The notes beneath the pieces are model-generated. The model was not told where the DNA came from. It ran no database searches and saw only the letters and a list, made by a program, of their open reading frames with translations. Positions 1 through 64,000 of a stretch of 64,000 nucleotides of DNA are shown here, piece after piece (positions within the stretch are counted from its first letter, which is position 1; every line of letters starts with the position of its first letter). The DNA is from Chitinophagaceae bacterium (GTDB lineage Bacteria > Bacteroidota > Bacteroidia > Cytophagales > Cytophagaceae). The translations under genes and the position numbers were made by a program. The stretch lies in assembly GCA_028288405.1 (NCBI GenBank), contig JAQBNS010000002.1, positions 1 through 64,000 of the forward strand, given 5' to 3'.

Positions 1-1
1 C

Positions 2-646
2 AAAGCCCCATCGAATCCTGCTTCGACATTCAAAATTATCAATGCATTAATTGCTTTGGAAGAAGGCATTTTGAAGGATGAAAAAGAAATCGTAAAATTT
101 GTTGGAATAGAAAATGTGGATACATCCTATTATGGTAACCGCACAGAAATTTTCAAGGACATGGATTTGGAAGAAGCGTTTAAAAAATCTGCTGTATGGT
201 TTAACATTGAAATCGCAAAGAAGGTAGGAAGAGAAAAATACAGAAAATATATTACTGCGTGTAGTTGGGGCAATATGGATTTTTCAGAATCCGGAGTCGA
301 TTTTTGGAATTTCGGACCTTTCACCGTTACACCTGTTCAACAAATTGAGTTTTTACAAAAGCTATACGCAGGTAAGCTGGGGTTCTCTAAGCGTAATCTC
401 GAAATCGTAAAAAGAATTATGATTGCGGAATCTACGACTCTATACACGATTAGAGGAAAAACGGGTTGGGCTACAACTGCAACAGAAGACCTGGGTTGGT
501 GGGTAGGTTATGTGGAGAGAGAAGAAGGAATTGTATTTTTTGCTACGCGAACAAGAAAACAAAAAATCGATAAGAATCTCAATTTTGTTCCTTGTCGCAA
601 AACAATTACAACAGCTGTTTTAAAACAGTTGACAATAATAAAATAG
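2..646 (+). CDS. Class D (OXA-type) beta-lactamase, 5' truncated by window edge
   Basis: Open frame from base 2 reads KAPSNPASTFKIINALIALEEG (STFK active-site motif), then SWGN (YGN-equivalent), FGPFTVTPVQQIEFL and KTGWA. The ORF-track start at 56 is an internal TTG. Confidence 0.9.
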   Translation, partial: KAPSNPASTFKIINALIALEEGILKDEKEIVKFVGIENVDTSYYGNRTEIFKDMDLEEAFKKSAVWFNIEIAKKVGREKYRKYITACSWGNMDFSESGVDFWNFGPFTVTPVQQIEFLQKLYAGKLGFSKRNLEIVKRIMIAESTTLYTIRGKTGWATTATEDLGWWVGYVEREEGIVFFATRTRKQKIDKNLNFVPCRKTITTAVLKQLTIIK

Positions 647-708
647 CGCAATACTTCCGTTATTATTTTTTTCTGTATCTTATTCATGCAAAATCTATTT
701 CTCATAGT

Positions 709-2547
709 ATGAATAAAATATTTCTTTTATTAAGTCTACTCATTGTTTCGTTCACTCCAGGTTACGCGCAAGACAATATTTTAATAAATGCTTACAACCG
801 TCCTTCCACTTCTTTAAATGGAGCATGGAATTATATTGTTGATCCTTACGAGACGGGTTATTACGATTACCGTTATACACCGCATGATTTGTCTGCCAAC
901 CCAAGCAACGGTGCATTTTATTTAAACGCTAAACCGAAAGACAAAACTGACATGATCGAATATGATTTCGATCAGTCTCCAACGATGCAGGTACCTGGCG
1001 ATTGGAATTCGCAGATAGAGAAACTGTATTATTATGAAGGTACAGTTTGGTATAAGAAATCATTTGATTATAAGGTATTAGATCAAAGTAAAAAGCTATT
1101 TCTTTCATTCGGAGCTGTAAACTACAGAGCAGATGTTTATTTCAATGGTAAGAAATTAGGTGTACATGAAGGCGGTTTCACTCCTTTTCATTTTGACATT
1201 ACAAACTTGGTAAAAGAGAAAGGAAATTTTGTAGTGGTGAAAGTAGACAATAAAAGAAAGAAGGAAGCCGTCCCTACCTTGAATACAGATTGGTGGAACT
1301 ATGGAGGAATTACCCGAGAGGTGAAACTCATTGAAGTTCCGGAAACATTCATCAATGATTATTTTATTCAACTGGCGCCTAAGAATAAACAATTCCTGTC
1401 CGGATATGTGGCATTAAAGGGTTCAACTAAATCAGGTAAAAAAATACAATTAAGCATACCGGAATTAAAAATAAATAAAGAACTGACCACCGATACCAGT
1501 GGACGCGCAGTGTTCAGTATTCCGGTAAAAAAGGCAACGTTGTGGTCACCGGAAAATCCATACCTGTATGAGGTGTTTACGAAAACAAGTGAAGAAGAAT
1601 TGAAGGATCAAATTGGTTTACGCACCATTGAAACGCAAGGACAAAATATTTTATTGAATGGTAAATCCATCTTTTTACGTGGTATTTGTATGCACGAAGA
1701 GAATCCGCTGCGTCAGAATCGTGCGTATTCTTTAGAAGATGCCAAACTCTTATTGACTTGGGCGAAGGAATTAGGTTGCAATTATGTGCGTTTGGCACAC
1801 TATCCGCACAACGAACATGTCATAAGACTGGCAGATCAAATGGGACTGATGGTTTGGGAAGAAATACCGGTGTATTGGACCATACAATGGGAGAATCCTT
1901 CAACCTATGCCAATGCAGAGAATCAATTGAAAGAAATGATTAACCGCGATAAGAATCGCGCGGCTTCTATCATTTGGTCTATGGCCAATGAAACACCGGT
2001 AAGTAAACCGCGCACTGATTTTTTATTGAAACTGGCTACCAAAACGCGTGAGCTTGATCCTACAAGACTGGTGAGTGCCGCGTTAGAAATTCATGCCACA
2101 GAAGCAGATCCTTTTACTAAAACAATAGATGATCCTTTTGCCGATCATGTAGATGTATTGAGCTTTAATCAATACGTCGGTTGGTATGATGGATTACCGG
2201 ATAAGATTGATCGTATTCAATGGAACATCAAGCAAAATAAACCGGTTATCATTTCGGAATTTGGCGCGGATGCAAAATATGGTTTACATGGGGATTCTTT
2301 GACACGTTGGTCGGAAGAGTATCAGAAAGTAGTGTACCGTAAAACGATTAAGATGCTGCAACGCATTCCACAATGGAGAGGCGTTACACCATGGATACTG
2401 GTTGATTTCCGTTCACCACGAAGGTTATTGCCAGGCGTGCAAGACGGGTTCAATAGAAAAGGGCTTCTTTCAGATAAAGGGGAAAAGAAAGCGGCATATG
2501 ATGTGCTGAAAAATTTCTACACTTTAACCAAAAAAGAATATGAATAA
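709..2547 (+). CDS. Glycoside hydrolase family 2 (beta-glucuronidase/beta-galactosidase-like), secreted
   Basis: Signal peptide from ATG 709 (MNKIFLLLSLLIVSFTPGYAQ), GH2 sandwich and TIM-barrel motifs (GICMHEENPLRQNRAYS, RLAHYPHNEH, IIWSMANETP, PVIISEFGAD). Confidence 0.9.
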   Translation: MNKIFLLLSLLIVSFTPGYAQDNILINAYNRPSTSLNGAWNYIVDPYETGYYDYRYTPHDLSANPSNGAFYLNAKPKDKTDMIEYDFDQSPTMQVPGDWNSQIEKLYYYEGTVWYKKSFDYKVLDQSKKLFLSFGAVNYRADVYFNGKKLGVHEGGFTPFHFDITNLVKEKGNFVVVKVDNKRKKEAVPTLNTDWWNYGGITREVKLIEVPETFINDYFIQLAPKNKQFLSGYVALKGSTKSGKKIQLSIPELKINKELTTDTSGRAVFSIPVKKATLWSPENPYLYEVFTKTSEEELKDQIGLRTIETQGQNILLNGKSIFLRGICMHEENPLRQNRAYSLEDAKLLLTWAKELGCNYVRLAHYPHNEHVIRLADQMGLMVWEEIPVYWTIQWENPSTYANAENQLKEMINRDKNRAASIIWSMANETPVSKPRTDFLLKLATKTRELDPTRLVSAALEIHATEADPFTKTIDDPFADHVDVLSFNQYVGWYDGLPDKIDRIQWNIKQNKPVIISEFGADAKYGLHGDSLTRWSEEYQKVVYRKTIKMLQRIPQWRGVTPWILVDFRSPRRLLPGVQDGFNRKGLLSDKGEKKAAYDVLKNFYTLTKKEYE

Positions 2548-2718
2548 TCTAATTTGTTGAAACAACAGTTGTCTCAGCACGCATTATTAATTTTTAAGAA
2601 TTATGCTAAACAATGTTTGAGTGATAGGGACGCTATGGAATAAGGCATTGACGATTTGTTTTATAGTTATATTTTGTTTCCTTTATTAACTCAAATCTTA
2701 ACAAAAGGTAAATCTGCT

Positions 2719-3180
2719 ATGGCACTTTCCGGAAAACCCGTTGTTGTTTTTTTAGCTGACGATGATGCAGATGACCGAGCTATGTTTGAAGAAGTCATTC
2801 ATGAAGTTGATCCAACGATCCAGTTGACTTGTGCAGAAGATGGAAAGATACTGCTTACTATGCTTCAGTCCGGAAAGTATCCTTTACCGCAGTTGCTTTT
2901 TTTAGATTTAAACATGCCCAATAAAAACGGTAAAGAATGCCTGGAGGAAATTAGAAATTCAGACCGTCTTAAAGACATTCCTGTTATTATTTATTCTACT
3001 TCCTCTTCTCCTAAAGACATTGATGATGCCTTTGAAAAAGGAGCTAATTTATATGTGCGCAAGCCCTCTTCTTTTCAGGAATTGCGTTTTATTGCACGTG
3101 CCGTATTGGCGATGGAATGGAGCAACTACAAGCCTTTTGTAGTGAGAAACACATTCGTTTTTTCGTATAAGTCAGTTTGA
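2719..3180 (+). CDS. CheY-like response regulator receiver protein
   Basis: VFLADDDADDRAMFEEV, LLFLDLNMPNKNGKECLEEIR, PVIIYSTSSSPKD, Kxx motif YVRKPSS. Confidence 0.88.
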   Translation: MALSGKPVVVFLADDDADDRAMFEEVIHEVDPTIQLTCAEDGKILLTMLQSGKYPLPQLLFLDLNMPNKNGKECLEEIRNSDRLKDIPVIIYSTSSSPKDIDDAFEKGANLYVRKPSSFQELRFIARAVLAMEWSNYKPFVVRNTFVFSYKSV

Positions 3181-3210
3181 TTAATTGTTGTTTGCCGTAA
3201 ATAATTTATC

Positions 3211-5625
3211 ATGAACAGCAAAGTTCTAAAGAGTAAATTAATTTTTGACCACCTTCCTGCTTATGCCTCTTTTCTTCTGGAGAATAAGTTATCAGAATGT
3301 GCAAAAATACAATTGACCTATTCGAGAGAAGAGAATATTCCTTTATTGAAATTTTTTGGCAGTTACTCTGAAAAACAATTATTGGATTTGGGTAAAAAAA
3401 CAATGAGCGAACTGCTTACCGCTTTTTCCTGCAATCAGGTAGAGCAATTTATTGCAGATGCTTCCGCTAATTATAGTAAGAATAATCTAACTACCCTGGA
3501 AAGAGAAGAAGTTGTAGCGGAAGACATTACGATCTTGTCATTTATTCGTAGAAAATCATTGCGGGTTTTTCTTAGTACCTATACAACTGATTTGCGTATC
3601 GTTAATGAAATTTCAGAAGAAATTGACCGTTTCAGTGCAGCGAATGACGCCGCTATTTTCGGTGCTTTTCTTGAAATTAAAAAGGAAGAAACTCACCGCA
3701 TTCACAATGAGTTGCAGCAAAAGCAGGAAGATTTGTTAGAAGCACAGGAGCTTACAGAAATGGGAAGTTTTTTATGGGACATGAAAGGTGGGCGTTCCAG
3801 CTATACCCCTGGTGTCATGCAAATTTTCGAAATGGAAGAAGTCAGTTCTCTGGATTCTTTTATGCAATATGTACATGGAGAGGACAGAGCTGTTTTGAAA
3901 AAGGCCATTGACAGTGCGCTGACGAACGATGGTATATATGAATGCGAATACCGCTTTGTAAAGAATCACAAAGAAAAGAGAATTTGGTCGAGAGGTGTGG
4001 TGACATTTGAGAATGAAAGTCCTGTATCCATGAAAGGAATTGTCATGGACATTACTCATAAATATTTGATGGTAGAACAGCTTCGTCAAAGTGAACAGCT
4101 TAATAAGCAAGCACAAGCTGTCACACATATTGGCAACTGGATTTGGGAAATGAGTACCGGTGGAATATACTGGTCAGATGAATTGTATCGTATCTATGGA
4201 TTGGAGCCTCAGTCAGAGGTAATGACTTTTGAACGTTGGTTTGATATGATTCATCCCGATGATCGGGAAAAACGATTGAGCGAGATTAAAAAATCCATGA
4301 GCACGTTGGAAGTTTCTGATTACACGATGCGGATTATGGCCGCTGACGGAAATGTAAAAGTACTTCGTGGCAAAGGAGAAGTGATTGCCGATAGGAGTAG
4401 AAAAAAAATGAAATTGGTCGGTACGTGTCAAGACGTAACGACAGAATTTAATTTGAATAAAGAGCTAAAGGAAAAGGAAGACTATCTCAAGCAACTCATC
4501 AACAATGCACCGGATGCTGTTATTGTTGTGGATAGGAACAGTACAATTTCATTGTGGAATCCTAAGACAGAAGAAATTTTTGGTTGGTCGGCAGAAGAAG
4601 TAATGGGTAAGGATTTGAATGAAATATTAATTCCTCCTCAAAATAGAGATTCTTATTCCAAAGAGCTCCATCATTTTTTACAGACAGGAGTGTCGAGAGT
4701 GTTAAACAGAACGATGGAAGTGAAGATGCTCAATAAGCAGAACGAGGAGTTTGATGTGGCATTAACCATCTCTCAATCGATGCAACAAGGAAAAATATTG
4801 TTCATTGCTTTTCTTCGAGACATTACAAAACAGAAACAAATAAAGTTGGAGTTGCAAAAACTGAATGCTTCTTTGGAATCGAAGAATAGTGAGTTGGAGC
4901 GCATAAACAAAGAACTGGAGTCCTTCAATTATGTTGCCAGTCACGATTTAAAAGAACCGTTGCGCAAGATTCAAATTTTTGCACATCGTATTTTGGAAAA
5001 AGGTTCAGGCGAAATCCCTCACGCTACGGTCGATTATTTCAATAAGATCATTACCGCATCATCCAGAATGCAATTATTGATTGAAGATTTATTGGTGTTT
5101 TCTCAGACTACTGCCGGCAAGGATAAATTTGAACAGGTAGATTTGAATGCCGTATTGTCCGACGTCCTGAATATGTTGTCTACTTCTATTGAAGAAAAGA
5201 AGGCGGTAATAGCAAGTGAAGTATTGCCGATCGTGAAAACGATTCCTTTTCAAATGCAGCAATTATTTTTGAATCTCATCAGCAATGCGATTAAATATTC
5301 TCATGAAGGAGTGTCTCCATACATTCGTATTGTTGTGCATTCTGTCAAGGGATTTTTGATCCACCATCCCATGGCGCAACAAGACACGGAATATTTTGAA
5401 TTCAAGGTAGAAGATAATGGTATTGGATTCGGTGAGGAGTATGCAGAGAAAATATTTGAATTGTTTCAACGCCTGCACAATAAGGATAAATATTTTGGTA
5501 CAGGAATAGGATTGGCCATTTGTAAAAAGATTCTCTATAATCACAATGGGTTCATTGTCGCACAAAGCGAAGTGTCAAAGGGTTCTACTTTTTATTTTTA
5601 TTTGCCAAAAGAAGAAGTGACTTAA
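3211..5625 (+). CDS. Multi-PAS sensor histidine kinase
   Basis: Several PAS/PAC segments, H-box FNYVASHDLKEPLRKI, N-box NLISNAIKYS, G-boxes VEDNGIGF and GTGIGLAICKKI. Confidence 0.93.
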   Translation: MNSKVLKSKLIFDHLPAYASFLLENKLSECAKIQLTYSREENIPLLKFFGSYSEKQLLDLGKKTMSELLTAFSCNQVEQFIADASANYSKNNLTTLEREEVVAEDITILSFIRRKSLRVFLSTYTTDLRIVNEISEEIDRFSAANDAAIFGAFLEIKKEETHRIHNELQQKQEDLLEAQELTEMGSFLWDMKGGRSSYTPGVMQIFEMEEVSSLDSFMQYVHGEDRAVLKKAIDSALTNDGIYECEYRFVKNHKEKRIWSRGVVTFENESPVSMKGIVMDITHKYLMVEQLRQSEQLNKQAQAVTHIGNWIWEMSTGGIYWSDELYRIYGLEPQSEVMTFERWFDMIHPDDREKRLSEIKKSMSTLEVSDYTMRIMAADGNVKVLRGKGEVIADRSRKKMKLVGTCQDVTTEFNLNKELKEKEDYLKQLINNAPDAVIVVDRNSTISLWNPKTEEIFGWSAEEVMGKDLNEILIPPQNRDSYSKELHHFLQTGVSRVLNRTMEVKMLNKQNEEFDVALTISQSMQQGKILFIAFLRDITKQKQIKLELQKLNASLESKNSELERINKELESFNYVASHDLKEPLRKIQIFAHRILEKGSGEIPHATVDYFNKIITASSRMQLLIEDLLVFSQTTAGKDKFEQVDLNAVLSDVLNMLSTSIEEKKAVIASEVLPIVKTIPFQMQQLFLNLISNAIKYSHEGVSPYIRIVVHSVKGFLIHHPMAQQDTEYFEFKVEDNGIGFGEEYAEKIFELFQRLHNKDKYFGTGIGLAICKKILYNHNGFIVAQSEVSKGSTFYFYLPKEEVT

Positions 5626-5690
5626 AAAAATAGTTGTTAGTTATTAGTGATAAACTAACAACTAACAACTAACAACTAACAACTAAATTT

Positions 5691-6284
5691 TTAGTTAATC
5701 GAAATCAATTCCACATCGAAGATCAAGGTAGTGTTTGGACCGATGTCATCAGAAGCACCTCTTGTGCCATAAGCCAAATCAGACGGTACATACAATTGCC
5801 ATTTAGAACCGGTAGGCATTAATTGCAAAGCTTCTACCCATCCCTGAATCACTCCATTCACGGGAAATGTAGCAGGTTGACCACGTTGTACAGAACTATC
5901 GAAAACTGTTCCGTTGATCAATGTACCATGGTAGTGCGTGGTTACTTGATCCGAGGCCGATGGTTTTGGACCGTTACCTTCTTTTAAGATTTTGTATTGT
6001 AAACCACTTGGCAATGTAACGACTCCTTCTTTTGTGCTGTTTGCTTTCAAAAAGGCTTTGCCTTCTTCAACGTTCTTGCTGAATTTGCGATCCTGTATTT
6101 TTTGGAAATACTCATTCAATATTTGTCCGCCTGTTGACAGATCAATTTTTAAAGCTTTATCAGCGAATACATCCTGAATCGCTGCAGTGAATACTTCTAT
6201 ACTGATATCATCAAATCCTTGCTGCTTGATATTGCTGGCGATGTTTACGCCAAGGCTATAGCTAACTTGTTCTTTTTCTGTCAT
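5691..6284 (-). CDS. FKBP-type peptidyl-prolyl cis-trans isomerase
   Basis: MTEKEQVSYSLGVNIASNIKQQG N-domain and FKBP core (VTTHYHGTLINGTVFDSS, GVIQGWVEALQLMPTGSKWQLYVPSDLAYG). Confidence 0.93.
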   Translation of the reverse strand: MTEKEQVSYSLGVNIASNIKQQGFDDISIEVFTAAIQDVFADKALKIDLSTGGQILNEYFQKIQDRKFSKNVEEGKAFLKANSTKEGVVTLPSGLQYKILKEGNGPKPSASDQVTTHYHGTLINGTVFDSSVQRGQPATFPVNGVIQGWVEALQLMPTGSKWQLYVPSDLAYGTRGASDDIGPNTTLIFDVELISIN

Positions 6285-6549
6285 AACGGTGTTTTTTCTA
6301 TGAGTAATTGTATGACCTCAAAGGTCTGGCTTTTCAGGAAAAGAAAAAAATTTAGGCTTTTTAAATTTCATCCACCTTACCTAAAGTTGAAGCAGCAAGA
6401 TCGTATGATTAGAACATAAATTTCCTTAGCTTATTGTATCATCAGGGAATCAATAACTTATATTAATATGGCACTTTTTGACAAATGGCAAGATCATAAT
6501 AGCAGACTGGATGGATGAGTCTGTACTTCTAGGTGGTTTCAACTATTTT

Positions 6550-6840
6550 TTAATATGCTTTTAAAGCACATCCATCACATAGAGGAGCAGAATATTTAGA
6601 ATTAGATGGGACTTGTTCGGTTTCTGTATTATCATTATTACTATTTGGCTGAATATCATAATGAATAGTCGTATTTGAATTATTCAAATCATCCTGAGTT
6701 GTGTTTATTGCTGGATTAGACCCCGGTTGACCATTTTGTGGATCTGGATTATTGTATACATTTTGTTCTTGTTGATCTTGAGCAAAAACCACTGTTCCAA
6801 ACGTGAGCAGGATCGCTGTAATGAGTAATGATTTTTTCAT
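6550..6840 (-). CDS. Small secreted Asn/Gln-rich hypothetical protein
   Basis: 96 aa, signal peptide MKKSLLITAILLTFGTVVFAQ followed by N/Q/P-rich low complexity. Confidence 0.55.
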   Translation of the reverse strand: MKKSLLITAILLTFGTVVFAQDQQEQNVYNNPDPQNGQPGSNPAINTTQDDLNNSNTTIHYDIQPNSNNDNTETEQVPSNSKYSAPLCDGCALKAY

Positions 6841-7404
6841 TTTATCTTTAATCAGTGATTATAGTGCTGATTCCGCACTTTTTAGTTAAATAAATAATTT
6901 TTACTAATTTATTTCTTTTTTTAAACGCATAACTATTCTGAAAATAAGTATTTTATAATATATATAACTATTGTCCGAGTAAAATTTTGACGATATACTG
7001 TCAACTTACCGAAAATTGGATGGTTTACTACTCCCAATATTTTTAGAGAAATTCATCCCCGAACTTTATTTTAGGGGATTTGAATAAAGATTTCTTAAAG
7101 GAAGATATACAGTGGTTTTGTCAAAGAAAATTTCAAAGTCATCACGCTTGATTGCCTTGACAGGACAAGCGTAAACGTAATTCATGAAGACCTGAAAACA
7201 CAGCTCTGAACGATTGCGTCCTTCGAAGGGTTAAAAAGAGTCTGCTTATCTTTTACTGGATATTTTTGCAGATTATAAGATAAAATAGGTTTGTTTTTAA
7301 TGTATTTTATAAGTAAATGATATAATTTTTATGGTAAAGGCTTTAAAAATTAACCTATTTTACTTTTTTTTCGTAACTTATAGGTGTGAGGACTTATATT
7401 TTAT

Positions 7405-8925
7405 ATGCTCCTGTATTTTCCAAAAGCTGATTGTTTTTTTATGATGAAAGATGCACCCTTGGAACTCCCTAAAAAAGCCATTTTGGACAACTATGAAATG
7501 TGCGAAGGTTTGTACGATGAAATTTTTGATGCAAACCAAAATGCCCGGGAACATTATAAAATACTGGTTGAAGACTTCGGGAAACTAAAACCGGAAGATT
7601 ATACCAAGCTGAATGATTATGCCAAGATTTCCTTTTTCAATCAGGGTATTACGTTCGCTGTCTATTCAGAAAGTTTGAAAGGAGTTGAACGCATTTTCCC
7701 TTTTGACTTAATGCCACGCATTATTGCAGCTAAAGAATGGGAGCATGTAGAAAAAGGATTGATCCAACGCAACCTGGCCATCAATCATTTCCTGTACGAC
7801 ATTTATCACGACAAAAAAATACTAAGAGATAAAGTAGTACCGGCTGATCTGGTATTCTCTTCTAACTTTTATGTCAGAGAAATGATCGGCATCAATCCTC
7901 CCGGAAATATATACACACACATTTGCGGTACAGATATCATTCGTCACAATGACGGTCATTATTATGTGCTGGAAGATAACGTACGTTGTCCTTCCGGTGT
8001 GAGTTATGTCTTGTCCAATCGAGAAACCATGAAGAAGGTATTTTCTAATGGGTTTCTTCACCATGATGTACGATCGATTGACGATTACCCTCACCAGTTG
8101 TTAGAGATGATGGTATCGATGGCTCCGGAAGGAGTAGATGATCCCACCTGTGTGGTGATGTCGCCGGGTATGTACAACTCTGCTTACTACGAACATTCTT
8201 TCCTGGCTCAGAACATGGGTATACAATTGGTGGAAGGACGAGACTTGTTTGTAGATAAAAATTTCGTCTACATGAAAACGATTCACGGTCCCACCAAAAT
8301 CGATGTCATTTACCGCAGGGTAGATGACGAGTTCATCGATCCTTTGTGTTTCCGCGCAGGCTCTTACTTAGGTGTTCCGGGTTTGATGAGTGCATACCGT
8401 GCAGGTAATGTTACCCTGATCAACGCGCCGGGCACTGGTGTGGCCGATGATAAAGCAGTATACATTTATATGCCGGATATCATACGCTATTATTTGAATG
8501 AAGAACCGATATTAAAAAATGTAAGAACATACCGTTGTGAATTGGAAGAAGACTATAGGTTTGTCATGGAGAACATGCACAACCTGGTAGTAAAACCGGT
8601 GGATGAATCGGGTGGTTATGGTATTTTAATTGGAAGCAGAGCAAGTCAGGAAGAGCTGGAAGAATTCAGAACATTGATTACCGGCAACAGAAGAAAATAC
8701 ATTGCGCAGCCCATTATGTCATTATCCGTGCACGGCACTTTTATAGAATCTGAAAGTGCTTTCGAACAAAGACACATTGACTTACGGACATTTAGTTTGA
8801 TGAGCAAAGATAAACAATTTGTATTGAAAGGCGGTCTTTCCCGTGTGGCACTGACAAGAGGAAGCCTGGTCGTGAACTCCTCACAAGGCGGCGGCTCCAA
8901 AGACACTTGGGTGTTGGAAGAGTAA
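7405..8925 (+). CDS. Circularly permuted type-2 ATP-grasp protein (DUF404/DUF407-like)
   Basis: NHFLYDIYHDKKIL, REMIGINPPGNIYTHICGTDIIRHNDGHYYVLEDNVRCPSGVSYVLSNRETM, VVKPVDESGGYGILIG. Start could also be ATG 7441 or 7444. Confidence 0.9.
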   Translation: MLLYFPKADCFFMMKDAPLELPKKAILDNYEMCEGLYDEIFDANQNAREHYKILVEDFGKLKPEDYTKLNDYAKISFFNQGITFAVYSESLKGVERIFPFDLMPRIIAAKEWEHVEKGLIQRNLAINHFLYDIYHDKKILRDKVVPADLVFSSNFYVREMIGINPPGNIYTHICGTDIIRHNDGHYYVLEDNVRCPSGVSYVLSNRETMKKVFSNGFLHHDVRSIDDYPHQLLEMMVSMAPEGVDDPTCVVMSPGMYNSAYYEHSFLAQNMGIQLVEGRDLFVDKNFVYMKTIHGPTKIDVIYRRVDDEFIDPLCFRAGSYLGVPGLMSAYRAGNVTLINAPGTGVADDKAVYIYMPDIIRYYLNEEPILKNVRTYRCELEEDYRFVMENMHNLVVKPVDESGGYGILIGSRASQEELEEFRTLITGNRRKYIAQPIMSLSVHGTFIESESAFEQRHIDLRTFSLMSKDKQFVLKGGLSRVALTRGSLVVNSSQGGGSKDTWVLEE

Positions 8926-8999
8926 CAGAAACAGAAAGAGAAACAGAAGTTAGTCAGTTTCAACTAACGACTAACCACTAACGACTAACCACTATTCAC

Positions 9000-9947
9000 A
9001 TGCTTTCAAGAATTGCCAATAGTTTATTTTGGATGGGAAGATACCTCGAGCGGGTAGAACATACCGCACGTTACATCAAGGTGCATTATTATTCTGAGCT
9101 CGATGCTCCATTGGACAGTAAAGAGGAATTCATATTCGAGTCCATCATGACCATGATCGATGAGGACATGAAGATTACCGGAGACGGAGAACTAAAAGAA
9201 AAGCAATTGCTGTTCAGCATCACCTTAGATGAAAAGAATCCTGCTTCTATCATCAGCGGTATTGGTTATGCAAGAGAGAATGCAAGAGGAGCGAGGGATT
9301 CTATCTCTTCAGAGTTGTGGGGTGGGATCAATAGATTTTACCATTTCATCAATGGTTATTCTGAAGAGGATTTGCACAAAGAAGGTATTCATGTGTTGTG
9401 CGATCGCATTACAGAACATTGTAGTATTGTAAATGGCTACATCGACAATACTTTATTACATAATGAAGCCTGGTCATTGATCCGGTTGGGAATTCATGTA
9501 GAACGTGCCTTTCAAATCACGCGGATTTTGTATTCGAAAGTCAAAGATATTCAATCCCTGCAAAAACAATACCTTAGTAAGTCTATGGAAAGTTACGAAT
9601 GTGTAACGATGCTTAAAAGTGCAGAAGCATTTGACATGAGCAAGATTTATTACCGAGGTGTACCGAATATCCGGGAGGCTTTAGAGTTTTTAATATTGAA
9701 TAGAAATTTTCCCAAATCGATTTGCTATAATTTGCGACATATTCATCATGCGGTAGAGAAAATAGCTACGTCGAAGCAACACCACGCCGGTTCGATTGAA
9801 TTTAAAGTAGGGAAGCTTTTCAATACCTACGAATATTTGACGATAGAAGACATTGAAAAACGTGACATCCCCGAATTTCTGAATGATACCTTGTTGGATT
9901 TGTTTGAAATCGCACAAGGTTTGGAAGAAAAATATTTGAGTAATTAA
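9000..9947 (+). CDS. Alpha-E domain protein (DUF403-like)
   Basis: MLSRIANSLFWMGRYLERVEHTAR N-terminus, GYARENARGARDSISSELW. Confidence 0.9.
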   Translation: MLSRIANSLFWMGRYLERVEHTARYIKVHYYSELDAPLDSKEEFIFESIMTMIDEDMKITGDGELKEKQLLFSITLDEKNPASIISGIGYARENARGARDSISSELWGGINRFYHFINGYSEEDLHKEGIHVLCDRITEHCSIVNGYIDNTLLHNEAWSLIRLGIHVERAFQITRILYSKVKDIQSLQKQYLSKSMESYECVTMLKSAEAFDMSKIYYRGVPNIREALEFLILNRNFPKSICYNLRHIHHAVEKIATSKQHHAGSIEFKVGKLFNTYEYLTIEDIEKRDIPEFLNDTLLDLFEIAQGLEEKYLSN

Positions 9948-9960
9948 AGAGCCTGTTACT

Positions 9961-10830
9961 ATGTCAGATCACCACATTGATTACAATATAGAGTACTACT
10001 CAAAGAATACGTATAAGGAGACTGCCACTGAAGGAATCTTCGAGTTTAATGTCAGTCCTTGTAATGAAGAGGGTCAGATCTTAGTCGATTATAAAATCAA
10101 ACAGACGTTGAGTGATTCTGTTTTTCGCCAGTCTAATCTGTTTGGTTTTGAGATCAACAGAATACGCAGTACCGCAAAGTTTGAAGAGTTTTATTTCCGC
10201 TACCAGGCGCGTGTTCAGAAAGCCCGCATTCCCTTGCCCGGTGTGCCGGCATGGAATTTAGAAAAGGAATTGGAGGAATTATTGTCCGATCAGTTTTTTA
10301 TTAATCATCATGTCTTTTTGTGTCCTTCTTTCTATACCCGTTTACCTGAACAGCAATTGTCTTTGGTACCGGTATACGATAAAAAAATTTCTCCCTTAGA
10401 TTACCTGAAGACCCTGAACGATCATGTGCATGCGTCTATGAAGTATGAATCCAATGCAACATCAGTCACTACGAAAGCCGGTGATGCACTGGCACTTTCC
10501 AAAGGAGTATGTCAGGATTTTGCACATGTATTCATTGCCATGGCCCGGTACAATGGTATTCCGGCTCGTTACGTATCCGGTTATTTACATCAGGGTATCA
10601 ACTATGTAGGCTCTTCTTTCATGCATGCCTGGGTAGAAGCCTATGTGCCAGGCATGGGTTGGATTGGTTTCGATCCGACCAATAATATATTGGTAGATGA
10701 ACATTTCATTAAAGTTTCGCACGGAGCAGACTATGCCGATTGCAGTCCGATCAAAGGCGTCTTGAGAACCAATGGAGACAGCGTCATGGCTTATGATGTC
10801 AAAGTCATGAGTCAGCAATCTCAGCAGTAG
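9961..10830 (+). CDS. Transglutaminase-like cysteine protease family protein
   Basis: ALSKGVCQDFAHVFIAMARYNGIPARYVSGYL ... SFMHAWVEAYVPGMGWIGFDPTN (Cys-His-Asp triad context). Confidence 0.92.
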   Translation: MSDHHIDYNIEYYSKNTYKETATEGIFEFNVSPCNEEGQILVDYKIKQTLSDSVFRQSNLFGFEINRIRSTAKFEEFYFRYQARVQKARIPLPGVPAWNLEKELEELLSDQFFINHHVFLCPSFYTRLPEQQLSLVPVYDKKISPLDYLKTLNDHVHASMKYESNATSVTTKAGDALALSKGVCQDFAHVFIAMARYNGIPARYVSGYLHQGINYVGSSFMHAWVEAYVPGMGWIGFDPTNNILVDEHFIKVSHGADYADCSPIKGVLRTNGDSVMAYDVKVMSQQSQQ

Positions 10831-11094
10831 TGATTTTGGTGTCAGGTCTTCAGACCTGACACAGATAGTACGAGATGTGAAGCCTCTAACGACTTACGCT
10901 GGTGCAAGCGTCCACGCTTGTACCTATAATCTCTTAGAGCGTCCCGCTCGGGCTTTTGTCCGCGGAGGGTCTCTAAGTCCCTGCGGGGACTAACTTGTAC
11001 CTCCTCGCTCATCCCTTAAATATTCACAAAGAAAACCTGTACTTAAAGGCTTGTTTTTCTTAACTTACCCCTCTATTTCTAATCCATTCATACC

Positions 11095-11817
11095 ATGACC
11101 TATTGCGTAGGCATGAAGTTGAAAAGTGGCATCGTTGCCATGGCAGATACCCGCATCACTTCAGGCACCGAAACGACTACCGCTAAGAAAATTGCTGTTC
11201 ATCAGGACGACAAACATTCTTTCTTCATCATGACTTCCGGTCTTCGTTCTGTACGAGACAAAGCCGTTACGTATTTTCAGGAAGTGATGGCGGAAAAGGA
11301 GTTCAATAAAATCTATAAGGCGGTCAATGCATTCGGAGAACAGTTGAGGAAAGTAGCAGATGAGGATCGCAAAGCATTAGAGAAAGCCGGTTTGTCCTTC
11401 AACCTTTTTAGCATCGTCGGCGGACAGTGTATTGACGACGAAGAACCGAAATTGTTTTTATTGTACCCTGAAGGCAACTGGGTAGAAGTGGGTCATAGCA
11501 CTCCCTTTGTTATTATTGGTAACAGCGGTTTTGGTAAACCTATTTTGAACCGTACGCTGAAGTACGATTCAGAGATGAAGGTGGCCATGAAATTAGGTTT
11601 TCTTTCTTTTGATTCTACTCGTGTAAGTGCCAATGACGTGGATTTTCCATTGGATGTTATTCTATACAAAAAGGATAGCTTCCAATTAGTAGAACATCGT
11701 TTCGAAAAAACAGATTTAGATACCATTTCAGAAATATGGGGCAAAGAATTACAAGCTGCCCTAAGTCACGTTCCGGAAACCTGGATGGATGTGGCATTGA
11801 ATAAACTCCCTTCTTAA
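11095..11817 (+). CDS. Anbu-type (ancestral beta subunit) proteasome-family peptidase
   Basis: MTYCVGMKLKSGIVAMADTRITSGTETTTAKKI: Thr immediately after Met, proteasome beta-fold signature; located next to the transglutaminase/alpha-E/ATP-grasp genes. Confidence 0.88.
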   Translation: MTYCVGMKLKSGIVAMADTRITSGTETTTAKKIAVHQDDKHSFFIMTSGLRSVRDKAVTYFQEVMAEKEFNKIYKAVNAFGEQLRKVADEDRKALEKAGLSFNLFSIVGGQCIDDEEPKLFLLYPEGNWVEVGHSTPFVIIGNSGFGKPILNRTLKYDSEMKVAMKLGFLSFDSTRVSANDVDFPLDVILYKKDSFQLVEHRFEKTDLDTISEIWGKELQAALSHVPETWMDVALNKLPS

Positions 11818-13013
11818 TGATACTCATGAACCGCTACCGTCAAATTCAATTTCTCGCTTTTGCATTACTGATAAGCTTCACTACAGCTTGTGATTTTAGT
11901 GGAAAAAATCAATTGAAGAAACAAGCAGAAGATTCTGCGACTGTTTCTTTGTATGTAGGAACCTACACTAAGAAAGAAGGGCACGTGAACGGACAGGCGA
12001 AAGGGATTTATCTGGTGAGAATGAACGAGGCCACTGGCGTCTTGCATTTAAAAGGCATTGTATCTGCCATCACCAATCCCTCCTTCGTTACGCTTTCCCC
12101 GGATAGAAAAAATTTATATGCAGTCAGTGAATTAGGTCCTGCAGATGGGCCGAATGGTTGGGTATACAGTTATGCGGTCAATGACGATCAAAGCCTGACC
12201 TTGCTGAACAAACAATCTACCGCGGCCTATGCTCCTTGTCATGTGAGTGTCGAGGCCAAAGGCAAATATGTTTTTGTCGCTAATTATTCAGGAGGTATTG
12301 CAGTAATGTACAAGCGTATGGATGACGGAAGTTTGAGCGCAATAGTGGATACCGTTGTATTGAAAAATAAAAAACCGGATACTGAATCTAATCCGCATTC
12401 TGTGATCTTGTCACCGGACAATCGCTTCGCTTTTATTTGCGACAAAGGTGCTGATCGTATTTATGGATTCAGCATTGATGATAAAAAAGACCAGCTGATA
12501 TCTACCACTCAAGAGTTTGTAGAATTACCCAAAGGATCAGGGCCTCGACATTTGACATTCCAGCCGAATGGTAAATTCGCTTATGTCATCAATGAACTAT
12601 CTAATTCCATTCATACACTGTCTTATGATCCGGCAGATGGTAAGCTTACAATCGTTTCAGAAATCACGACGTTACCTTCTGACTATAAAGGAACAAGCTA
12701 CTGTGCCGACATTCATATTCATCCCAATGGAAAATATTTATATGGTTCTAATCGCGGAGATAATAGTATCGCAGCATATCGTATAGATCCTGCAACGGGC
12801 CAACTTTCTTTAATCAACATAGAACCGACAGAAGGAGAGTATCCGAGAAATTTTGCAATCAGTCCGGATGGAAAATTCTTGTATGCGGCCAATCAAAATT
12901 CGAATACCATTACACACATGAAGATCAATCCGGTGACAGGTGAATTGCAATCCGAACACATTGTAACAGAAATTAAAACTCCGGTATGCATTGAATTTTT
13001 TGGGAAGCCATAA
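11817..13013 (+). CDS. Lactonase family protein (7-bladed propeller, 6-phosphogluconolactonase-like), lipoprotein
   Basis: Repeated propeller motifs (NPSFVTLSPDRKNLYAVSE, PHSVILSPDNRFAFICD, FAISPDGKFLYAANQ); lipobox SFTTAC. Alternative start ATG 11826. Confidence 0.87.
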   Translation: MILMNRYRQIQFLAFALLISFTTACDFSGKNQLKKQAEDSATVSLYVGTYTKKEGHVNGQAKGIYLVRMNEATGVLHLKGIVSAITNPSFVTLSPDRKNLYAVSELGPADGPNGWVYSYAVNDDQSLTLLNKQSTAAYAPCHVSVEAKGKYVFVANYSGGIAVMYKRMDDGSLSAIVDTVVLKNKKPDTESNPHSVILSPDNRFAFICDKGADRIYGFSIDDKKDQLISTTQEFVELPKGSGPRHLTFQPNGKFAYVINELSNSIHTLSYDPADGKLTIVSEITTLPSDYKGTSYCADIHIHPNGKYLYGSNRGDNSIAAYRIDPATGQLSLINIEPTEGEYPRNFAISPDGKFLYAANQNSNTITHMKINPVTGELQSEHIVTEIKTPVCIEFFGKP

Positions 13014-13133
13014 ATGACAAAGGAGGCCAGGATATTATCCGGGTCTCCCTTTTACAGTAATTTTTAAAATCAGAATTGTTTTTTTCTTATACTGTATCTT
13101 GTTCTAAATCTGTTGATATTAAAAAACTGAATT

Positions 13134-13439
13134 ATGAAACATCTTCGCAATTTCTTCTCTTCCAATGGAAGATTAGGAAGGATAAAATATCTGGCGTATT
13201 GCATTCAGCTCTTGTTCCTGGCATTACTCATTGGTGCCTTGGGAGACAAGCAAGTATTCACTTGGGCGATTTTAATTTTATATATCCTATTCATTATTCA
13301 AACCATTAAACGCCTGCACGACCTCAATCTCAGTGGCTGGTGGGTTCTGCTGGTATTGGTTCCTATCGTCAATATTCTGGTTGGTGTATGGGCGCTATTA
13401 AAAAAAGGAACAATCGGGAAAAACAAATACGATTTTTAA
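13134..13439 (+). CDS. DUF805-like small membrane protein
   Basis: FFSSNGRLGRIKYLAYC ... IKRLHDLNLSGWWVLLVLVPIVNILVGVWALLKKGTIGKNKY. Confidence 0.85.
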   Translation: MKHLRNFFSSNGRLGRIKYLAYCIQLLFLALLIGALGDKQVFTWAILILYILFIIQTIKRLHDLNLSGWWVLLVLVPIVNILVGVWALLKKGTIGKNKYDF

Positions 13440-13449
13440 ACTGAATCAC

Positions 13450-16400
13450 ATGAAATTATTTCACTGGATTAAAAAGCTATTCAAGTGGGCTTTGTACTTT
13501 CTGCTACTCTGTTTGTTTGGACTTATCATTTTGTTTTTTGTGGTAACCAGCCCGGAGGACAAACCAATCGATGATCCTAAGATTGTTAATGATGTGACCC
13601 AATTAAATCCTATTGAGGTAGCTGAAATTAAACGACCTAAAAGTGTACAAGAAATAGCGACATTGGTCAAGCAGCACAACGGCCCTATTTCGATTGGCGG
13701 AGGACGTTACAGCATGGGAGGACAAACAGCTTCTCATCAGGCGTTGCAATTGGATTTACGCCAATTCAATCAGGTGATTTCTTTTTCTAAAGAGAAAAAA
13801 GAGATCACCGTGGAACCGGGTATTACCTGGAGACAAATTCAGGATTATATCGATCCGTATAATTTGTCACTGAAGGTGATGCAAACTTATTCCAATTTTA
13901 CGGTCGGTGGTTCCCTGAGTGTGAATGTACACGGCCGTTACCTGGGCTTGGGTCCTGTTATTTATACAGTTAAATCTATCAAGCTGGTATTGGCCGATGG
14001 ACAAATCATCACCGCTTCGCCCACAGAAAATAGCGAATTGTTTTACGGAGCCATCGGAGGTTACGGCGCTTTGGGTGTCATCGTGGAAGCTACACTTTCA
14101 TTGGATGACAATGTAAAAGTAGAACGTATCACCAAGAAAATGTCTATCGATGAGTATCAATCGTTTTTCTTTAAGAACATCCGCCAAGACACCAGCATAG
14201 TATTCCACAACGCAGACATTTATCCCGGCACTTACAATGAGATCACATCGGTGTCTTATGTAAAGACCAATAAAGCCTTGACGATTGAAGACCGCCTTCG
14301 TCCTAAGGATAAAAATTACAGACTGGAGAAATTTGCGATGTGGATTGTTTCCGAAACACCTTGTGGTGGATGGATCAGGAAAAATATCTTAGATCCTGTT
14401 TTCAATAGCGACGGCGAAGTGGAATGGAGAAATTACGAAGCCAGTTATAATGTCAAAGAATTAGAACCTTCTTCCCGTGCAACCTCTACATATGTTTTAC
14501 AGGAGTACTTCGTACCGGTGGATAAAATCAATCAATTTACTCCCGGCATGCGAGAGATTTTTCAACGACACAAACCCAACATCATCAATGTGTCTATCCG
14601 TCATGCACACAAAGATCCGGGATCATTAATGGCCTGGGCGAAAACGGAAGTGTTTGCCTTCGTTGTCTATTATAAACAGGGAACCAGTGAGGCAGATAAA
14701 CAAACCGTGGCTGTATGGACACGTGAATTAATAGAATTAGCAGCTTCTTTAGGCGGCGCGTATTATTTGCCGTATCAAATTCACGCCACGGATGAACAGT
14801 TTCGAAAATGTTATCCCAATGCAGATTTGTTTTTTGCGTTAAAGAGAAAGGTAGATCCGCAGCATAAGTTCAGAAATAAATTATGGGATGCTTACCACAA
14901 ACCGGACACCTTAACCAAAGCAGAAAAGGATACTTCGACTTCCCGCTTCAAATTGTTATTGACGTCTGTAGGTAAAAACGACAGCATGTTTCTGTTTTTG
15001 CAGAATGTCTATGGCTTGTATCCAACAGGAAAATACCTTGAACTCATCAAAGCCCATGCGATGAAGTATGCTACGGATAAAGAAATTTATGAGAACATTC
15101 AAAAAGGTTTACCAGACATCAAGCCCGCTTTATGGGCATTTCGCTATGCCTTGCCGGCGTTGAGCAAACAAAAAAATGAAATTGCTGATCAAACGATTGC
15201 CTTGATTGGAAAAGAGAAACCGATCAACGGCTACTTAGAAATCGGTACAACGGGTCGTTATGTCAATGTCATAGAAGACCGCGTAGCTATGGAAGGACCG
15301 GTTTACCTGAGTTACTACGAGCACCCTTCTTACGGCCCGCAAGATATTATGGAAAGAGGCCAGCTGTCTAAGATCGGTACCTTCTTTGATCTGAACAATT
15401 ACGATCCGATTTCAACAGCCAGTATCCCTGATACCAGTTTAGACTTGATTACCATTTACATTGGTTTGCACCATTGTCCTTTGAATAAAATGGATGCTTA
15501 TGTCAAATCGTTATACCGTGTGTTACGTCCTGATGGTAAGCTGGTCATTCGCGATCATAACGTGACCAATAAAACATTTGGTAATTTTGTTTCACTGATT
15601 CACGACGTGTTCTATTGCGGTTTGGAAGAAACCTGGCAATACACTAGTGGTGAAATCAGAAATTTTACTGCCTCTGATTCTTTGCAACAGTATTTGCAAG
15701 CCAGAGGATTTAAAGGAGGAGACCAACGTCTGTTGCAGGCACACGATCCTTCACTTAATACGTTGATGTGTTTTACACGCTTGCCGGAAACAGGCATAGC
15801 CGCTGAGTTGTCACAAATCAAAGGATGGAAACGCGATGAAGGACAAACTTATCTGACCTTGCCGGAATGGTATTTGGTTTATAGTCCTGATGAATACGCG
15901 CAGTTTATCAGCAAAGAAAAACCAAGCAAGTTCCCTTATTATGGAGCATCTAAACAGTTCTGGGACTATTACAGTGACGTCTGTCACTTAACGGAAAAAC
16001 AATATGCATTCAATCAAGGCTATCATTTGATGTTATGGGTGATTGGCAGCAGTTATAGTTTAGAAAATTTGGTCAAAGGGATGTATGAAAAAACCATAGG
16101 CCGTATTTCGGAATTGTTTTCCTGGGGTGAACGCACGGAAGAAGATGAATATGCCGCTAAAATTGCACGTGATTATGTGGCTTTCATTCGTATCGATCCC
16201 TGGTATGAATTTCCTTTTGGTCAGGCCTTATGGGACTTGTGGACGGGTACTGATTTATTTGGAAAAGGAATGGTTAGAAAATGCGAGCGTAAAATTATTT
16301 TAAGTAATGAGTATGCAGTGAAAGCATTGTACGCTTATTTAATCAAGTTGGGCACGAAAGAAGTTTACGGAGATGCAGAATCGGAAATGTTCGTAAGAAC

Positions 16401-16767
16401 AAAAGGCATTAATGACAGCATACTGAAAGAACATCCTAAAATTAGTTTTGTAAAAACACTTTCAGATTCCACACAAATCATCACCTTGCCTCGATACGAA
16501 CAGTTTCGCGATGAGTCCATCGCGTTGTTTGATCAAACCATTCCTTATCTGCAAGTAGCAGGAAACGATACGATTTTATTAAGCTACGTGGCACCCGATA
16601 ACAAGCCCTATACTTTTTCTTCCGGTGAAGTCGTCATCAAAAGACCGGTATTGACTTTACCCGGTTACAATAGATCGGGCTTGAAGGTACCCGTTATTCA
16701 CTTGGATGAGTCGGTTCGCTACTTGCAGAAAGAAGGCTTGGTCATCGAACACATTTATGATTATTAA
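13450..16767 (+). CDS. Multidomain FAD-binding oxidoreductase / class I methyltransferase-like / uncharacterized C-terminal domain fusion
   Basis: N-terminal TM; PCMH FAD-binding (QEIATLVKQHNGPISIGGGRYSMGGQTA, VEPGITWRQIQDYI); middle region LDLITIYIGLHHCPLNKMDAYVKSLYRVLRPDGKLVIRDHNV; C-terminal LTLPEWYLVYSPDEYAQFI domain. Confidence 0.8.
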   Translation: MKLFHWIKKLFKWALYFLLLCLFGLIILFFVVTSPEDKPIDDPKIVNDVTQLNPIEVAEIKRPKSVQEIATLVKQHNGPISIGGGRYSMGGQTASHQALQLDLRQFNQVISFSKEKKEITVEPGITWRQIQDYIDPYNLSLKVMQTYSNFTVGGSLSVNVHGRYLGLGPVIYTVKSIKLVLADGQIITASPTENSELFYGAIGGYGALGVIVEATLSLDDNVKVERITKKMSIDEYQSFFFKNIRQDTSIVFHNADIYPGTYNEITSVSYVKTNKALTIEDRLRPKDKNYRLEKFAMWIVSETPCGGWIRKNILDPVFNSDGEVEWRNYEASYNVKELEPSSRATSTYVLQEYFVPVDKINQFTPGMREIFQRHKPNIINVSIRHAHKDPGSLMAWAKTEVFAFVVYYKQGTSEADKQTVAVWTRELIELAASLGGAYYLPYQIHATDEQFRKCYPNADLFFALKRKVDPQHKFRNKLWDAYHKPDTLTKAEKDTSTSRFKLLLTSVGKNDSMFLFLQNVYGLYPTGKYLELIKAHAMKYATDKEIYENIQKGLPDIKPALWAFRYALPALSKQKNEIADQTIALIGKEKPINGYLEIGTTGRYVNVIEDRVAMEGPVYLSYYEHPSYGPQDIMERGQLSKIGTFFDLNNYDPISTASIPDTSLDLITIYIGLHHCPLNKMDAYVKSLYRVLRPDGKLVIRDHNVTNKTFGNFVSLIHDVFYCGLEETWQYTSGEIRNFTASDSLQQYLQARGFKGGDQRLLQAHDPSLNTLMCFTRLPETGIAAELSQIKGWKRDEGQTYLTLPEWYLVYSPDEYAQFISKEKPSKFPYYGASKQFWDYYSDVCHLTEKQYAFNQGYHLMLWVIGSSYSLENLVKGMYEKTIGRISELFSWGERTEEDEYAAKIARDYVAFIRIDPWYEFPFGQALWDLWTGTDLFGKGMVRKCERKIILSNEYAVKALYAYLIKLGTKEVYGDAESEMFVRTKGINDSILKEHPKISFVKTLSDSTQIITLPRYEQFRDESIALFDQTIPYLQVAGNDTILLSYVAPDNKPYTFSSGEVVIKRPVLTLPGYNRSGLKVPVIHLDESVRYLQKEGLVIEHIYDY

Positions 16768-16880
16768 GTAGTTAGATTTGAGAGAACCAAATCATTTTTT
16801 ATACTGGAACTATATGACGCGGAAAAGCATTAAGTAGCTGTGAGACGCTCGTCTTGCGGTCATTCTTTTCGTCCATTTCC

Positions 16881-17894
16881 ATGTCATATAAAATAAAACT
16901 CAGTGTCTTAGACCAATCTCCTATTCGTAAAGGAGGAACAGCGGTGCAAGCGTTAAAAGAATCTGTTCTGTTAGCAAAATTAGCAGATCGTATGGGATAC
17001 ACGCGCTATTGGGTTTCGGAACATCATAACACCACAAGTCTCGCCGGTTCTACACCTGAAGTGCTGATCGCTCACTTGGCGGGAGAAACGGAACACATAC
17101 GCGTAGGCTCAGGAGGTGTCATGCTTCCTAATCACAGCGCGTTGAAAGTAGCGGAAAATTTCAGGATGTTGGAAGCGTTATTTCCGGGGCGTATTGATTT
17201 GGGCATAGGCCGCGCGCCTGGAGGAGATCGCATAACTTCTTCCATTTTAAATCCTTCCAACCGTTTTAAAGAAGAAGATTTATTGCAACAGCTGATCGAC
17301 TTGCAAGATTATTTACACGATACACATTCACCCGGCGCATCACATCAAAATGTACGAGCGATTCCTGTAACGGATACCGCTCCTGATTTGTGGATGCTAA
17401 CTTCCAGTGGTGAAAGCGGAGTCATCGCAGCGCATTTCGGTATGGGCGTTTCTTTTGCGCATTTTATTAATCCTGTCGGAGGCCCTCAATTGATAAGGGC
17501 TTACAAGGCACGCTTTACACCTTCGGAACAATTAAAAGAACCTCAGGCGAGTGTAGGTATTTTCGTATTCTGTTCAGAAGATGAAGTGAAAGTCAAGCAA
17601 ACGCAAGCGGTAATGGATTGGCAATTGGTAAACATTGGTAAAGGCATCAGCAATGGATTCCCTTCTTATGAAGATATTCGTTCTACGGTGTATAGTGAAT
17701 CAGAACAGCAATTGATTGGATACAACCGTCAACGCATGGTGGTAGGAACACCAGAAGTAGTAAAAGAAAAATTAACGTCACTCGCTGTTGAATACGGTGT
17801 GGATGAAATTGTCATAGCAACCATTACCTATGATTTTGCTGATCGCTTAAGATCGTATGAATTGTTGGCGGAATTGTTTGAATTGAAGAAATAG
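16881..17894 (+). CDS. LLM-class flavin-dependent oxidoreductase (luciferase-like)
   Basis: LSVLDQSPIRKGGTAVQALKESV, YWVSEHHNTTSLAGSTPEVLIAHLA, GVMLPNHSALKVAENFRMLEALFPGRIDLGIGRAPG. Confidence 0.93.
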   Translation: MSYKIKLSVLDQSPIRKGGTAVQALKESVLLAKLADRMGYTRYWVSEHHNTTSLAGSTPEVLIAHLAGETEHIRVGSGGVMLPNHSALKVAENFRMLEALFPGRIDLGIGRAPGGDRITSSILNPSNRFKEEDLLQQLIDLQDYLHDTHSPGASHQNVRAIPVTDTAPDLWMLTSSGESGVIAAHFGMGVSFAHFINPVGGPQLIRAYKARFTPSEQLKEPQASVGIFVFCSEDEVKVKQTQAVMDWQLVNIGKGISNGFPSYEDIRSTVYSESEQQLIGYNRQRMVVGTPEVVKEKLTSLAVEYGVDEIVIATITYDFADRLRSYELLAELFELKK

Positions 17895-18157
17895 AAAGGC
17901 TGAAATTAGCTTTTAAAGTAAGAATTTGAAAAAAAACAGAAGTCAAGGTAGGTATCGATTCAAATGCCTTTTTCACAAAATCACTCATTTTTTACAGTGT
18001 ATTTCTAATTCAAGCATGCGCTTGCCCAAAGCCTTACCCAAATTCTCCGATTGGGGGTACAATTCCCCGTATTTTTTTGGAAAAACCTTCAAAATTTAAC
18101 GGCAATACCTGGTCCATGGTTTGCCGTATATACAGGCATCACCATTCACGGACTCAT

Positions 18158-18631
18158 ATGAAAAGCTTACTGGTATTATTGCTTGTTCCCTTTTTTATGA
18201 CACAAACAGCTACTGTTGAAGTAGTAAAATGGGAAGGCTTAGAAAAAGCATTGGCAAACAAAAACGGGAAAATCAAGGTTGTTAATTTCTGGATTACGGG
18301 TTGCAAAACGTGTGTGGAAGAATTGCCTCATTTCGAGCAATTGCACCGCAGCTTTGGTAACCAGGTAGAAGTAATTCTAGTCAACTTAGATAAAGAATCA
18401 ATAGAAGAAACTAAAGTCAATCCGTTATTAGAAAAAAACAGGATTACGGCGAAAGTTTTTTTATTGAACGAGTCAGATCAAAACACCTGGATCAATAAAG
18501 TAGAACCTTCCTGGTCAGGCGCTATTCCTGCTACAGTAATCATAGATCAAAACAATCATCGTCGCCTGTACGAAAAAAGTTTGACCTATGCGGAGTTAGT
18601 AAAAATCATACATGACATTCATAAGCCTTAA
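18158..18631 (+). CDS. Thioredoxin-like (TlpA/ResA-type) protein
   Basis: VVNFWITGCKTCVEELPHFEQL with CxxC; PATVIIDQNN cis-Pro region; signal peptide at ATG 18158. Confidence 0.88.
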   Translation: MKSLLVLLLVPFFMTQTATVEVVKWEGLEKALANKNGKIKVVNFWITGCKTCVEELPHFEQLHRSFGNQVEVILVNLDKESIEETKVNPLLEKNRITAKVFLLNESDQNTWINKVEPSWSGAIPATVIIDQNNHRRLYEKSLTYAELVKIIHDIHKP

Positions 18632-18637
18632 ACGAAT

Positions 18638-19237
18638 ATGACACGCGTAGCAATTTTCATTATGCTGGTGTTGGTTTCTATCAATGCTGCTTTTATTATT
18701 TATGCTTATAAGCTGGAAGATGAAATCAAAGACATTCACCTTCCAAATGTAGATGGGAAAATGGTAAGTCTTCAGGACTATCCGAAGGCACAGGGATTTA
18801 TTATTGTCTTCACTTGCAATCACTGTCCATACGCTAAAGCCTACGAAGAACGCATTATTCAATTGCAGGAGAAGTATGCTTCTACCTATCCGGTTATTGC
18901 CATCAATTCAAACGATGGTGTGGCTTATCCGGAAGATAACTTTGAAGGCATGAAGAAAAGAGCTTCGCATAAGAAATATCCTTTTGTATACCTTCACGAC
19001 GAATCACAAGAAGTGGCTCGTATTTTTGGTGCAACTAAAACACCTCATGTTTATTTGATTCATAAAGAACAAGGCAAAAACGTCATTAAATATGTAGGAG
19101 CTATTGATGATAATTATGCGGATGAATCTGCGGTAAAAAAACACTATGTCGAAGAAGCCATAGCCGCTTTAGGCAAAGGCCAGGAAGTAACAGTTAAGGA
19201 GACCAAAGCAATAGGCTGTTCCATCAAATGGAAATAA
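18638..19237 (+). CDS. Thioredoxin-fold / AhpC-TSA family protein
   Basis: IIVFTCNHCPYAKAYEERIIQLQEKY, GATKTPHVYLI; N-terminal TM anchor. Confidence 0.88.
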   Translation: MTRVAIFIMLVLVSINAAFIIYAYKLEDEIKDIHLPNVDGKMVSLQDYPKAQGFIIVFTCNHCPYAKAYEERIIQLQEKYASTYPVIAINSNDGVAYPEDNFEGMKKRASHKKYPFVYLHDESQEVARIFGATKTPHVYLIHKEQGKNVIKYVGAIDDNYADESAVKKHYVEEAIAALGKGQEVTVKETKAIGCSIKWK

Positions 19238-19338
19238 CTTTTTGTGGCACGGAAATATAGTATATTTACCTAGCCAATGTCCTTTAGAATAGAGCGAAAG
19301 CTCATCGATTCGAAAGACGGTACTTTGTTCTCTCGTAC

Positions 19339-22300
19339 ATGACCAGCAAAAAAAATAAAGTAATACGAATTACCGCCAAAATCATCATTGGATTGGCGAT
19401 AACGTTTGTTGCGCTTTTTGTTTTGCTTTGGGGAGTATTAAAGGTTCCAGCCGTCCAGAATTTTTTAGTGAACAAAGCAACCTCCTATGTCAGTAAAAAA
19501 ACACATACACGTGTTGAACTGGCTTATATCGATTTAGAGTTTCCAAAATCAATCGTGCTGCAAGGCATTTTTTTAGACGATAAAAACAAAGACACATTAA
19601 TAGCGGTTGCTGAAATAAAAGTTGACATCAGCATGTTGGCTTTGTTAAACCATACCGTATCTGTTCAACAATTAAGTTTAAATAAGGCTTATGGCAGATT
19701 AAGCAGAACAGCGAATGATTCCACTTTTAATTTTCAGTTTTTAATCGATGCGTTTAGCAGCAGAAAAAAAGAAACTGTAGTTACTGATACAACGACAACA
19801 GACTGGACAATTAAAGCAGACAATGTATCCCTGCGCAATTGCCGTTTTGATATGGACGATGCCTACAGTGGAATGTTTCTTCATTCTTCCGTGAAAGAAG
19901 CAGATATAGAACTGAATAAATTAGATTTAGCGGCTCAATCAGTGAGTGCAGGTGATGTTAGATTGTTGGGAGCAACAACGACCATTGAACAGACTAGACA
20001 ATCTACTGATACAACGACATCGGAAGAATCGGGTTGGGATAAGGTTTCGGTAGAATCTGTAAACATTGAGCAATCTCTTTTTCAATACGAAGATCAATCG
20101 TCCTGCATGAGCATTTATGCGAAGGTGGGAAGTTTTAATTTGGGTGAATCCAGCATGAGTCTGATCACGCAAACGATCAAAGGCAGTGGTCTTGTATTAA
20201 ATAACAGCACGTCTTTTATTCAGCTGGAGAGGGATGCATCAACTCCGGAAGTTACAGCAGTTGAAGTGGTTGTCACTCCAACAAAAGAGTGGAATATTTA
20301 TTTGGATGAAGCCGAGATGGATAATAACACCTTCAAACTCGACTTTACCAATGTGCCGGCTATTGCGCATGGCGCAGACTGGAATCATTTGTATATAAAA
20401 GGTATCGGTGCGGAAATAAAAGAGGCGCTCTACAATGGCCCAATAGTGAAAGGGACGATTGAAAGACTGGAAGCTCAAGAGCGATGTGGATTGGGTATTC
20501 GTGCGTTGAAGACTGAATTTGTAATGGACGAACATCAGATGGAGTTGAAGGATTTGTTTTTGAAAACCAATTATTCCACTATCGGACAGCAAGTGCACCT
20601 TCAATACGCCAGCCTCGGTCAATGGCGCAATACCTTACAGATCAATTGCAACATGGTCGATAACCATCTAGCGATTGAAGATTTATTGTTGATTCAGCCG
20701 GATCTTCGCCAACAAGATATTTTAAGTAAGAATGCGAGCGAAATCATTCACTTCACACTGAAAGCAAAAGGTAATACAGAAAGTTTGGCTTTGCGACAAT
20801 TGACAGTAGCTGCTGCTACACGCACAATGGTCAGTGTGAATGGAACTGTAAAGCATGTTACAAATCCCGAAACGCTTTTCATGGATTTAGAGATTGATAA
20901 AATTCAGTCGGGAAGAAAAGATATTTTCGCCTTGGTCCCGGATTCTCTATTGCCATCAGCGATAGAAATTCCTGATTCCGTATTGATTGTTGGAAATTAT
21001 AAAGGAACATTAAACGATTTCAAAACTCAACTAAATGCCAATACCTCTTTCGGACAATTCACCGTTGATGCGCTGTTTAAGAATCTGCAAAACGATTCAT
21101 TGAGTTATGACATGGCATTGAAGACAAGCGAATTTCAATTGGGTTATTTATTGAAACAAACAGCAGTTGGAAAATTGTCTGGCATTTTTAATGTCAATGG
21201 AGCAGGTAAACAATTCGAAACTATTCATGCGAAAGTAGAAGCGGATGTGAGCAAAATGGAATTGAACAAGTATGGCTATCGAAACATTACCATGAAAGGG
21301 TTTCTGGACACCGGTTATGTCAATATGCAAGCGGCTGTTCGTGATTCTAATCTTCATGCTGAGTTGGCAGGAAAAGTAAATCTCAACAAAGAGCACGAAT
21401 CCTACAATATACAATTGAATCTGAAAGGCGTTGACTTTGGTGGATTAGGTTTGACCAAGGATAAAATACAAATGAGTGCCAATGGAGAAGTATTGTTCAA
21501 AGGCAACTCTTCGAAAACATTAAACGGTCATCTGGCTGTGCGTAATATTTTATTGATTAAGGATACCAAGGAATATAGAATCGACTCGTTGGTTTTTGCT
21601 TCACTTAATGAAGGAGATAATTCGGAAGCTACACTAAATAGTTCCATGATTGCCGCAAGCTTTAAAGGCAATCTGGATTTGTTGTCTGTTGTGCCTGCTA
21701 TAGAAAACCAACTGGATCGTTATTTTGATTTTATGCCGAATGAAGACAATCAAAAAACAGAACCGCAAAAATTTAATTTTGCAATACAAGTTAACGATTC
21801 TCCAATACTGCGTGAAGTCATTTTTCCTAAGCTAACCGCTTATGAAAGTATTCATGTGATGGGTGGATTTAATAGTGATTCTTCCCATTTATGGCTCAAT
21901 GTAAATTTGCCTCAATTGGAGTACGATGAACTGTCGGTACAACAATTCAACTTGACGTTGAACTCAGACGCTAAAAAATTGGATTACAATACCGGATGGG
22001 AATTATTTAAGAGTAAAGATATTGCTATTCAGCAAACCAGCTTGTCCGGAAGTATTGCACACGATACGGCTTCCATTGATCTGAAGATAAAGGATACGGA
22101 CAAAATGGAGAAGCTGGTATTGCATTCTCAATTAGCCAAGCATAACGATTTATATTATCGCTTCCGTATTTTAAAAGACGGATTAACCTTGCAAGGAAAT
22201 GCATGGGAAGTGAATCCGAAAAATTATATCGAGTTTGGAAAGAAGCATTTGTATGTGGATCAAATGCATTGGAGTTATCAAACGCAATCCATCAGCGCGC

Positions 22301-24345
22301 AATCCGATACGACGCATTTAGCTATTCGTTTCAAACAATTTGACTTGCATACCATCGCACAGGTGGCTGAACAAGATGATTCGCTGGTACAAGGTATTTT
22401 AGATGGTGATATCCGGTTGAAAGATTTGTTTAACAAGGCTGCTTTTACATCGGATCTGAAATTGACAAACCTGGCTTACAAACAATCGAAGATCGGTAAC
22501 CTGAATTTGCAGGCAGATAACCTGACAGAAGACCGTTACAGTATGAAAGCCTTGCTGACCGGAAGAAACAACAGCGTATCTATTGCTGGTTATTATGCGG
22601 CGAAGGAAACGAACACTTTAAATTTTTCCGTTGATATTGATTCACTACGATTGTCTTCTGTGGAATCTTTCAGTGCGGGACAGATTTCAGATAGCAGAGG
22701 CGTTGTAAAAGGCAATATCAAGTTGACGGGGTCTTTAAAGGAACCGGTAATGAATGGCAAATTGGAGTTTGTAAAGGTAGGAACGAAAATTACGTATTTG
22801 AATGAGTACGTGACGATGGAAGATGAGACCCTCACACTGAAACCAGGCGGTGCTTATTTCAATTCGTTCGACATCAAAGATTCACAAGGCAACACAGCTA
22901 CGATCAATGGTGCTGTACTATTGAAATCATTTACCGATCCGACCTTTGATTTGAAAATAACGACTAATGATTTCATGGTGTTGAATACAACAGAAGTGAA
23001 TAATAAATTATACTACGGGAGAATATACCTGGACAGTAAGATCAATGTCAAAGGAACACCTCAATTGCCCATCATTACTGCAGACTTAAAAATAGAAAAG
23101 GGAAGTCATTTCTCCTTTGCCGTTCCTGAGTCACAAGTCAGTACAGATAGAGGAGAAGGAATTGTTGTTTTTGTAAAAGACTCCAACTACTTCGATGAAA
23201 TCATGCTCCGTCAACAAGGCATTGCGGGTGCAGATAAGATCAAAGGAATTTCTCTGAAAGCAAAGATTGCGGTAGACAGAAATACATCCTTCACGTTATT
23301 AGTGGATCCTTTTTCCGGAGACTCTTTGCAAGTAAAAGGAAAAGCAGATTTAATCTTCTCGCTGGATCCCAATGGAGACATGGGTTTGTCAGGAAGTTAT
23401 GTCATTTCTGACGGAAGTTATAAAGCGACATTGGAAGGATTTGTAGCGAAGGATTTTAAAATAGTGAAAGGCAGTAGGATTGATTGGTATGGTGATATTT
23501 TAGATGCGAAAGTAGATGTAACCGCACGCTATGATACCAGAGCCAAACCTACTTCACTGATGAGTATAGGCTCTGGTTTGACACCTACTGAATCGGCTGC
23601 TTACTCACAGCCTTTGCCATTCTACATTTACCTGATGATGAAAGGTGATTTATTACAACCACAGATCAGTTTCAAACTGGATATGCCGGAAAGTCAAAAA
23701 GGCGCAGGTGGCGGAGCGGTGTATGGAAAGCTAAATGCCATCAATGCCGATGAAGGAGAGTTGAACAAACAAGTGTTTTCTTTGTTGGTATTCAATAGCT
23801 TCATGGCTTCTTCCAACGGATCCACCGGTTCCGATGCTTCCGACTTTGCCCGCAGCAGTGTGAGTCGTTTAATGAGCGATCAGTTGAATAAGCTTTCTGC
23901 ACAATACATCAAAGGAGTAGAGGTAGATGTGGATTTGGTTTCTTACAATCAAAACGATGTAACGACCAATCAAAGACAAGGTAACACACAATTGCAGGTA
24001 GGGGTTAAGAAAACATTGTTCGATGACCGTTTGAGTGTACAGGTAGGGGGTAATGTCATGTTGGAAGGACAGCAAAATACGACCGATCCTACGGCCACAA
24101 ATAACGCACAGAACATTACCGGTGATGTAGTAGTAGAGTATAAGTTCACACAAAGCAGTCGCTATAAACTGAAAGGATTTCGTGTGAATCAATTGGATGG
24201 TGTGACGAATGGCATTATCGTTCAGACAGGCGTTGGAGTTGTATATACAAGAGATTATAATCGTACGCGTGATTTGTTTCATAGTAGAAAGCGAAAAAAG
24301 AAACAGTCGGGTGGTGAACAGAAAAAGGACGTGGTGGAGGACTAA
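19339..24345 (+). CDS. TamB-like translocation/assembly module protein
   Basis: 1668 aa, N-terminal TM, AsmA-like repeats, C-terminal DUF490/TamB region; overlaps the downstream BamA-family gene by 1 bp. Confidence 0.88.
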   Translation: MTSKKNKVIRITAKIIIGLAITFVALFVLLWGVLKVPAVQNFLVNKATSYVSKKTHTRVELAYIDLEFPKSIVLQGIFLDDKNKDTLIAVAEIKVDISMLALLNHTVSVQQLSLNKAYGRLSRTANDSTFNFQFLIDAFSSRKKETVVTDTTTTDWTIKADNVSLRNCRFDMDDAYSGMFLHSSVKEADIELNKLDLAAQSVSAGDVRLLGATTTIEQTRQSTDTTTSEESGWDKVSVESVNIEQSLFQYEDQSSCMSIYAKVGSFNLGESSMSLITQTIKGSGLVLNNSTSFIQLERDASTPEVTAVEVVVTPTKEWNIYLDEAEMDNNTFKLDFTNVPAIAHGADWNHLYIKGIGAEIKEALYNGPIVKGTIERLEAQERCGLGIRALKTEFVMDEHQMELKDLFLKTNYSTIGQQVHLQYASLGQWRNTLQINCNMVDNHLAIEDLLLIQPDLRQQDILSKNASEIIHFTLKAKGNTESLALRQLTVAAATRTMVSVNGTVKHVTNPETLFMDLEIDKIQSGRKDIFALVPDSLLPSAIEIPDSVLIVGNYKGTLNDFKTQLNANTSFGQFTVDALFKNLQNDSLSYDMALKTSEFQLGYLLKQTAVGKLSGIFNVNGAGKQFETIHAKVEADVSKMELNKYGYRNITMKGFLDTGYVNMQAAVRDSNLHAELAGKVNLNKEHESYNIQLNLKGVDFGGLGLTKDKIQMSANGEVLFKGNSSKTLNGHLAVRNILLIKDTKEYRIDSLVFASLNEGDNSEATLNSSMIAASFKGNLDLLSVVPAIENQLDRYFDFMPNEDNQKTEPQKFNFAIQVNDSPILREVIFPKLTAYESIHVMGGFNSDSSHLWLNVNLPQLEYDELSVQQFNLTLNSDAKKLDYNTGWELFKSKDIAIQQTSLSGSIAHDTASIDLKIKDTDKMEKLVLHSQLAKHNDLYYRFRILKDGLTLQGNAWEVNPKNYIEFGKKHLYVDQMHWSYQTQSISAQSDTTHLAIRFKQFDLHTIAQVAEQDDSLVQGILDGDIRLKDLFNKAAFTSDLKLTNLAYKQSKIGNLNLQADNLTEDRYSMKALLTGRNNSVSIAGYYAAKETNTLNFSVDIDSLRLSSVESFSAGQISDSRGVVKGNIKLTGSLKEPVMNGKLEFVKVGTKITYLNEYVTMEDETLTLKPGGAYFNSFDIKDSQGNTATINGAVLLKSFTDPTFDLKITTNDFMVLNTTEVNNKLYYGRIYLDSKINVKGTPQLPIITADLKIEKGSHFSFAVPESQVSTDRGEGIVVFVKDSNYFDEIMLRQQGIAGADKIKGISLKAKIAVDRNTSFTLLVDPFSGDSLQVKGKADLIFSLDPNGDMGLSGSYVISDGSYKATLEGFVAKDFKIVKGSRIDWYGDILDAKVDVTARYDTRAKPTSLMSIGSGLTPTESAAYSQPLPFYIYLMMKGDLLQPQISFKLDMPESQKGAGGGAVYGKLNAINADEGELNKQVFSLLVFNSFMASSNGSTGSDASDFARSSVSRLMSDQLNKLSAQYIKGVEVDVDLVSYNQNDVTTNQRQGNTQLQVGVKKTLFDDRLSVQVGGNVMLEGQQNTTDPTATNNAQNITGDVVVEYKFTQSSRYKLKGFRVNQLDGVTNGIIVQTGVGVVYTRDYNRTRDLFHSRKRKKKQSGGEQKKDVVED

Positions 24346-26642
24346 TGAAAGCAGTTAATCATTTTTATATAGTAGCCCTTGCCTTGTTCGTGTTCAGTTG
24401 CAAAACCACCAAGTATGTACCTGAAGGAGATCAATTGTATATTGGTGCGGAGATAGAATTTCAATCGGACGAAAGCAAAAGTTATTTAAGAAAACTTCGT
24501 GCTAATCTGGAAAAGGATATCAAGCCCCGGCCGAATAGAAAAATACTAGGAGTTCCACTTAAATTAGGTATTTATAATTTTCTTGGCACTCCTAAAAAAG
24601 AGAAGGGCATGAAGTATAAATTGCGCCGCAAGCTGGGTGAGGCGCCGGTGCTATACTCCAAAGTAAATCCTCCGTTTTCTGTAGAAGTCTTGCAATCGGA
24701 TTTGTATAACCGCGGTTTTTTTGATCCCAGAGTTACATACCGTGTGGTTGCTGATGAGAAAAGGAAGAAAGTTAAAGTCATTTATACAGTCAATACCGGA
24801 AGATCTTATCGAATTAATCAATATAAAATGATCGTTCCGGATACCGCAATGAATAAAATCATTGTAGAGTCTGCCGATGAAACGTTGATTAAAAAAGATA
24901 AACGCTACAATTTGGAACGCCTGAAATCAGAACGTTCTAGACTTGATAAAGCGTTAAAAGATAATGGTTACTACCATTTCAATGCCGACTATTTTTCTTT
25001 TGAGGCTGACACTACAGGCAGCGATGCGACGATCAATGTCAAGTTGAAACTCAAACCGAACATTCCGGAAAAGGCAATGATTCGTTACAGAATGAAGGAA
25101 GTGTTTGTGTTCATAGACAGCATCAGTTCGAGAAGAAACGAAATTGATTTATCTGACACCGTGCATTTGGAAGGTGTAACGCTGAGTCTGGGCAATGATT
25201 TGAGGGCCTCGTCTGTTGTGCGCTACGTGTACTTGAAAAAGGACGAGTACTATTCCAGAGAGAACCAGCAGCTTTCCGTCAATCGATTGATGGGCATGGA
25301 TCTGTTTAAATATGTGGACGCACAAATTGAAGAAACAGATTCTGCTAAATTGTATGCCTTTATGTACCTGTCTCCGCTCAAGAGAAAGTCGTTGAGCGCG
25401 GAATTAGATCTTGTTACAAAGTCCAACAACTTTTCAGGACCTGGTGTCATCCTCAGTTTTCTTAACCGCAATGTGTTTAAAGGGGCTGAACACTTAACCA
25501 TCAATTTGCATGGATCCGTGGAAACGCAGTTTAACGGAGAGTTCAAGGGTTTGTATACTTACGAAATAGGGCCTTCTGTAAAATTGACTGTTCCCCATTT
25601 TATTTTACCGTTTCGTGTTGGAGCATCTAGTTTATTTACACCACAAACGATTTTCACAGCGGATTATAATTTTACGAGAAGAGTCAATTATTTTGATTTG
25701 ACCTCCTTGCGTTTTGGTTTTGGATACAGCTGGAAAGAAAGTTTAGCCAAGACACATGAGTTGATGCCGATGAACATTAATTTTTTTCAGATCCGGAATG
25801 TAAGCGATTACTTTAGGACATTCTTAGAAAGCAATCAAGGCTTACAACGCAAGTATGAAGACCAATTGGTTGCAGGCATCACGTATTCTTATACCTACAA
25901 TGAACAAGTATATCCGGATAAGAAAAGTCAATTTTACATTAACTTCACTGCTGATATAGCAGGAAACACGGTGGCTTTATTGAGTGATCTCACAGGTGAG
26001 CCGAGAAGTGAAACCGGTACGCAAACTTTTTTGGGAATTGCGTATTCGCAGTATGGCAAAGTTGGAATTGATATTCGTAATTATTTAAAATTAACGAAGA
26101 AGACGCAGTTTGCCGCACACATGATTGTAGGAGTTGGTATTCCTTATGGCAATTCAGAAGCATTGCCATTCATCAAAAGTTATTTTTCGGGAGGTGCCAG
26201 CAGTATTCGTGCCTTTCCTGTCAACTCATTGGGACCGGGTACCTATCACCTGCCGGATAGTTTGCAAAATGCCTTCTTCTTCCAGCAAGGTGGTGACATT
26301 AAATTAGAATGGAGTGCAGAGTATCGGTTTCCTATAGTGAGTGTCATCAAAGGAGCTTTCTTTGCCGACATTGGAAACACTTGGTTGTACCCGACAGATC
26401 ATACGATACCTAATGCACAATTTAACTTTGAAAATGTACCCAAAGAATTAGCGGCAGGCATTGGATTTGGATTGCGTGCCGACCTGAGTTTTTTTATTAT
26501 CCGATTGGATTTGGCAACACCGGTAAGAAAGCCCTGGTTGCCGGAAGGAGACCGTTGGGTATTGGATGATATTTACATTGGAAAGAGAGATTGGAGGAGG
26601 GATAATTTGATGTTGAATATTGCCATAGGTTATCCGTTTTAA
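24345..26642 (+). CDS. BamA/TamA-family outer membrane protein (TamL-like lipoprotein)
   Basis: Lipobox FVFSC, POTRA-like N-terminus, beta-barrel C-terminus (SYFSGGASSIRAFPVNSLGPG, GFGLRADLSFFIIRLDLATPVRKP). Confidence 0.9.
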   Translation: MKAVNHFYIVALALFVFSCKTTKYVPEGDQLYIGAEIEFQSDESKSYLRKLRANLEKDIKPRPNRKILGVPLKLGIYNFLGTPKKEKGMKYKLRRKLGEAPVLYSKVNPPFSVEVLQSDLYNRGFFDPRVTYRVVADEKRKKVKVIYTVNTGRSYRINQYKMIVPDTAMNKIIVESADETLIKKDKRYNLERLKSERSRLDKALKDNGYYHFNADYFSFEADTTGSDATINVKLKLKPNIPEKAMIRYRMKEVFVFIDSISSRRNEIDLSDTVHLEGVTLSLGNDLRASSVVRYVYLKKDEYYSRENQQLSVNRLMGMDLFKYVDAQIEETDSAKLYAFMYLSPLKRKSLSAELDLVTKSNNFSGPGVILSFLNRNVFKGAEHLTINLHGSVETQFNGEFKGLYTYEIGPSVKLTVPHFILPFRVGASSLFTPQTIFTADYNFTRRVNYFDLTSLRFGFGYSWKESLAKTHELMPMNINFFQIRNVSDYFRTFLESNQGLQRKYEDQLVAGITYSYTYNEQVYPDKKSQFYINFTADIAGNTVALLSDLTGEPRSETGTQTFLGIAYSQYGKVGIDIRNYLKLTKKTQFAAHMIVGVGIPYGNSEALPFIKSYFSGGASSIRAFPVNSLGPGTYHLPDSLQNAFFFQQGGDIKLEWSAEYRFPIVSVIKGAFFADIGNTWLYPTDHTIPNAQFNFENVPKELAAGIGFGLRADLSFFIIRLDLATPVRKPWLPEGDRWVLDDIYIGKRDWRRDNLMLNIAIGYPF

Positions 26643-26892
26643 ATACTGTTTCTCCGCTCTGTTTCTTCACTCTTAACTTTTCATACCATCCTTTTACCTT
26701 TCTTTTGCTCACCCAAAAGAAAAGTAACAAAAGAAAAAGGTGCCACCAAAAGCAACTTTGGAGAACATTGTGGTTCTGTACAAGACACGTTTTTAATTCT
26801 TAATAATGTTCTCCAAAGTTCGCTCTTTTCCTGGACGCCTACCACACCATACCTTAAAGATAAAAATACTGACGACTTCGCTCAAAGAGCAT

Positions 26893-26930
26893 AAAAAAAC
26901 CGAAGCAAGAAATCATCTTACTCCGGTTCT
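26893..26930 (-). terminator. Putative rho-independent terminator
   Basis: Minus strand reads accggagtaag-N7-cttgcttcggt followed by a T run, just after the stop of the 26950-27426 ORF; stem includes G-U pairs. Confidence 0.5.
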
Positions 26931-26949
26931 ATTCGTAACTAAAGTTATT

Positions 26950-27426
26950 CTAATTCTCCAACTGTTTTTTAAAATCCCACAATTGCTCTTCGTGTAAGAA
27001 AAGTTGTTGTCTCAGGAAGTTAAACGTTTCAGGGAAGTCAGCTTCTTTGTAATGTACAAAGATGGTAAGGATTTGATTTTTAATCTCGGTGTGCAAGGCG
27101 ATCAATTCTTGGATCGGTTGCTTCCAATCCGTTTTGGTTTCATGTACCACGTAAGGTTTTGCGATAGCAGAAACAGAAGCTTTAATGTCTCCTAGTTTCT
27201 GGAGCTGACTCACATATACATTCAAGGACTCCATGATAGCACTTGAATAGTAGTCTGCGTTTTTAAACGGACGTTTCATAGCATCCGCTACGAAGCGCGT
27301 TTTTAGCATCACTTGATAAGCGTTGCCGGCCAGGTTTCTGAGTTTTGTGATCAATTGATCTTGCGTTAAGTGATTGGATAATCTTGTGTCTTTAAAAGAC
27401 GCTTCACTTATGATTAACGTATGCAT
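26950..27426 (-). CDS. Hypothetical helical protein
   Basis: 158 aa ORF with Bacteroidota-like codon use and a candidate terminator downstream; no recognised domain. Confidence 0.6.
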   Translation of the reverse strand: MHTLIISEASFKDTRLSNHLTQDQLITKLRNLAGNAYQVMLKTRFVADAMKRPFKNADYYSSAIMESLNVYVSQLQKLGDIKASVSAIAKPYVVHETKTDWKQPIQELIALHTEIKNQILTIFVHYKEADFPETFNFLRQQLFLHEEQLWDFKKQLEN

Positions 27427-27650
27427 CGAGCTAAAACAGTATAAATTTTTTCAGGTATATCTGAAAAATCATGCCATCTGGACTCATTTAAGTCTATCTA
27501 CGATTAAATCAGTGATTAATCTCTTAAGTATAAGACGAATGCAATAAAGTGAACTCATGTTAAAAAAAGGTAATTTACCACACGAAATTATTCACAAATC
27601 ATAAACACTGAGGTGTAAAATCCCCAGAGTGTAAAAGAATGCATCGGGAA

Positions 27651-28424
27651 TTATTCCTCAGTTGCTTTTTTTTCGTCTCCTCCATCAGGCTGGCCTAATA
27701 AACGGCCAACTAAAAGCACAACAAATAAATTAGCCCAAACAGCTTCTACGATGCTCAAATTTAAAATCAGGGGAATGGCATTTGGATAGGCTTCATGTCC
27801 TCCGATGATGGTCATGCTAAATGCAATACAAGCGGTGTAACTCTCCAGTCCCAAGGGTAAAGGAACGCCCATGCTGCCGGGATGAATGATGTTGATGAGA
27901 TCGTATAAGCTTCCGAAACAAATACCAATCATTAGAAAGATACAAGCCGATCCCCATAGCTTTTCTTCTGATAAACGTCTTCCGGCGAAAATGTCAAAAA
28001 TAGCATGGTAGATCACAATGGCTTCAGTAGAAAAAAGTACCAGGTGTATGATGAATAAGTAAGGGCGTTTTTCTGCTTCGGTATGAAAGAATTCATACAG
28101 GGGGTTCACCGTAAAAAGTGCCAACACGTAACTTCCCATAATGACCAGGAATAGTATAGTAACCAGCGCTGTTTTCTTCGTAAAATTTCTCAACAGATCC
28201 CAAAGAATCAATACGTACAATCCTCCGAACAATAAGAACAATACGTCTCTGATGACACTGGATAAATGGGGGTTTACGCCGGCCATATCGAAAATTTCCC
28301 GCAACAACAAAGCAGAGGAAATGATCGCTGTCTGAAGGATGACAATATTTCTATAGTCCTTTATTTTCTCAGCCTGGTTCTCCTCTTTTGACCGTTTGGT
28401 CAGAAAAATATCCGTGATATGCAT
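27651..28424 (-). CDS. Ion-channel (2TM-pore, K+ channel family)-like membrane protein with degenerate filter
   Basis: Several TM helices, then EKLWGSACIFLMIGICFGSLYDLINIIHPGS ... YTACIAFSMTIIGGHEAYPNAIPLILNLSIVEAVWANLFVVLLVGRLLG, which parallels Ion_trans_2 proteins. Confidence 0.65.
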   Translation of the reverse strand: MHITDIFLTKRSKEENQAEKIKDYRNIVILQTAIISSALLLREIFDMAGVNPHLSSVIRDVLFLLFGGLYVLILWDLLRNFTKKTALVTILFLVIMGSYVLALFTVNPLYEFFHTEAEKRPYLFIIHLVLFSTEAIVIYHAIFDIFAGRRLSEEKLWGSACIFLMIGICFGSLYDLINIIHPGSMGVPLPLGLESYTACIAFSMTIIGGHEAYPNAIPLILNLSIVEAVWANLFVVLLVGRLLGQPDGGDEKKATEE

Positions 28425-28578
28425 GTTATAAATGGTTTTCGCTTGATCAAAAATAAAGCGGCAAGGTATTAAAACAAAGTTTTTTTGTATTATGTAAACG
28501 ATACTGTCCTATATCTACGATTACGGCACAACATCTGGTTTTGTTATTCGTACTAATACTACAGATTTTTATAATCTT

Positions 28579-30054
28579 ATGAAACAGATTTTTGTCATTC
28601 TTCTATTGTGCATTCATACTGTTGCTTGGGCAGGCAAGGTTTATACGGTGGAAACTGTGCCTAAACTCAGGTTATACAATAAGAGTTATATCAGTGATCC
28701 GGATCATTTACTGAAAGAGGAAACGGTTCAACGCATGAATCAACAACTCTATTTATTAGAAGGAATCACCACCGATCAGGTCGCTGTGGTAGTATTGGGA
28801 TCTATAGGATCGGCTTCTCCAAAAGACTTTGCCAATAGATTGTTCAGTCGTTTCAGGGTAGGGCAAAAAGATAAAGATAATGGCTTACTCATTTTACTCG
28901 TCATGAACCCCCACCGGGTAGAGTTTGAAACAGGTTATGGTCTGGAGGGAGTCTTGCCGGACGCGACTTGCAAGCGCATTCAACTCGAGTATATGATTCC
29001 TCGCTTTAAAGAAGGTGATTATGATCAGGGTTTGTCGGACGGAGTAACAGCGGTAATTAAAATCTTAAATAATCCTGACAATACCACAACCATGACTACG
29101 CAGGACGTTGCAAGGAAAGATCCACAGGCTTCCGGCAGAGTCATCGCCTGGATCATGGCTGTACCTTACTTGTTGTTCATGAGTGTGTTTTATTTTGTCA
29201 AACAATCTAAAGGTGCGTTTACAGAAGATTATACAAAACTAAGCGAAGCCAAGAAGAGAAATGTTTCCCTGACGATTCCTCGTTGGCGTTGGCTGTTGCT
29301 GTATTTCTTTGTGCCTCTGGTATTCTACGCAGGCATGATCTATTTTTACCGGGGCTCCTATTATGTCGCCACGTTGGTTGGCGGTGCCTATGCCATGATT
29401 TTATTGACACTGGTAGATAAGAAATCAAGGTGTAAAAAAGCGTATGCCGCCAGTTATAAGGAAGGTGATTATTTCAATCAGTACAATCAATTCAACCGCT
29501 ACTTTGACAACTGGGGCTTGGCCGCGGTGTTCTTTCCGATTCCTTTTTTGTTTACAGATGCGCAGAACAATAAAAAGTTAAAAGCCATCCGTCGTCACGA
29601 ACGTCCTTGCGGACAATGTGGTACAGCTATGATTTTATTGGATGAAAAGAAAGACGATGAGTACCTTCAAAAAAGTCAAATACTGGAAGAGTCCATCAAG
29701 TCAGTAGATTATGATGTGTGGCTTTGTCCCACCTGCCATTCGCATGATGCATTAGGCTACAACTCCAAATTTTCTAAATACAAAGCTTGTTCTTATTGCG
29801 GAACGAAAGCCTCTTTCCTGCAATCGGATATCACCAAGGTGCCTGCCTCGTATAACAGCAGTGGTATTGGTGAAAAAACATATCAATGCATGTACTGCAA
29901 AAAAGTAAGTACTGAAGAATATACCATTGCTCAATTGACACGCTCTTCCGACAGTAGCAGCGGATCAAGTTCTGGTTCAAGCTCCAGTTCAAGCAGCAGT
30001 AGTAGTTCGGGCGGAGGAAGTTCCGGTGGTGGCGGCGCAGGGAGCAGCTGGTAA
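28579..30054 (+). CDS. TPM-domain protein (YgcG-like), membrane anchored, C-terminal Ser/Gly tail
   Basis: YISDPDHLLKEETVQRMNQQLYLLEGITTDQVAVVVL ... FANRLFSRFRVGQKDKDNGLLILLVMNPHRVEFETGYGLEGVLPD; ends SSSSGGGSSGGGGAGSSW. Confidence 0.9.
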   Translation: MKQIFVILLLCIHTVAWAGKVYTVETVPKLRLYNKSYISDPDHLLKEETVQRMNQQLYLLEGITTDQVAVVVLGSIGSASPKDFANRLFSRFRVGQKDKDNGLLILLVMNPHRVEFETGYGLEGVLPDATCKRIQLEYMIPRFKEGDYDQGLSDGVTAVIKILNNPDNTTTMTTQDVARKDPQASGRVIAWIMAVPYLLFMSVFYFVKQSKGAFTEDYTKLSEAKKRNVSLTIPRWRWLLLYFFVPLVFYAGMIYFYRGSYYVATLVGGAYAMILLTLVDKKSRCKKAYAASYKEGDYFNQYNQFNRYFDNWGLAAVFFPIPFLFTDAQNNKKLKAIRRHERPCGQCGTAMILLDEKKDDEYLQKSQILEESIKSVDYDVWLCPTCHSHDALGYNSKFSKYKACSYCGTKASFLQSDITKVPASYNSSGIGEKTYQCMYCKKVSTEEYTIAQLTRSSDSSSGSSSGSSSSSSSSSSSGGGSSGGGGAGSSW

Positions 30055-30144
30055 TAGAGAGATGAGAAATCAGAGATCAGAAATGCGAGCTAATTTTTTT
30101 TAGTCAAATTGTCCTGTTACTTTAGCTGAATATAATTCAATAGA

Positions 30145-31350
30145 GTGACGCAACACAACAATACAGATTGGTTATTTGAACCAGAAACGATCCGCTTTCT
30201 TCAGGATAACGAAGAGGCAGCTCCGGAGAATTTGTTGCTATCGAAAGCATTAGCCAATAAAGGTTGGGATACCCGTGTGTTGGTGCGTCAATTGAAAGGC
30301 ATTAAAACGGCCCGGCAAAAATTTCCGACACTTTATCAAAATAAAAACATCCTCTATCCGCCGGCAGTTTCACTGGAACAAGCTTCTTCGGAAGTCACGG
30401 CGCGTTTCAAAGCATCTATTATTAAAGCCAATACCATCATTGACCTTTCAGGAGGTATGGGTATTGATACGTATTTTTTTAGTTTGCAATGCCAGAAGAT
30501 GATTTATGTGGAACCTCAACAGGAGTTGTTGGAAATCGCTTCGCATAATTTCAAAGCACTTCAGGCAAACCATATCCAAGCGGTATGCGCTACTGCCGCA
30601 GAATTTCTCGCGGACTACAAAGGACAAAGTGATGTGATCTACATCGATCCTTCACGCAGGAAAGAAGGTAAGCGTTTATCGGATTACAAAGATTGGGAAC
30701 CGGATATCATCGGTTTGAAATCTCAATTTTGGAAAGCAGCAAAAAATGTCCTGATCAAGTTGTCCCCGATGACAGATATCTCCGCCGTGTGCAAAGAATT
30801 GGGAGAAGTCAAAGAAGTCTTTGTCGTGTCGGATCGTAACGAATGCAAAGAAGTCTTGCTGCAATTGGAACAAGGATTTACCGGAGCACCGCAAATTCAC
30901 GCGGTGCTCTTGCAAGGTAGTGAAGAAAGACAATACAGTTTTTATGCTTCGGAAGAACAAGCGGCCACACCAGCCTTCAGTGATCCGCTAAATTATTTAT
31001 ATGAACCAGATGTAGCTTTATTGAAAGCCGGTGCTTTTAAAAAAATTGCAGTAGATTATCAGGTTAAAAAAATTCAGGCACATACGCATCTTTATACGTC
31101 TGAGCAATTGCAAGAAAATTTCCCCGGCAAAATTTTTCAGGTCGAATCCGTAAAGCCTTACAGTAAAAGTAATATCTCAACACTGATTGAAAAGGGAAAA
31201 GATTTTCACGTGCTTACCCGCAATGCGACCATTACCCCAGAGCAAGTGAAGAAGCAATTCAAGTTGGTGGAAAGAGGTAATCGCTATTTGATTATTTTTA
31301 AAGGAGGAAATGGTGAAAGTTTTGTGGTGAAGGCAGTGAGGTTGAAATGA
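30145..31350 (+). CDS. Class I SAM-dependent methyltransferase, THUMP-like
   Basis: GTG start; IDLSGGMGIDTYFFSLQ, VIYIDPSRRKEGKRLSDYKDWEPDI, VLIKLSPMTDIS. Confidence 0.85.
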   Translation: MTQHNNTDWLFEPETIRFLQDNEEAAPENLLLSKALANKGWDTRVLVRQLKGIKTARQKFPTLYQNKNILYPPAVSLEQASSEVTARFKASIIKANTIIDLSGGMGIDTYFFSLQCQKMIYVEPQQELLEIASHNFKALQANHIQAVCATAAEFLADYKGQSDVIYIDPSRRKEGKRLSDYKDWEPDIIGLKSQFWKAAKNVLIKLSPMTDISAVCKELGEVKEVFVVSDRNECKEVLLQLEQGFTGAPQIHAVLLQGSEERQYSFYASEEQAATPAFSDPLNYLYEPDVALLKAGAFKKIAVDYQVKKIQAHTHLYTSEQLQENFPGKIFQVESVKPYSKSNISTLIEKGKDFHVLTRNATITPEQVKKQFKLVERGNRYLIIFKGGNGESFVVKAVRLK

Positions 31351-31389
31351 TTTTTTGAAAACATTGGCGATTCGATCTTCGAGGGTATT

Positions 31390-31562
31390 ACAAATATTGC
31401 GTCCCGCTGGGACTTGATCTATTGCTATTTTTTTTGCTATCGGGATTTTGTCCCTCTGGGACTTCTATGAATATACTTGAATTGCAAAGTCCCAGAGGGA
31501 CAAAATCCCGGTAGACATTAAATCAATAAAGATGGTGAGTCCCAGCGGGACGTAATATTTGT
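31390..31562. repeat. Nested palindromic intergenic repeat
   Basis: Outer arms 31390-31414 / 31538-31562 (25 bp, 1 mismatch); inner arms 31441-31464 / 31487-31510 (24 bp, perfect). Confidence 0.9.
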
Positions 31563-31626
31563 GATGCTTAAGGTAAGCATGCAATAGGTAACCATCCAAG
31601 TAAGGGTTAGCGCAAACACACGTTAT

Positions 31627-33924
31627 TTATTCTTTAATTAATTTCAATACCTGAGATCGCTTGTTACTCGTAACATTCATCAGGTATATTCCTTTTGGTA
31701 ATTCGGCTCCTACTTCTAATGAAGCGGTGTTAAGTGTATACTGCACCAGTTCTTGTCCCAGAAGATCTGTTAGTACAACGGATGCTCCCATGTCTTGCCT
31801 GGAAAACTGTATAGTAATGCTCTCTTCAAATGGATTGGGAAAGGCTATGATGTTTCCGGATTCTGAAAGCGAAATGGTTTGAATTTTAGAGTAGGTATAT
31901 TGTCCGTCTATATCCACTTGTTTGATTCTGTAGTAATACGTTTGTCCTTTTTTTACTTGTTGATCGGTATAAACGTAACGATGTAAGGCGATACTGTTTC
32001 CTGCACCTGCTTGAGAACCAATGGTAGAAAATTGCTCACCATCCAAAGAGCGTTCGATGTAGAATTCCTTGTTATTGGTTTCGGTTGCAGTGGCCCATTC
32101 GATGTTGACGGCGTCGTTTTTTTCTTCCAGAGAAAGTCCCAGAAACTGCACCGGTAGAGGAGCGCAAGTAGATGTCATTTTTTGTGCCAGTGCAAACATC
32201 AGGATAGCATCTGAAATACCGTCGATGGCTGTTTCGATGGTGGCATAATCGGTGTTTCGATGAAAAAAGACACCGGAAGCGATGCTGGCCGTAGGATTGA
32301 ACTGATCTTCCCAGGTGGGAGAATAACCAAACGCCAGGTCGTCGTGTGTTTCTTTGTCACAAGGTCCTTGTACAATTTCTCCGATCGGCCATTTGGCGGG
32401 TTGTAGTTTATAATACTGAGAATAGCTTGTGGTGATGGCAAAAGGCAAAGTAGCTGTCGGTTCACAGATCATGGCCATGCCCCAGTTGTTTTGTCCGAAG
32501 GTATAATCCATCACATCCCAATACATATTGTTGTATTGATTATCTGCCGGATTGTTTTGCAGGTAATAGAGTGCTGCTGCATTGGCTACCGAGATCTCCG
32601 AATATAAAGTCCCCCAGGTAAAGTCATGAGGCAATCTCCAAATGTTCCCTGCTCTTGCTGCGTTGGCTTTGAAGTCCGTCAAGTCTGCTGTTAAGTTATT
32701 GGCGCAAGTGGTGTTTTGACTATACAGTCTCCAGTTATTAAACATTTCAGTATCGCCCCATGAAGCCCATCCACCGGGGCCTTGTGCATTGGCATAGTTA
32801 ATGGCTTTGGTCAGGTAAGCAGCTGTGCCAGTGAGTTTCCATAACTCATAGGCAGCCAATGCCATGTTGTCGTTGTGGCTGGCATCCGCATAAAAAACTT
32901 CTCCGCCACCTTCCCACCAGGCATCGGCTACGAATGCGGCTTCCGCTCGGGTGAAGATCAGAATGGCCTGATTTTGATAACGGGTTCCGTCGGTTGTGTT
33001 GCCTAAGACATTGAATGTGTTGGCTCCTAGTGCCAAAGCAGCAACCGTCAACCCCATCTGTGTTCTGGACAAAGCGGAGTAGCATTGTCTCTGTCCATTC
33101 AACGCATCGTTCTCGGGAAGTCTGTCGCCTTCGTTGTGGTCGTCTGCACTGCCAACCTGAATAACAAATTCTCCGGTGCGACCGGCAGGCATGGTTTTCA
33201 TCAGGTACTCTAAGCCGAAGTGCGCTTCGTCCACTATATCCACATAGGAAGTGATGGAGTAATTCTTTTTCTGAAAAATACCAGGATTGACCTCATAGGC
33301 CCGCAATAAATTATAACAGGAGTAAGCAATGGTTTCTGTAAACTTTAAGTAATCTCCCGCATCGTACCAACCGCCTTGCATATCAATATCCGCTACTGCA
33401 GCGTGAGACCAGTTGGCATCGTCGTTGTTGGTTCCGGCTCTGTGGTAGACATCGCAAGAGGCGTCACCGGTATGGGATATGGCATGATCCAGGCAATCAC
33501 TTGTTCCGCTTCTGTGTACTTTGAAATAGCGGATCGCACGATCGAGAAAATATTCGTAAGGGTTGTTATTGATTTTGAGAGTGACAGTCGTTGCTCCCGT
33601 CATGACGAAGGTATAATTGCCGACAGTATTCAACGATGAAAAATCCACGGCATAACTATAAGGCTTAGCCGTCCAATCGTTTTGTGCGGTAGTAAGACTG
33701 GTTCCTAATGTTCCCGACAAAACGGATGTGCCTCCACTGTTTTTAATGTCCCAGGCTCTGCCTGCAATGCTGGTGTTGGAGGTTACGATCAGCCGTTTAA
33801 AGGGTCGGCAGGATTCGTAACCGGCTTGGTTGTATCTTGTAAAGACGGTTTGAGCAAATAAATTTTCACTATAGAGTATAGATAAAGTCCATAGCAATAA
33901 ACTGTAGATAAAGGTCCTTCTCAT
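31627..33924 (-). CDS. Glycoside hydrolase family 9 (endoglucanase-like) with T9SS C-terminal sorting domain
   Basis: Cellulase Ig-like N-terminus (YNQAGYESCRPFKRLIV), GGWYDAGDYLKFTE, DNMALAAYELWKLTG, C-terminal FPNPFEESITIQFS ... LPKGIYLMNVTSNKRSQVLKLIKE. Confidence 0.92.
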   Translation of the reverse strand: MRRTFIYSLLLWTLSILYSENLFAQTVFTRYNQAGYESCRPFKRLIVTSNTSIAGRAWDIKNSGGTSVLSGTLGTSLTTAQNDWTAKPYSYAVDFSSLNTVGNYTFVMTGATTVTLKINNNPYEYFLDRAIRYFKVHRSGTSDCLDHAISHTGDASCDVYHRAGTNNDDANWSHAAVADIDMQGGWYDAGDYLKFTETIAYSCYNLLRAYEVNPGIFQKKNYSITSYVDIVDEAHFGLEYLMKTMPAGRTGEFVIQVGSADDHNEGDRLPENDALNGQRQCYSALSRTQMGLTVAALALGANTFNVLGNTTDGTRYQNQAILIFTRAEAAFVADAWWEGGGEVFYADASHNDNMALAAYELWKLTGTAAYLTKAINYANAQGPGGWASWGDTEMFNNWRLYSQNTTCANNLTADLTDFKANAARAGNIWRLPHDFTWGTLYSEISVANAAALYYLQNNPADNQYNNMYWDVMDYTFGQNNWGMAMICEPTATLPFAITTSYSQYYKLQPAKWPIGEIVQGPCDKETHDDLAFGYSPTWEDQFNPTASIASGVFFHRNTDYATIETAIDGISDAILMFALAQKMTSTCAPLPVQFLGLSLEEKNDAVNIEWATATETNNKEFYIERSLDGEQFSTIGSQAGAGNSIALHRYVYTDQQVKKGQTYYYRIKQVDIDGQYTYSKIQTISLSESGNIIAFPNPFEESITIQFSRQDMGASVVLTDLLGQELVQYTLNTASLEVGAELPKGIYLMNVTSNKRSQVLKLIKE

Positions 33925-34163
33925 GATGGGTTGAATGGGCATTAATGGCGATCACAAGTTGCCGCTTAATTCGTTTCCTATCAATAAGACAAATGGTAGG
34001 ACAAATGTAAACAGGTTATAACGTCTAAAAAACGGAGAGTTGGTCCTAGATATGTCCTGAAAAAAATGGGCTAGATTGACTGGAAAATGAGATAAGAAAT
34101 GATAATGAGCAATCTGCCTAGACACAAGCGAAACTTTAGCGTCGCTTAAACAGTGTTTCCTAG

Positions 34164-34200
34164 CCTGTCGCAAGTCTTAGCGAAGCGAGACTTGTGACTT
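34164..34200. repeat. Left arm of 37-bp inverted repeat flanking REP-associated transposase
   Basis: cctgtcgcaagtcttagcgaagcgagacttgtgactt is the exact reverse complement of 34871-34907. Confidence 0.95.
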
Positions 34201-34240
34201 CTTTATGAATTTGGAAGTCTCCGGACTTCCAAAAGGTTCG

Positions 34241-34785
34241 TTAATCAGCTAAGCGCAATAAACCAAAACCATTTGCATAATCTCTCGCGCTGCTATACAG
34301 ATAAAATTCTGGTTGATCCACAATTCCTTCGACTACTGGATTCATATGGATATAATTAATTTTCTGATAAAAGATTTCCATAGTCAACATTTCTACTGGA
34401 TGATTGTCCTGACGCCAAAATTGATAATGCTTATTATTACTGTTTTTTACACCATTAGATTTAAATAACCACATCATCCAATTTTTCCGACTCTCTTGTT
34501 CATTAGATTCTACCATTTTCACAATGCGACTACTCGTATATTTTTTAAATCTCTTAATGTATTGGATAGATGAGATTTTTCTTCGGCTCTTATCATTAGA
34601 TGGACATGATTCGTCATTATACACCAAGCAAATATTTCTAGACCTTTGTTGTCCTGGCAATATTTGATACTATCTAATAACTCATCCTTGTAAATTTTAC
34701 AACTAAAAACGTCAATCCATTCTACCACTGCAAATGTTATGAAATAGATACCATCCGGATTTTGAATCTTCCAGGCTTTGCTCAT
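34241..34785 (-). pseudogene. REP-associated tyrosine transposase (RAYT, Y1_Tnp/HUH-like), split in two frames
   Basis: First frame MSKAWKIQNPDGIYFITFAVVEWIDVF ... WCIMTNHVHLMIRAEE; continues in the -1 frame as RFKKYTSSRIVKMVE ... INYIHMNPVVEGIVDQPEFYLYSSARDYA. Broken at the A6 run 34541-34546. Confidence 0.85.
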
Positions 34786-34870
34786 TTTAAAAAGTAGTTT
34801 AAAAAATAGTGTACTTAATTATTGCCTCTTCGCTTTCAAGATCGCAAGTCTGAAGACTTGTTTTTATTAA

Positions 34871-34907
34871 AAGTCACAAGTCTCGCTTCGCTAAGACTTG
34901 CGACAGG
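34871..34907. repeat. Right arm of 37-bp inverted repeat flanking REP-associated transposase
   Basis: aagtcacaagtctcgcttcgctaagacttgcgacagg, exact reverse complement of 34164-34200. Confidence 0.95.
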
Positions 34908-35011
34908 TGTGTTTTCAGTTGTAGCTAACAATTATACAGCTATAAAAACTTTGTTGGCACCAGTTAAAACTGGCACCAACGGGCTACAACACGCTGTTAG
35001 GTGTATTCATT

Positions 35012-35641
35012 TTAATTAATTCCAAGGTCATAAACAAAACCACTTTCCCAAAATATTTCCTCAATTGGATTCATGCATTGGTAGTGAGTTATACCCATAA
35101 TTGCTATTGTGATTTCAAAAAGACTAGTTATTCTATCAAAATCAACTATTTTTTCATAATTCAATCCTCCTACGCATTCAATTAATCTGTTAAAATCGTT
35201 ATCTAAAAACGGAGTCTTAGGCTGGAAAATTTTTAAACCTAAAATTGTTCTGTCTCTATTTAGATCTTCTTTGAAATCATTTTTGTTTAATTCAGGAAGC
35301 TTTAAATCGAGCGACTTTTCAAAATCGAGCCAGATGGTTTTAAGATTACTTTTAGGGAAAATTTCATTCATTCGTTGTTCTGAAAATATTTGTTCTGATA
35401 TTCTAAGATCTTTAATTGACACTTTAATCTTATCGAATATATTTTCTTTGATTTGATTTTCGGGATAATGAATCTTCAAGTTATTGTAAAACCAAGTTGC
35501 CATGTCCCCAACAGTAATAACTTTTTCAGCATCTTTATCAGGTATGCTAATCTTGAATTTTTCTTCAAAAGTCATTAAAAGTTCGACGCTATCTAACCCC
35601 ATTTTTTCTTCTATATGATTACACCTAACAATGAAATACAT
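35012..35641 (-). CDS. Acyl-carrier-protein-like N-terminus fused to an uncharacterized C-terminal region
   Basis: EEKMGLDSVELLMTFEEKFKISIPDKDAEKVITVGDMATWFYNNL resembles an ACP with the DS phosphopantetheine motif; start inferred at M27 of the track ORF. Confidence 0.65.
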   Translation of the reverse strand: MYFIVRCNHIEEKMGLDSVELLMTFEEKFKISIPDKDAEKVITVGDMATWFYNNLKIHYPENQIKENIFDKIKVSIKDLRISEQIFSEQRMNEIFPKSNLKTIWLDFEKSLDLKLPELNKNDFKEDLNRDRTILGLKIFQPKTPFLDNDFNRLIECVGGLNYEKIVDFDRITSLFEITIAIMGITHYQCMNPIEEIFWESGFVYDLGIN

Positions 35642-35652
35642 GCTATAAAAAC

Positions 35653-36060
35653 TCAATCTAAAAACCTCGCCCGCTCTTCCACCGTCGGTATCCGGCAAGA
35701 TTCCTTCTTTCCAAACCATTTGTAGCGGCTCGTGGCCATGATGTTGTAGAAGATGTCACGTATAAACGGAGGAATAATTCGAAAGAATGCAGTTAAGGTC
35801 CACCAGCCACCCATGTCCCAGAGTAAGTTTAAGATGGCTCTGGTTTTGTAAGAGATTTTCCCACTAGAATAATAAACCATACTACTCAACGAAGAAGCTT
35901 CACCAGGTGGTAATAATTCTGCTGCTGTCGTTCCTTGCAGCGGAGCGAAAAGTAATGCCTTGCGTTTGTCATGGCGCATTAAAAAATCAATGGCACGGTT
36001 GCACAACCCGCAGACGCCGTCGAAGAAGACAATGTTTTGGTTTTTGTGATCTATGCTCAT
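35653..36060 (-). CDS. DCC-family thiol-disulfide oxidoreductase (DUF393-like)
   Basis: IVFFDGVCGLCNRAIDFLMRHDKRKALLFAPLQG. Confidence 0.92.
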   Translation of the reverse strand: MSIDHKNQNIVFFDGVCGLCNRAIDFLMRHDKRKALLFAPLQGTTAAELLPPGEASSLSSMVYYSSGKISYKTRAILNLLWDMGGWWTLTAFFRIIPPFIRDIFYNIMATSRYKWFGKKESCRIPTVEERARFLD

Positions 36061-36064
36061 AGAC

Positions 36065-36526
36065 TTATTTTTTAGTGCCGAATAGCTTTTCTATTTTTTC
36101 TGTCCGGTAATCAAATATACGATTCAGTTTGTTTTTTACAAGAGGATGTACCAAATCTCCAAAGAGTCCAAAAGGAAGGGTATACGTCACAATATCGTGC
36201 ATGATAATGCCATCCGGTGTTTCTGTGAAATGGTGCTGGTGATGCCACATCTTGTACGGTCCCACACGTTGTTCGTCTACAAAATAATGGGGTGCCTGTA
36301 CGTGTGTGATTTCCGTTACCCAGGTCATCGGAATATTGAACAGTGGCTTTACAATGTATTGGATCAATAAACCCGGATACATTTTTTTTGGCGTTTCGCC
36401 TACGATGTCAAAACCCATTTCTTCCGGAGTAATGAGTTTCAGATTTTGCGGACTGCAGAAGAAAGCCCAGGCTTCCTCAAGCGTACAGTGTAATACGTAT
36501 TTCTTTTCAAAGGAATAAACACTCAT
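36065..36526 (-). CDS. SRPBCC-family ligand-binding protein
   Basis: EEAWAFFCSPQNLKLITPEEMGFDIV, MWHHQHHFTETPDGIIMHDIVTYTLPFG. Confidence 0.85.
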   Translation of the reverse strand: MSVYSFEKKYVLHCTLEEAWAFFCSPQNLKLITPEEMGFDIVGETPKKMYPGLLIQYIVKPLFNIPMTWVTEITHVQAPHYFVDEQRVGPYKMWHHQHHFTETPDGIIMHDIVTYTLPFGLFGDLVHPLVKNKLNRIFDYRTEKIEKLFGTKK

Positions 36527-37824
36527 GATAAGGCTTTTTTATAAGTAGCAATGGCGCGGTTTCTCGCGAAGACATGTTCTACGATGGGTTTCGCATACTG
36601 AGGTGTTCCGAACTCGGGCACCCATTTTTTTATATACACTTGTTTCGGATCGAATCGCTCGGCTTGCAGCAAAGGATTGAACACACGAAAGTAGGGAGCA
36701 GCATCACAACCGCATCCCGCGGCCCATTGCCAGCCGCCAACGTTGGAAGCGAGTTCGTAGTCCAATAATTTTTCTGCAAAATAAGCTTCTCCCCAGCGCC
36801 AGTCGATGAGCAAATGTTTGCTGAGAAAACTCGCCACAATCATGCGCACGCGGTTGTGCATGAAACCTGTGGCGTTGAGTTCCCGCATCCCTGCATCTAC
36901 AATGGGATAACCGGTTTCACCTTTGCACCACTTGTCAAATAGTTGTTCATCGTTTTGCCAGACGATGGTATCGTATTTTGTTTTGAAAGAGTTTTTGGCC
37001 GAATGCGGAAAATGAAAAATAATCATCTGGTAAAATTCCCGCCAGATTAATTCATTGACGAATATACTATTGAGTTGCATAGCATGTTTCATTTTTTGAC
37101 GGATGCTGATGGTGCCGAAACGAAAGTGAATACCTAAATGAGAAGTACCGTGAATAGCCGGATAGTCTCGTTGCTTGTCGTATTGCTTGATGAGACCAAT
37201 GGAAACTTTCGGTGAAGGTAAAGCAATAGAAGATTCTGTAAAGCCAATCTTTTTTAAGGAAGGCAACGGCAACGGATGCTGTTTCAACAAATGCTGTAAG
37301 TATTTCTCTGAAGGGAAAGAAGAAATTTCCTTCTCTGCATACTTTGCCTTCCAGGCCCGCATGTAAGGCGTGTAAATAGTATAGGGTGTTCCGTCTTTTT
37401 TTACGACTTCGTATTTCTCAAATACGACATGGTCCTTATAAGAATGGAAGGAGATATTATTTTTATTCAACAGATCATGCACCGATTGGTCGCGTTGCAA
37501 CGCATAAGGCTCGTAATCGTTGTTGGTATAGACCGATTGGATGCGGTATTTTTTGATCAGCTTTTCAAAAACGTCCAAGGGTTTACCTATTTCTACCAGC
37601 AGAGAACCACCGTGTTTTTCATAAACTGCTTTGAGTTGTTCGATGTATTGATAAATGAAGGTTAAGCGGGCGTCTGATTTATCTTCGAGTTTGTCGAGGA
37701 TGCCGGTGTCAAATATAAAAAGTGGTTGTACTGCTTGAGGAGATTGCAACGCGTGGAACAGACCGGTGTTGTCTTGTACACGCAGGTCCCGGCGATGCCA
37801 GAAAATAGAAATCTCAGTGTTCAT
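36523..37824 (-). CDS. phrB: Deoxyribodipyrimidine photolyase / cryptochrome family
   Basis: ISIFWHRRDLRVQDNTGLFHAL, ELIWREFYQMI, WCKGETGYPIVDAGMRELNATGFMHNRVRMIVASFLSKHLLIDWRWGEAYF. Track ORF starts at 37842. Confidence 0.95.
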   Translation of the reverse strand: MNTEISIFWHRRDLRVQDNTGLFHALQSPQAVQPLFIFDTGILDKLEDKSDARLTFIYQYIEQLKAVYEKHGGSLLVEIGKPLDVFEKLIKKYRIQSVYTNNDYEPYALQRDQSVHDLLNKNNISFHSYKDHVVFEKYEVVKKDGTPYTIYTPYMRAWKAKYAEKEISSFPSEKYLQHLLKQHPLPLPSLKKIGFTESSIALPSPKVSIGLIKQYDKQRDYPAIHGTSHLGIHFRFGTISIRQKMKHAMQLNSIFVNELIWREFYQMIIFHFPHSAKNSFKTKYDTIVWQNDEQLFDKWCKGETGYPIVDAGMRELNATGFMHNRVRMIVASFLSKHLLIDWRWGEAYFAEKLLDYELASNVGGWQWAAGCGCDAAPYFRVFNPLLQAERFDPKQVYIKKWVPEFGTPQYAKPIVEHVFARNRAIATYKKALS

Positions 37825-38335
37825 TTTTTTTATAGTGTTCAATCACCTGATCAAGGCAAATGGCAAACCAAACGGTGTAGTGTGAAGGATGTTTTTTAAC
37901 ATCGTGTTGCACTTCTTTTAAATCGACCCATTTAAAGGCGGCTACTTCTTCCGGATTTAATAACGGGGTTTCATTATTGATACCGATGTAAACGTGATCG
38001 TATTCATGTTCTGTCAATCCCTGATCTAAGGCTACTTTATAGATGAAAGAGAAGGCATGAAGCAAGGCAGGTTCAATGCCCATTTCTTCTTTGCATCTTC
38101 TGTGTGCAGCGTCCAGTGTTTCTTCTCCCGGTCTGGGATGAGAACAACAGGTGTTGGTCCAGAGTAAAGGAGAGTGGTACTTGCTTGCTGCTCGTTGTTG
38201 GATCAGGAGTTGTCCGGCATTGTTAAAGACAAACACGGAGAACGCTCTATGCAACAAGCCCTGGCGGTGTGCGGTCATTTTTTCTTCTACCCCTTTTTCT
38301 TGGTCCAATTCGTCAACCAGTATTACTTGTTCCAT
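37814..38335 (-). CDS. idi: Isopentenyl-diphosphate delta-isomerase
   Basis: Nudix/IPP isomerase motifs LLIQQRAASKYHSPLLWTNTCCSHPRPGE, AAHRRCKEEMGI, EYDHVYIG. Confidence 0.95.
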   Translation of the reverse strand: MEQVILVDELDQEKGVEEKMTAHRQGLLHRAFSVFVFNNAGQLLIQQRAASKYHSPLLWTNTCCSHPRPGEETLDAAHRRCKEEMGIEPALLHAFSFIYKVALDQGLTEHEYDHVYIGINNETPLLNPEEVAAFKWVDLKEVQHDVKKHPSHYTVWFAICLDQVIEHYKKNEH

Positions 38336-38374
38336 TCCTCAATGTCACCAATTCAGGCAACGATCGCAAATTTT

Positions 38375-38881
38375 TTAAAGGACGTAAGCGCTTAATTGTG
38401 CACTCAATAAACTCCTCGCGGTGAAGATTCTACTTTTCACAGTACCTACCGGCAGATGCAACTGCTCCGCAATTTCCTGGTACTTATAGCCGGCGAAATG
38501 TAGTTGAAAAGGTTCTTTGTATTTATGATCCAGTTGCTCTACGGTTTGTTTGATTTCTTTGTGCAAGGTCAAGTGATCGGAAGGATAGTCAGAAACATAA
38601 CGGCTATTGTTCAGGTACATTTGGTTTTCCGTTGCGTCGGTCATCACCAATCTTTTTTGCTTTCTTCTGTATTGATTGATGAAGGTGTTCTTCATAATGG
38701 TATGCATCCAGGCTCCGAAATTGGTGCCTTCTGAAAATTTGCTTCTGTACCTCAATGCTTTCAGCATTGTTTCTTGTACCAGATCTTGCGCATCGTCCAG
38801 ATTAGTGGTCAGTTTTAATGCGTAGAGTTTGAGTTTTTGTTCGTATTGCTGAAGCAGGTAACTGTATTCTAGTGTTGTCAT
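38375..38881 (-). CDS. ECF-type RNA polymerase sigma factor
   Basis: DAQDLVQETMLKALRYRSKF, AWMHTIMKNTFINQYRR, YKYQEIAEQLHLPVGTVKSRIFTARSLL. Confidence 0.93.
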   Translation of the reverse strand: MTTLEYSYLLQQYEQKLKLYALKLTTNLDDAQDLVQETMLKALRYRSKFSEGTNFGAWMHTIMKNTFINQYRRKQKRLVMTDATENQMYLNNSRYVSDYPSDHLTLHKEIKQTVEQLDHKYKEPFQLHFAGYKYQEIAEQLHLPVGTVKSRIFTARSLLSAQLSAYVL

Positions 38882-38886
38882 GAGTA

Positions 38887-38922
38887 TTTTGTTTAACAAA
38901 ATATTATAATTGTTAAACAAAA
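38887..38922. promoter_or_regulatory. Candidate operator: 12-bp perfect inverted repeat upstream of the sigma-factor gene
   Basis: ttttgtttaaca (38887-38898) / tgttaaacaaaa (38911-38922), starting 6 bp upstream of the ATG at 38881. Confidence 0.55.
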
Positions 38923-39048
38923 TGAGATAAAAGACACGGAAAGTCAATGATTAAAGTCATTTTGTTTCATCATTTGTTAAAAAATATCGGAACTATCAAG
39001 TAATTGGTTTATGTATTTTATAGAGCCTAGTTTCCTAGGCTCTATGTA

Positions 39049-39585
39049 TTAGTCTTTTAAGTTGTAATAGGCTTTCACCTCTTCATAATTATTGTAATCA
39101 ACGCCGCTGTTTCTTGCAATAGGAGTTCCTGCCGTTCCTTTGATTACAACAGAATAGAAAGCGTAAGTTCCTTCGGCTTCGGTTGGAAATCCTACGGTGT
39201 TATCTGACTTCACTAAATCCACCCACACGTTTCCATAAACATCTACCTCTGGAAACAACCTGGCATTTCCGAAATCCAAGGGCAACGGGGTGTAAGTAGG
39301 ATTCCCTGCGTTAGCCGAATACCTAACATAGGTTATCACAAGATCATTTGCTCCAATCACTGGAATTCCAGCGTACAGAACTCTGGTAGCAGTAGAGCTG
39401 AAAGTAAGTGTATACGAATACTTTACAGCACTCGGGCTAGAAGCCCCTGTGTTTCCTGTGGCGCCAGTATTTCCAGTGGCACCTGTTGATCCTGTAGGCC
39501 CTGGCGCACCGTCTTTGCCAGCACAACCAATTAATAAAGCTCCTGCCACAAGCAAGAGGAATGAGATTTTGAAAATTTTGTTCAT
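39049..39585 (-). CDS. Lipoprotein with short collagen-like Gly-X-Y region (transposon passenger)
   Basis: MNKIFKISFLLLVAGALLIGCAGKDGAPGPTGSTGATGNTGATGNTGAS; lies inside the TIRs. Confidence 0.8.
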   Translation of the reverse strand: MNKIFKISFLLLVAGALLIGCAGKDGAPGPTGSTGATGNTGATGNTGASSPSAVKYSYTLTFSSTATRVLYAGIPVIGANDLVITYVRYSANAGNPTYTPLPLDFGNARLFPEVDVYGNVWVDLVKSDNTVGFPTEAEGTYAFYSVVIKGTAGTPIARNSGVDYNNYEEVKAYYNLKD

Positions 39586-39811
39586 AGTACTAAAAGTTTG
39601 TCGCTTTAGTACCAAAGGCGGTTAGTTAAAAAATGCGTGGTACTCAGCCCGTTTGTACAAGTGGCACCTGAGAGAGCCATTAACAACAGAACGAACCAAG
39701 CCCACGCATGACCGTGAGCAGTTCAATTCTCTGTTGGTGAAATTTCTCAGGTTTCCTTGTACAGAATTGACTACGCAAATGATTTATGGTATCCTTTACC
39801 GTATTTTAAAA

Positions 39812-40789
39812 CTAAATCCTTTTGAACAGATTTTCAAGCATTTCATAAAACATTGCGTCGTTGTCTTTTCGGTTATTGTACTTGTAAACGAACTCTGCAA
39901 CGTAATTAGGAAGCATTTTAGCACTCACGCTGTGATATTGACCCATAATACCTCTTTCTATAATCGCCCAGAAAGATTCAATCGTATTGCTATTAACTCC
40001 CTTGTAACTATAGAATCTATTGTGATCAACCTTGATATGATCAATAATTTTCTTCATTGACTTGTAGCCACTGTAGCTGTCGGTTACAAGCAAACTATTA
40101 GCTTCGTCAACATGCTTTTTAACCATTGTTTTTAAATTCTCATAGGTGAGGACATTCATCACCTGAGCCACTACGTCGCCATTTCGTTGCACTATCCCAA
40201 CAACAGGAATATTATCTGTGGCTCTTCCGTATAGAACAGCTTTGGTAGTTTTTGCCCTGTTCTTTCCCTTTGGCTTAAAGTCAAAGCCGTTATTGTTTGC
40301 TTCTTTTATTTGAGCATCCAAATGCTCTCTTTGCATAGGCTTGAAAGATGAATCACTCTGTCTTCTGGGCCTACCTCCAATGTAAGTCTCATCCATTTCC
40401 ACGATACCTTCCAATGGCTCTATTTCCTTGTTTTCGATCATCATAAGCTCTCTTAGTTTGTGATACATTGAGAAAGCAGTCGGATAGCTGATATCAAGAT
40501 TCCTTTGTAATTGAAGAGCGGAAAGGCCTTTCTTAGCATCAGTTATTATTGAAATCGCATAAAACCACGTTTTTAAAGGGAGCCTAGTGTTGTGAATATT
40601 GGTGTTAACCGTAACCGAAGTGCTACGGTTGCATGTCGTGCATTTATGCCTGTGATCGGATCTCCTTTTGGAAAGCTTTGTAGAGTCGCAATAGGCACAT
40701 CTTACTGAATTGCCAAATCGCAACCGTTCTGCATATTCTATACAGGACAGTTCGTCAGGGAATTTTGAAGATATTTCGATGATGTTCAT
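39812..40789 (-). CDS. IS1595-family (ISXO2-like DDE) transposase
   Basis: N-terminal zinc ribbon CAYCDST ... CTTC; EMDETYIGGRPRR, LLVTDSYSGYKSM, NTIESFWAIIERGIMGQYHSVS. Confidence 0.92.
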   Translation of the reverse strand: MNIIEISSKFPDELSCIEYAERLRFGNSVRCAYCDSTKLSKRRSDHRHKCTTCNRSTSVTVNTNIHNTRLPLKTWFYAISIITDAKKGLSALQLQRNLDISYPTAFSMYHKLRELMMIENKEIEPLEGIVEMDETYIGGRPRRQSDSSFKPMQREHLDAQIKEANNNGFDFKPKGKNRAKTTKAVLYGRATDNIPVVGIVQRNGDVVAQVMNVLTYENLKTMVKKHVDEANSLLVTDSYSGYKSMKKIIDHIKVDHNRFYSYKGVNSNTIESFWAIIERGIMGQYHSVSAKMLPNYVAEFVYKYNNRKDNDAMFYEMLENLFKRI

Positions 40790-41475
40790 AATTTATACTT
40801 CATTTTAACTGCGCCCCTCATAAAAAGAGGCATGTTCTTTTTTAATAAAGTAAAAACACAAAGCGACAAAAAAGCGAACACGGTTAAACCTAGACACAAT
40901 ACGTAACCAAATGGATAGCCATAATAATTGAAGCCAATTGCCGATACAATAAAAAAAACTAAGCTTATTGACTCGTTTCTGGTCACATCTGTTTCATTAT
41001 AATATTTCAACCGAGTAGAGATTAATTCAATCCTATTCCTTTTGATTCGTTTTTCTAATAATGATTTCATTTCTCCGGAACTATTTTTGTCATTCATTAA
41101 TGAAATCCAATGCCTTTTTAAGGAAAACAAACGCCTATCTGATTTCTTGTAAATAACCTTTATTACTATCAAGTAAATTATCCTTACAAGTAACTCTGTG
41201 ACTTTCTTAAATAGGTAAATCAAAAACTCTATCACTAGCATCGAACCACCGAAACAGTAAAAGGAGTATTTGAATTCTGTAGTTTTTAAAAAATGAAGCA
41301 TAGATATATAATCAAGATCTATTATCCTGTAATCTCCCACAAAGACAGAGAACAGTAAACAGGATAAAATCACATAACATACAATTTTCATAACAGCCAA
41401 TTTTAAAGCCTCCATTGTTTCGTTAGGAACGCCTTTTAATGATACTACTAAACTTAAAATCGAAACTATATCCAT
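40786..41475 (-). CDS. Hypothetical multi-pass membrane protein (transposon passenger)
   Basis: 229 aa with several hydrophobic segments; stop overlaps the transposase start by 4 bp; inside the TIRs. Confidence 0.7.
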   Translation of the reverse strand: MDIVSILSLVVSLKGVPNETMEALKLAVMKIVCYVILSCLLFSVFVGDYRIIDLDYISMLHFLKTTEFKYSFYCFGGSMLVIEFLIYLFKKVTELLVRIIYLIVIKVIYKKSDRRLFSLKRHWISLMNDKNSSGEMKSLLEKRIKRNRIELISTRLKYYNETDVTRNESISLVFFIVSAIGFNYYGYPFGYVLCLGLTVFAFLSLCVFTLLKKNMPLFMRGAVKMKYKL

Positions 41476-41547
41476 GATACTTATGCTTTTAGCATAAATA
41501 TACTAGGTAATAATTAAAAACCAATTACTTAATAGTTCCGAAAAATA

Positions 41548-42426
41548 TTAAACAGAATGGTTAAAAGCTTGAATAAACTCTTGAATATTAGGGATTTTAT
41601 GGATCGATGGGGAAGCCAGGTGATCCAATTGAGAGCCGGCAACATAAAGCTTTATGCCCGGACCCAGAGTAGTCTGCAATAAGGAAAGGGTTTGAGAAAA
41701 AGAGTCGACGGCTGCAGGATTAATGATGGAGCTTACAAAAAGTTGACAATGGTATTTTTCTGCCACCTTCGCCAGGTCTTGCGAAGGAACAGATTGTCCC
41801 AGGTAGATGACGTGGTAATTCATTTCCTGAAGGAGGTAAGAGTAAAATAAAAGACCGAGCTCGTGTAGTTCACCTTCCGGCAAAAACAAAATGATTTTGG
41901 GGTCTGTTTCCGTTTTGGGTTTGTACAATTGATCGATGGCGGAAATTAATTTTTGACGGATGAGATTGGAAATAAAATGTTCCTGAGCCGGATGCACATC
42001 TCCTACCTGCCACATCACTCCTACCTTTTGAAGGAAAGGGTAAATCAATTGGATCATGGTATTTTTAAACCCGCGTTCTGCTATGCAGGGGTTGAATACC
42101 GATAAAAATTGTTCTTCATTCAGGTCAATCATCGCAATGGTTAGTTTTTCCAATGCGACATGTTCATTACCGGTATGAAGTTCTATGTTTTGTATGTACT
42201 CATTAATTTCACTTTCGCTCATCGAAGCGATTTTTGAAATTTTCATTCCCTGATGGTACAAGGCTGAAACTTTCAAAAGACGTTTGACTTCTTCGTCGGT
42301 ATAAAAGCGAATATTGGTACCTGTCCGTTGCGGCGAAATGAGGTTATACCGCTGCTCCCATATGCGGATGGTGTGCGCTTTCACGCCTGTTAGTTTTTCA
42401 AGATCTTTAATGGAGTAGGAAGCCAC
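41548..42426 (-). CDS. MerR-family regulator with B12-binding-like C-terminal domain (CarH/LitR-like)
   Basis: MerR HTH YSIKDLEKLTGVKAHTIRIWEQRYNLISPQRTGTNIRFYTDEEV; cap/B12 region MWQVGDVHPAQEHFISN, LFLPEGELHELGLLFYSYLLQ. Confidence 0.9.
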   Translation of the reverse strand: MASYSIKDLEKLTGVKAHTIRIWEQRYNLISPQRTGTNIRFYTDEEVKRLLKVSALYHQGMKISKIASMSESEINEYIQNIELHTGNEHVALEKLTIAMIDLNEEQFLSVFNPCIAERGFKNTMIQLIYPFLQKVGVMWQVGDVHPAQEHFISNLIRQKLISAIDQLYKPKTETDPKIILFLPEGELHELGLLFYSYLLQEMNYHVIYLGQSVPSQDLAKVAEKYHCQLFVSSIINPAAVDSFSQTLSLLQTTLGPGIKLYVAGSQLDHLASPSIHKIPNIQEFIQAFNHSV

Positions 42427-42650
42427 CGGAACAGAATAAGCTGGTAATAAAAGGGGAGATTGATCTCCAAAGTTAAGACAAGGACAATCAATATAACCCC
42501 CAAAGAATGAATTTGTTCGGTATTATTCTACGAAGTATTCTAATTTGGGGACGAAGTTAGACGGACAGTGCTTGTTTGGTGTAGAGAATCCAAATACTAC
42601 TGGTATAGTAGGCTATGATTATTCAGGTTTTTATTATATTTACCATTATG

Positions 42651-43073
42651 ATGTCTAAAAAGTGCAAGTATGCGTTGAAAGCGTTGACTCGTTTAGCGAA
42701 GAACTTTAATAAGGGTCATCTTCAAACAGCGGATATAGCAAAGCTTGAAAATATTCCAAAAAAGTTTTTAGAACAGATCCTCTTGGAGCTGAAGCACGCA
42801 CGCATGGTAGGCAGCAAGCAGGGTAGCGGCGGCGGCTATTTTTTGATAAAGAATCCTAAAGAAATTTCAGTGGCAGATGTGTACCGTTTGTTTGACGGCG
42901 CCATTGCTTTATTGCCTTGTGTTTCCATAAATTTTTATGAGCGTTGTGAAGATTGCACCGATGAAAAAAGTTGTGCCATGCAGCGTGAGTTTATTAAAAT
43001 TCGTGAAGGTGCTCGTAAAATGATGAGCAAAGTAACGATTCATTCCTTTATTAAGGAATCTGATAATCAGTAA
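42651..43073 (+). CDS. Rrf2-family transcriptional regulator
   Basis: CKYALKALTRLAKNFNKGHLQTADIAKLENIPKKFLEQILLELKHARMVGSKQGSGGGYFL; Cys cluster CVSINFYERCEDCTDEKSC. Adjacent in-frame ATG at 42648. Confidence 0.92.
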   Translation: MSKKCKYALKALTRLAKNFNKGHLQTADIAKLENIPKKFLEQILLELKHARMVGSKQGSGGGYFLIKNPKEISVADVYRLFDGAIALLPCVSINFYERCEDCTDEKSCAMQREFIKIREGARKMMSKVTIHSFIKESDNQ

Positions 43074-43120
43074 ATTGTAAATTATTTTCTATTTTTTCTG
43101 AAAAAATACCGGTTTAAACA

Positions 43121-43324
43121 CTACTAATTCGATAGAATATGTATAAGTTTGTCCCTCGATTGATAACGCATGTTAAAAATATCAATAGAGTAACATAATT
43201 TACAACGTCTACTTTTTAAAGGGTAGCAAAAACATCCACCACTGATATGCTTTTAATTCATCCTTTTACTAAACTTTTAAACAGCCCTTTAAATCCTATT
43301 AATTTGATAGAGTACGTAGGATTT
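43121..43324. promoter_or_regulatory. Candidate Rrf2 operator cluster upstream of TonB-dependent receptor
   Basis: Related motifs CTACTAATTCGATAGAATATGTA (43121), ATCAATAGAGTAACATAA (43181), CCTATTAATTTGATAGAGTACGTAGG (43295). Confidence 0.45.
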
Positions 43325-43471
43325 AAAAATTGTAATTTTCAAACAATATGTTTTAGCTCTATCGCCTGCTAAATAAACCGTCCTCAAAAACGAATTCAAG
43401 CGGCGCACGTCTACGTCGCTTAGACTTCACAGATCAAAATCATTGTTAGACTGATTAACTAATAAACAAAC

Positions 43472-46072
43472 ATGAATAAACTGTACACTTTATTTGCCAT
43501 CACTTTGTTTGCCTTGTTGCAGACCGTGGCATTCGCACAAACTGCAAGAGATATTACGGGTGTTGTTAATGACACCGAGACAAATACTCCACTACCTGGA
43601 GTAGTGGTTGAAATTGTAGGTAGTAATACCGGTACTGTAACAGATGATCTTGGAGCATTCAAAATCAATACGTATCGTCCTTTCCCTTTTACACTTCGTA
43701 TCAGTTCTGTAGGTTACGAATCTCAGGACTTTTTACTGACAGATTCTACTGCTGGTCCATTTACAGTTGCACTTGTATTGTCAAAAGATAATAGCAACGA
43801 AGTAACTGTTACGGCACGTCGCCGCAGTGAATCTTCCCAGGATGTACCTATTCCGATTTCAGTAATCGGTGGTGCTCAGGTAGAGCAGACAGGTGCTTTC
43901 AACGTCAACCGTGTGAAAGAATTGATTCCTTCCGTTCAGTTGTATTCTTCTAACCCTCGTAACACAGCCTTGAACATTCGTGGTTTAGGTTCTCCTTACG
44001 GATTGACAAACGACGGTATTGATCCGGGTGTTGGTTTCTATGTAGACGGAGTTTACTATGCTCGTCCTGCTGCTGCAACCTTAGACTTTGTTGACATTGA
44101 AAGAATTGAAGTATTGCGCGGTCCGCAAGGAACGTTGTTTGGTAAAAATACGACTGCGGGTGCTTTCAACATCACTACGCGCAAGCCTAGCTTTAAACCG
44201 GGTGCTACATTTGAAGCAAGTTATGGTAACTACAATTACGTACAGGCAAAGGCTTCCATCACGGGACCGATCATTGCCAATAAATTAGCAGCAAGAGTAT
44301 CGTTCTCCGGAACACAACGTAATGGTAACATTTACAATACCACAACAGATCGTTATACCAATTCATTGGATAACCTAGGTGGAAGAGTTTCATTCTTATA
44401 CAAAGCATCAGAAAAAGTAAACATTACATTGTCCGGAGATTTCACACGTCAACGTCCGGATGGATATGCGCAGGTGTTAGCAGGTGTTGTAAAAACACAA
44501 CGTGTAGACAAACGTCAGTTTGATACCATCATGAAGGCATTGAATTACGAACCGGTAAGCCGTGATCCTTTCGACCGTAAGATTGATCACAATACACCAT
44601 GGAAATCCAATAACGATTTGGGTGGAGCAGCATTAACTGTTGACGCTAAAATTGGTCCTGGTACGTTAACATCCACTACTGCCTGGAGATACTGGAATTG
44701 GGATCCTTCCAATGACCGTGATTTTACGGGATTAGACATCGTACGTAAATCTCAAGGTAACTCTAAGCAACAACAATATTCACAAGAAGTGCGATATGCT
44801 GGTGATATTTCCAAGCGTATCAGTGGAGTGATCGGAGTATTTGCGATCTATCAGGAAATATTAACTGCTCCGGTACAAACAGAAGAAGCAGGTCGAGATG
44901 CCTGGAGATTTTATCAGGATAAATTCGATGCCGCTTCTACTGCCAACTGGTCAACTCCGGGTTTATTAGATGGCTTCGGAATTAAAACAACTTCTTCATT
45001 GAAAACATTCAGTGGTGCAGCATTTGCAAACGTTGATGTAGCGGTTACAGAAAAATTTCACGTATTGCCTGGTCTTCGTTTCAACATTGACCACAAAGAT
45101 GTGGATTACAATCGCGTTACTTACGGAGGTTTGCAAAGTCCTACCCCTGCTCAGCAAGCAATCAAAGATAAGGTATACCAGAACCAGGCTTATACTGCAT
45201 CAGTTGACAACAACAACTTGAGTGGTCAGTTGACATTGAGTTATAAGCTTAATAAGAATGTCAATACTTATGCAAGTGGTTCTACCGCTTACAAACCTGT
45301 AGGAGCGAACGTCGCTGGTATACCAACCGGTACAAATCCTATAGACTATGGAATAGTGAAGCCTGAATATGTAACACACGTTGAAGCGGGTATCAAAACA
45401 AAACCTACTCACAACTCTACTATCAATTTTACTGCTTTCGATACAGAAATTAAAGATTTCCAAGTGCAGGTACAAAGCGCTGAACCAGGTGCAAACAGAG
45501 GTTACCTGGCTAATGCTGGTCACGTTCAAGTATTCGGTGGCGAGTTGGATGCTAACGTGAGATTTAAATACCTTTCTTTGTATGGTTCAGTAGCTTATAC
45601 TGAAGGTAAATACACTACGTTCGAAAATGCTCCTTTGCCATTGGAAGAAACAGGTGCTACAGTATTGTATAAAGATATTTCTGGTAGTGATCTTCCAGGT
45701 ATTTCTAAATGGGCAGGTTCTGTTGGTGCAGAGGTATCAACTCCTAAAACAACATTCCTTGGTTTCGACGGAAGCTTCTTCCTGGGTGCAGATACATACT
45801 ACCGTTCTAAATTCTCTTCAAGCCCTACGCCATCTAAGTACCTGAACATTCAAGAGTATGCATTGGTAAACGGTAGATTAGGTTTCAGATCTGCAGACAA
45901 TGTATTCTCTGCTTTCATCTGGGCGCGTAACATTACAGACTTCCACTACTTCGAACAATTGTTGCCGGCTACAGGAAATGCAGGTAACTATGTAGCAGTA
46001 CTTGGAGATCCAAGAACATACGGAGTGACATTGCGTGCGAACTTCGGTTCTGCTGCTAATCCAAATCGTTAA
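43472..46072 (+). CDS. TonB-dependent receptor with carboxypeptidase-regulatory-like N-terminal domain
   Basis: ITGVVNDTETNTPLPGVVVEIVGSNTGTVTDDLGAF, plug VNRVKELIPSVQLYSSNPRNTALNIRGLGSP, IERIEVLRGPQGTLFGKNTTAGAFNITTRKP. Confidence 0.93.
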   Translation: MNKLYTLFAITLFALLQTVAFAQTARDITGVVNDTETNTPLPGVVVEIVGSNTGTVTDDLGAFKINTYRPFPFTLRISSVGYESQDFLLTDSTAGPFTVALVLSKDNSNEVTVTARRRSESSQDVPIPISVIGGAQVEQTGAFNVNRVKELIPSVQLYSSNPRNTALNIRGLGSPYGLTNDGIDPGVGFYVDGVYYARPAAATLDFVDIERIEVLRGPQGTLFGKNTTAGAFNITTRKPSFKPGATFEASYGNYNYVQAKASITGPIIANKLAARVSFSGTQRNGNIYNTTTDRYTNSLDNLGGRVSFLYKASEKVNITLSGDFTRQRPDGYAQVLAGVVKTQRVDKRQFDTIMKALNYEPVSRDPFDRKIDHNTPWKSNNDLGGAALTVDAKIGPGTLTSTTAWRYWNWDPSNDRDFTGLDIVRKSQGNSKQQQYSQEVRYAGDISKRISGVIGVFAIYQEILTAPVQTEEAGRDAWRFYQDKFDAASTANWSTPGLLDGFGIKTTSSLKTFSGAAFANVDVAVTEKFHVLPGLRFNIDHKDVDYNRVTYGGLQSPTPAQQAIKDKVYQNQAYTASVDNNNLSGQLTLSYKLNKNVNTYASGSTAYKPVGANVAGIPTGTNPIDYGIVKPEYVTHVEAGIKTKPTHNSTINFTAFDTEIKDFQVQVQSAEPGANRGYLANAGHVQVFGGELDANVRFKYLSLYGSVAYTEGKYTTFENAPLPLEETGATVLYKDISGSDLPGISKWAGSVGAEVSTPKTTFLGFDGSFFLGADTYYRSKFSSSPTPSKYLNIQEYALVNGRLGFRSADNVFSAFIWARNITDFHYFEQLLPATGNAGNYVAVLGDPRTYGVTLRANFGSAANPNR

Positions 46073-46092
46073 TCGATACATTAACTCTTAAT

Positions 46093-46130
46093 AAAAAAGG
46101 CCGATGAATATTATTCATCGGCCTTTTTTA
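46093..46130 (+). terminator. Rho-independent (probably bidirectional) terminator
   Basis: aaaaaaggccgatgaata-ttattcatcggcctttttt directly after the TonB receptor stop. Confidence 0.88.
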
Positions 46131-46180
46131 TGTGGGTAGCAGTAAAGAGAAAGAGGGCTGACACTGTCCAGGTTATAGCT

Positions 46181-46317
46181 AACCGTTTGCCCCTAAATCC
46201 CCTGAAGGGGACTTTGCATCTTACTAAACAAAAAAGCTCATCGCGTATAATAAGCGATGAGCTTTTTGTTTGTCTCCGAAAGAAAGTCCCCTTCAGGGGA
46301 TTTAGGGGCAAACGGTT
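46181..46317. repeat. 35-bp perfect inverted repeat enclosing a terminator-like hairpin
   Basis: Arms 46181-46215 and 46283-46317 are exact reverse complements; centre aaaaagctcatcgc...gcgatgagcttttt. Confidence 0.93.
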
Positions 46318-46329
46318 TGTTTAACAACT

Positions 46330-46887
46330 TTATTTAGTAAGCTTAAAAGAATCAAAGAAACGAGTAGCAGATTTATTAGGGGACTTATCTGTTGCTGCAA
46401 TAGCTTGTAACATGAAGATCTTATTGTCGACTACAAAAAGACGCATGGTGATGGTGTTTTTGTTTTCTTCATAACCTACTGTTATTTCTCTGCCTTCATG
46501 TTTGTCCAACATGATTTTCTTTTGCGATAACAATTCTCCATTTACACCTTTCGCTACACCGCCAACTGTTCTGTCAAAGAAGTCCGCCAATTGAGCAGAG
46601 TCTAACGCATTGGCATCGATGGCTGGGTGCTGGGTGCAATTGCTCATGTACAATAAGTTTTCATCGCCCGCAACTTCTGATGCATCATAGATGTACATGT
46701 TCAATTTTACTTTACCCACTTCAGAGTCTACGTCTTGAGATTGCTCAGTAGGTTTTTTAGGGAAGTCTACCTGGTAACCGAATTTCTTTGACTGGATCGT
46801 TATCCATTTGTCAGCTTTTATAAAACCTAAACAAAGAGTAAGGCAAATGGCTGAGAGAATAAAAGTGCTTGTTCTTGACGCGTTCAT
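46330..46887 (-). CDS. Hypothetical exported protein
   Basis: 185 aa, signal-like N-terminus, KWITIQSKKFGYQVDFPKKPTEQSQDV. Confidence 0.7.
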   Translation of the reverse strand: MNASRTSTFILSAICLTLCLGFIKADKWITIQSKKFGYQVDFPKKPTEQSQDVDSEVGKVKLNMYIYDASEVAGDENLLYMSNCTQHPAIDANALDSAQLADFFDRTVGGVAKGVNGELLSQKKIMLDKHEGREITVGYEENKNTITMRLFVVDNKIFMLQAIAATDKSPNKSATRFFDSFKLTK

Positions 46888-46907
46888 GTTAAAGGATGTT
46901 TAGGTTT

Positions 46908-46942
46908 AAAAAAAACATCCCGAGAATTACCCTCGGGATGTC
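46908..46942 (-). terminator. Rho-independent terminator for the GH20 gene
   Basis: Minus strand acatcccgag-N-ctcgggatgt followed by T8. Confidence 0.8.
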
Positions 46943-46970
46943 GTGAAAATACTAATTATTTTCAATATTC

Positions 46971-49538
46971 TTATTGTGCTGTAGCAGTACTTGATCTGCT
47001 TATTCTGCCGTTTCTGCTGCTTGTGATTGTTTTTACAATCGTTCCTTTTTTCGCTGCTATCGGTGCATTGTATACGGAAGATTCTGCATTAGGTTCTGAT
47101 CCGTCCGTAGTATAACGAATTGTTGATCCCGGAAACTCGGCATTGATATAAGCCATTTCATTTTTGATGACGATTCCGGGAGGAGGTAAGCGATAGCCTA
47201 TGGCTAAATCATCTAAACGCGGCATTTCACGTTGTCCAACACGGTTGGCAAACTCGTTCCACGCTTGCAGCAACAGTTGATTGCGCTTGGTAGCATCTGC
47301 CACTTGAGCCCAGGCAGGATCTTGCGCCCAGGCGCGTTCTGCAACGGCCAACAAACGTGGGAAAACCAAATATTCTGCCATCTCACCACTCTTGGTATTT
47401 TCTGTCCAAAGTTGACCTTGAATACCCAAAATATTTTCTTTGCCTTGAGCAGTCAATCTCACTTTGTTGGCAAGACTTGTTAAGTCCAATGGGTTACCCA
47501 ATAAATCTACACTCGCATTTTGATAGATATTCAATGGAATGAATTCGTATACTTTTTTTGTATTGGTAAAACCTCCCCAATAGTAACCCGGTTCTTTTGG
47601 ATCTTTGCTGTAGGCCAAATCAAGGTATAGATTGGTGACGTTAGACAATACCGTTTTATATCCGGCATTTGCCAATTGATAAGCGAAGTCTTCCTGTCCC
47701 CAGCCCCACACGTTGTTCCATACATTGGGTCTGAAGTTTTTGTTGATGAAAGCAGTATTGGGTACATGTTGTACGGCATCGCCTACTTTTACTTTAGACA
47801 AAGCGATTTCTTCCCAACCTCCAACGGTCAATCCTTTTTTGCTTAAGATATCACTGACACGTGCCAGGAAATAATTAGAGACACCACCCAATTGCCCAAT
47901 CTCAGGTTGTTTGGTAATCAAGTCTGCACACTTCGGTGATTTTTCCCATACACCATGCGGTACTTCGTCGCCACCGGTATGAATAGTAGTGAGTGTGGCA
48001 CCTGCCTCTTTGTACAAGTCTTCGATACTGGTGACTACAGTAGTGATGAAATTATAAGTGGATTCCTGACAAGGACACAATACGTTGTCTGTCCACATTT
48101 GTACAGATTCATATTTAGAAGAATCTTGTAAGTCATTCAATAAGTATTTTTCTGCTTCTTCTATTTTGCCTTCTGCTTTCAAACGGTTATAGCGTACCAG
48201 CATAGATTTGATGGCTGCTCTGGAGTGTCCAGGGAAATCAATTTCAGGAATCACTTCGATGTTGCGTGCTTTGGCATATTTTAAAATTTCAATAAAGTCC
48301 GCTCTGGTGTAAAAACCAGAACCGCAAGTTTTATCAGGATATGGTCCTGAGCCAAAAGAAGGAAGTAACATTTCTTTTTCATCCGTTGAGAACCCTCTTC
48401 TGCTGCCGACTTGGGTCAGCTCTGGCAATTCTTTTATTTCCAATCTCCACCCTTCATCATCGGTCAGGTGAAATTGAAACTTGTTCAATTTATAGGCAGC
48501 CATTGCATCCAGAAATTTCAAAATGGTTTCTTTTTTCTGGAAGTTCCGTCCTACGTCTACAGACATCCCACGGAAAGCGAAACGAGGTTTGTCTTTTACG
48601 ACGATCTCAGGAATGTCCCATGATGTAGTAGAATGAGGCGGATCTAATGCTAACAAAGATTGTACACCATAGAAGGCGCCTTCATTTGTTCCTGCTTTAA
48701 TGGTAATGCCTTTTGTTGCACTTACTGTTAATTCATAAGCTTCTCCATTCAATGCTGCATCTTTTATAAGCGATACTTGTTTAACGGTTGAAGTTTTATC
48801 CAGTTCTTTTATTGCCGGTTTTCCACCTAAAGCCTTTTCCCATTTCATTTGCAAAAACTCAGCGCTTGGTGTAAAGGCTTTATCTGCTGCAATGACAATT
48901 GATGGATCAATTAATAAAGAACCTTTACCTATGGTATAGGAAAGAGGAGTAGGAGTGATCGGACAAATAGAAGATGCTGGTAAGATGGTTAACGCTGAAT
49001 CTCTTTCGAAACGCACCGTTTCATTTTCGCACACTACTTTATCTGTAGCGGAGCGATTCAATTGTTTTTCCGTTAAGAAAGGCAATACCGTTAAGGCACC
49101 GGCTTCTTCAATGACTGGTTTTTCTTTATCCTCGTCAAATACAAAAAAGAAACCTGCAGGTGCATCACTCTCATTCAAGGTCCAGTAGCCGCCGTACAAG
49201 TCAAACTTCACCGAGTCGCCAGGTTGTAAGGCTTTGAAATCTTTTGTGGGTTTCAACACAAACAAATCTCCGTTAACGTGCTCAATAGTGATTTCTTTCG
49301 GTAGTTTATCTTGATTGTATTTTCTGCAAAAATTGAAATACAAACTCCAGTTTTTATTGTCTAAAGCTGAAGTGCCATTGTTTTTCAATTGCAGTTGGCT
49401 TAAAAAAAGATCGCCTTCGTAGTAGTTACCAACAAGTCCCCAGGTAAGGCTGATGTCTGTTCCTTTTGGTCTTTGTTGCGAGCAGGAGGTGACGGCGCAT
49501 ACCAGCAAGAAGAGTGATAAAATGCGTAATTGTTTCAT
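46971..49538 (-). CDS. Glycoside hydrolase family 20 beta-N-acetylhexosaminidase, lipoprotein
   Basis: Lipobox CAVTSC from ATG 49538; RFAFRGMSVDVGRNF, FQFHLTDDEGWRLEIKELPELTQVGSRRGF, IHTGGDEVPHGVWEKSPKC. Confidence 0.95.
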   Translation of the reverse strand: MKQLRILSLFLLVCAVTSCSQQRPKGTDISLTWGLVGNYYEGDLFLSQLQLKNNGTSALDNKNWSLYFNFCRKYNQDKLPKEITIEHVNGDLFVLKPTKDFKALQPGDSVKFDLYGGYWTLNESDAPAGFFFVFDEDKEKPVIEEAGALTVLPFLTEKQLNRSATDKVVCENETVRFERDSALTILPASSICPITPTPLSYTIGKGSLLIDPSIVIAADKAFTPSAEFLQMKWEKALGGKPAIKELDKTSTVKQVSLIKDAALNGEAYELTVSATKGITIKAGTNEGAFYGVQSLLALDPPHSTTSWDIPEIVVKDKPRFAFRGMSVDVGRNFQKKETILKFLDAMAAYKLNKFQFHLTDDEGWRLEIKELPELTQVGSRRGFSTDEKEMLLPSFGSGPYPDKTCGSGFYTRADFIEILKYAKARNIEVIPEIDFPGHSRAAIKSMLVRYNRLKAEGKIEEAEKYLLNDLQDSSKYESVQMWTDNVLCPCQESTYNFITTVVTSIEDLYKEAGATLTTIHTGGDEVPHGVWEKSPKCADLITKQPEIGQLGGVSNYFLARVSDILSKKGLTVGGWEEIALSKVKVGDAVQHVPNTAFINKNFRPNVWNNVWGWGQEDFAYQLANAGYKTVLSNVTNLYLDLAYSKDPKEPGYYWGGFTNTKKVYEFIPLNIYQNASVDLLGNPLDLTSLANKVRLTAQGKENILGIQGQLWTENTKSGEMAEYLVFPRLLAVAERAWAQDPAWAQVADATKRNQLLLQAWNEFANRVGQREMPRLDDLAIGYRLPPPGIVIKNEMAYINAEFPGSTIRYTTDGSEPNAESSVYNAPIAAKKGTIVKTITSSRNGRISRSSTATAQ

Positions 49539-49567
49539 AAGCTGATTTTGAGGAGTAGGTATTAGTA

Positions 49568-50446
49568 TTAAAGTATATTCAGTAATTGCTCTTTTATTTT
49601 TTCCAGTTCTTCTTTCATGCCAATTACAGAGCGTTGAATATCTGCGTCGTTGCATTTAGAACCGATGGTGTTAATTTCCCGACCAATTTCCTGTGCGAGG
49701 AACCCCAATTTCTTCCCGCTGGCTTCTTTGTCTTTCATGGCTTCAATGAAGTAGTCCAGGTGTTTTTTCAAACGAACTTTTTCCTCACTGATGTCCAGCT
49801 TTTCAATGTAGTAAATCAATTCCTGTTCGAACCGTGATTGATCTACGCGTTCTTTGCCTACGTATTCTTCCAGGTGATTTTTTATTCTGTCACGAACCTG
49901 TTGAATACGAATAGGATCATGCGCTTCTACTTCTTTCAGTTTTTCACTGATGAATAAAATGTATCCAATGAATTTCTCTTTGAGCAAATCGCCTTCTTCC
50001 GTGCGAAACTTATCGCACTGTGCAAGGGCATCCTTCATGGCTTTGGCTACAAAGCCCCACTCTTCGCCACGGTTTACATTTTCAATGTCTGACTCAATCA
50101 CCTTAGGCATGTTCAATACCGTGCGGAATATATCATCAGATGAAGCGCCTACATATTCTGCAGCGGCTTTTATTTTATCGTAATAGGCTTTCAACAATTC
50201 AAGATTGATGTTGACGCGCGCGGTATTGTCGTTTTTTTGTTTGACTTCAATCGATAAAGAAACCTTACCACGTTCCACCACTTGCGTAAACAAGTTTCTT
50301 ATTTCAAGTTCCTTCTCTGCGTATTCTTTCGGCACACGGATAGAAAGATCAAGGAATTTAGAATTGAGGCTCTTGATTTCAACCTGCACATAAAGATTTT
50401 CATTTTCAGCTACAGCAGAACCGTAACCCGTCATTGATTTGACCAT
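49568..50446 (-). CDS. YicC family protein (endoribonuclease-like)
   Basis: MVKSMTGYGSAVAE start, SLNSKFLDLSIRVP, C-terminal GREINTIGSKCNDADIQRSVIGMKEELEKIKEQLLNIL. Confidence 0.95.
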   Translation of the reverse strand: MVKSMTGYGSAVAENENLYVQVEIKSLNSKFLDLSIRVPKEYAEKELEIRNLFTQVVERGKVSLSIEVKQKNDNTARVNINLELLKAYYDKIKAAAEYVGASSDDIFRTVLNMPKVIESDIENVNRGEEWGFVAKAMKDALAQCDKFRTEEGDLLKEKFIGYILFISEKLKEVEAHDPIRIQQVRDRIKNHLEEYVGKERVDQSRFEQELIYYIEKLDISEEKVRLKKHLDYFIEAMKDKEASGKKLGFLAQEIGREINTIGSKCNDADIQRSVIGMKEELEKIKEQLLNIL

Positions 50447-50847
50447 AAGTATAGTTTTCTCTAAAGTTATGAAAACTCTTTACCTTCTCAAAATGACAGA
50501 GTTGATTGCCTTGTCATTCCATCGGGTCTTTCATTTGATCGATCAGGATAACAAGTGGATCTCTCATGAAGCAAATATACGTGGACTTAAGTGGTTCAAC
50601 CTGCAAAATTCTGACTTAGACTATACATTTTGTTCTCGTCAGGATAAACAAAGAGATGATCCGAAAAAGATCATTTGAAAGCGTTGAAGTACGGTTGTTG
50701 TCTATTAAAATGCGACAACATTTAAAGCGCATTTTCCTTTGCATCAGAATAAACAAAGGAAAGTGAAGAAAAAGACTATCGCATGCTTAACGATGGTGTG
50801 TCTGCAAAGAAACAGATAGCATGTATTGAACACACTGTCTTACCTCT

Positions 50848-51096
50848 AATCCCCTAAAGGGGACTTTGCTTATATCTATATTTGTTGCTATAGACATTAT
50901 GTCCCTAAGGGACATTGTTGTTTGAAATTAGCTGTTCGTCCCAGAGGGACGAAATGTCTATAGCATTTTGTTTGATTGTTTTTTAAGTCCCCTTTAGGGG
51001 ATTTAGGGGCAAGACGGAGGCCTGTCCCCTGACAGGCCGAAATGTTAGTGAACGTGGGCATTGGACAAACAGCGATGGCCTGTCAGGGGACAGGCC
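50848..51096. repeat. Cluster of nested and adjacent palindromes
   Basis: Arms 50848-50866/50985-51003 (19 bp), 50887-50897/50954-50964 (11 bp), and ggcctgtcccctgacaggcc (51019-51038) vs its reverse complement (51077-51096). Confidence 0.9.
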
Positions 51097-51120
51097 ATGG
51101 AGTGAAAATGCATTAGCCAT

Positions 51121-51152
51121 AAAAAAAACCGAACCCTTGCGAGTTCGGCTTT
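51121..51152 (-). terminator. Rho-independent terminator for asd
   Basis: Minus strand ccgaactcgcaagggttcgg followed by a T run, just after the asd stop. Confidence 0.8.
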
Positions 51153-51175
51153 CAAAATTGTAAGAGAAAGAAAAA

Positions 51176-52168
51176 TTAAACCAATTTCTTCGCTACCAAA
51201 TATTCTGCGATTTGTATGGCATTCGTTGCAGCACCTTTACGCAAGTTATCTGCCACTACCCATAGGTTAAGTGTTTTCGGTTGACTTTCATCTCTTCTGA
51301 TACGGCCTACAAATACTTCGTCTCTATTGTGAGAGTCCAAAGGCATTGGGTATTTCAGGTTAGCGATATCGTCTACTACAATTACACCTTCTTCTTTTGC
51401 CAATAAGGCTTTCACTTCTTCTACATCAAATTCATTTTCAAATTCGATATTTACAGATTCAGAGTGACCACCCATAACCGGGATACGCACGGTAGTAGCC
51501 GTTACTTTGATCGAATCGTCACGCATGATCTTGTTGGTTTCCTTGATCATTTTCATTTCCTCTTTGGTGTATCCGTTTTCCAGGAATACATCGATTTGAG
51601 GAATAACGTTAAGATCAATTTGATAAGGATAGGCTTTCACACCGTCCATGATGCCTTTTCTCTCGTCCATCAATTGATCTACTGCTTTTTTACCTGTACC
51701 GGTTACAGATTGGTAAGTAGAAACAACTACACGTTTGATTTTATATTTTTTATGCAAAGGATTCATCACGACTACCATTTGTATCGTAGAGCAGTTTGGA
51801 TTGGCGATGATCTTGTCTTCTTTTGTGATCGCATCCGCATTCACTTCTGGAACCACCAATTTCTTGGTAGGATCCATGCGCCATGCAGAAGAGTTGTCGA
51901 TTACCACAGTTCCTACTGCAGCAAATTTAGGAGCCAGTTCCAATGAAGTTCCACCTCCTGCTGAGAAGATGGCGATAGCCGGTTTTGCAGCAATGGCATC
52001 TTCTACAGACACGACCTTAAAGCCCTTACCCTTGTATTGAATTTCTGTGCCAATAGATTTTGGAGAAGCTACAGGAATTAATTCTGTAACGGGAAAGTTT
52101 CTTTCTGCAAGAACTTTTAGGATTTGGGTACCGACAAGGCCAGTTGCCCCAACGACTGCTACTTTCAT
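51176..52168 (-). CDS. asd: Aspartate-semialdehyde dehydrogenase
   Basis: MKVAVVGATGLVGTQILKVLAERNFP, VIDNSSAWRMDPTKKLVVPEVN, IIANPNCSTIQMVV, STYQSVTGTGKKAVDQL. Confidence 0.97.
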   Translation of the reverse strand: MKVAVVGATGLVGTQILKVLAERNFPVTELIPVASPKSIGTEIQYKGKGFKVVSVEDAIAAKPAIAIFSAGGGTSLELAPKFAAVGTVVIDNSSAWRMDPTKKLVVPEVNADAITKEDKIIANPNCSTIQMVVVMNPLHKKYKIKRVVVSTYQSVTGTGKKAVDQLMDERKGIMDGVKAYPYQIDLNVIPQIDVFLENGYTKEEMKMIKETNKIMRDDSIKVTATTVRIPVMGGHSESVNIEFENEFDVEEVKALLAKEEGVIVVDDIANLKYPMPLDSHNRDEVFVGRIRRDESQPKTLNLWVVADNLRKGAATNAIQIAEYLVAKKLV

Positions 52169-52344
52169 AGTGTTAAATAAGTTGTTACTTGTGTTTTGTT
52201 GATTTGACTAAATATTATGCTTTATACCTTAAGTATCATGTAAATCATTTTAATCAATCATTTGACAGAATAATCAAGACAATCCAATCATATTGATGTA
52301 TTACATAATCTAGGTTAAAGGGACACAAAGTAACTAAATTATTT

Positions 52345-52352
52345 TATCTTTG
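52345..52352 (+). promoter_or_regulatory. Candidate Bacteroidota -7 promoter element (TATCTTTG)
   Basis: Matches TAnnTTTG upstream of the 52467 CDS. Confidence 0.4.
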
Positions 52353-52466
52353 CCTCTATGATGAGCGGATAAAGGTGGCCTAAGCCTTACATTCCGCAAT
52401 TATTTTTACGAGTACCTTTTTAGGGTAGTCGATTGTCTTTTTTTCTATTTTTTTAAACAAACACTT

Positions 52467-54227
52467 ATGATTACTAGGTATTTAACTATTCTATTTCTTT
52501 TTTTCTCTTTGACTTCCTTGGCTCAGTTTCAAGAAGATTTCTCTGAAAGCCTCACAAATCCTCACGAATGGCAGGGCGACTCGTCGTATTTCCGCATCAA
52601 TGCCGAACAGCAATTGCAGTCCAATGGTCCCGCTGCATCCGGCAAGATTTTTTTGCAAACGTATTCTAATGCCTTAGCCGATGCCTCCTGGAGTTTTTGG
52701 CTGAAGCTAAATTTTGAAAGTTCAACGTCCAATTATTCCAAAGTTTTTTTGGCGGCTTCTTCCGGTAATTTGCTTGACCCGCAATTGGAAGCATATTACC
52801 TCAAGATCGGCGGACTATCCGGTAGTAAAGATGGAATTGATTTGTATTATCAAAAGGGTTCGTCACAAACCCTCATTGCTAAAGGCAAGGTGGGACGTGC
52901 TGCTGGCAATCCGGTTACCCTGCGGATAAAAGTGTTGAGAGATCATCAGGATAAATGGGAAGTGTACAGTGATACATTGGGAGGAGAACAGTTTCAATTG
53001 GAAAGTTCGGGTACTCATTCTGCTGTTTTCGCTTCTGAAGCTTTTGGTTTTTTATGTGTACATTCTTCGACTCGAAGAACTAATTTTTATTTCGATGACC
53101 TCCAAATTGAGGGTGGTTTCGTCGATCAGGAAGCCCCACAATTGGTGTCGCAAGTCTATCAGAGTGAAGAGAGGGGTTGGTTGCTGACTTTTAATGAAAC
53201 GCTGAATCCCTCGTCTGTTCCGGTCTTTCAAACAGGTGGCAATACTTTTTCTTTGCCTTTTCAATGGATCAATTCAACTTCTCTTTTAGTCCGGGATACG
53301 GCATCACTCATTGAAGAAGGAAGTGTCTGGATGACTCAACTGAGCGGTATCAGAGACCGCGTGGGGAATACGAAGAGTCAATCCATTCAATTGATCAAAC
53401 CTAAAACACTAAAGAAAGGAGAGGTGGTGATCAATGAATTGTTGTTTAATCCCTTCTCCTATGGCGTTGACTTTATAGAACTTTATAATTCGAGTGCTGC
53501 ATACGTGGAGTTGAAAGACATCCGTGTTTTGAATCAATCCGGTGAAGAAGTGCGGCTTCCGCAACTGCTCATGGCACCTGGTGTTTATCGTGTCTTGACA
53601 AAAGACAGTAATGCCGTACTGGATTTTTATCCCTTGTCTGTTCCCCATACGTTTGTACCGGTTGATTTACCGAATTTCCCCGATGATGAAGGCCGCATCG
53701 TATTGTTGAACAAGGCCGGTGATTCCATCGATTTTTTCCATTACAACCAAAACATGCACCATCCTTTATTGGAAAGTAAAGAAGGCATTTCTCTCGAACG
53801 AGTAAATGCCCATGATCCCTCGCAATGGACGCAGAACTGGCAATCGGCATCCACTTCATCGGGTGGTGCAACTCCCGGATATGCCAATTCTCAGGCGGCA
53901 TCCGGCGAGGAAGCAGGTTGGCTCACGATAGAACCACATTCCATTTCCCCGGGTACAGACGGTTATCGTAACTATACAACCATTCGTTATACCTTGCCAA
54001 AACCCGGGGGATCGATGCGCCTGGATATTTTTTCATTACAAGGGAATTGGATTTGTTCCCTACAGCCCAGTGGACCCTCAGATGCTCATGGAATGTGCAC
54101 CTGGAACGGAACAGACACTAATTTACAGCCAGTTAGCACAGGATTGTACCTGATTGTTGCCGAGTTTTTCCATCCTGACGGAGAACACCTGAAAATCAAG
54201 GACACCATTTCGGTCTTATTGCGTTGA
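52467..54227 (+). CDS. Secreted lamin-tail-domain protein with FlgD-like C-terminus
   Basis: Signal peptide; VINELLFNPFSYGVDFIELYNSSAAYVELKDIRVLNQSG (LTD); C-terminal GMCTWNGTDTNLQPVSTGLYLIV. Confidence 0.8.
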   Translation: MITRYLTILFLFFSLTSLAQFQEDFSESLTNPHEWQGDSSYFRINAEQQLQSNGPAASGKIFLQTYSNALADASWSFWLKLNFESSTSNYSKVFLAASSGNLLDPQLEAYYLKIGGLSGSKDGIDLYYQKGSSQTLIAKGKVGRAAGNPVTLRIKVLRDHQDKWEVYSDTLGGEQFQLESSGTHSAVFASEAFGFLCVHSSTRRTNFYFDDLQIEGGFVDQEAPQLVSQVYQSEERGWLLTFNETLNPSSVPVFQTGGNTFSLPFQWINSTSLLVRDTASLIEEGSVWMTQLSGIRDRVGNTKSQSIQLIKPKTLKKGEVVINELLFNPFSYGVDFIELYNSSAAYVELKDIRVLNQSGEEVRLPQLLMAPGVYRVLTKDSNAVLDFYPLSVPHTFVPVDLPNFPDDEGRIVLLNKAGDSIDFFHYNQNMHHPLLESKEGISLERVNAHDPSQWTQNWQSASTSSGGATPGYANSQAASGEEAGWLTIEPHSISPGTDGYRNYTTIRYTLPKPGGSMRLDIFSLQGNWICSLQPSGPSDAHGMCTWNGTDTNLQPVSTGLYLIVAEFFHPDGEHLKIKDTISVLLR

Positions 54228-54289
54228 TTTAGTGTGGAAAATTACCCTTCGAGGTGTAAAAATTACAAGGACTTGAAGCTTTTATTTAT

Positions 54290-54297
54290 TACCTTTG
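54290..54297 (+). promoter_or_regulatory. Candidate Bacteroidota -7 promoter element (TACCTTTG)
   Basis: Matches TAnnTTTG about 60 bp upstream of the 54356 CDS. Confidence 0.4.
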
Positions 54298-54355
54298 CAG
54301 GCAAATAATTGCCGATTAGGCAGAAGGAAATACGGGGGTTCATTCATTATTTTTT

Positions 54356-55099
54356 ATGGCTAAGGTTAAAAAAGTTCAAAAGAAAGCAGCTGTAAAAAAG
54401 GCAGTTGTAAAAAAGAAGGCGGCGGTAAAGAAACCTGCAGCAAAAAAATCGGTAAAAACTGTGAAGCCGAAAGCTAAAGTGATTGCCAAGAAAACAGCAG
54501 CTAAAAAAGCGCCGGCAAAGAAAGTCGCAGCTAAAAAAGTCGCAGCTAAAAAAGCTCCGGTAAAGAAAGCGGCAGCGGCTCCTAAAAAAGCAGTAGCTAA
54601 AACAAAGGCACCGATAAAAAAAACAGTCATAAAAGAAACCTCTCCGAAGGTTTTTGAGTTAAACAGTAAAAAGGTTAAACCACAAGCTATTATGCAACCT
54701 AAGAACAATACCAACGGACCGGAGGATACACGAACAAAGTATTCTGAAGAAGAATTGAAAGAGTTTGAAACGTTGATCCTTGAAAAATTGGAAAGGGCAA
54801 AGAAAGAATTGGTATACATCAAGGAATCTTTGAGTAGAAAGAATGACGAGAGTTCTGATAACTCTAACAGTAATTTAAAATTGCTGGAAGACGGAGCCGA
54901 TACGTTGGAAAAAGAAAACTTCAGTCAGTTGGCTGCAAGACAAATGAAATTTATTCAGCAATTAGAATTCGCTGTGATCCGTATTAAAAACGGAACATAT
55001 GGCGTGTGCATCGAAACGGGAAAATTGATTCCTAAAGAACGTTTGCGTGCTGTGCCACACACACAGCATTCTATCGAAGCTAAATTAAACCGTAAGTAA
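54356..55099 (+). CDS. TraR/DksA-like protein with histone-H1-like Lys/Ala-rich N-terminal tail
   Basis: About 90-residue KKAAVKK/AAKKVAAKK tail, then YSEEELKEFETLILEKLERAKKELVYIKESL and NGTYGVCIETGKLIPKERLRAVPHTQHSIEAK. Confidence 0.9.
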   Translation: MAKVKKVQKKAAVKKAVVKKKAAVKKPAAKKSVKTVKPKAKVIAKKTAAKKAPAKKVAAKKVAAKKAPVKKAAAAPKKAVAKTKAPIKKTVIKETSPKVFELNSKKVKPQAIMQPKNNTNGPEDTRTKYSEEELKEFETLILEKLERAKKELVYIKESLSRKNDESSDNSNSNLKLLEDGADTLEKENFSQLAARQMKFIQQLEFAVIRIKNGTYGVCIETGKLIPKERLRAVPHTQHSIEAKLNRK

Positions 55100-55908
55100 T
55101 GGATTTTCTTCAAAACCATGTTGAAAGCATTGTGTTCTGTGCTACCGAGCCTGTAAAGGCAGAGGAGATCAGATTAGTAATGTCTGAAATGTTTGAGGCA
55201 GAAGTACAGATCGAAGACATCGAAGCTGCATTGGATTCTTTGTTGGAAAAATACATGTCTGATACGTATCCGTTTCAGGTATTTAGAATCGCCGGAGGCT
55301 ATCAGTTTTTGACGAAACCTGCATACCAAACCAGCTTAGGTATTTTCCTGAAACAAAAATCAAAAAAGAGATTGTCTACTTCTGCTTTGGAAGTAATGGC
55401 AATCATTGCTTACAAACAACCGATTACCAAAGGACAAATAGAAGACATTCGTGGAGTGAACTGCGATTATGCGGTCCAAAAGTTGTTGGAAAAAGAATTG
55501 ATCGAGATCAAAGGAAAGTCAGACGGAGTCGGTCGGCCGTTGTTGTATGGTACGAGTAAAAAATTCATGGAGTATTTCGGGTTGAACAGTTTATCCGAAC
55601 TGCCTAGTCCAAAAGATTTTATTACGTTGGAAAATACCATCGGAACAGAATTGGATCCGAACTTCAACGACTACGCACAATTTGGTTTGACAGAAGGAGA
55701 AAATGATCCGGGTGCACAGGCACATGCCGGCGCTACCTTGACGGCTTTGGAAATAGAAGCCGGAAAGCAATTGGATTTGCAAGACGTGATTCGATTTGAA
55801 CAGGAAGCACGCAAAGAAGAAGAACAAAAAAGTGAGGGCGAAAGTGGGGCGGATAATAATATAGATGAAGAAACAAATGGACAACAAGAAGAAGGGGAGC
55901 AACAGTAG
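55099..55908 (+). CDS. scpB: Segregation and condensation protein B
   Basis: SIVFCATEPVKAEEIRLVMSEMF, LEVMAIIAYKQPITKGQIEDIRGVNCDYAVQKLLEKELIEIKGKSDGVGRPLLYGTSKKFMEYFGL. Confidence 0.96.
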   Translation: MDFLQNHVESIVFCATEPVKAEEIRLVMSEMFEAEVQIEDIEAALDSLLEKYMSDTYPFQVFRIAGGYQFLTKPAYQTSLGIFLKQKSKKRLSTSALEVMAIIAYKQPITKGQIEDIRGVNCDYAVQKLLEKELIEIKGKSDGVGRPLLYGTSKKFMEYFGLNSLSELPSPKDFITLENTIGTELDPNFNDYAQFGLTEGENDPGAQAHAGATLTALEIEAGKQLDLQDVIRFEQEARKEEEQKSEGESGADNNIDEETNGQQEEGEQQ

Positions 55909-57769
55909 ATCTTCCTCCAATACATCACGCGGCAAAGCAGGCTCTGGAAAATCTAAGCCTGCTTTTGCTTTTGATAAGTCATCCGCTAAAGGCCGCGGTG
56001 CCGGGAGATCTGCGGGCAGCAAAGAAGATCGTCCTTCGGGAGGATCCAGAGGAGGAGCAAAATCAGGAGGACGAAGCACACGTCCGGCAGCCGGTGAAAT
56101 GAGCCGCGAAGAAAAGAAATCCGTTTCGGATGCAAACTTTAAAAAGAGAAGCGCCGGAGGTTTTGGAGATAAGAAAAGAAATTCTTCTACAGCAGGGTTT
56201 AGTAAAAATGATAAACCTTCTTCGGGACCTCGCACAAAGAAGACTTCCGAAGGCGATTCATTTGATAAAGGAAGAAGCTCTTCGTCAACCGGAAGAAGTG
56301 AAAGACCTTCATCAGGTGGTGCACGTGGCGGATTCAAGAAAGATGGTCCATCAGACAGAAACAGATCATCTGCCGGATCGGAAAGAGGAGGCAGCTCTTC
56401 TTCAGGACCGCGTGGTGGTGCAGGTAGAAGCGGTGGTTTTAAAAAGGATGAAGGTTCCTCTGAAAGAAGCAGCAGGTCATCCGCAGGAACAGGAAGAAGT
56501 GAGAGAGCATCTTCCGGACCTCGTGGTGGTACGGGTAGAACAGGTGGTTTCAAGAAAGAAGAAGGTTCATCGGAAAGCAGCAGCAGGTCATCCGCAGGAA
56601 CAGGAAGAAGTGAAAGAACTTCTTCAGGACCTCGTGGTGCAGCAGGCGCAGGGAGAACGGGTGGATTTAAAAAAGAAGGCGGCGAGGGTTCTTTCGATAA
56701 AAGAAAATCTTCTTTTGGCAGCAAACCGGAAAGAGCACCAAAGAGTTTTGGCAGAGGAAAGAAAACAGACGATGCGGAAGAGAAAACAAATCCTCGTTTC
56801 AATGAAGATGAATTCTTTGGCAGAAGCACTCGCTCTGTAGAAGATGAAATCAATGCCCGCAAGCGTCAACCGAAAAAGGCTGCCGTTAAAAAAGACGAAG
56901 TCAAAATGACGAAACGTGCGGAGAAATCGTTGGTGCGTCGCAAGGTGGACAAAGATTTTATCGATATTAAATTCAGTAAAGAAAAAGAAAAAACAGACAG
57001 CCATCACCGTGAGCTGAATGTAAAGAAAGCCAGAAGCAAAGACGAACCGGCAGCGGAAGATGGCATACGCCTGAACCGTTACTTGTCTAACGCAGGTATA
57101 GCGTCCAGAAGAGAAGCGGATCAGTTCATTCAGGAAGGTTTGGTAAAAGTAAATGGTAAAGTAGTGACGGAATTAGGCACCAAAGTAATGCCTGGTGATT
57201 CTGTGAAGTACGGAAGCAAAATCATTTCTCCTGAAAAACCTGTTTATGTATTATTAAACAAGCCGAAAGATTTTATCACCACTACCGATGATCCGCAAGA
57301 ACGGAGAACTGTGATGGCTTTGGTTGCTAATGCTTGCAAAGAACGTATTGTACCTGTTGGGAGATTGGATAGAAACACTACAGGACTATTGTTGTTTACC
57401 AATGACGGTGATCTTGCTCAAAAATTAACGCACCCTTCCAGTAACATTAAAAAAATCTACCTGGTAGAATTGGACAAGCCGATCGCTGAGAAAGATTTTG
57501 AAATGATCAAAAGCGGCAAACTGCGTTTGTTTGATGGTCCTGTAAAAGTAGATGACTTGGCAGTGACTGATCATACACGTAAAATCCTCGGTATAGAAAT
57601 ACACGAAGGCCGTAACCGCATTGTCCGTCGTATCTTCGAAGAGTTAGGTTACGCCGTAGAGAAATTAGATCGTGTAGCGTATGCCGGTTTAACGAAGAAA
57701 GACTTGTCAAGAGGCAAGTGGCGTTTTCTCTCTGCACAGGAAATCAATCGATTGAAATACTTAGAATAG
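55865..57769 (+). CDS. RsuA/RluB-type pseudouridine synthase with long low-complexity N-terminal extension
   Basis: C-terminal S4 domain IRLNRYLSNAGIASRREADQFIQEGLVKVNGKVV and synthase motif PVGRLDRNTTGLLLFTNDGDLAQKLTHPSSNIKKIYLVELDKP; Ser/Gly/Arg-rich N-terminus. Confidence 0.93.
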   Translation: MKKQMDNKKKGSNSRSSSNTSRGKAGSGKSKPAFAFDKSSAKGRGAGRSAGSKEDRPSGGSRGGAKSGGRSTRPAAGEMSREEKKSVSDANFKKRSAGGFGDKKRNSSTAGFSKNDKPSSGPRTKKTSEGDSFDKGRSSSSTGRSERPSSGGARGGFKKDGPSDRNRSSAGSERGGSSSSGPRGGAGRSGGFKKDEGSSERSSRSSAGTGRSERASSGPRGGTGRTGGFKKEEGSSESSSRSSAGTGRSERTSSGPRGAAGAGRTGGFKKEGGEGSFDKRKSSFGSKPERAPKSFGRGKKTDDAEEKTNPRFNEDEFFGRSTRSVEDEINARKRQPKKAAVKKDEVKMTKRAEKSLVRRKVDKDFIDIKFSKEKEKTDSHHRELNVKKARSKDEPAAEDGIRLNRYLSNAGIASRREADQFIQEGLVKVNGKVVTELGTKVMPGDSVKYGSKIISPEKPVYVLLNKPKDFITTTDDPQERRTVMALVANACKERIVPVGRLDRNTTGLLLFTNDGDLAQKLTHPSSNIKKIYLVELDKPIAEKDFEMIKSGKLRLFDGPVKVDDLAVTDHTRKILGIEIHEGRNRIVRRIFEELGYAVEKLDRVAYAGLTKKDLSRGKWRFLSAQEINRLKYLE

Positions 57770-57806
57770 AATCGCATTAGTAATAATAAAAAAGCAAAGA
57801 ACAAAA

Positions 57807-57842
57807 CCCCGGATGAACACCTGTTCATTCGGGCTTTTTATT
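57807..57842 (+). terminator. Rho-independent terminator
   Basis: cccggatgaacacctgttcattcgggcttttta after the pseudouridine synthase stop. Confidence 0.8.
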
Positions 57843-57872
57843 ATATTTAAAATCTTATTTCTTTATTCCCGT

Positions 57873-59639
57873 ATGAAAAAAAATCTTTTTATCCTGTTAT
57901 GCCTTGTAGGAATTTCTCCAGTCAGTCATGCGCAATTTGTTGTGAAGGAAACAGACTTTGAATGGTTTTCTTTAAAGTCTGATCGTTGTGCGATAGAAGC
58001 GATTGTTCCGAAAAGCGACGGTTCAGTAGACATAAACACCTTTACACAATCCTTATCTGCCGTGATGATCCAAAGTGGCGTGTTTGCAGGGAGTGCCAAT
58101 GGATACAAGTATTATCCATTGATGAACACGAAAAAATTTGATGCAGAGTTGAAGTTGAAAAGCAATGTAAACGATTATTACAATTACCGGATGTTCTTAC
58201 CGCAAGAGAAGTGGGATAAGAAATTATTTATGATGCTCAACGATCGCTTGGGTGAAACCATAACTGTTGATCCGGATAGTAATTTCTTGCCGGACATGAT
58301 TCGCAAATATCCTCATGCGGTAAAAACAATGGGCGAAGGTGAAGTCGTATTTCATATTATAGCCAATGATCCTCCCGAAGACAGAGGAAATAAATACATT
58401 ACTATTTTTGGAAATGCTTATTACCAATACGATCAGCGTGCGAATACTTATTTGCAGAAACCTGTGCCTACAGCATTTATTAATCCTGTAATTGAGAAGA
58501 GAACGGATGCTAAAAAAATGGAGAGTTCGGAATTATTATTGTCCTCTGACCGAAGTATCATGCAACGCTATGCTTTCCTGACCCCGACCGGCGACGAAGA
58601 AAAGTGGGCGATGTATAAACACCGTGTTGTTGTGACTTATGATAAGGACGGTATTAAAACGGGTGAAACAAAAATCGATTTAAATTATCCCCGCAAAGAA
58701 TCTTTTGTGTCAGAAGTAAGAAATGTAGAAGACAATACAACAAATGGTTTTCTCTATGTATACCATCGTGTGTTTGGTTTAGGCAAAAAATATTTGGATA
58801 CTACTATGGGCAATTATGAAGTAGTGTACTTTGATAAATTAGGTAACAAGCAATTTCAATATACCTTTAAGATTGCCGATAAAGCGAATAGCTTCAATCC
58901 TTTTACTTGTTATGCCAAAGAGGGTAAGATCAATTGTTTATACTTCGGTCATCCGGATGGAAAAACAATGGCAGTAACGTCTGTAGTAGTTTCACCGACA
59001 GGAATTGAAAATATACAATCGATGCCTTTGCAGGAATGGAAATCACTGATTACCGGAGTAGGTGTAAACCTCAACAGCTGGGCGGATGATGGATTTTTAC
59101 TGCATGATGCGGTGAAAGACAGCAAAGGATTCACTTACCTGATCGGTGAAAAAAGAACAGACTCTTCTCTTCCGGGCGATCCGACACCGGGTGGCACAAG
59201 CCCTTTGCCTACGCCCATTCATATTTATCCTTCCCATATTATTCTGGTGATAAATCCTGAAGGTAAATTAGTCAGACAACATGTAGTGAAGAAAACAGAA
59301 TTAGCTGTTCCCGTATTTGAGAAAACGTATGAATGGATCGCTAACGATAAAGGTCTTTTTGTTGTATACAAAGACATTGTCGCTCCAGGCACTGCCAAGC
59401 CTTTTCATACACTGACGGCTTCAGATTTGAGTGAAGTGCAGAGAAACATGGAAGCATATGATTATACGGTCAGTATTATTGGTATTAAAGGAACTCTGGT
59501 GAACGAATACATTGCTCCACTTCCTTTATACCATTCGCAAAAGGGTATAGCCTTTGATGTTAAAAAGCAGAACGTCTATTTTGTAGGTGTTAATCCAACA
59601 AGCAAAGTGCCGAGGTTATTTAAAATAGCATTGTGGTAA
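57873..59639 (+). CDS. Hypothetical exported protein
   Basis: Signal peptide MKKNLFILLCLVGISPVSHAQ at ATG 57873; long clean ORF, no recognised domain. Confidence 0.75.
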   Translation: MKKNLFILLCLVGISPVSHAQFVVKETDFEWFSLKSDRCAIEAIVPKSDGSVDINTFTQSLSAVMIQSGVFAGSANGYKYYPLMNTKKFDAELKLKSNVNDYYNYRMFLPQEKWDKKLFMMLNDRLGETITVDPDSNFLPDMIRKYPHAVKTMGEGEVVFHIIANDPPEDRGNKYITIFGNAYYQYDQRANTYLQKPVPTAFINPVIEKRTDAKKMESSELLLSSDRSIMQRYAFLTPTGDEEKWAMYKHRVVVTYDKDGIKTGETKIDLNYPRKESFVSEVRNVEDNTTNGFLYVYHRVFGLGKKYLDTTMGNYEVVYFDKLGNKQFQYTFKIADKANSFNPFTCYAKEGKINCLYFGHPDGKTMAVTSVVVSPTGIENIQSMPLQEWKSLITGVGVNLNSWADDGFLLHDAVKDSKGFTYLIGEKRTDSSLPGDPTPGGTSPLPTPIHIYPSHIILVINPEGKLVRQHVVKKTELAVPVFEKTYEWIANDKGLFVVYKDIVAPGTAKPFHTLTASDLSEVQRNMEAYDYTVSIIGIKGTLVNEYIAPLPLYHSQKGIAFDVKKQNVYFVGVNPTSKVPRLFKIALW

Positions 59640-59663
59640 ATGGAGTATTAAGATAGTTTTTGA

Positions 59664-59698
59664 GCCGCATGTATTTAATGAGTACATGCGGTTTTTTT
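59664..59698 (+). terminator. Rho-independent terminator
   Basis: ccgcatgta-tttaatgag-tacatgcgg followed by T7. Confidence 0.88.
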
Positions 59699-59857
59699 GT
59701 ATATAAACTACTCACTTTGTGCAAATAGAAACATAGTGAAATAAAGAGATTTGGTCTATGCTTATCAGGCGTTCGTTGATTTTACAGGTTGAAGAACAAT
59801 AAAGGCAGTATCTTGTTAAGTAGCTGTACTGTGCATCAATTTTGCTAAACTTTGAGT

Positions 59858-60373
59858 ATGAAGAAAGTCATCGTTATTTTATTGTTTTTTACACATGCTT
59901 TGATGTCTAATGCTCAAATGAATAAACCGGTCGCTCAAGTAGACCTGAAAAAAATGGAAGGGAAATGGTATTCCTTGTCGTCCATACCTACAGCACTCGA
60001 TAAAAAGTGGAGAGAAACGGACGAGACCTATACGTGGAACGAGAAAGGTTATTTCGATGTCTATACCACCTATAAGAAAGTAAAGAAAGACAAATCAAAG
60101 AAAGGCAACCTTCGGTCAAAACTATTTCAGGTAGAAGGCACCGGCAACGCGGAAATGAAAGCGCAATTTGTATGGCCGTTTAAAATAGACTATTGGGTAG
60201 TTGAGTTGGCGGAAGATTATTCCTACATGATAGTCGGACATCCAAAGAAAAAATATTTGTTTATCATGTGCCGCAAACCAAGCATGGATAAAGTGTTGTA
60301 CATGCAAATTGTGGAGCGCTGTAAAAACAGAGGGTATCAAACAGACGAATTAGTTTTTCAGTTTGACTTTTAA
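59858..60373 (+). CDS. Lipocalin family protein
   Basis: VAQVDLKKMEGKWYSLSSIPT, YWVVELAEDYSYMIVGHPKKKYLFIMCRKPSMDK. Confidence 0.9.
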   Translation: MKKVIVILLFFTHALMSNAQMNKPVAQVDLKKMEGKWYSLSSIPTALDKKWRETDETYTWNEKGYFDVYTTYKKVKKDKSKKGNLRSKLFQVEGTGNAEMKAQFVWPFKIDYWVVELAEDYSYMIVGHPKKKYLFIMCRKPSMDKVLYMQIVERCKNRGYQTDELVFQFDF

Positions 60374-60374
60374 A

Positions 60375-60419
60375 AGGTACGAGCGAGGAGCCAGGAGGCT
60401 CCTCGCTCGTACCTTCTTT
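60375..60419. terminator. Bidirectional terminator hairpin between convergent genes
   Basis: ggtacgagcgaggagcc-agga-ggctcctcgctcgtacc: 17-bp perfect stem with A and T rich flanks. Confidence 0.8.
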
Positions 60420-61171
60420 TATCTTTTTATTCCTTTGAAAATCTTAAAGTTTCCTATACCCCAAATCTGAAGTCTGTAAGCCATAGAAACACCTAATACC
60501 CCAAAGCCATATTTAGTGCTGCGGCTAAAATTGATGCTGCTGGCTTCTTCAAAATATTTAGTAGGACAGGTCACTTCTCCTATTTGCATGCCGGCGTAAG
60601 TAATTTGTCCCAACATTTCATTGTCAAAAACAAAATCGTCAGAGTTGTTTTCAAGCGGTAGTGTTTCCAACACGTGCTTGCTGAATGCTCTATAGCCTGT
60701 ATGGTATTCCGCCAACTTTTGTCCCATCATGATGTTTTGGAACAAGGTTAGAAAACGGTTGGCAATGTATTTATACATCGGCATACCACCTTTCAATGCT
60801 CCTTTACCGAGTATTCTAGAACCCAACATTACATCAAACAAGCCGCGAGCAATCGGATATACCATGGCCTCGAGCAAAAGAGGAGTGTATTGATAATCGG
60901 GGTGAAGCATCACTACTACATCAGCACCGGATTCCAGTGCTGCTTTGTAGCAGGTTTTTTGATTGCCACCGTATCCTTTATTGTTGTCGTGGCGAATGAC
61001 TTTATGTACACCCACCTGACGTGCTTTGTCAGAAGTATTGTCCCTGGAGTGATCGTCTACGAGAATGACTTCATCCACAATGTTAAAGGGGATTTCTTTG
61101 AACGTTTGTTCAAGGGTTTTTTCCGCATTATAAGCGGGCATTACCACTACTATTTTTTTGCCGTCAATCAT
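60419..61171 (-). CDS. Glycosyltransferase family 2 (dolichyl/polyprenyl-phosphate mannosyltransferase-like)
   Basis: IVVVMPAYNAEKTLEQTFKEIP, EVILVDDHSRDNTSDKAR, GADVVVMLHPDYQYTP, EYHTGYRAFSKHVLETLP. Confidence 0.92.
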   Translation of the reverse strand: MIDGKKIVVVMPAYNAEKTLEQTFKEIPFNIVDEVILVDDHSRDNTSDKARQVGVHKVIRHDNNKGYGGNQKTCYKAALESGADVVVMLHPDYQYTPLLLEAMVYPIARGLFDVMLGSRILGKGALKGGMPMYKYIANRFLTLFQNIMMGQKLAEYHTGYRAFSKHVLETLPLENNSDDFVFDNEMLGQITYAGMQIGEVTCPTKYFEEASSINFSRSTKYGFGVLGVSMAYRLQIWGIGNFKIFKGIKR

Positions 61172-61303
61172 CTTCGTATGCTATTGAAAGAAAGGAAACT
61201 GGGTTAGATCTTCTTTCGATTTAAGATGCAAATAAGCACTTTTTAGTGGAATATAAAATTCGGGTCTTCTCAAGTTTTTCTAATGTTGTGGCTAGTAAGA
61301 TTG

Positions 61304-61594
61304 TGCGTTAGGGATTGAGCCATTGTCTGAGCTCTTTTTCTTTGAACTGGAGGTTGGTTATGTATGGAGGATTGATTCAAAGAAAAAAGCGAGTGGCGAA
61401 AGCCCGGCCCGCAGGGAAACGCCCAAATCTAGTAGAGTTATTATTACACTACAGTTAATGTTTTTGATAGTGATAAATATGGCGTTTCCTACGGGCCGGG
61501 CTTTCGCCACTCGCTTCCCGTCAATCTGTCCAATGAGTCATAGTAAAGAATGAAATGACGGGAGAGCTCAGACAATGGCTCAATCCCTAACGCA
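61304..61594. repeat. Nested inverted-repeat element (MITE/BIME-like)
   Basis: Outer arms about 32 bp (61304-61335 / 61563-61594); inner arms 61387-61423 / 61481-61516 nearly identical. Confidence 0.92.
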
Positions 61595-61802
61595 AAATAC
61601 AATAAGAGAAGACCTCTTAAATCTTGTCAATAAACTGATCTGATTCAGAATGATTATGAATTACTCTAAAACTTTTATGAGGTTAGAAAAATTTGGTGAA
61701 AAATAATAGTATTACAAATGAATGAGGCTGTAAGAGCAGAAACATTTCCATTGCAAAAAATCAACCCTGCTTCGTCTTTGCCCGTTATAACCCTCTATAA
61801 GC

Positions 61803-61833
61803 AAAAAGACCCGCAGCAAAGCCGCAGGTCTTT
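61803..61833 (-). terminator. Terminator downstream of tRNA-Phe
   Basis: Minus strand agacctgcggctttgctgcgggtcttttt hairpin (two G-U pairs) with T tail. Confidence 0.7.
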
Positions 61834-61837
61834 AGGG

Positions 61838-61910
61838 TGGTGATGAATGGAATCGAACCATCGACACAAGGATTTTCAGTCCTTTGCTCTACCAACTGAG
61901 CTACATCACC
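61838..61910 (-). tRNA. tRNA-Phe (anticodon GAA)
   Basis: Reverse complement ggtgatgtagctcagttggtagagcaaaggactgaaaatccttgtgtcgatggttcgattccattcatcacca forms a cloverleaf; CCA not encoded. Confidence 0.96.
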
Positions 61911-61986
61911 AGCTCATTTGAGTGTGCAAAGATATTTAAAATTTATATTTATAAAAAAATAATGCGAAATAAATTAAATTAAAGCC

Positions 61987-63303
61987 ATGCATATAGTTCC
62001 TCAACTCATTTTTGCTGTACTCTTGGCTGTGGCAGGGTACTTCATTTTCAGAAGTATAAGTCGAATCCGCTTCAATATCCTTTTGGGTAAATCGTACGAG
62101 CCAAGCTCTTCTATTCCTGCTCGTTGGGTCAATATGACCTTGACAGCTCTGGGACAAAGAAAGATGTTTAAAAAGCCTTTACCGGCTATCCTTCACCTCT
62201 TTGTATACCTTGGTTTTTTGATTGTGAATGCCGAAATGCTCGAGATTGCTTTAGACGGGTTGCTGGGCACCCACCGTTTGTTTGCTGCTCCCTTAGGATC
62301 CTTTTATACCTTCATCATCAATGTGTTCGAGTTTTTTGCGGTGGCGGTGATCATTGCTTGTGCATTATTCTTGGTACGTCGCAATATTGTTCACCTGAAA
62401 AGATTTACCGGAAAGGAAATGACGAAGTGGCCAACCCTGGATGCCAATCTGATCCTGATCATGGAAATTGTGCTGATGATCGCCTTCTTAACCATGAATG
62501 CGAATGACCAATTGCTGCAAGGTCAAAACGAACATTACAAAGCGACAGGGAGTTTTGCTTTCAGTTCGCTGTTGATGCCTCTATTTTCAGGACTCTCCGC
62601 TTCATCACTCCTGATCCTGGAGCGTTCCGCCTGGTGGATTCATATCATTGGAGTAATGTTCTTTGCCAACTATGTCTTTTACAACTCCAAGCATCTGCAT
62701 ATTTTCTTCGCGTTCCTGAATACCTATTATGCTCGTTTGATTCCTCAGGGAGAGATCGATAACATGGCTTCTGTTACTAAAGAAGTACAACTCATGTTGG
62801 GCATTACACCTACGGATAATACGCCAACAGATCCCGCAGCACCGATGCGCTTTGGAGCCAAAGATGTGCAGGACCTGACCTGGAAAAACCTCATGGATGC
62901 CTACAGCTGCACGGAATGTGGCCGTTGTACGGAGCAATGCCCGGCCAATATCACGGGAAAACTTTTGTCGCCGCGTAAAATCATGATGGATACCCGAGAC
63001 AGGTTAGAAGAAGTAGGAAACAATATCCGTCAACACGGCGCAGACCATCAGGACAACAAATCGTTGTTTGATTACATCAGCGATGAAGAAATCTTAGCGT
63101 GTACCACCTGCAACGCTTGTGTAGAAGCTTGTCCTGTGCAGATCAGTCCGGTGGAAATCATCGTACAGATGAGACGCTATAGAGTGATGGAAGAATCAAA
63201 GGCACCGGGTTCATGGAACGCAATGTTCTCCAATATTGAAAACAATCAGGCACCGTGGAAGTTTTCTCCTGCAGACAGATTCAATTGGGCCGATAAATTA
63301 TAA
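61987..63303 (+). CDS. Membrane-anchored 4Fe-4S dicluster protein (HdrC/GlpC-like)
   Basis: N-terminal TM helices; CTECGRCTEQCPANITGKLLSPRKIMMDTRD and CTTCNACVEACPVQISPVEIIVQMRRY. Confidence 0.92.
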   Translation: MHIVPQLIFAVLLAVAGYFIFRSISRIRFNILLGKSYEPSSSIPARWVNMTLTALGQRKMFKKPLPAILHLFVYLGFLIVNAEMLEIALDGLLGTHRLFAAPLGSFYTFIINVFEFFAVAVIIACALFLVRRNIVHLKRFTGKEMTKWPTLDANLILIMEIVLMIAFLTMNANDQLLQGQNEHYKATGSFAFSSLLMPLFSGLSASSLLILERSAWWIHIIGVMFFANYVFYNSKHLHIFFAFLNTYYARLIPQGEIDNMASVTKEVQLMLGITPTDNTPTDPAAPMRFGAKDVQDLTWKNLMDAYSCTECGRCTEQCPANITGKLLSPRKIMMDTRDRLEEVGNNIRQHGADHQDNKSLFDYISDEEILACTTCNACVEACPVQISPVEIIVQMRRYRVMEESKAPGSWNAMFSNIENNQAPWKFSPADRFNWADKL

Positions 63304-63308
63304 TTACT

Positions 63309-64000
63309 ATGTCAGAACTAAATAAAGTACCGGTTGCAGCAGAGTTGCTGGCTCAAGGTAAATCATTCGATGTCCTCTTTTGGGTAGGTTGTGCAGGTTC
63401 TTTCGATGAGAGAGTAAAGTCAGTCACGCGCTCTTTTGTAAAAATCCTGAACCACCTAAATATTTCTTATGCGGTGCTGGGCACAGAAGAAAGCTGCACA
63501 GGCGATCCGGCGAAAAGAGCGGGTAATGAGTTCCTGTTCCAGATGCAGGCGATGTCTAACATCCAGGTGTTGAACGGTTACGGCGTAAAGCGTATCGTTA
63601 CCACTTGTCCGCATTGTTTCAATACCTTGAAAAACGAATACCCTTCTTTAGGTGGCAACTATGAACTGGTTCACCATTCTACTTTTCTGCAAGAACTGAT
63701 CGACACCGGCAAATTGAAAATGAAAGAGTCGGGTAGTTTCAAGGGACAAAAAATCACATACCACGATTCCTGTTACCTGGGCAGAGCCAACGGCATCTAC
63801 GAAGCACCTCGTAAAGTGTTAGAAGTCTTGGATGCTGATTTGGTGGAAATGAAACGCTGTAAAACCAAAGGCTTATGCTGCGGAGCCGGTGGCGGACAGA
63901 TGTTTAAAGAACCGGAAAAAGGTGCCAAAGACATCAACGTAGAGCGTACGGAAGAAGCCATTTCTACAGGTGCTACCGTTATTGCTGCCGCTTGTCCGTT
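63309..64000 (+). CDS. (Fe-S)-binding protein with CCG motifs (HdrB-like), 3' truncated by window end
   Basis: Open frame from ATG 63309: SFDVLFWVGCAGSFDERV, IVTTCPHCFNTLKNEYP, ITYHDSCYLGRANGIYEAPRKVLE, KGLCCGAGGGQMF. Not in the ORF track because it runs off the window. Confidence 0.9.
   Translation, partial: MSELNKVPVAAELLAQGKSFDVLFWVGCAGSFDERVKSVTRSFVKILNHLNISYAVLGTEESCTGDPAKRAGNEFLFQMQAMSNIQVLNGYGVKRIVTTCPHCFNTLKNEYPSLGGNYELVHHSTFLQELIDTGKLKMKESGSFKGQKITYHDSCYLGRANGIYEAPRKVLEVLDADLVEMKRCKTKGLCCGAGGGQMFKEPEKGAKDINVERTEEAISTGATVIAAACP

Follow-up and report, generated by a model that had tools for sequence, protein, structure and literature searches.

A passenger-bearing IS1595-family transposon of a Chitinophagaceae bacterium and the putative attenuator-like RNA leader of its lipoprotein cargo

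Transposons usually bring genes into a genome, not regulated expression units. In the IS1595 family, elements with passenger genes (tIS) are known (Siguier, Gagnevin and Chandler 2009, cited in PMC5704250), with MTnSag1/tISSag10 and tISCpe8 as examples. The locus described here, part of a 64,000-nucleotide stretch of DNA that we call the window, resembles these elements in its ISXO2-type DDE transposase with a zinc ribbon, its terminal inverted repeats (TIRs), its 8-bp duplication and the passengers between its ends, but differs from them in its cargo, which consists of a transposase-coupled membrane protein and a lipoprotein encoded behind a structured RNA. With attenuators and riboswitches this RNA shares a long leader, a common middle strand, a terminator followed by a U-tract, a promoter upstream and a gene downstream, whereas, unlike the known ones, it is without an Rfam match and its downstream genes have export, and no pathway, in common. 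Structured 5' leaders without Rfam hits have been reported from Flavobacterium psychrophilum (PMC9723704); those named in the text precede housekeeping or biosynthetic genes, with no TonB/lipoprotein class resembling the present one found among them. The transposon itself is a further member of the known passenger-bearing kind, and the RNA appears to be undescribed, no description having been found in openly searchable papers (subscription journals and preprints lay outside this search).

Table 1. Coordinates of the transposon and its predicted components in the window
Feature	Position	Strand	Basis or remark
Whole transposon	38988-41540		2553 bp, IS1595 family
Left target-site duplication copy, AAAAATAT	38980..38987	.	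exact match to 41541-41548
Left TIR, CGGAACTATCAAGTAATTGGTTT	38988..39010	+	22/23 positions agree with right end
Lipoprotein passenger, 178 aa, short collagen-like Gly-X-Y stretch	39049..39585	-	lipobox-like ...GALLIGC
Structured RNA leader, 174 nt, ahead of lipoprotein gene	39607..39780	-	covariance models R1/R2, E=1.7e-25
U-tract TTTTTT after terminator/pseudoknot strand	39628..39633	-	sequence
Predicted terminator hairpin from RNA 3' half	39633..39709	-	-33.4 kcal/mol, z=-3.5 (window)
Apical hairpin P3 (GCTCACG/CGTGGGC)	39700..39719	-	3' strand common to terminator and pseudoknot
ISXO2/IS1595-type DDE transposase, 325 aa	39812..40789	-	PF12762 (DDE_Tnp_IS1595), E=1.1e-29
Membrane protein, 229 aa	40786..41475	-	~4 hydrophobic helices
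Right TIR, inverted, CGGAACTATTAAGTAATTGGTTT	41518..41540	-	23 bp
Right target-site duplication copy, AAAAATAT	41541..41548	.	sequence comparison

The feature is one insertion of a passenger-bearing transposon of the IS1595 family. The TIRs and the perfect 8-bp repeats claimed in the initial annotation were reproduced at exactly the same coordinates (Table 1), and by our hand estimate an inverted pair of this quality within 4 kb, flanked by exact 8-mers, is expected by chance in far less than one per million windows. The IS1595/ISXO2-like transposase placed between them is intact. Its residues of catalytic type (D133, D237 and E271) are invariant across seven relatives, as are C31/C34/C50/C53, which form CxxC pairs; the zinc ribbon (PF12760, E=4.6e-5) scores 1.7 bits under the cut-off. 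Four features of IS1595 membership, namely the DDE domain, the N-terminal zinc ribbon, the 8-bp duplication and the TIRs, are present. Four other loci of the same genome (L004, L005, L006 and L007) hold long open frames of ~590-640 aa whose start matches the N-terminal 80-130 residues of the transposase, the zinc-ribbon part, and no other part of it.

The transposon is present once in its own genome, a 3.95-Mb draft, and the empty merR-sigma site that the initial annotation proposed to look for exists in two sister species. With the flanks joined and one copy of the duplication retained as the query, the flanks align across the insertion point at 83% identity over 356 contiguous bp in a species of the same genus (G179) and straight across it at 72% identity in another (G162). 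At both junctions merR and sigma are adjacent, with no lipoprotein, membrane protein or transposase between them, so that neither sister has the two extra genes at this place without TIRs and transposase. Because the gene pair is uninterrupted in both, the insertion is real, and the lipoprotein, membrane protein and transposase arrived together.

The two open reading frames that had been taken for passengers are real, lie within the TIRs and are missing from both empty sites. The lipoprotein matches the collagen family (PF01391) at E=7e-5, under the family cut-off. The membrane protein is without a Pfam match, and no relatives were found in 391 genomes of the order or in viral contigs. AlphaFold single-sequence models reached a pLDDT of 36 (lipoprotein) and 56 and were too poor for use. 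The GC content is 30% in the membrane gene vs 44% in the lipoprotein gene. The membrane gene shares 4 bp (ATGA) with the start of the transposase gene. This overlap, together with the unrelated small membrane proteins that recur beside related transposases, suggests that the membrane protein may be a component of the transposition unit. The translationally coupled pair of membrane protein and transposase probably forms the mobile core, with the lipoprotein as an added cargo module.

Elements related to that of the window were found, and they carry differing passengers. Their transposases are 52-67% identical to that of the window (four genome-contig loci at 62-67%, two loci of the order at 53-55%) and the ends are shared: the left-end TIR type recurs in L009 and L012 and, more diverged, in L013 and L014. 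Between their bounds L009, L012 and L013 measure 3453, 4186 and 2388 bp, with 8-bp duplications of AAAAAAAA, ATTTTTTA and AAATATTT, respectively. The passengers usually include a small membrane protein and sometimes an exported lipoprotein; L009 and L012 both carry PKD-domain lipoproteins, and L012 additionally a Bro-N protein. In the 1612-bp L014 the TIRs enclose the transposase and one small protein, and no target-site duplication is visible despite the TIRs. The most compact relatives, L010 and L011, have a single TIR (right end only) abutting the transposase 3' end and encode a small membrane protein upstream of the transposase, which overlaps it by 38 bp in L010 (4 bp in L009, as in the window) and is set 2 bp apart from it in L011. 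These recurring membrane proteins have no clear sequence similarity to each other. Ends lying tightly around the transposase alone were seen in none of the relatives, since even L010, L011 and L014 encode a small protein.

While right about the two passengers, the initial annotation overlooked a structured noncoding element of 174 nt between the transposase and the lipoprotein gene. Folded as RNA, the segment from the transposase stop to the lipoprotein start has a z of -4.15 against shuffles, and a 73% DNA match to it was found in G089, directly before a PKD lipoprotein and without IS1595 ends. The RNA-lipoprotein module there is bordered by RelE-like toxin genes that lie in repeated DNA (L025:2856-5655). 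A covariance model built from these two sequences (R1) found 20 places in 18 of the 391 genomes of the order, and a second built from 21 sequences (R2) found the RNA in 31/238 genomes of the phylum, with up to six copies per genome. Although neither was used to build it, R2 also recovers the leaders of L009 (E=1e-8) and L012 (E=3e-7). The L009-type leader was reached by the structural model only; DNA similarity found none in 292 genomes or in plasmids. One copy lies on a plasmid of Rhizosphaericola mali (NZ_CP044017), near a replication gene. Rfam 15 gave no match to the element, at E<=1 for the window and six loci and at the gathering threshold for 20 loci. The genome with six copies (G593, L106-L110; five reported places were retrieved, plus a weaker one at L106:831-1011) has each before a paralogous exported protein of ~425-460 aa.

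The fold is conserved, with very strong covariation. Across 64 sequences 97.2% of cells pair, two-sided changes occur at 34/36 pairs and covariation scores 0.825, vs 0.214 for shuffled and ~0.1 for slid alignments, values to be read with the bias of covariance-model alignments towards the model's own pairs and towards G-U over A-C. Among the non-Watson-Crick cells, 184 are G-U vs 29 A-C, an excess that favours an RNA on the sense strand of the gene and is supportive, not decisive, since the model favours G-U. The same excess, with a promoter and a U-tract on the sense strand, argues against a folded DNA site for recombination or processing (attC-like, or a folded single-strand end) that acquires cargo modules. 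Such a site would fit one module recurring in IS1595 elements, on plasmid NZ_CP044017 and at chromosomal loci with unrelated downstream genes, but most genomes have a single copy and no arrays, and we regard this explanation as very improbable. An attC/integron site in particular was set aside, as inspection found no matching conserved core boxes and the G-U/A-C bias indicates RNA. Returning to the RNA, a pseudoknot that joins the 3' strand of P3 to a strand ahead of the U-tract pairs in 98% of cells, with few compensatory changes (5 cells with double changes among 21 sequences). Ahead of the start codon, a P5 hairpin (GTNCC/GGNAC) is clear in the window, L009, L012 and the LamG copies, and is not general. 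In the window an extra hairpin, GGTACTAAAG.../CTTTTAGTACT (39586-39614), competes with P5 and ends immediately ahead of the start codon of the lipoprotein gene. A mini-ORF (ATG-NNN-stop) in the leader, striking in Chitinophagales, was rejected as not significant (13/64 vs 7.4 expected, shuffles giving up to 16).

The 3' half of the RNA, folded alone, forms a closed hairpin in 59/61 members (mean stem 20 bp, mean z -4.3, 58 members below -2), in which the 3' strand of P3 pairs with the stretch preceding the U-tract to close the stem. The U-tract was detected in 52/64 members, and the window terminator reads UGCGUGGGCUUGGUUCGUU.../...GGGCUGAGUACCACGCA-UUUUUU. As this hairpin occupies the same middle strands as the long 5' fold (P1-P2-P3), the two predicted folds are mutually exclusive, and the RNA therefore reads as a transcription attenuator in which they would control transcription. 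In the proposed scheme, the fold of the 5' half and middle (P1-P2-P3), completed by the 3' pseudoknot, would leave the downstream gene on, and the hairpin of the middle and 3' half, followed by the U-tract, would stop RNA polymerase before the gene. Some signal, which could be a ligand, a protein or a trans-acting RNA, presumably selects between them. By nearest-neighbour energies the minimum for the whole leader is the 5' fold (~-65 kcal/mol, vs -33 for the terminator); being the more stable, it implies that termination would need a trigger or kinetic trapping, and that, with neither a signal nor kinetics on the side of termination, read-through is the predicted default.

Two exclusive folds also characterize the antisense-controlled replication leaders of the pT181/pIP501 type, which are stem-rich and change freely in sequence. 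Antisense control of this kind would explain a conserved fold in an unconserved sequence; the two-fold logic is the same, the helices of our RNA vary freely, and the plasmid copy lies near a replication gene. Nevertheless, the RNA is generally not upstream of replication genes, and no antisense promoter signal was found, reverse-strand boxes (CAAAnnTA) being not enriched within or downstream of it, though other promoter types are possible. We therefore give antisense control little weight and keep attenuation as the preferred reading.

Sense-strand promoters agree with the proposed attenuator. The Bacteroidota -7 box TAnnTTTG occurs upstream of the RNA in 45/64 copies vs 5.9 expected, concentrated 26-75 nt upstream. 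The window copy lies 31 bp from the end of the transposase gene, has no such box directly upstream and may be transcribed by read-through from the transposase. By a crude hydropathy rule, 39/59 ORFs downstream of the RNA are signal-peptide-like, vs 70/294 neighbouring ORFs, and the plasmid copy also precedes a signal-peptide protein. Lipoproteins, LamG/PKD proteins and SusC-type receptors are all found behind the RNA: a TonB plug domain is present in 15/47 downstream proteins, and others have PKD, Laminin_G or secretion-tail domains. Not every gene behind the RNA encodes an exported protein, exceptions being 92-aa and 245-aa proteins and sigma factors. At many loci of the SusC type the RNA is preceded by a divergent HTH gene of the Cro/CI type. 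Six loci have the order divergent HTH gene, RNA, SusC-type receptor (L117, L120, L114, L115, L118 and L133), and here the receptor starts at a near-constant 180-211 nt after the RNA, a spacer that may hold another conserved element.

With the gene start ~200 nt on, the RNA of the SusC-type class could be a separate transcript, and this distance, like the promoter-like box and the terminal U-tract of most copies, would suit an independent small RNA terminating at the U-tract and acting in trans, with the exported-protein gene as a companion that has a start of its own. However, the distance from the modelled element to the gene start is 14-57 nt in IS-borne copies and in many others, which leaves little room for another promoter; the companion gene lies downstream and co-oriented at most loci, and the folds exclude each other in the style of an attenuator. 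A trans-acting small RNA is accordingly rather improbable as a general explanation, and a cis-acting leader remains our preference.

Transposase, RNA and exported cargo occur together in five elements bounded by TIRs and 8-bp TSDs: those of the window, L009 and L012, and two others, at 118-3276 in G198/L048 (3159 bp, TSD CCTTCAGG) and 769-5503 in G411/L116 (4735 bp, TSD AAAAATAA). The ends of these last two are unlike those of the window, so that either IS1595 elements took up the module on more than one occasion or their ends have diverged. At L111 and L119 an IS1595 transposase adjoins the RNA and element ends were not found. Near 79 IS1595-type viral-contig loci, L015, L016 and L003 there was no RNA, which is therefore not a general part of IS1595. 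The association might be fortuitous, an ordinary lipoprotein gene having been engulfed with its leader by an insertion sequence; most copies of the RNA do lie outside IS1595 elements, and R2 found none in the L013 and L014 elements. Against this stand the five bounded elements, drawn from several genomes, and the two further loci, adjacency to so rare a gene being unlikely, and we consider chance engulfment unlikely, if the least so of the alternatives.

We hold the whole account, an IS1595 insertion with a coupled core and a lipoprotein cargo behind a two-fold, attenuator-like leader, to be probable. We lean, by a narrower measure, towards viewing the leader as a transcription-attenuation RNA, possibly a riboswitch, of a class that is undescribed, spans the Bacteroidota and controls exported and surface proteins, and that forms with its gene a portable module found in IS1595 transposons, on plasmids and at regulator/SusC-type receptor loci. 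Should the two folds act as proposed, a transposon of this kind would bring in a surface protein already under RNA control. To our knowledge, few RNA switches are known in Bacteroidota. Since the RNA precedes SusC-type receptors in many of these bacteria, its signal would reveal a layer of surface-protein regulation, and the covariance model makes the idea of RNA regulation directly testable. At three further loci (L055, L058 and L062) the gene behind the RNA encodes a protein of 86-92 aa whose family is unknown, and a neighbouring protein of 265-266 aa begins M(A/P)(R/K)QKGII(K/R).(K/N)GS(M/L)GGITFYQ.
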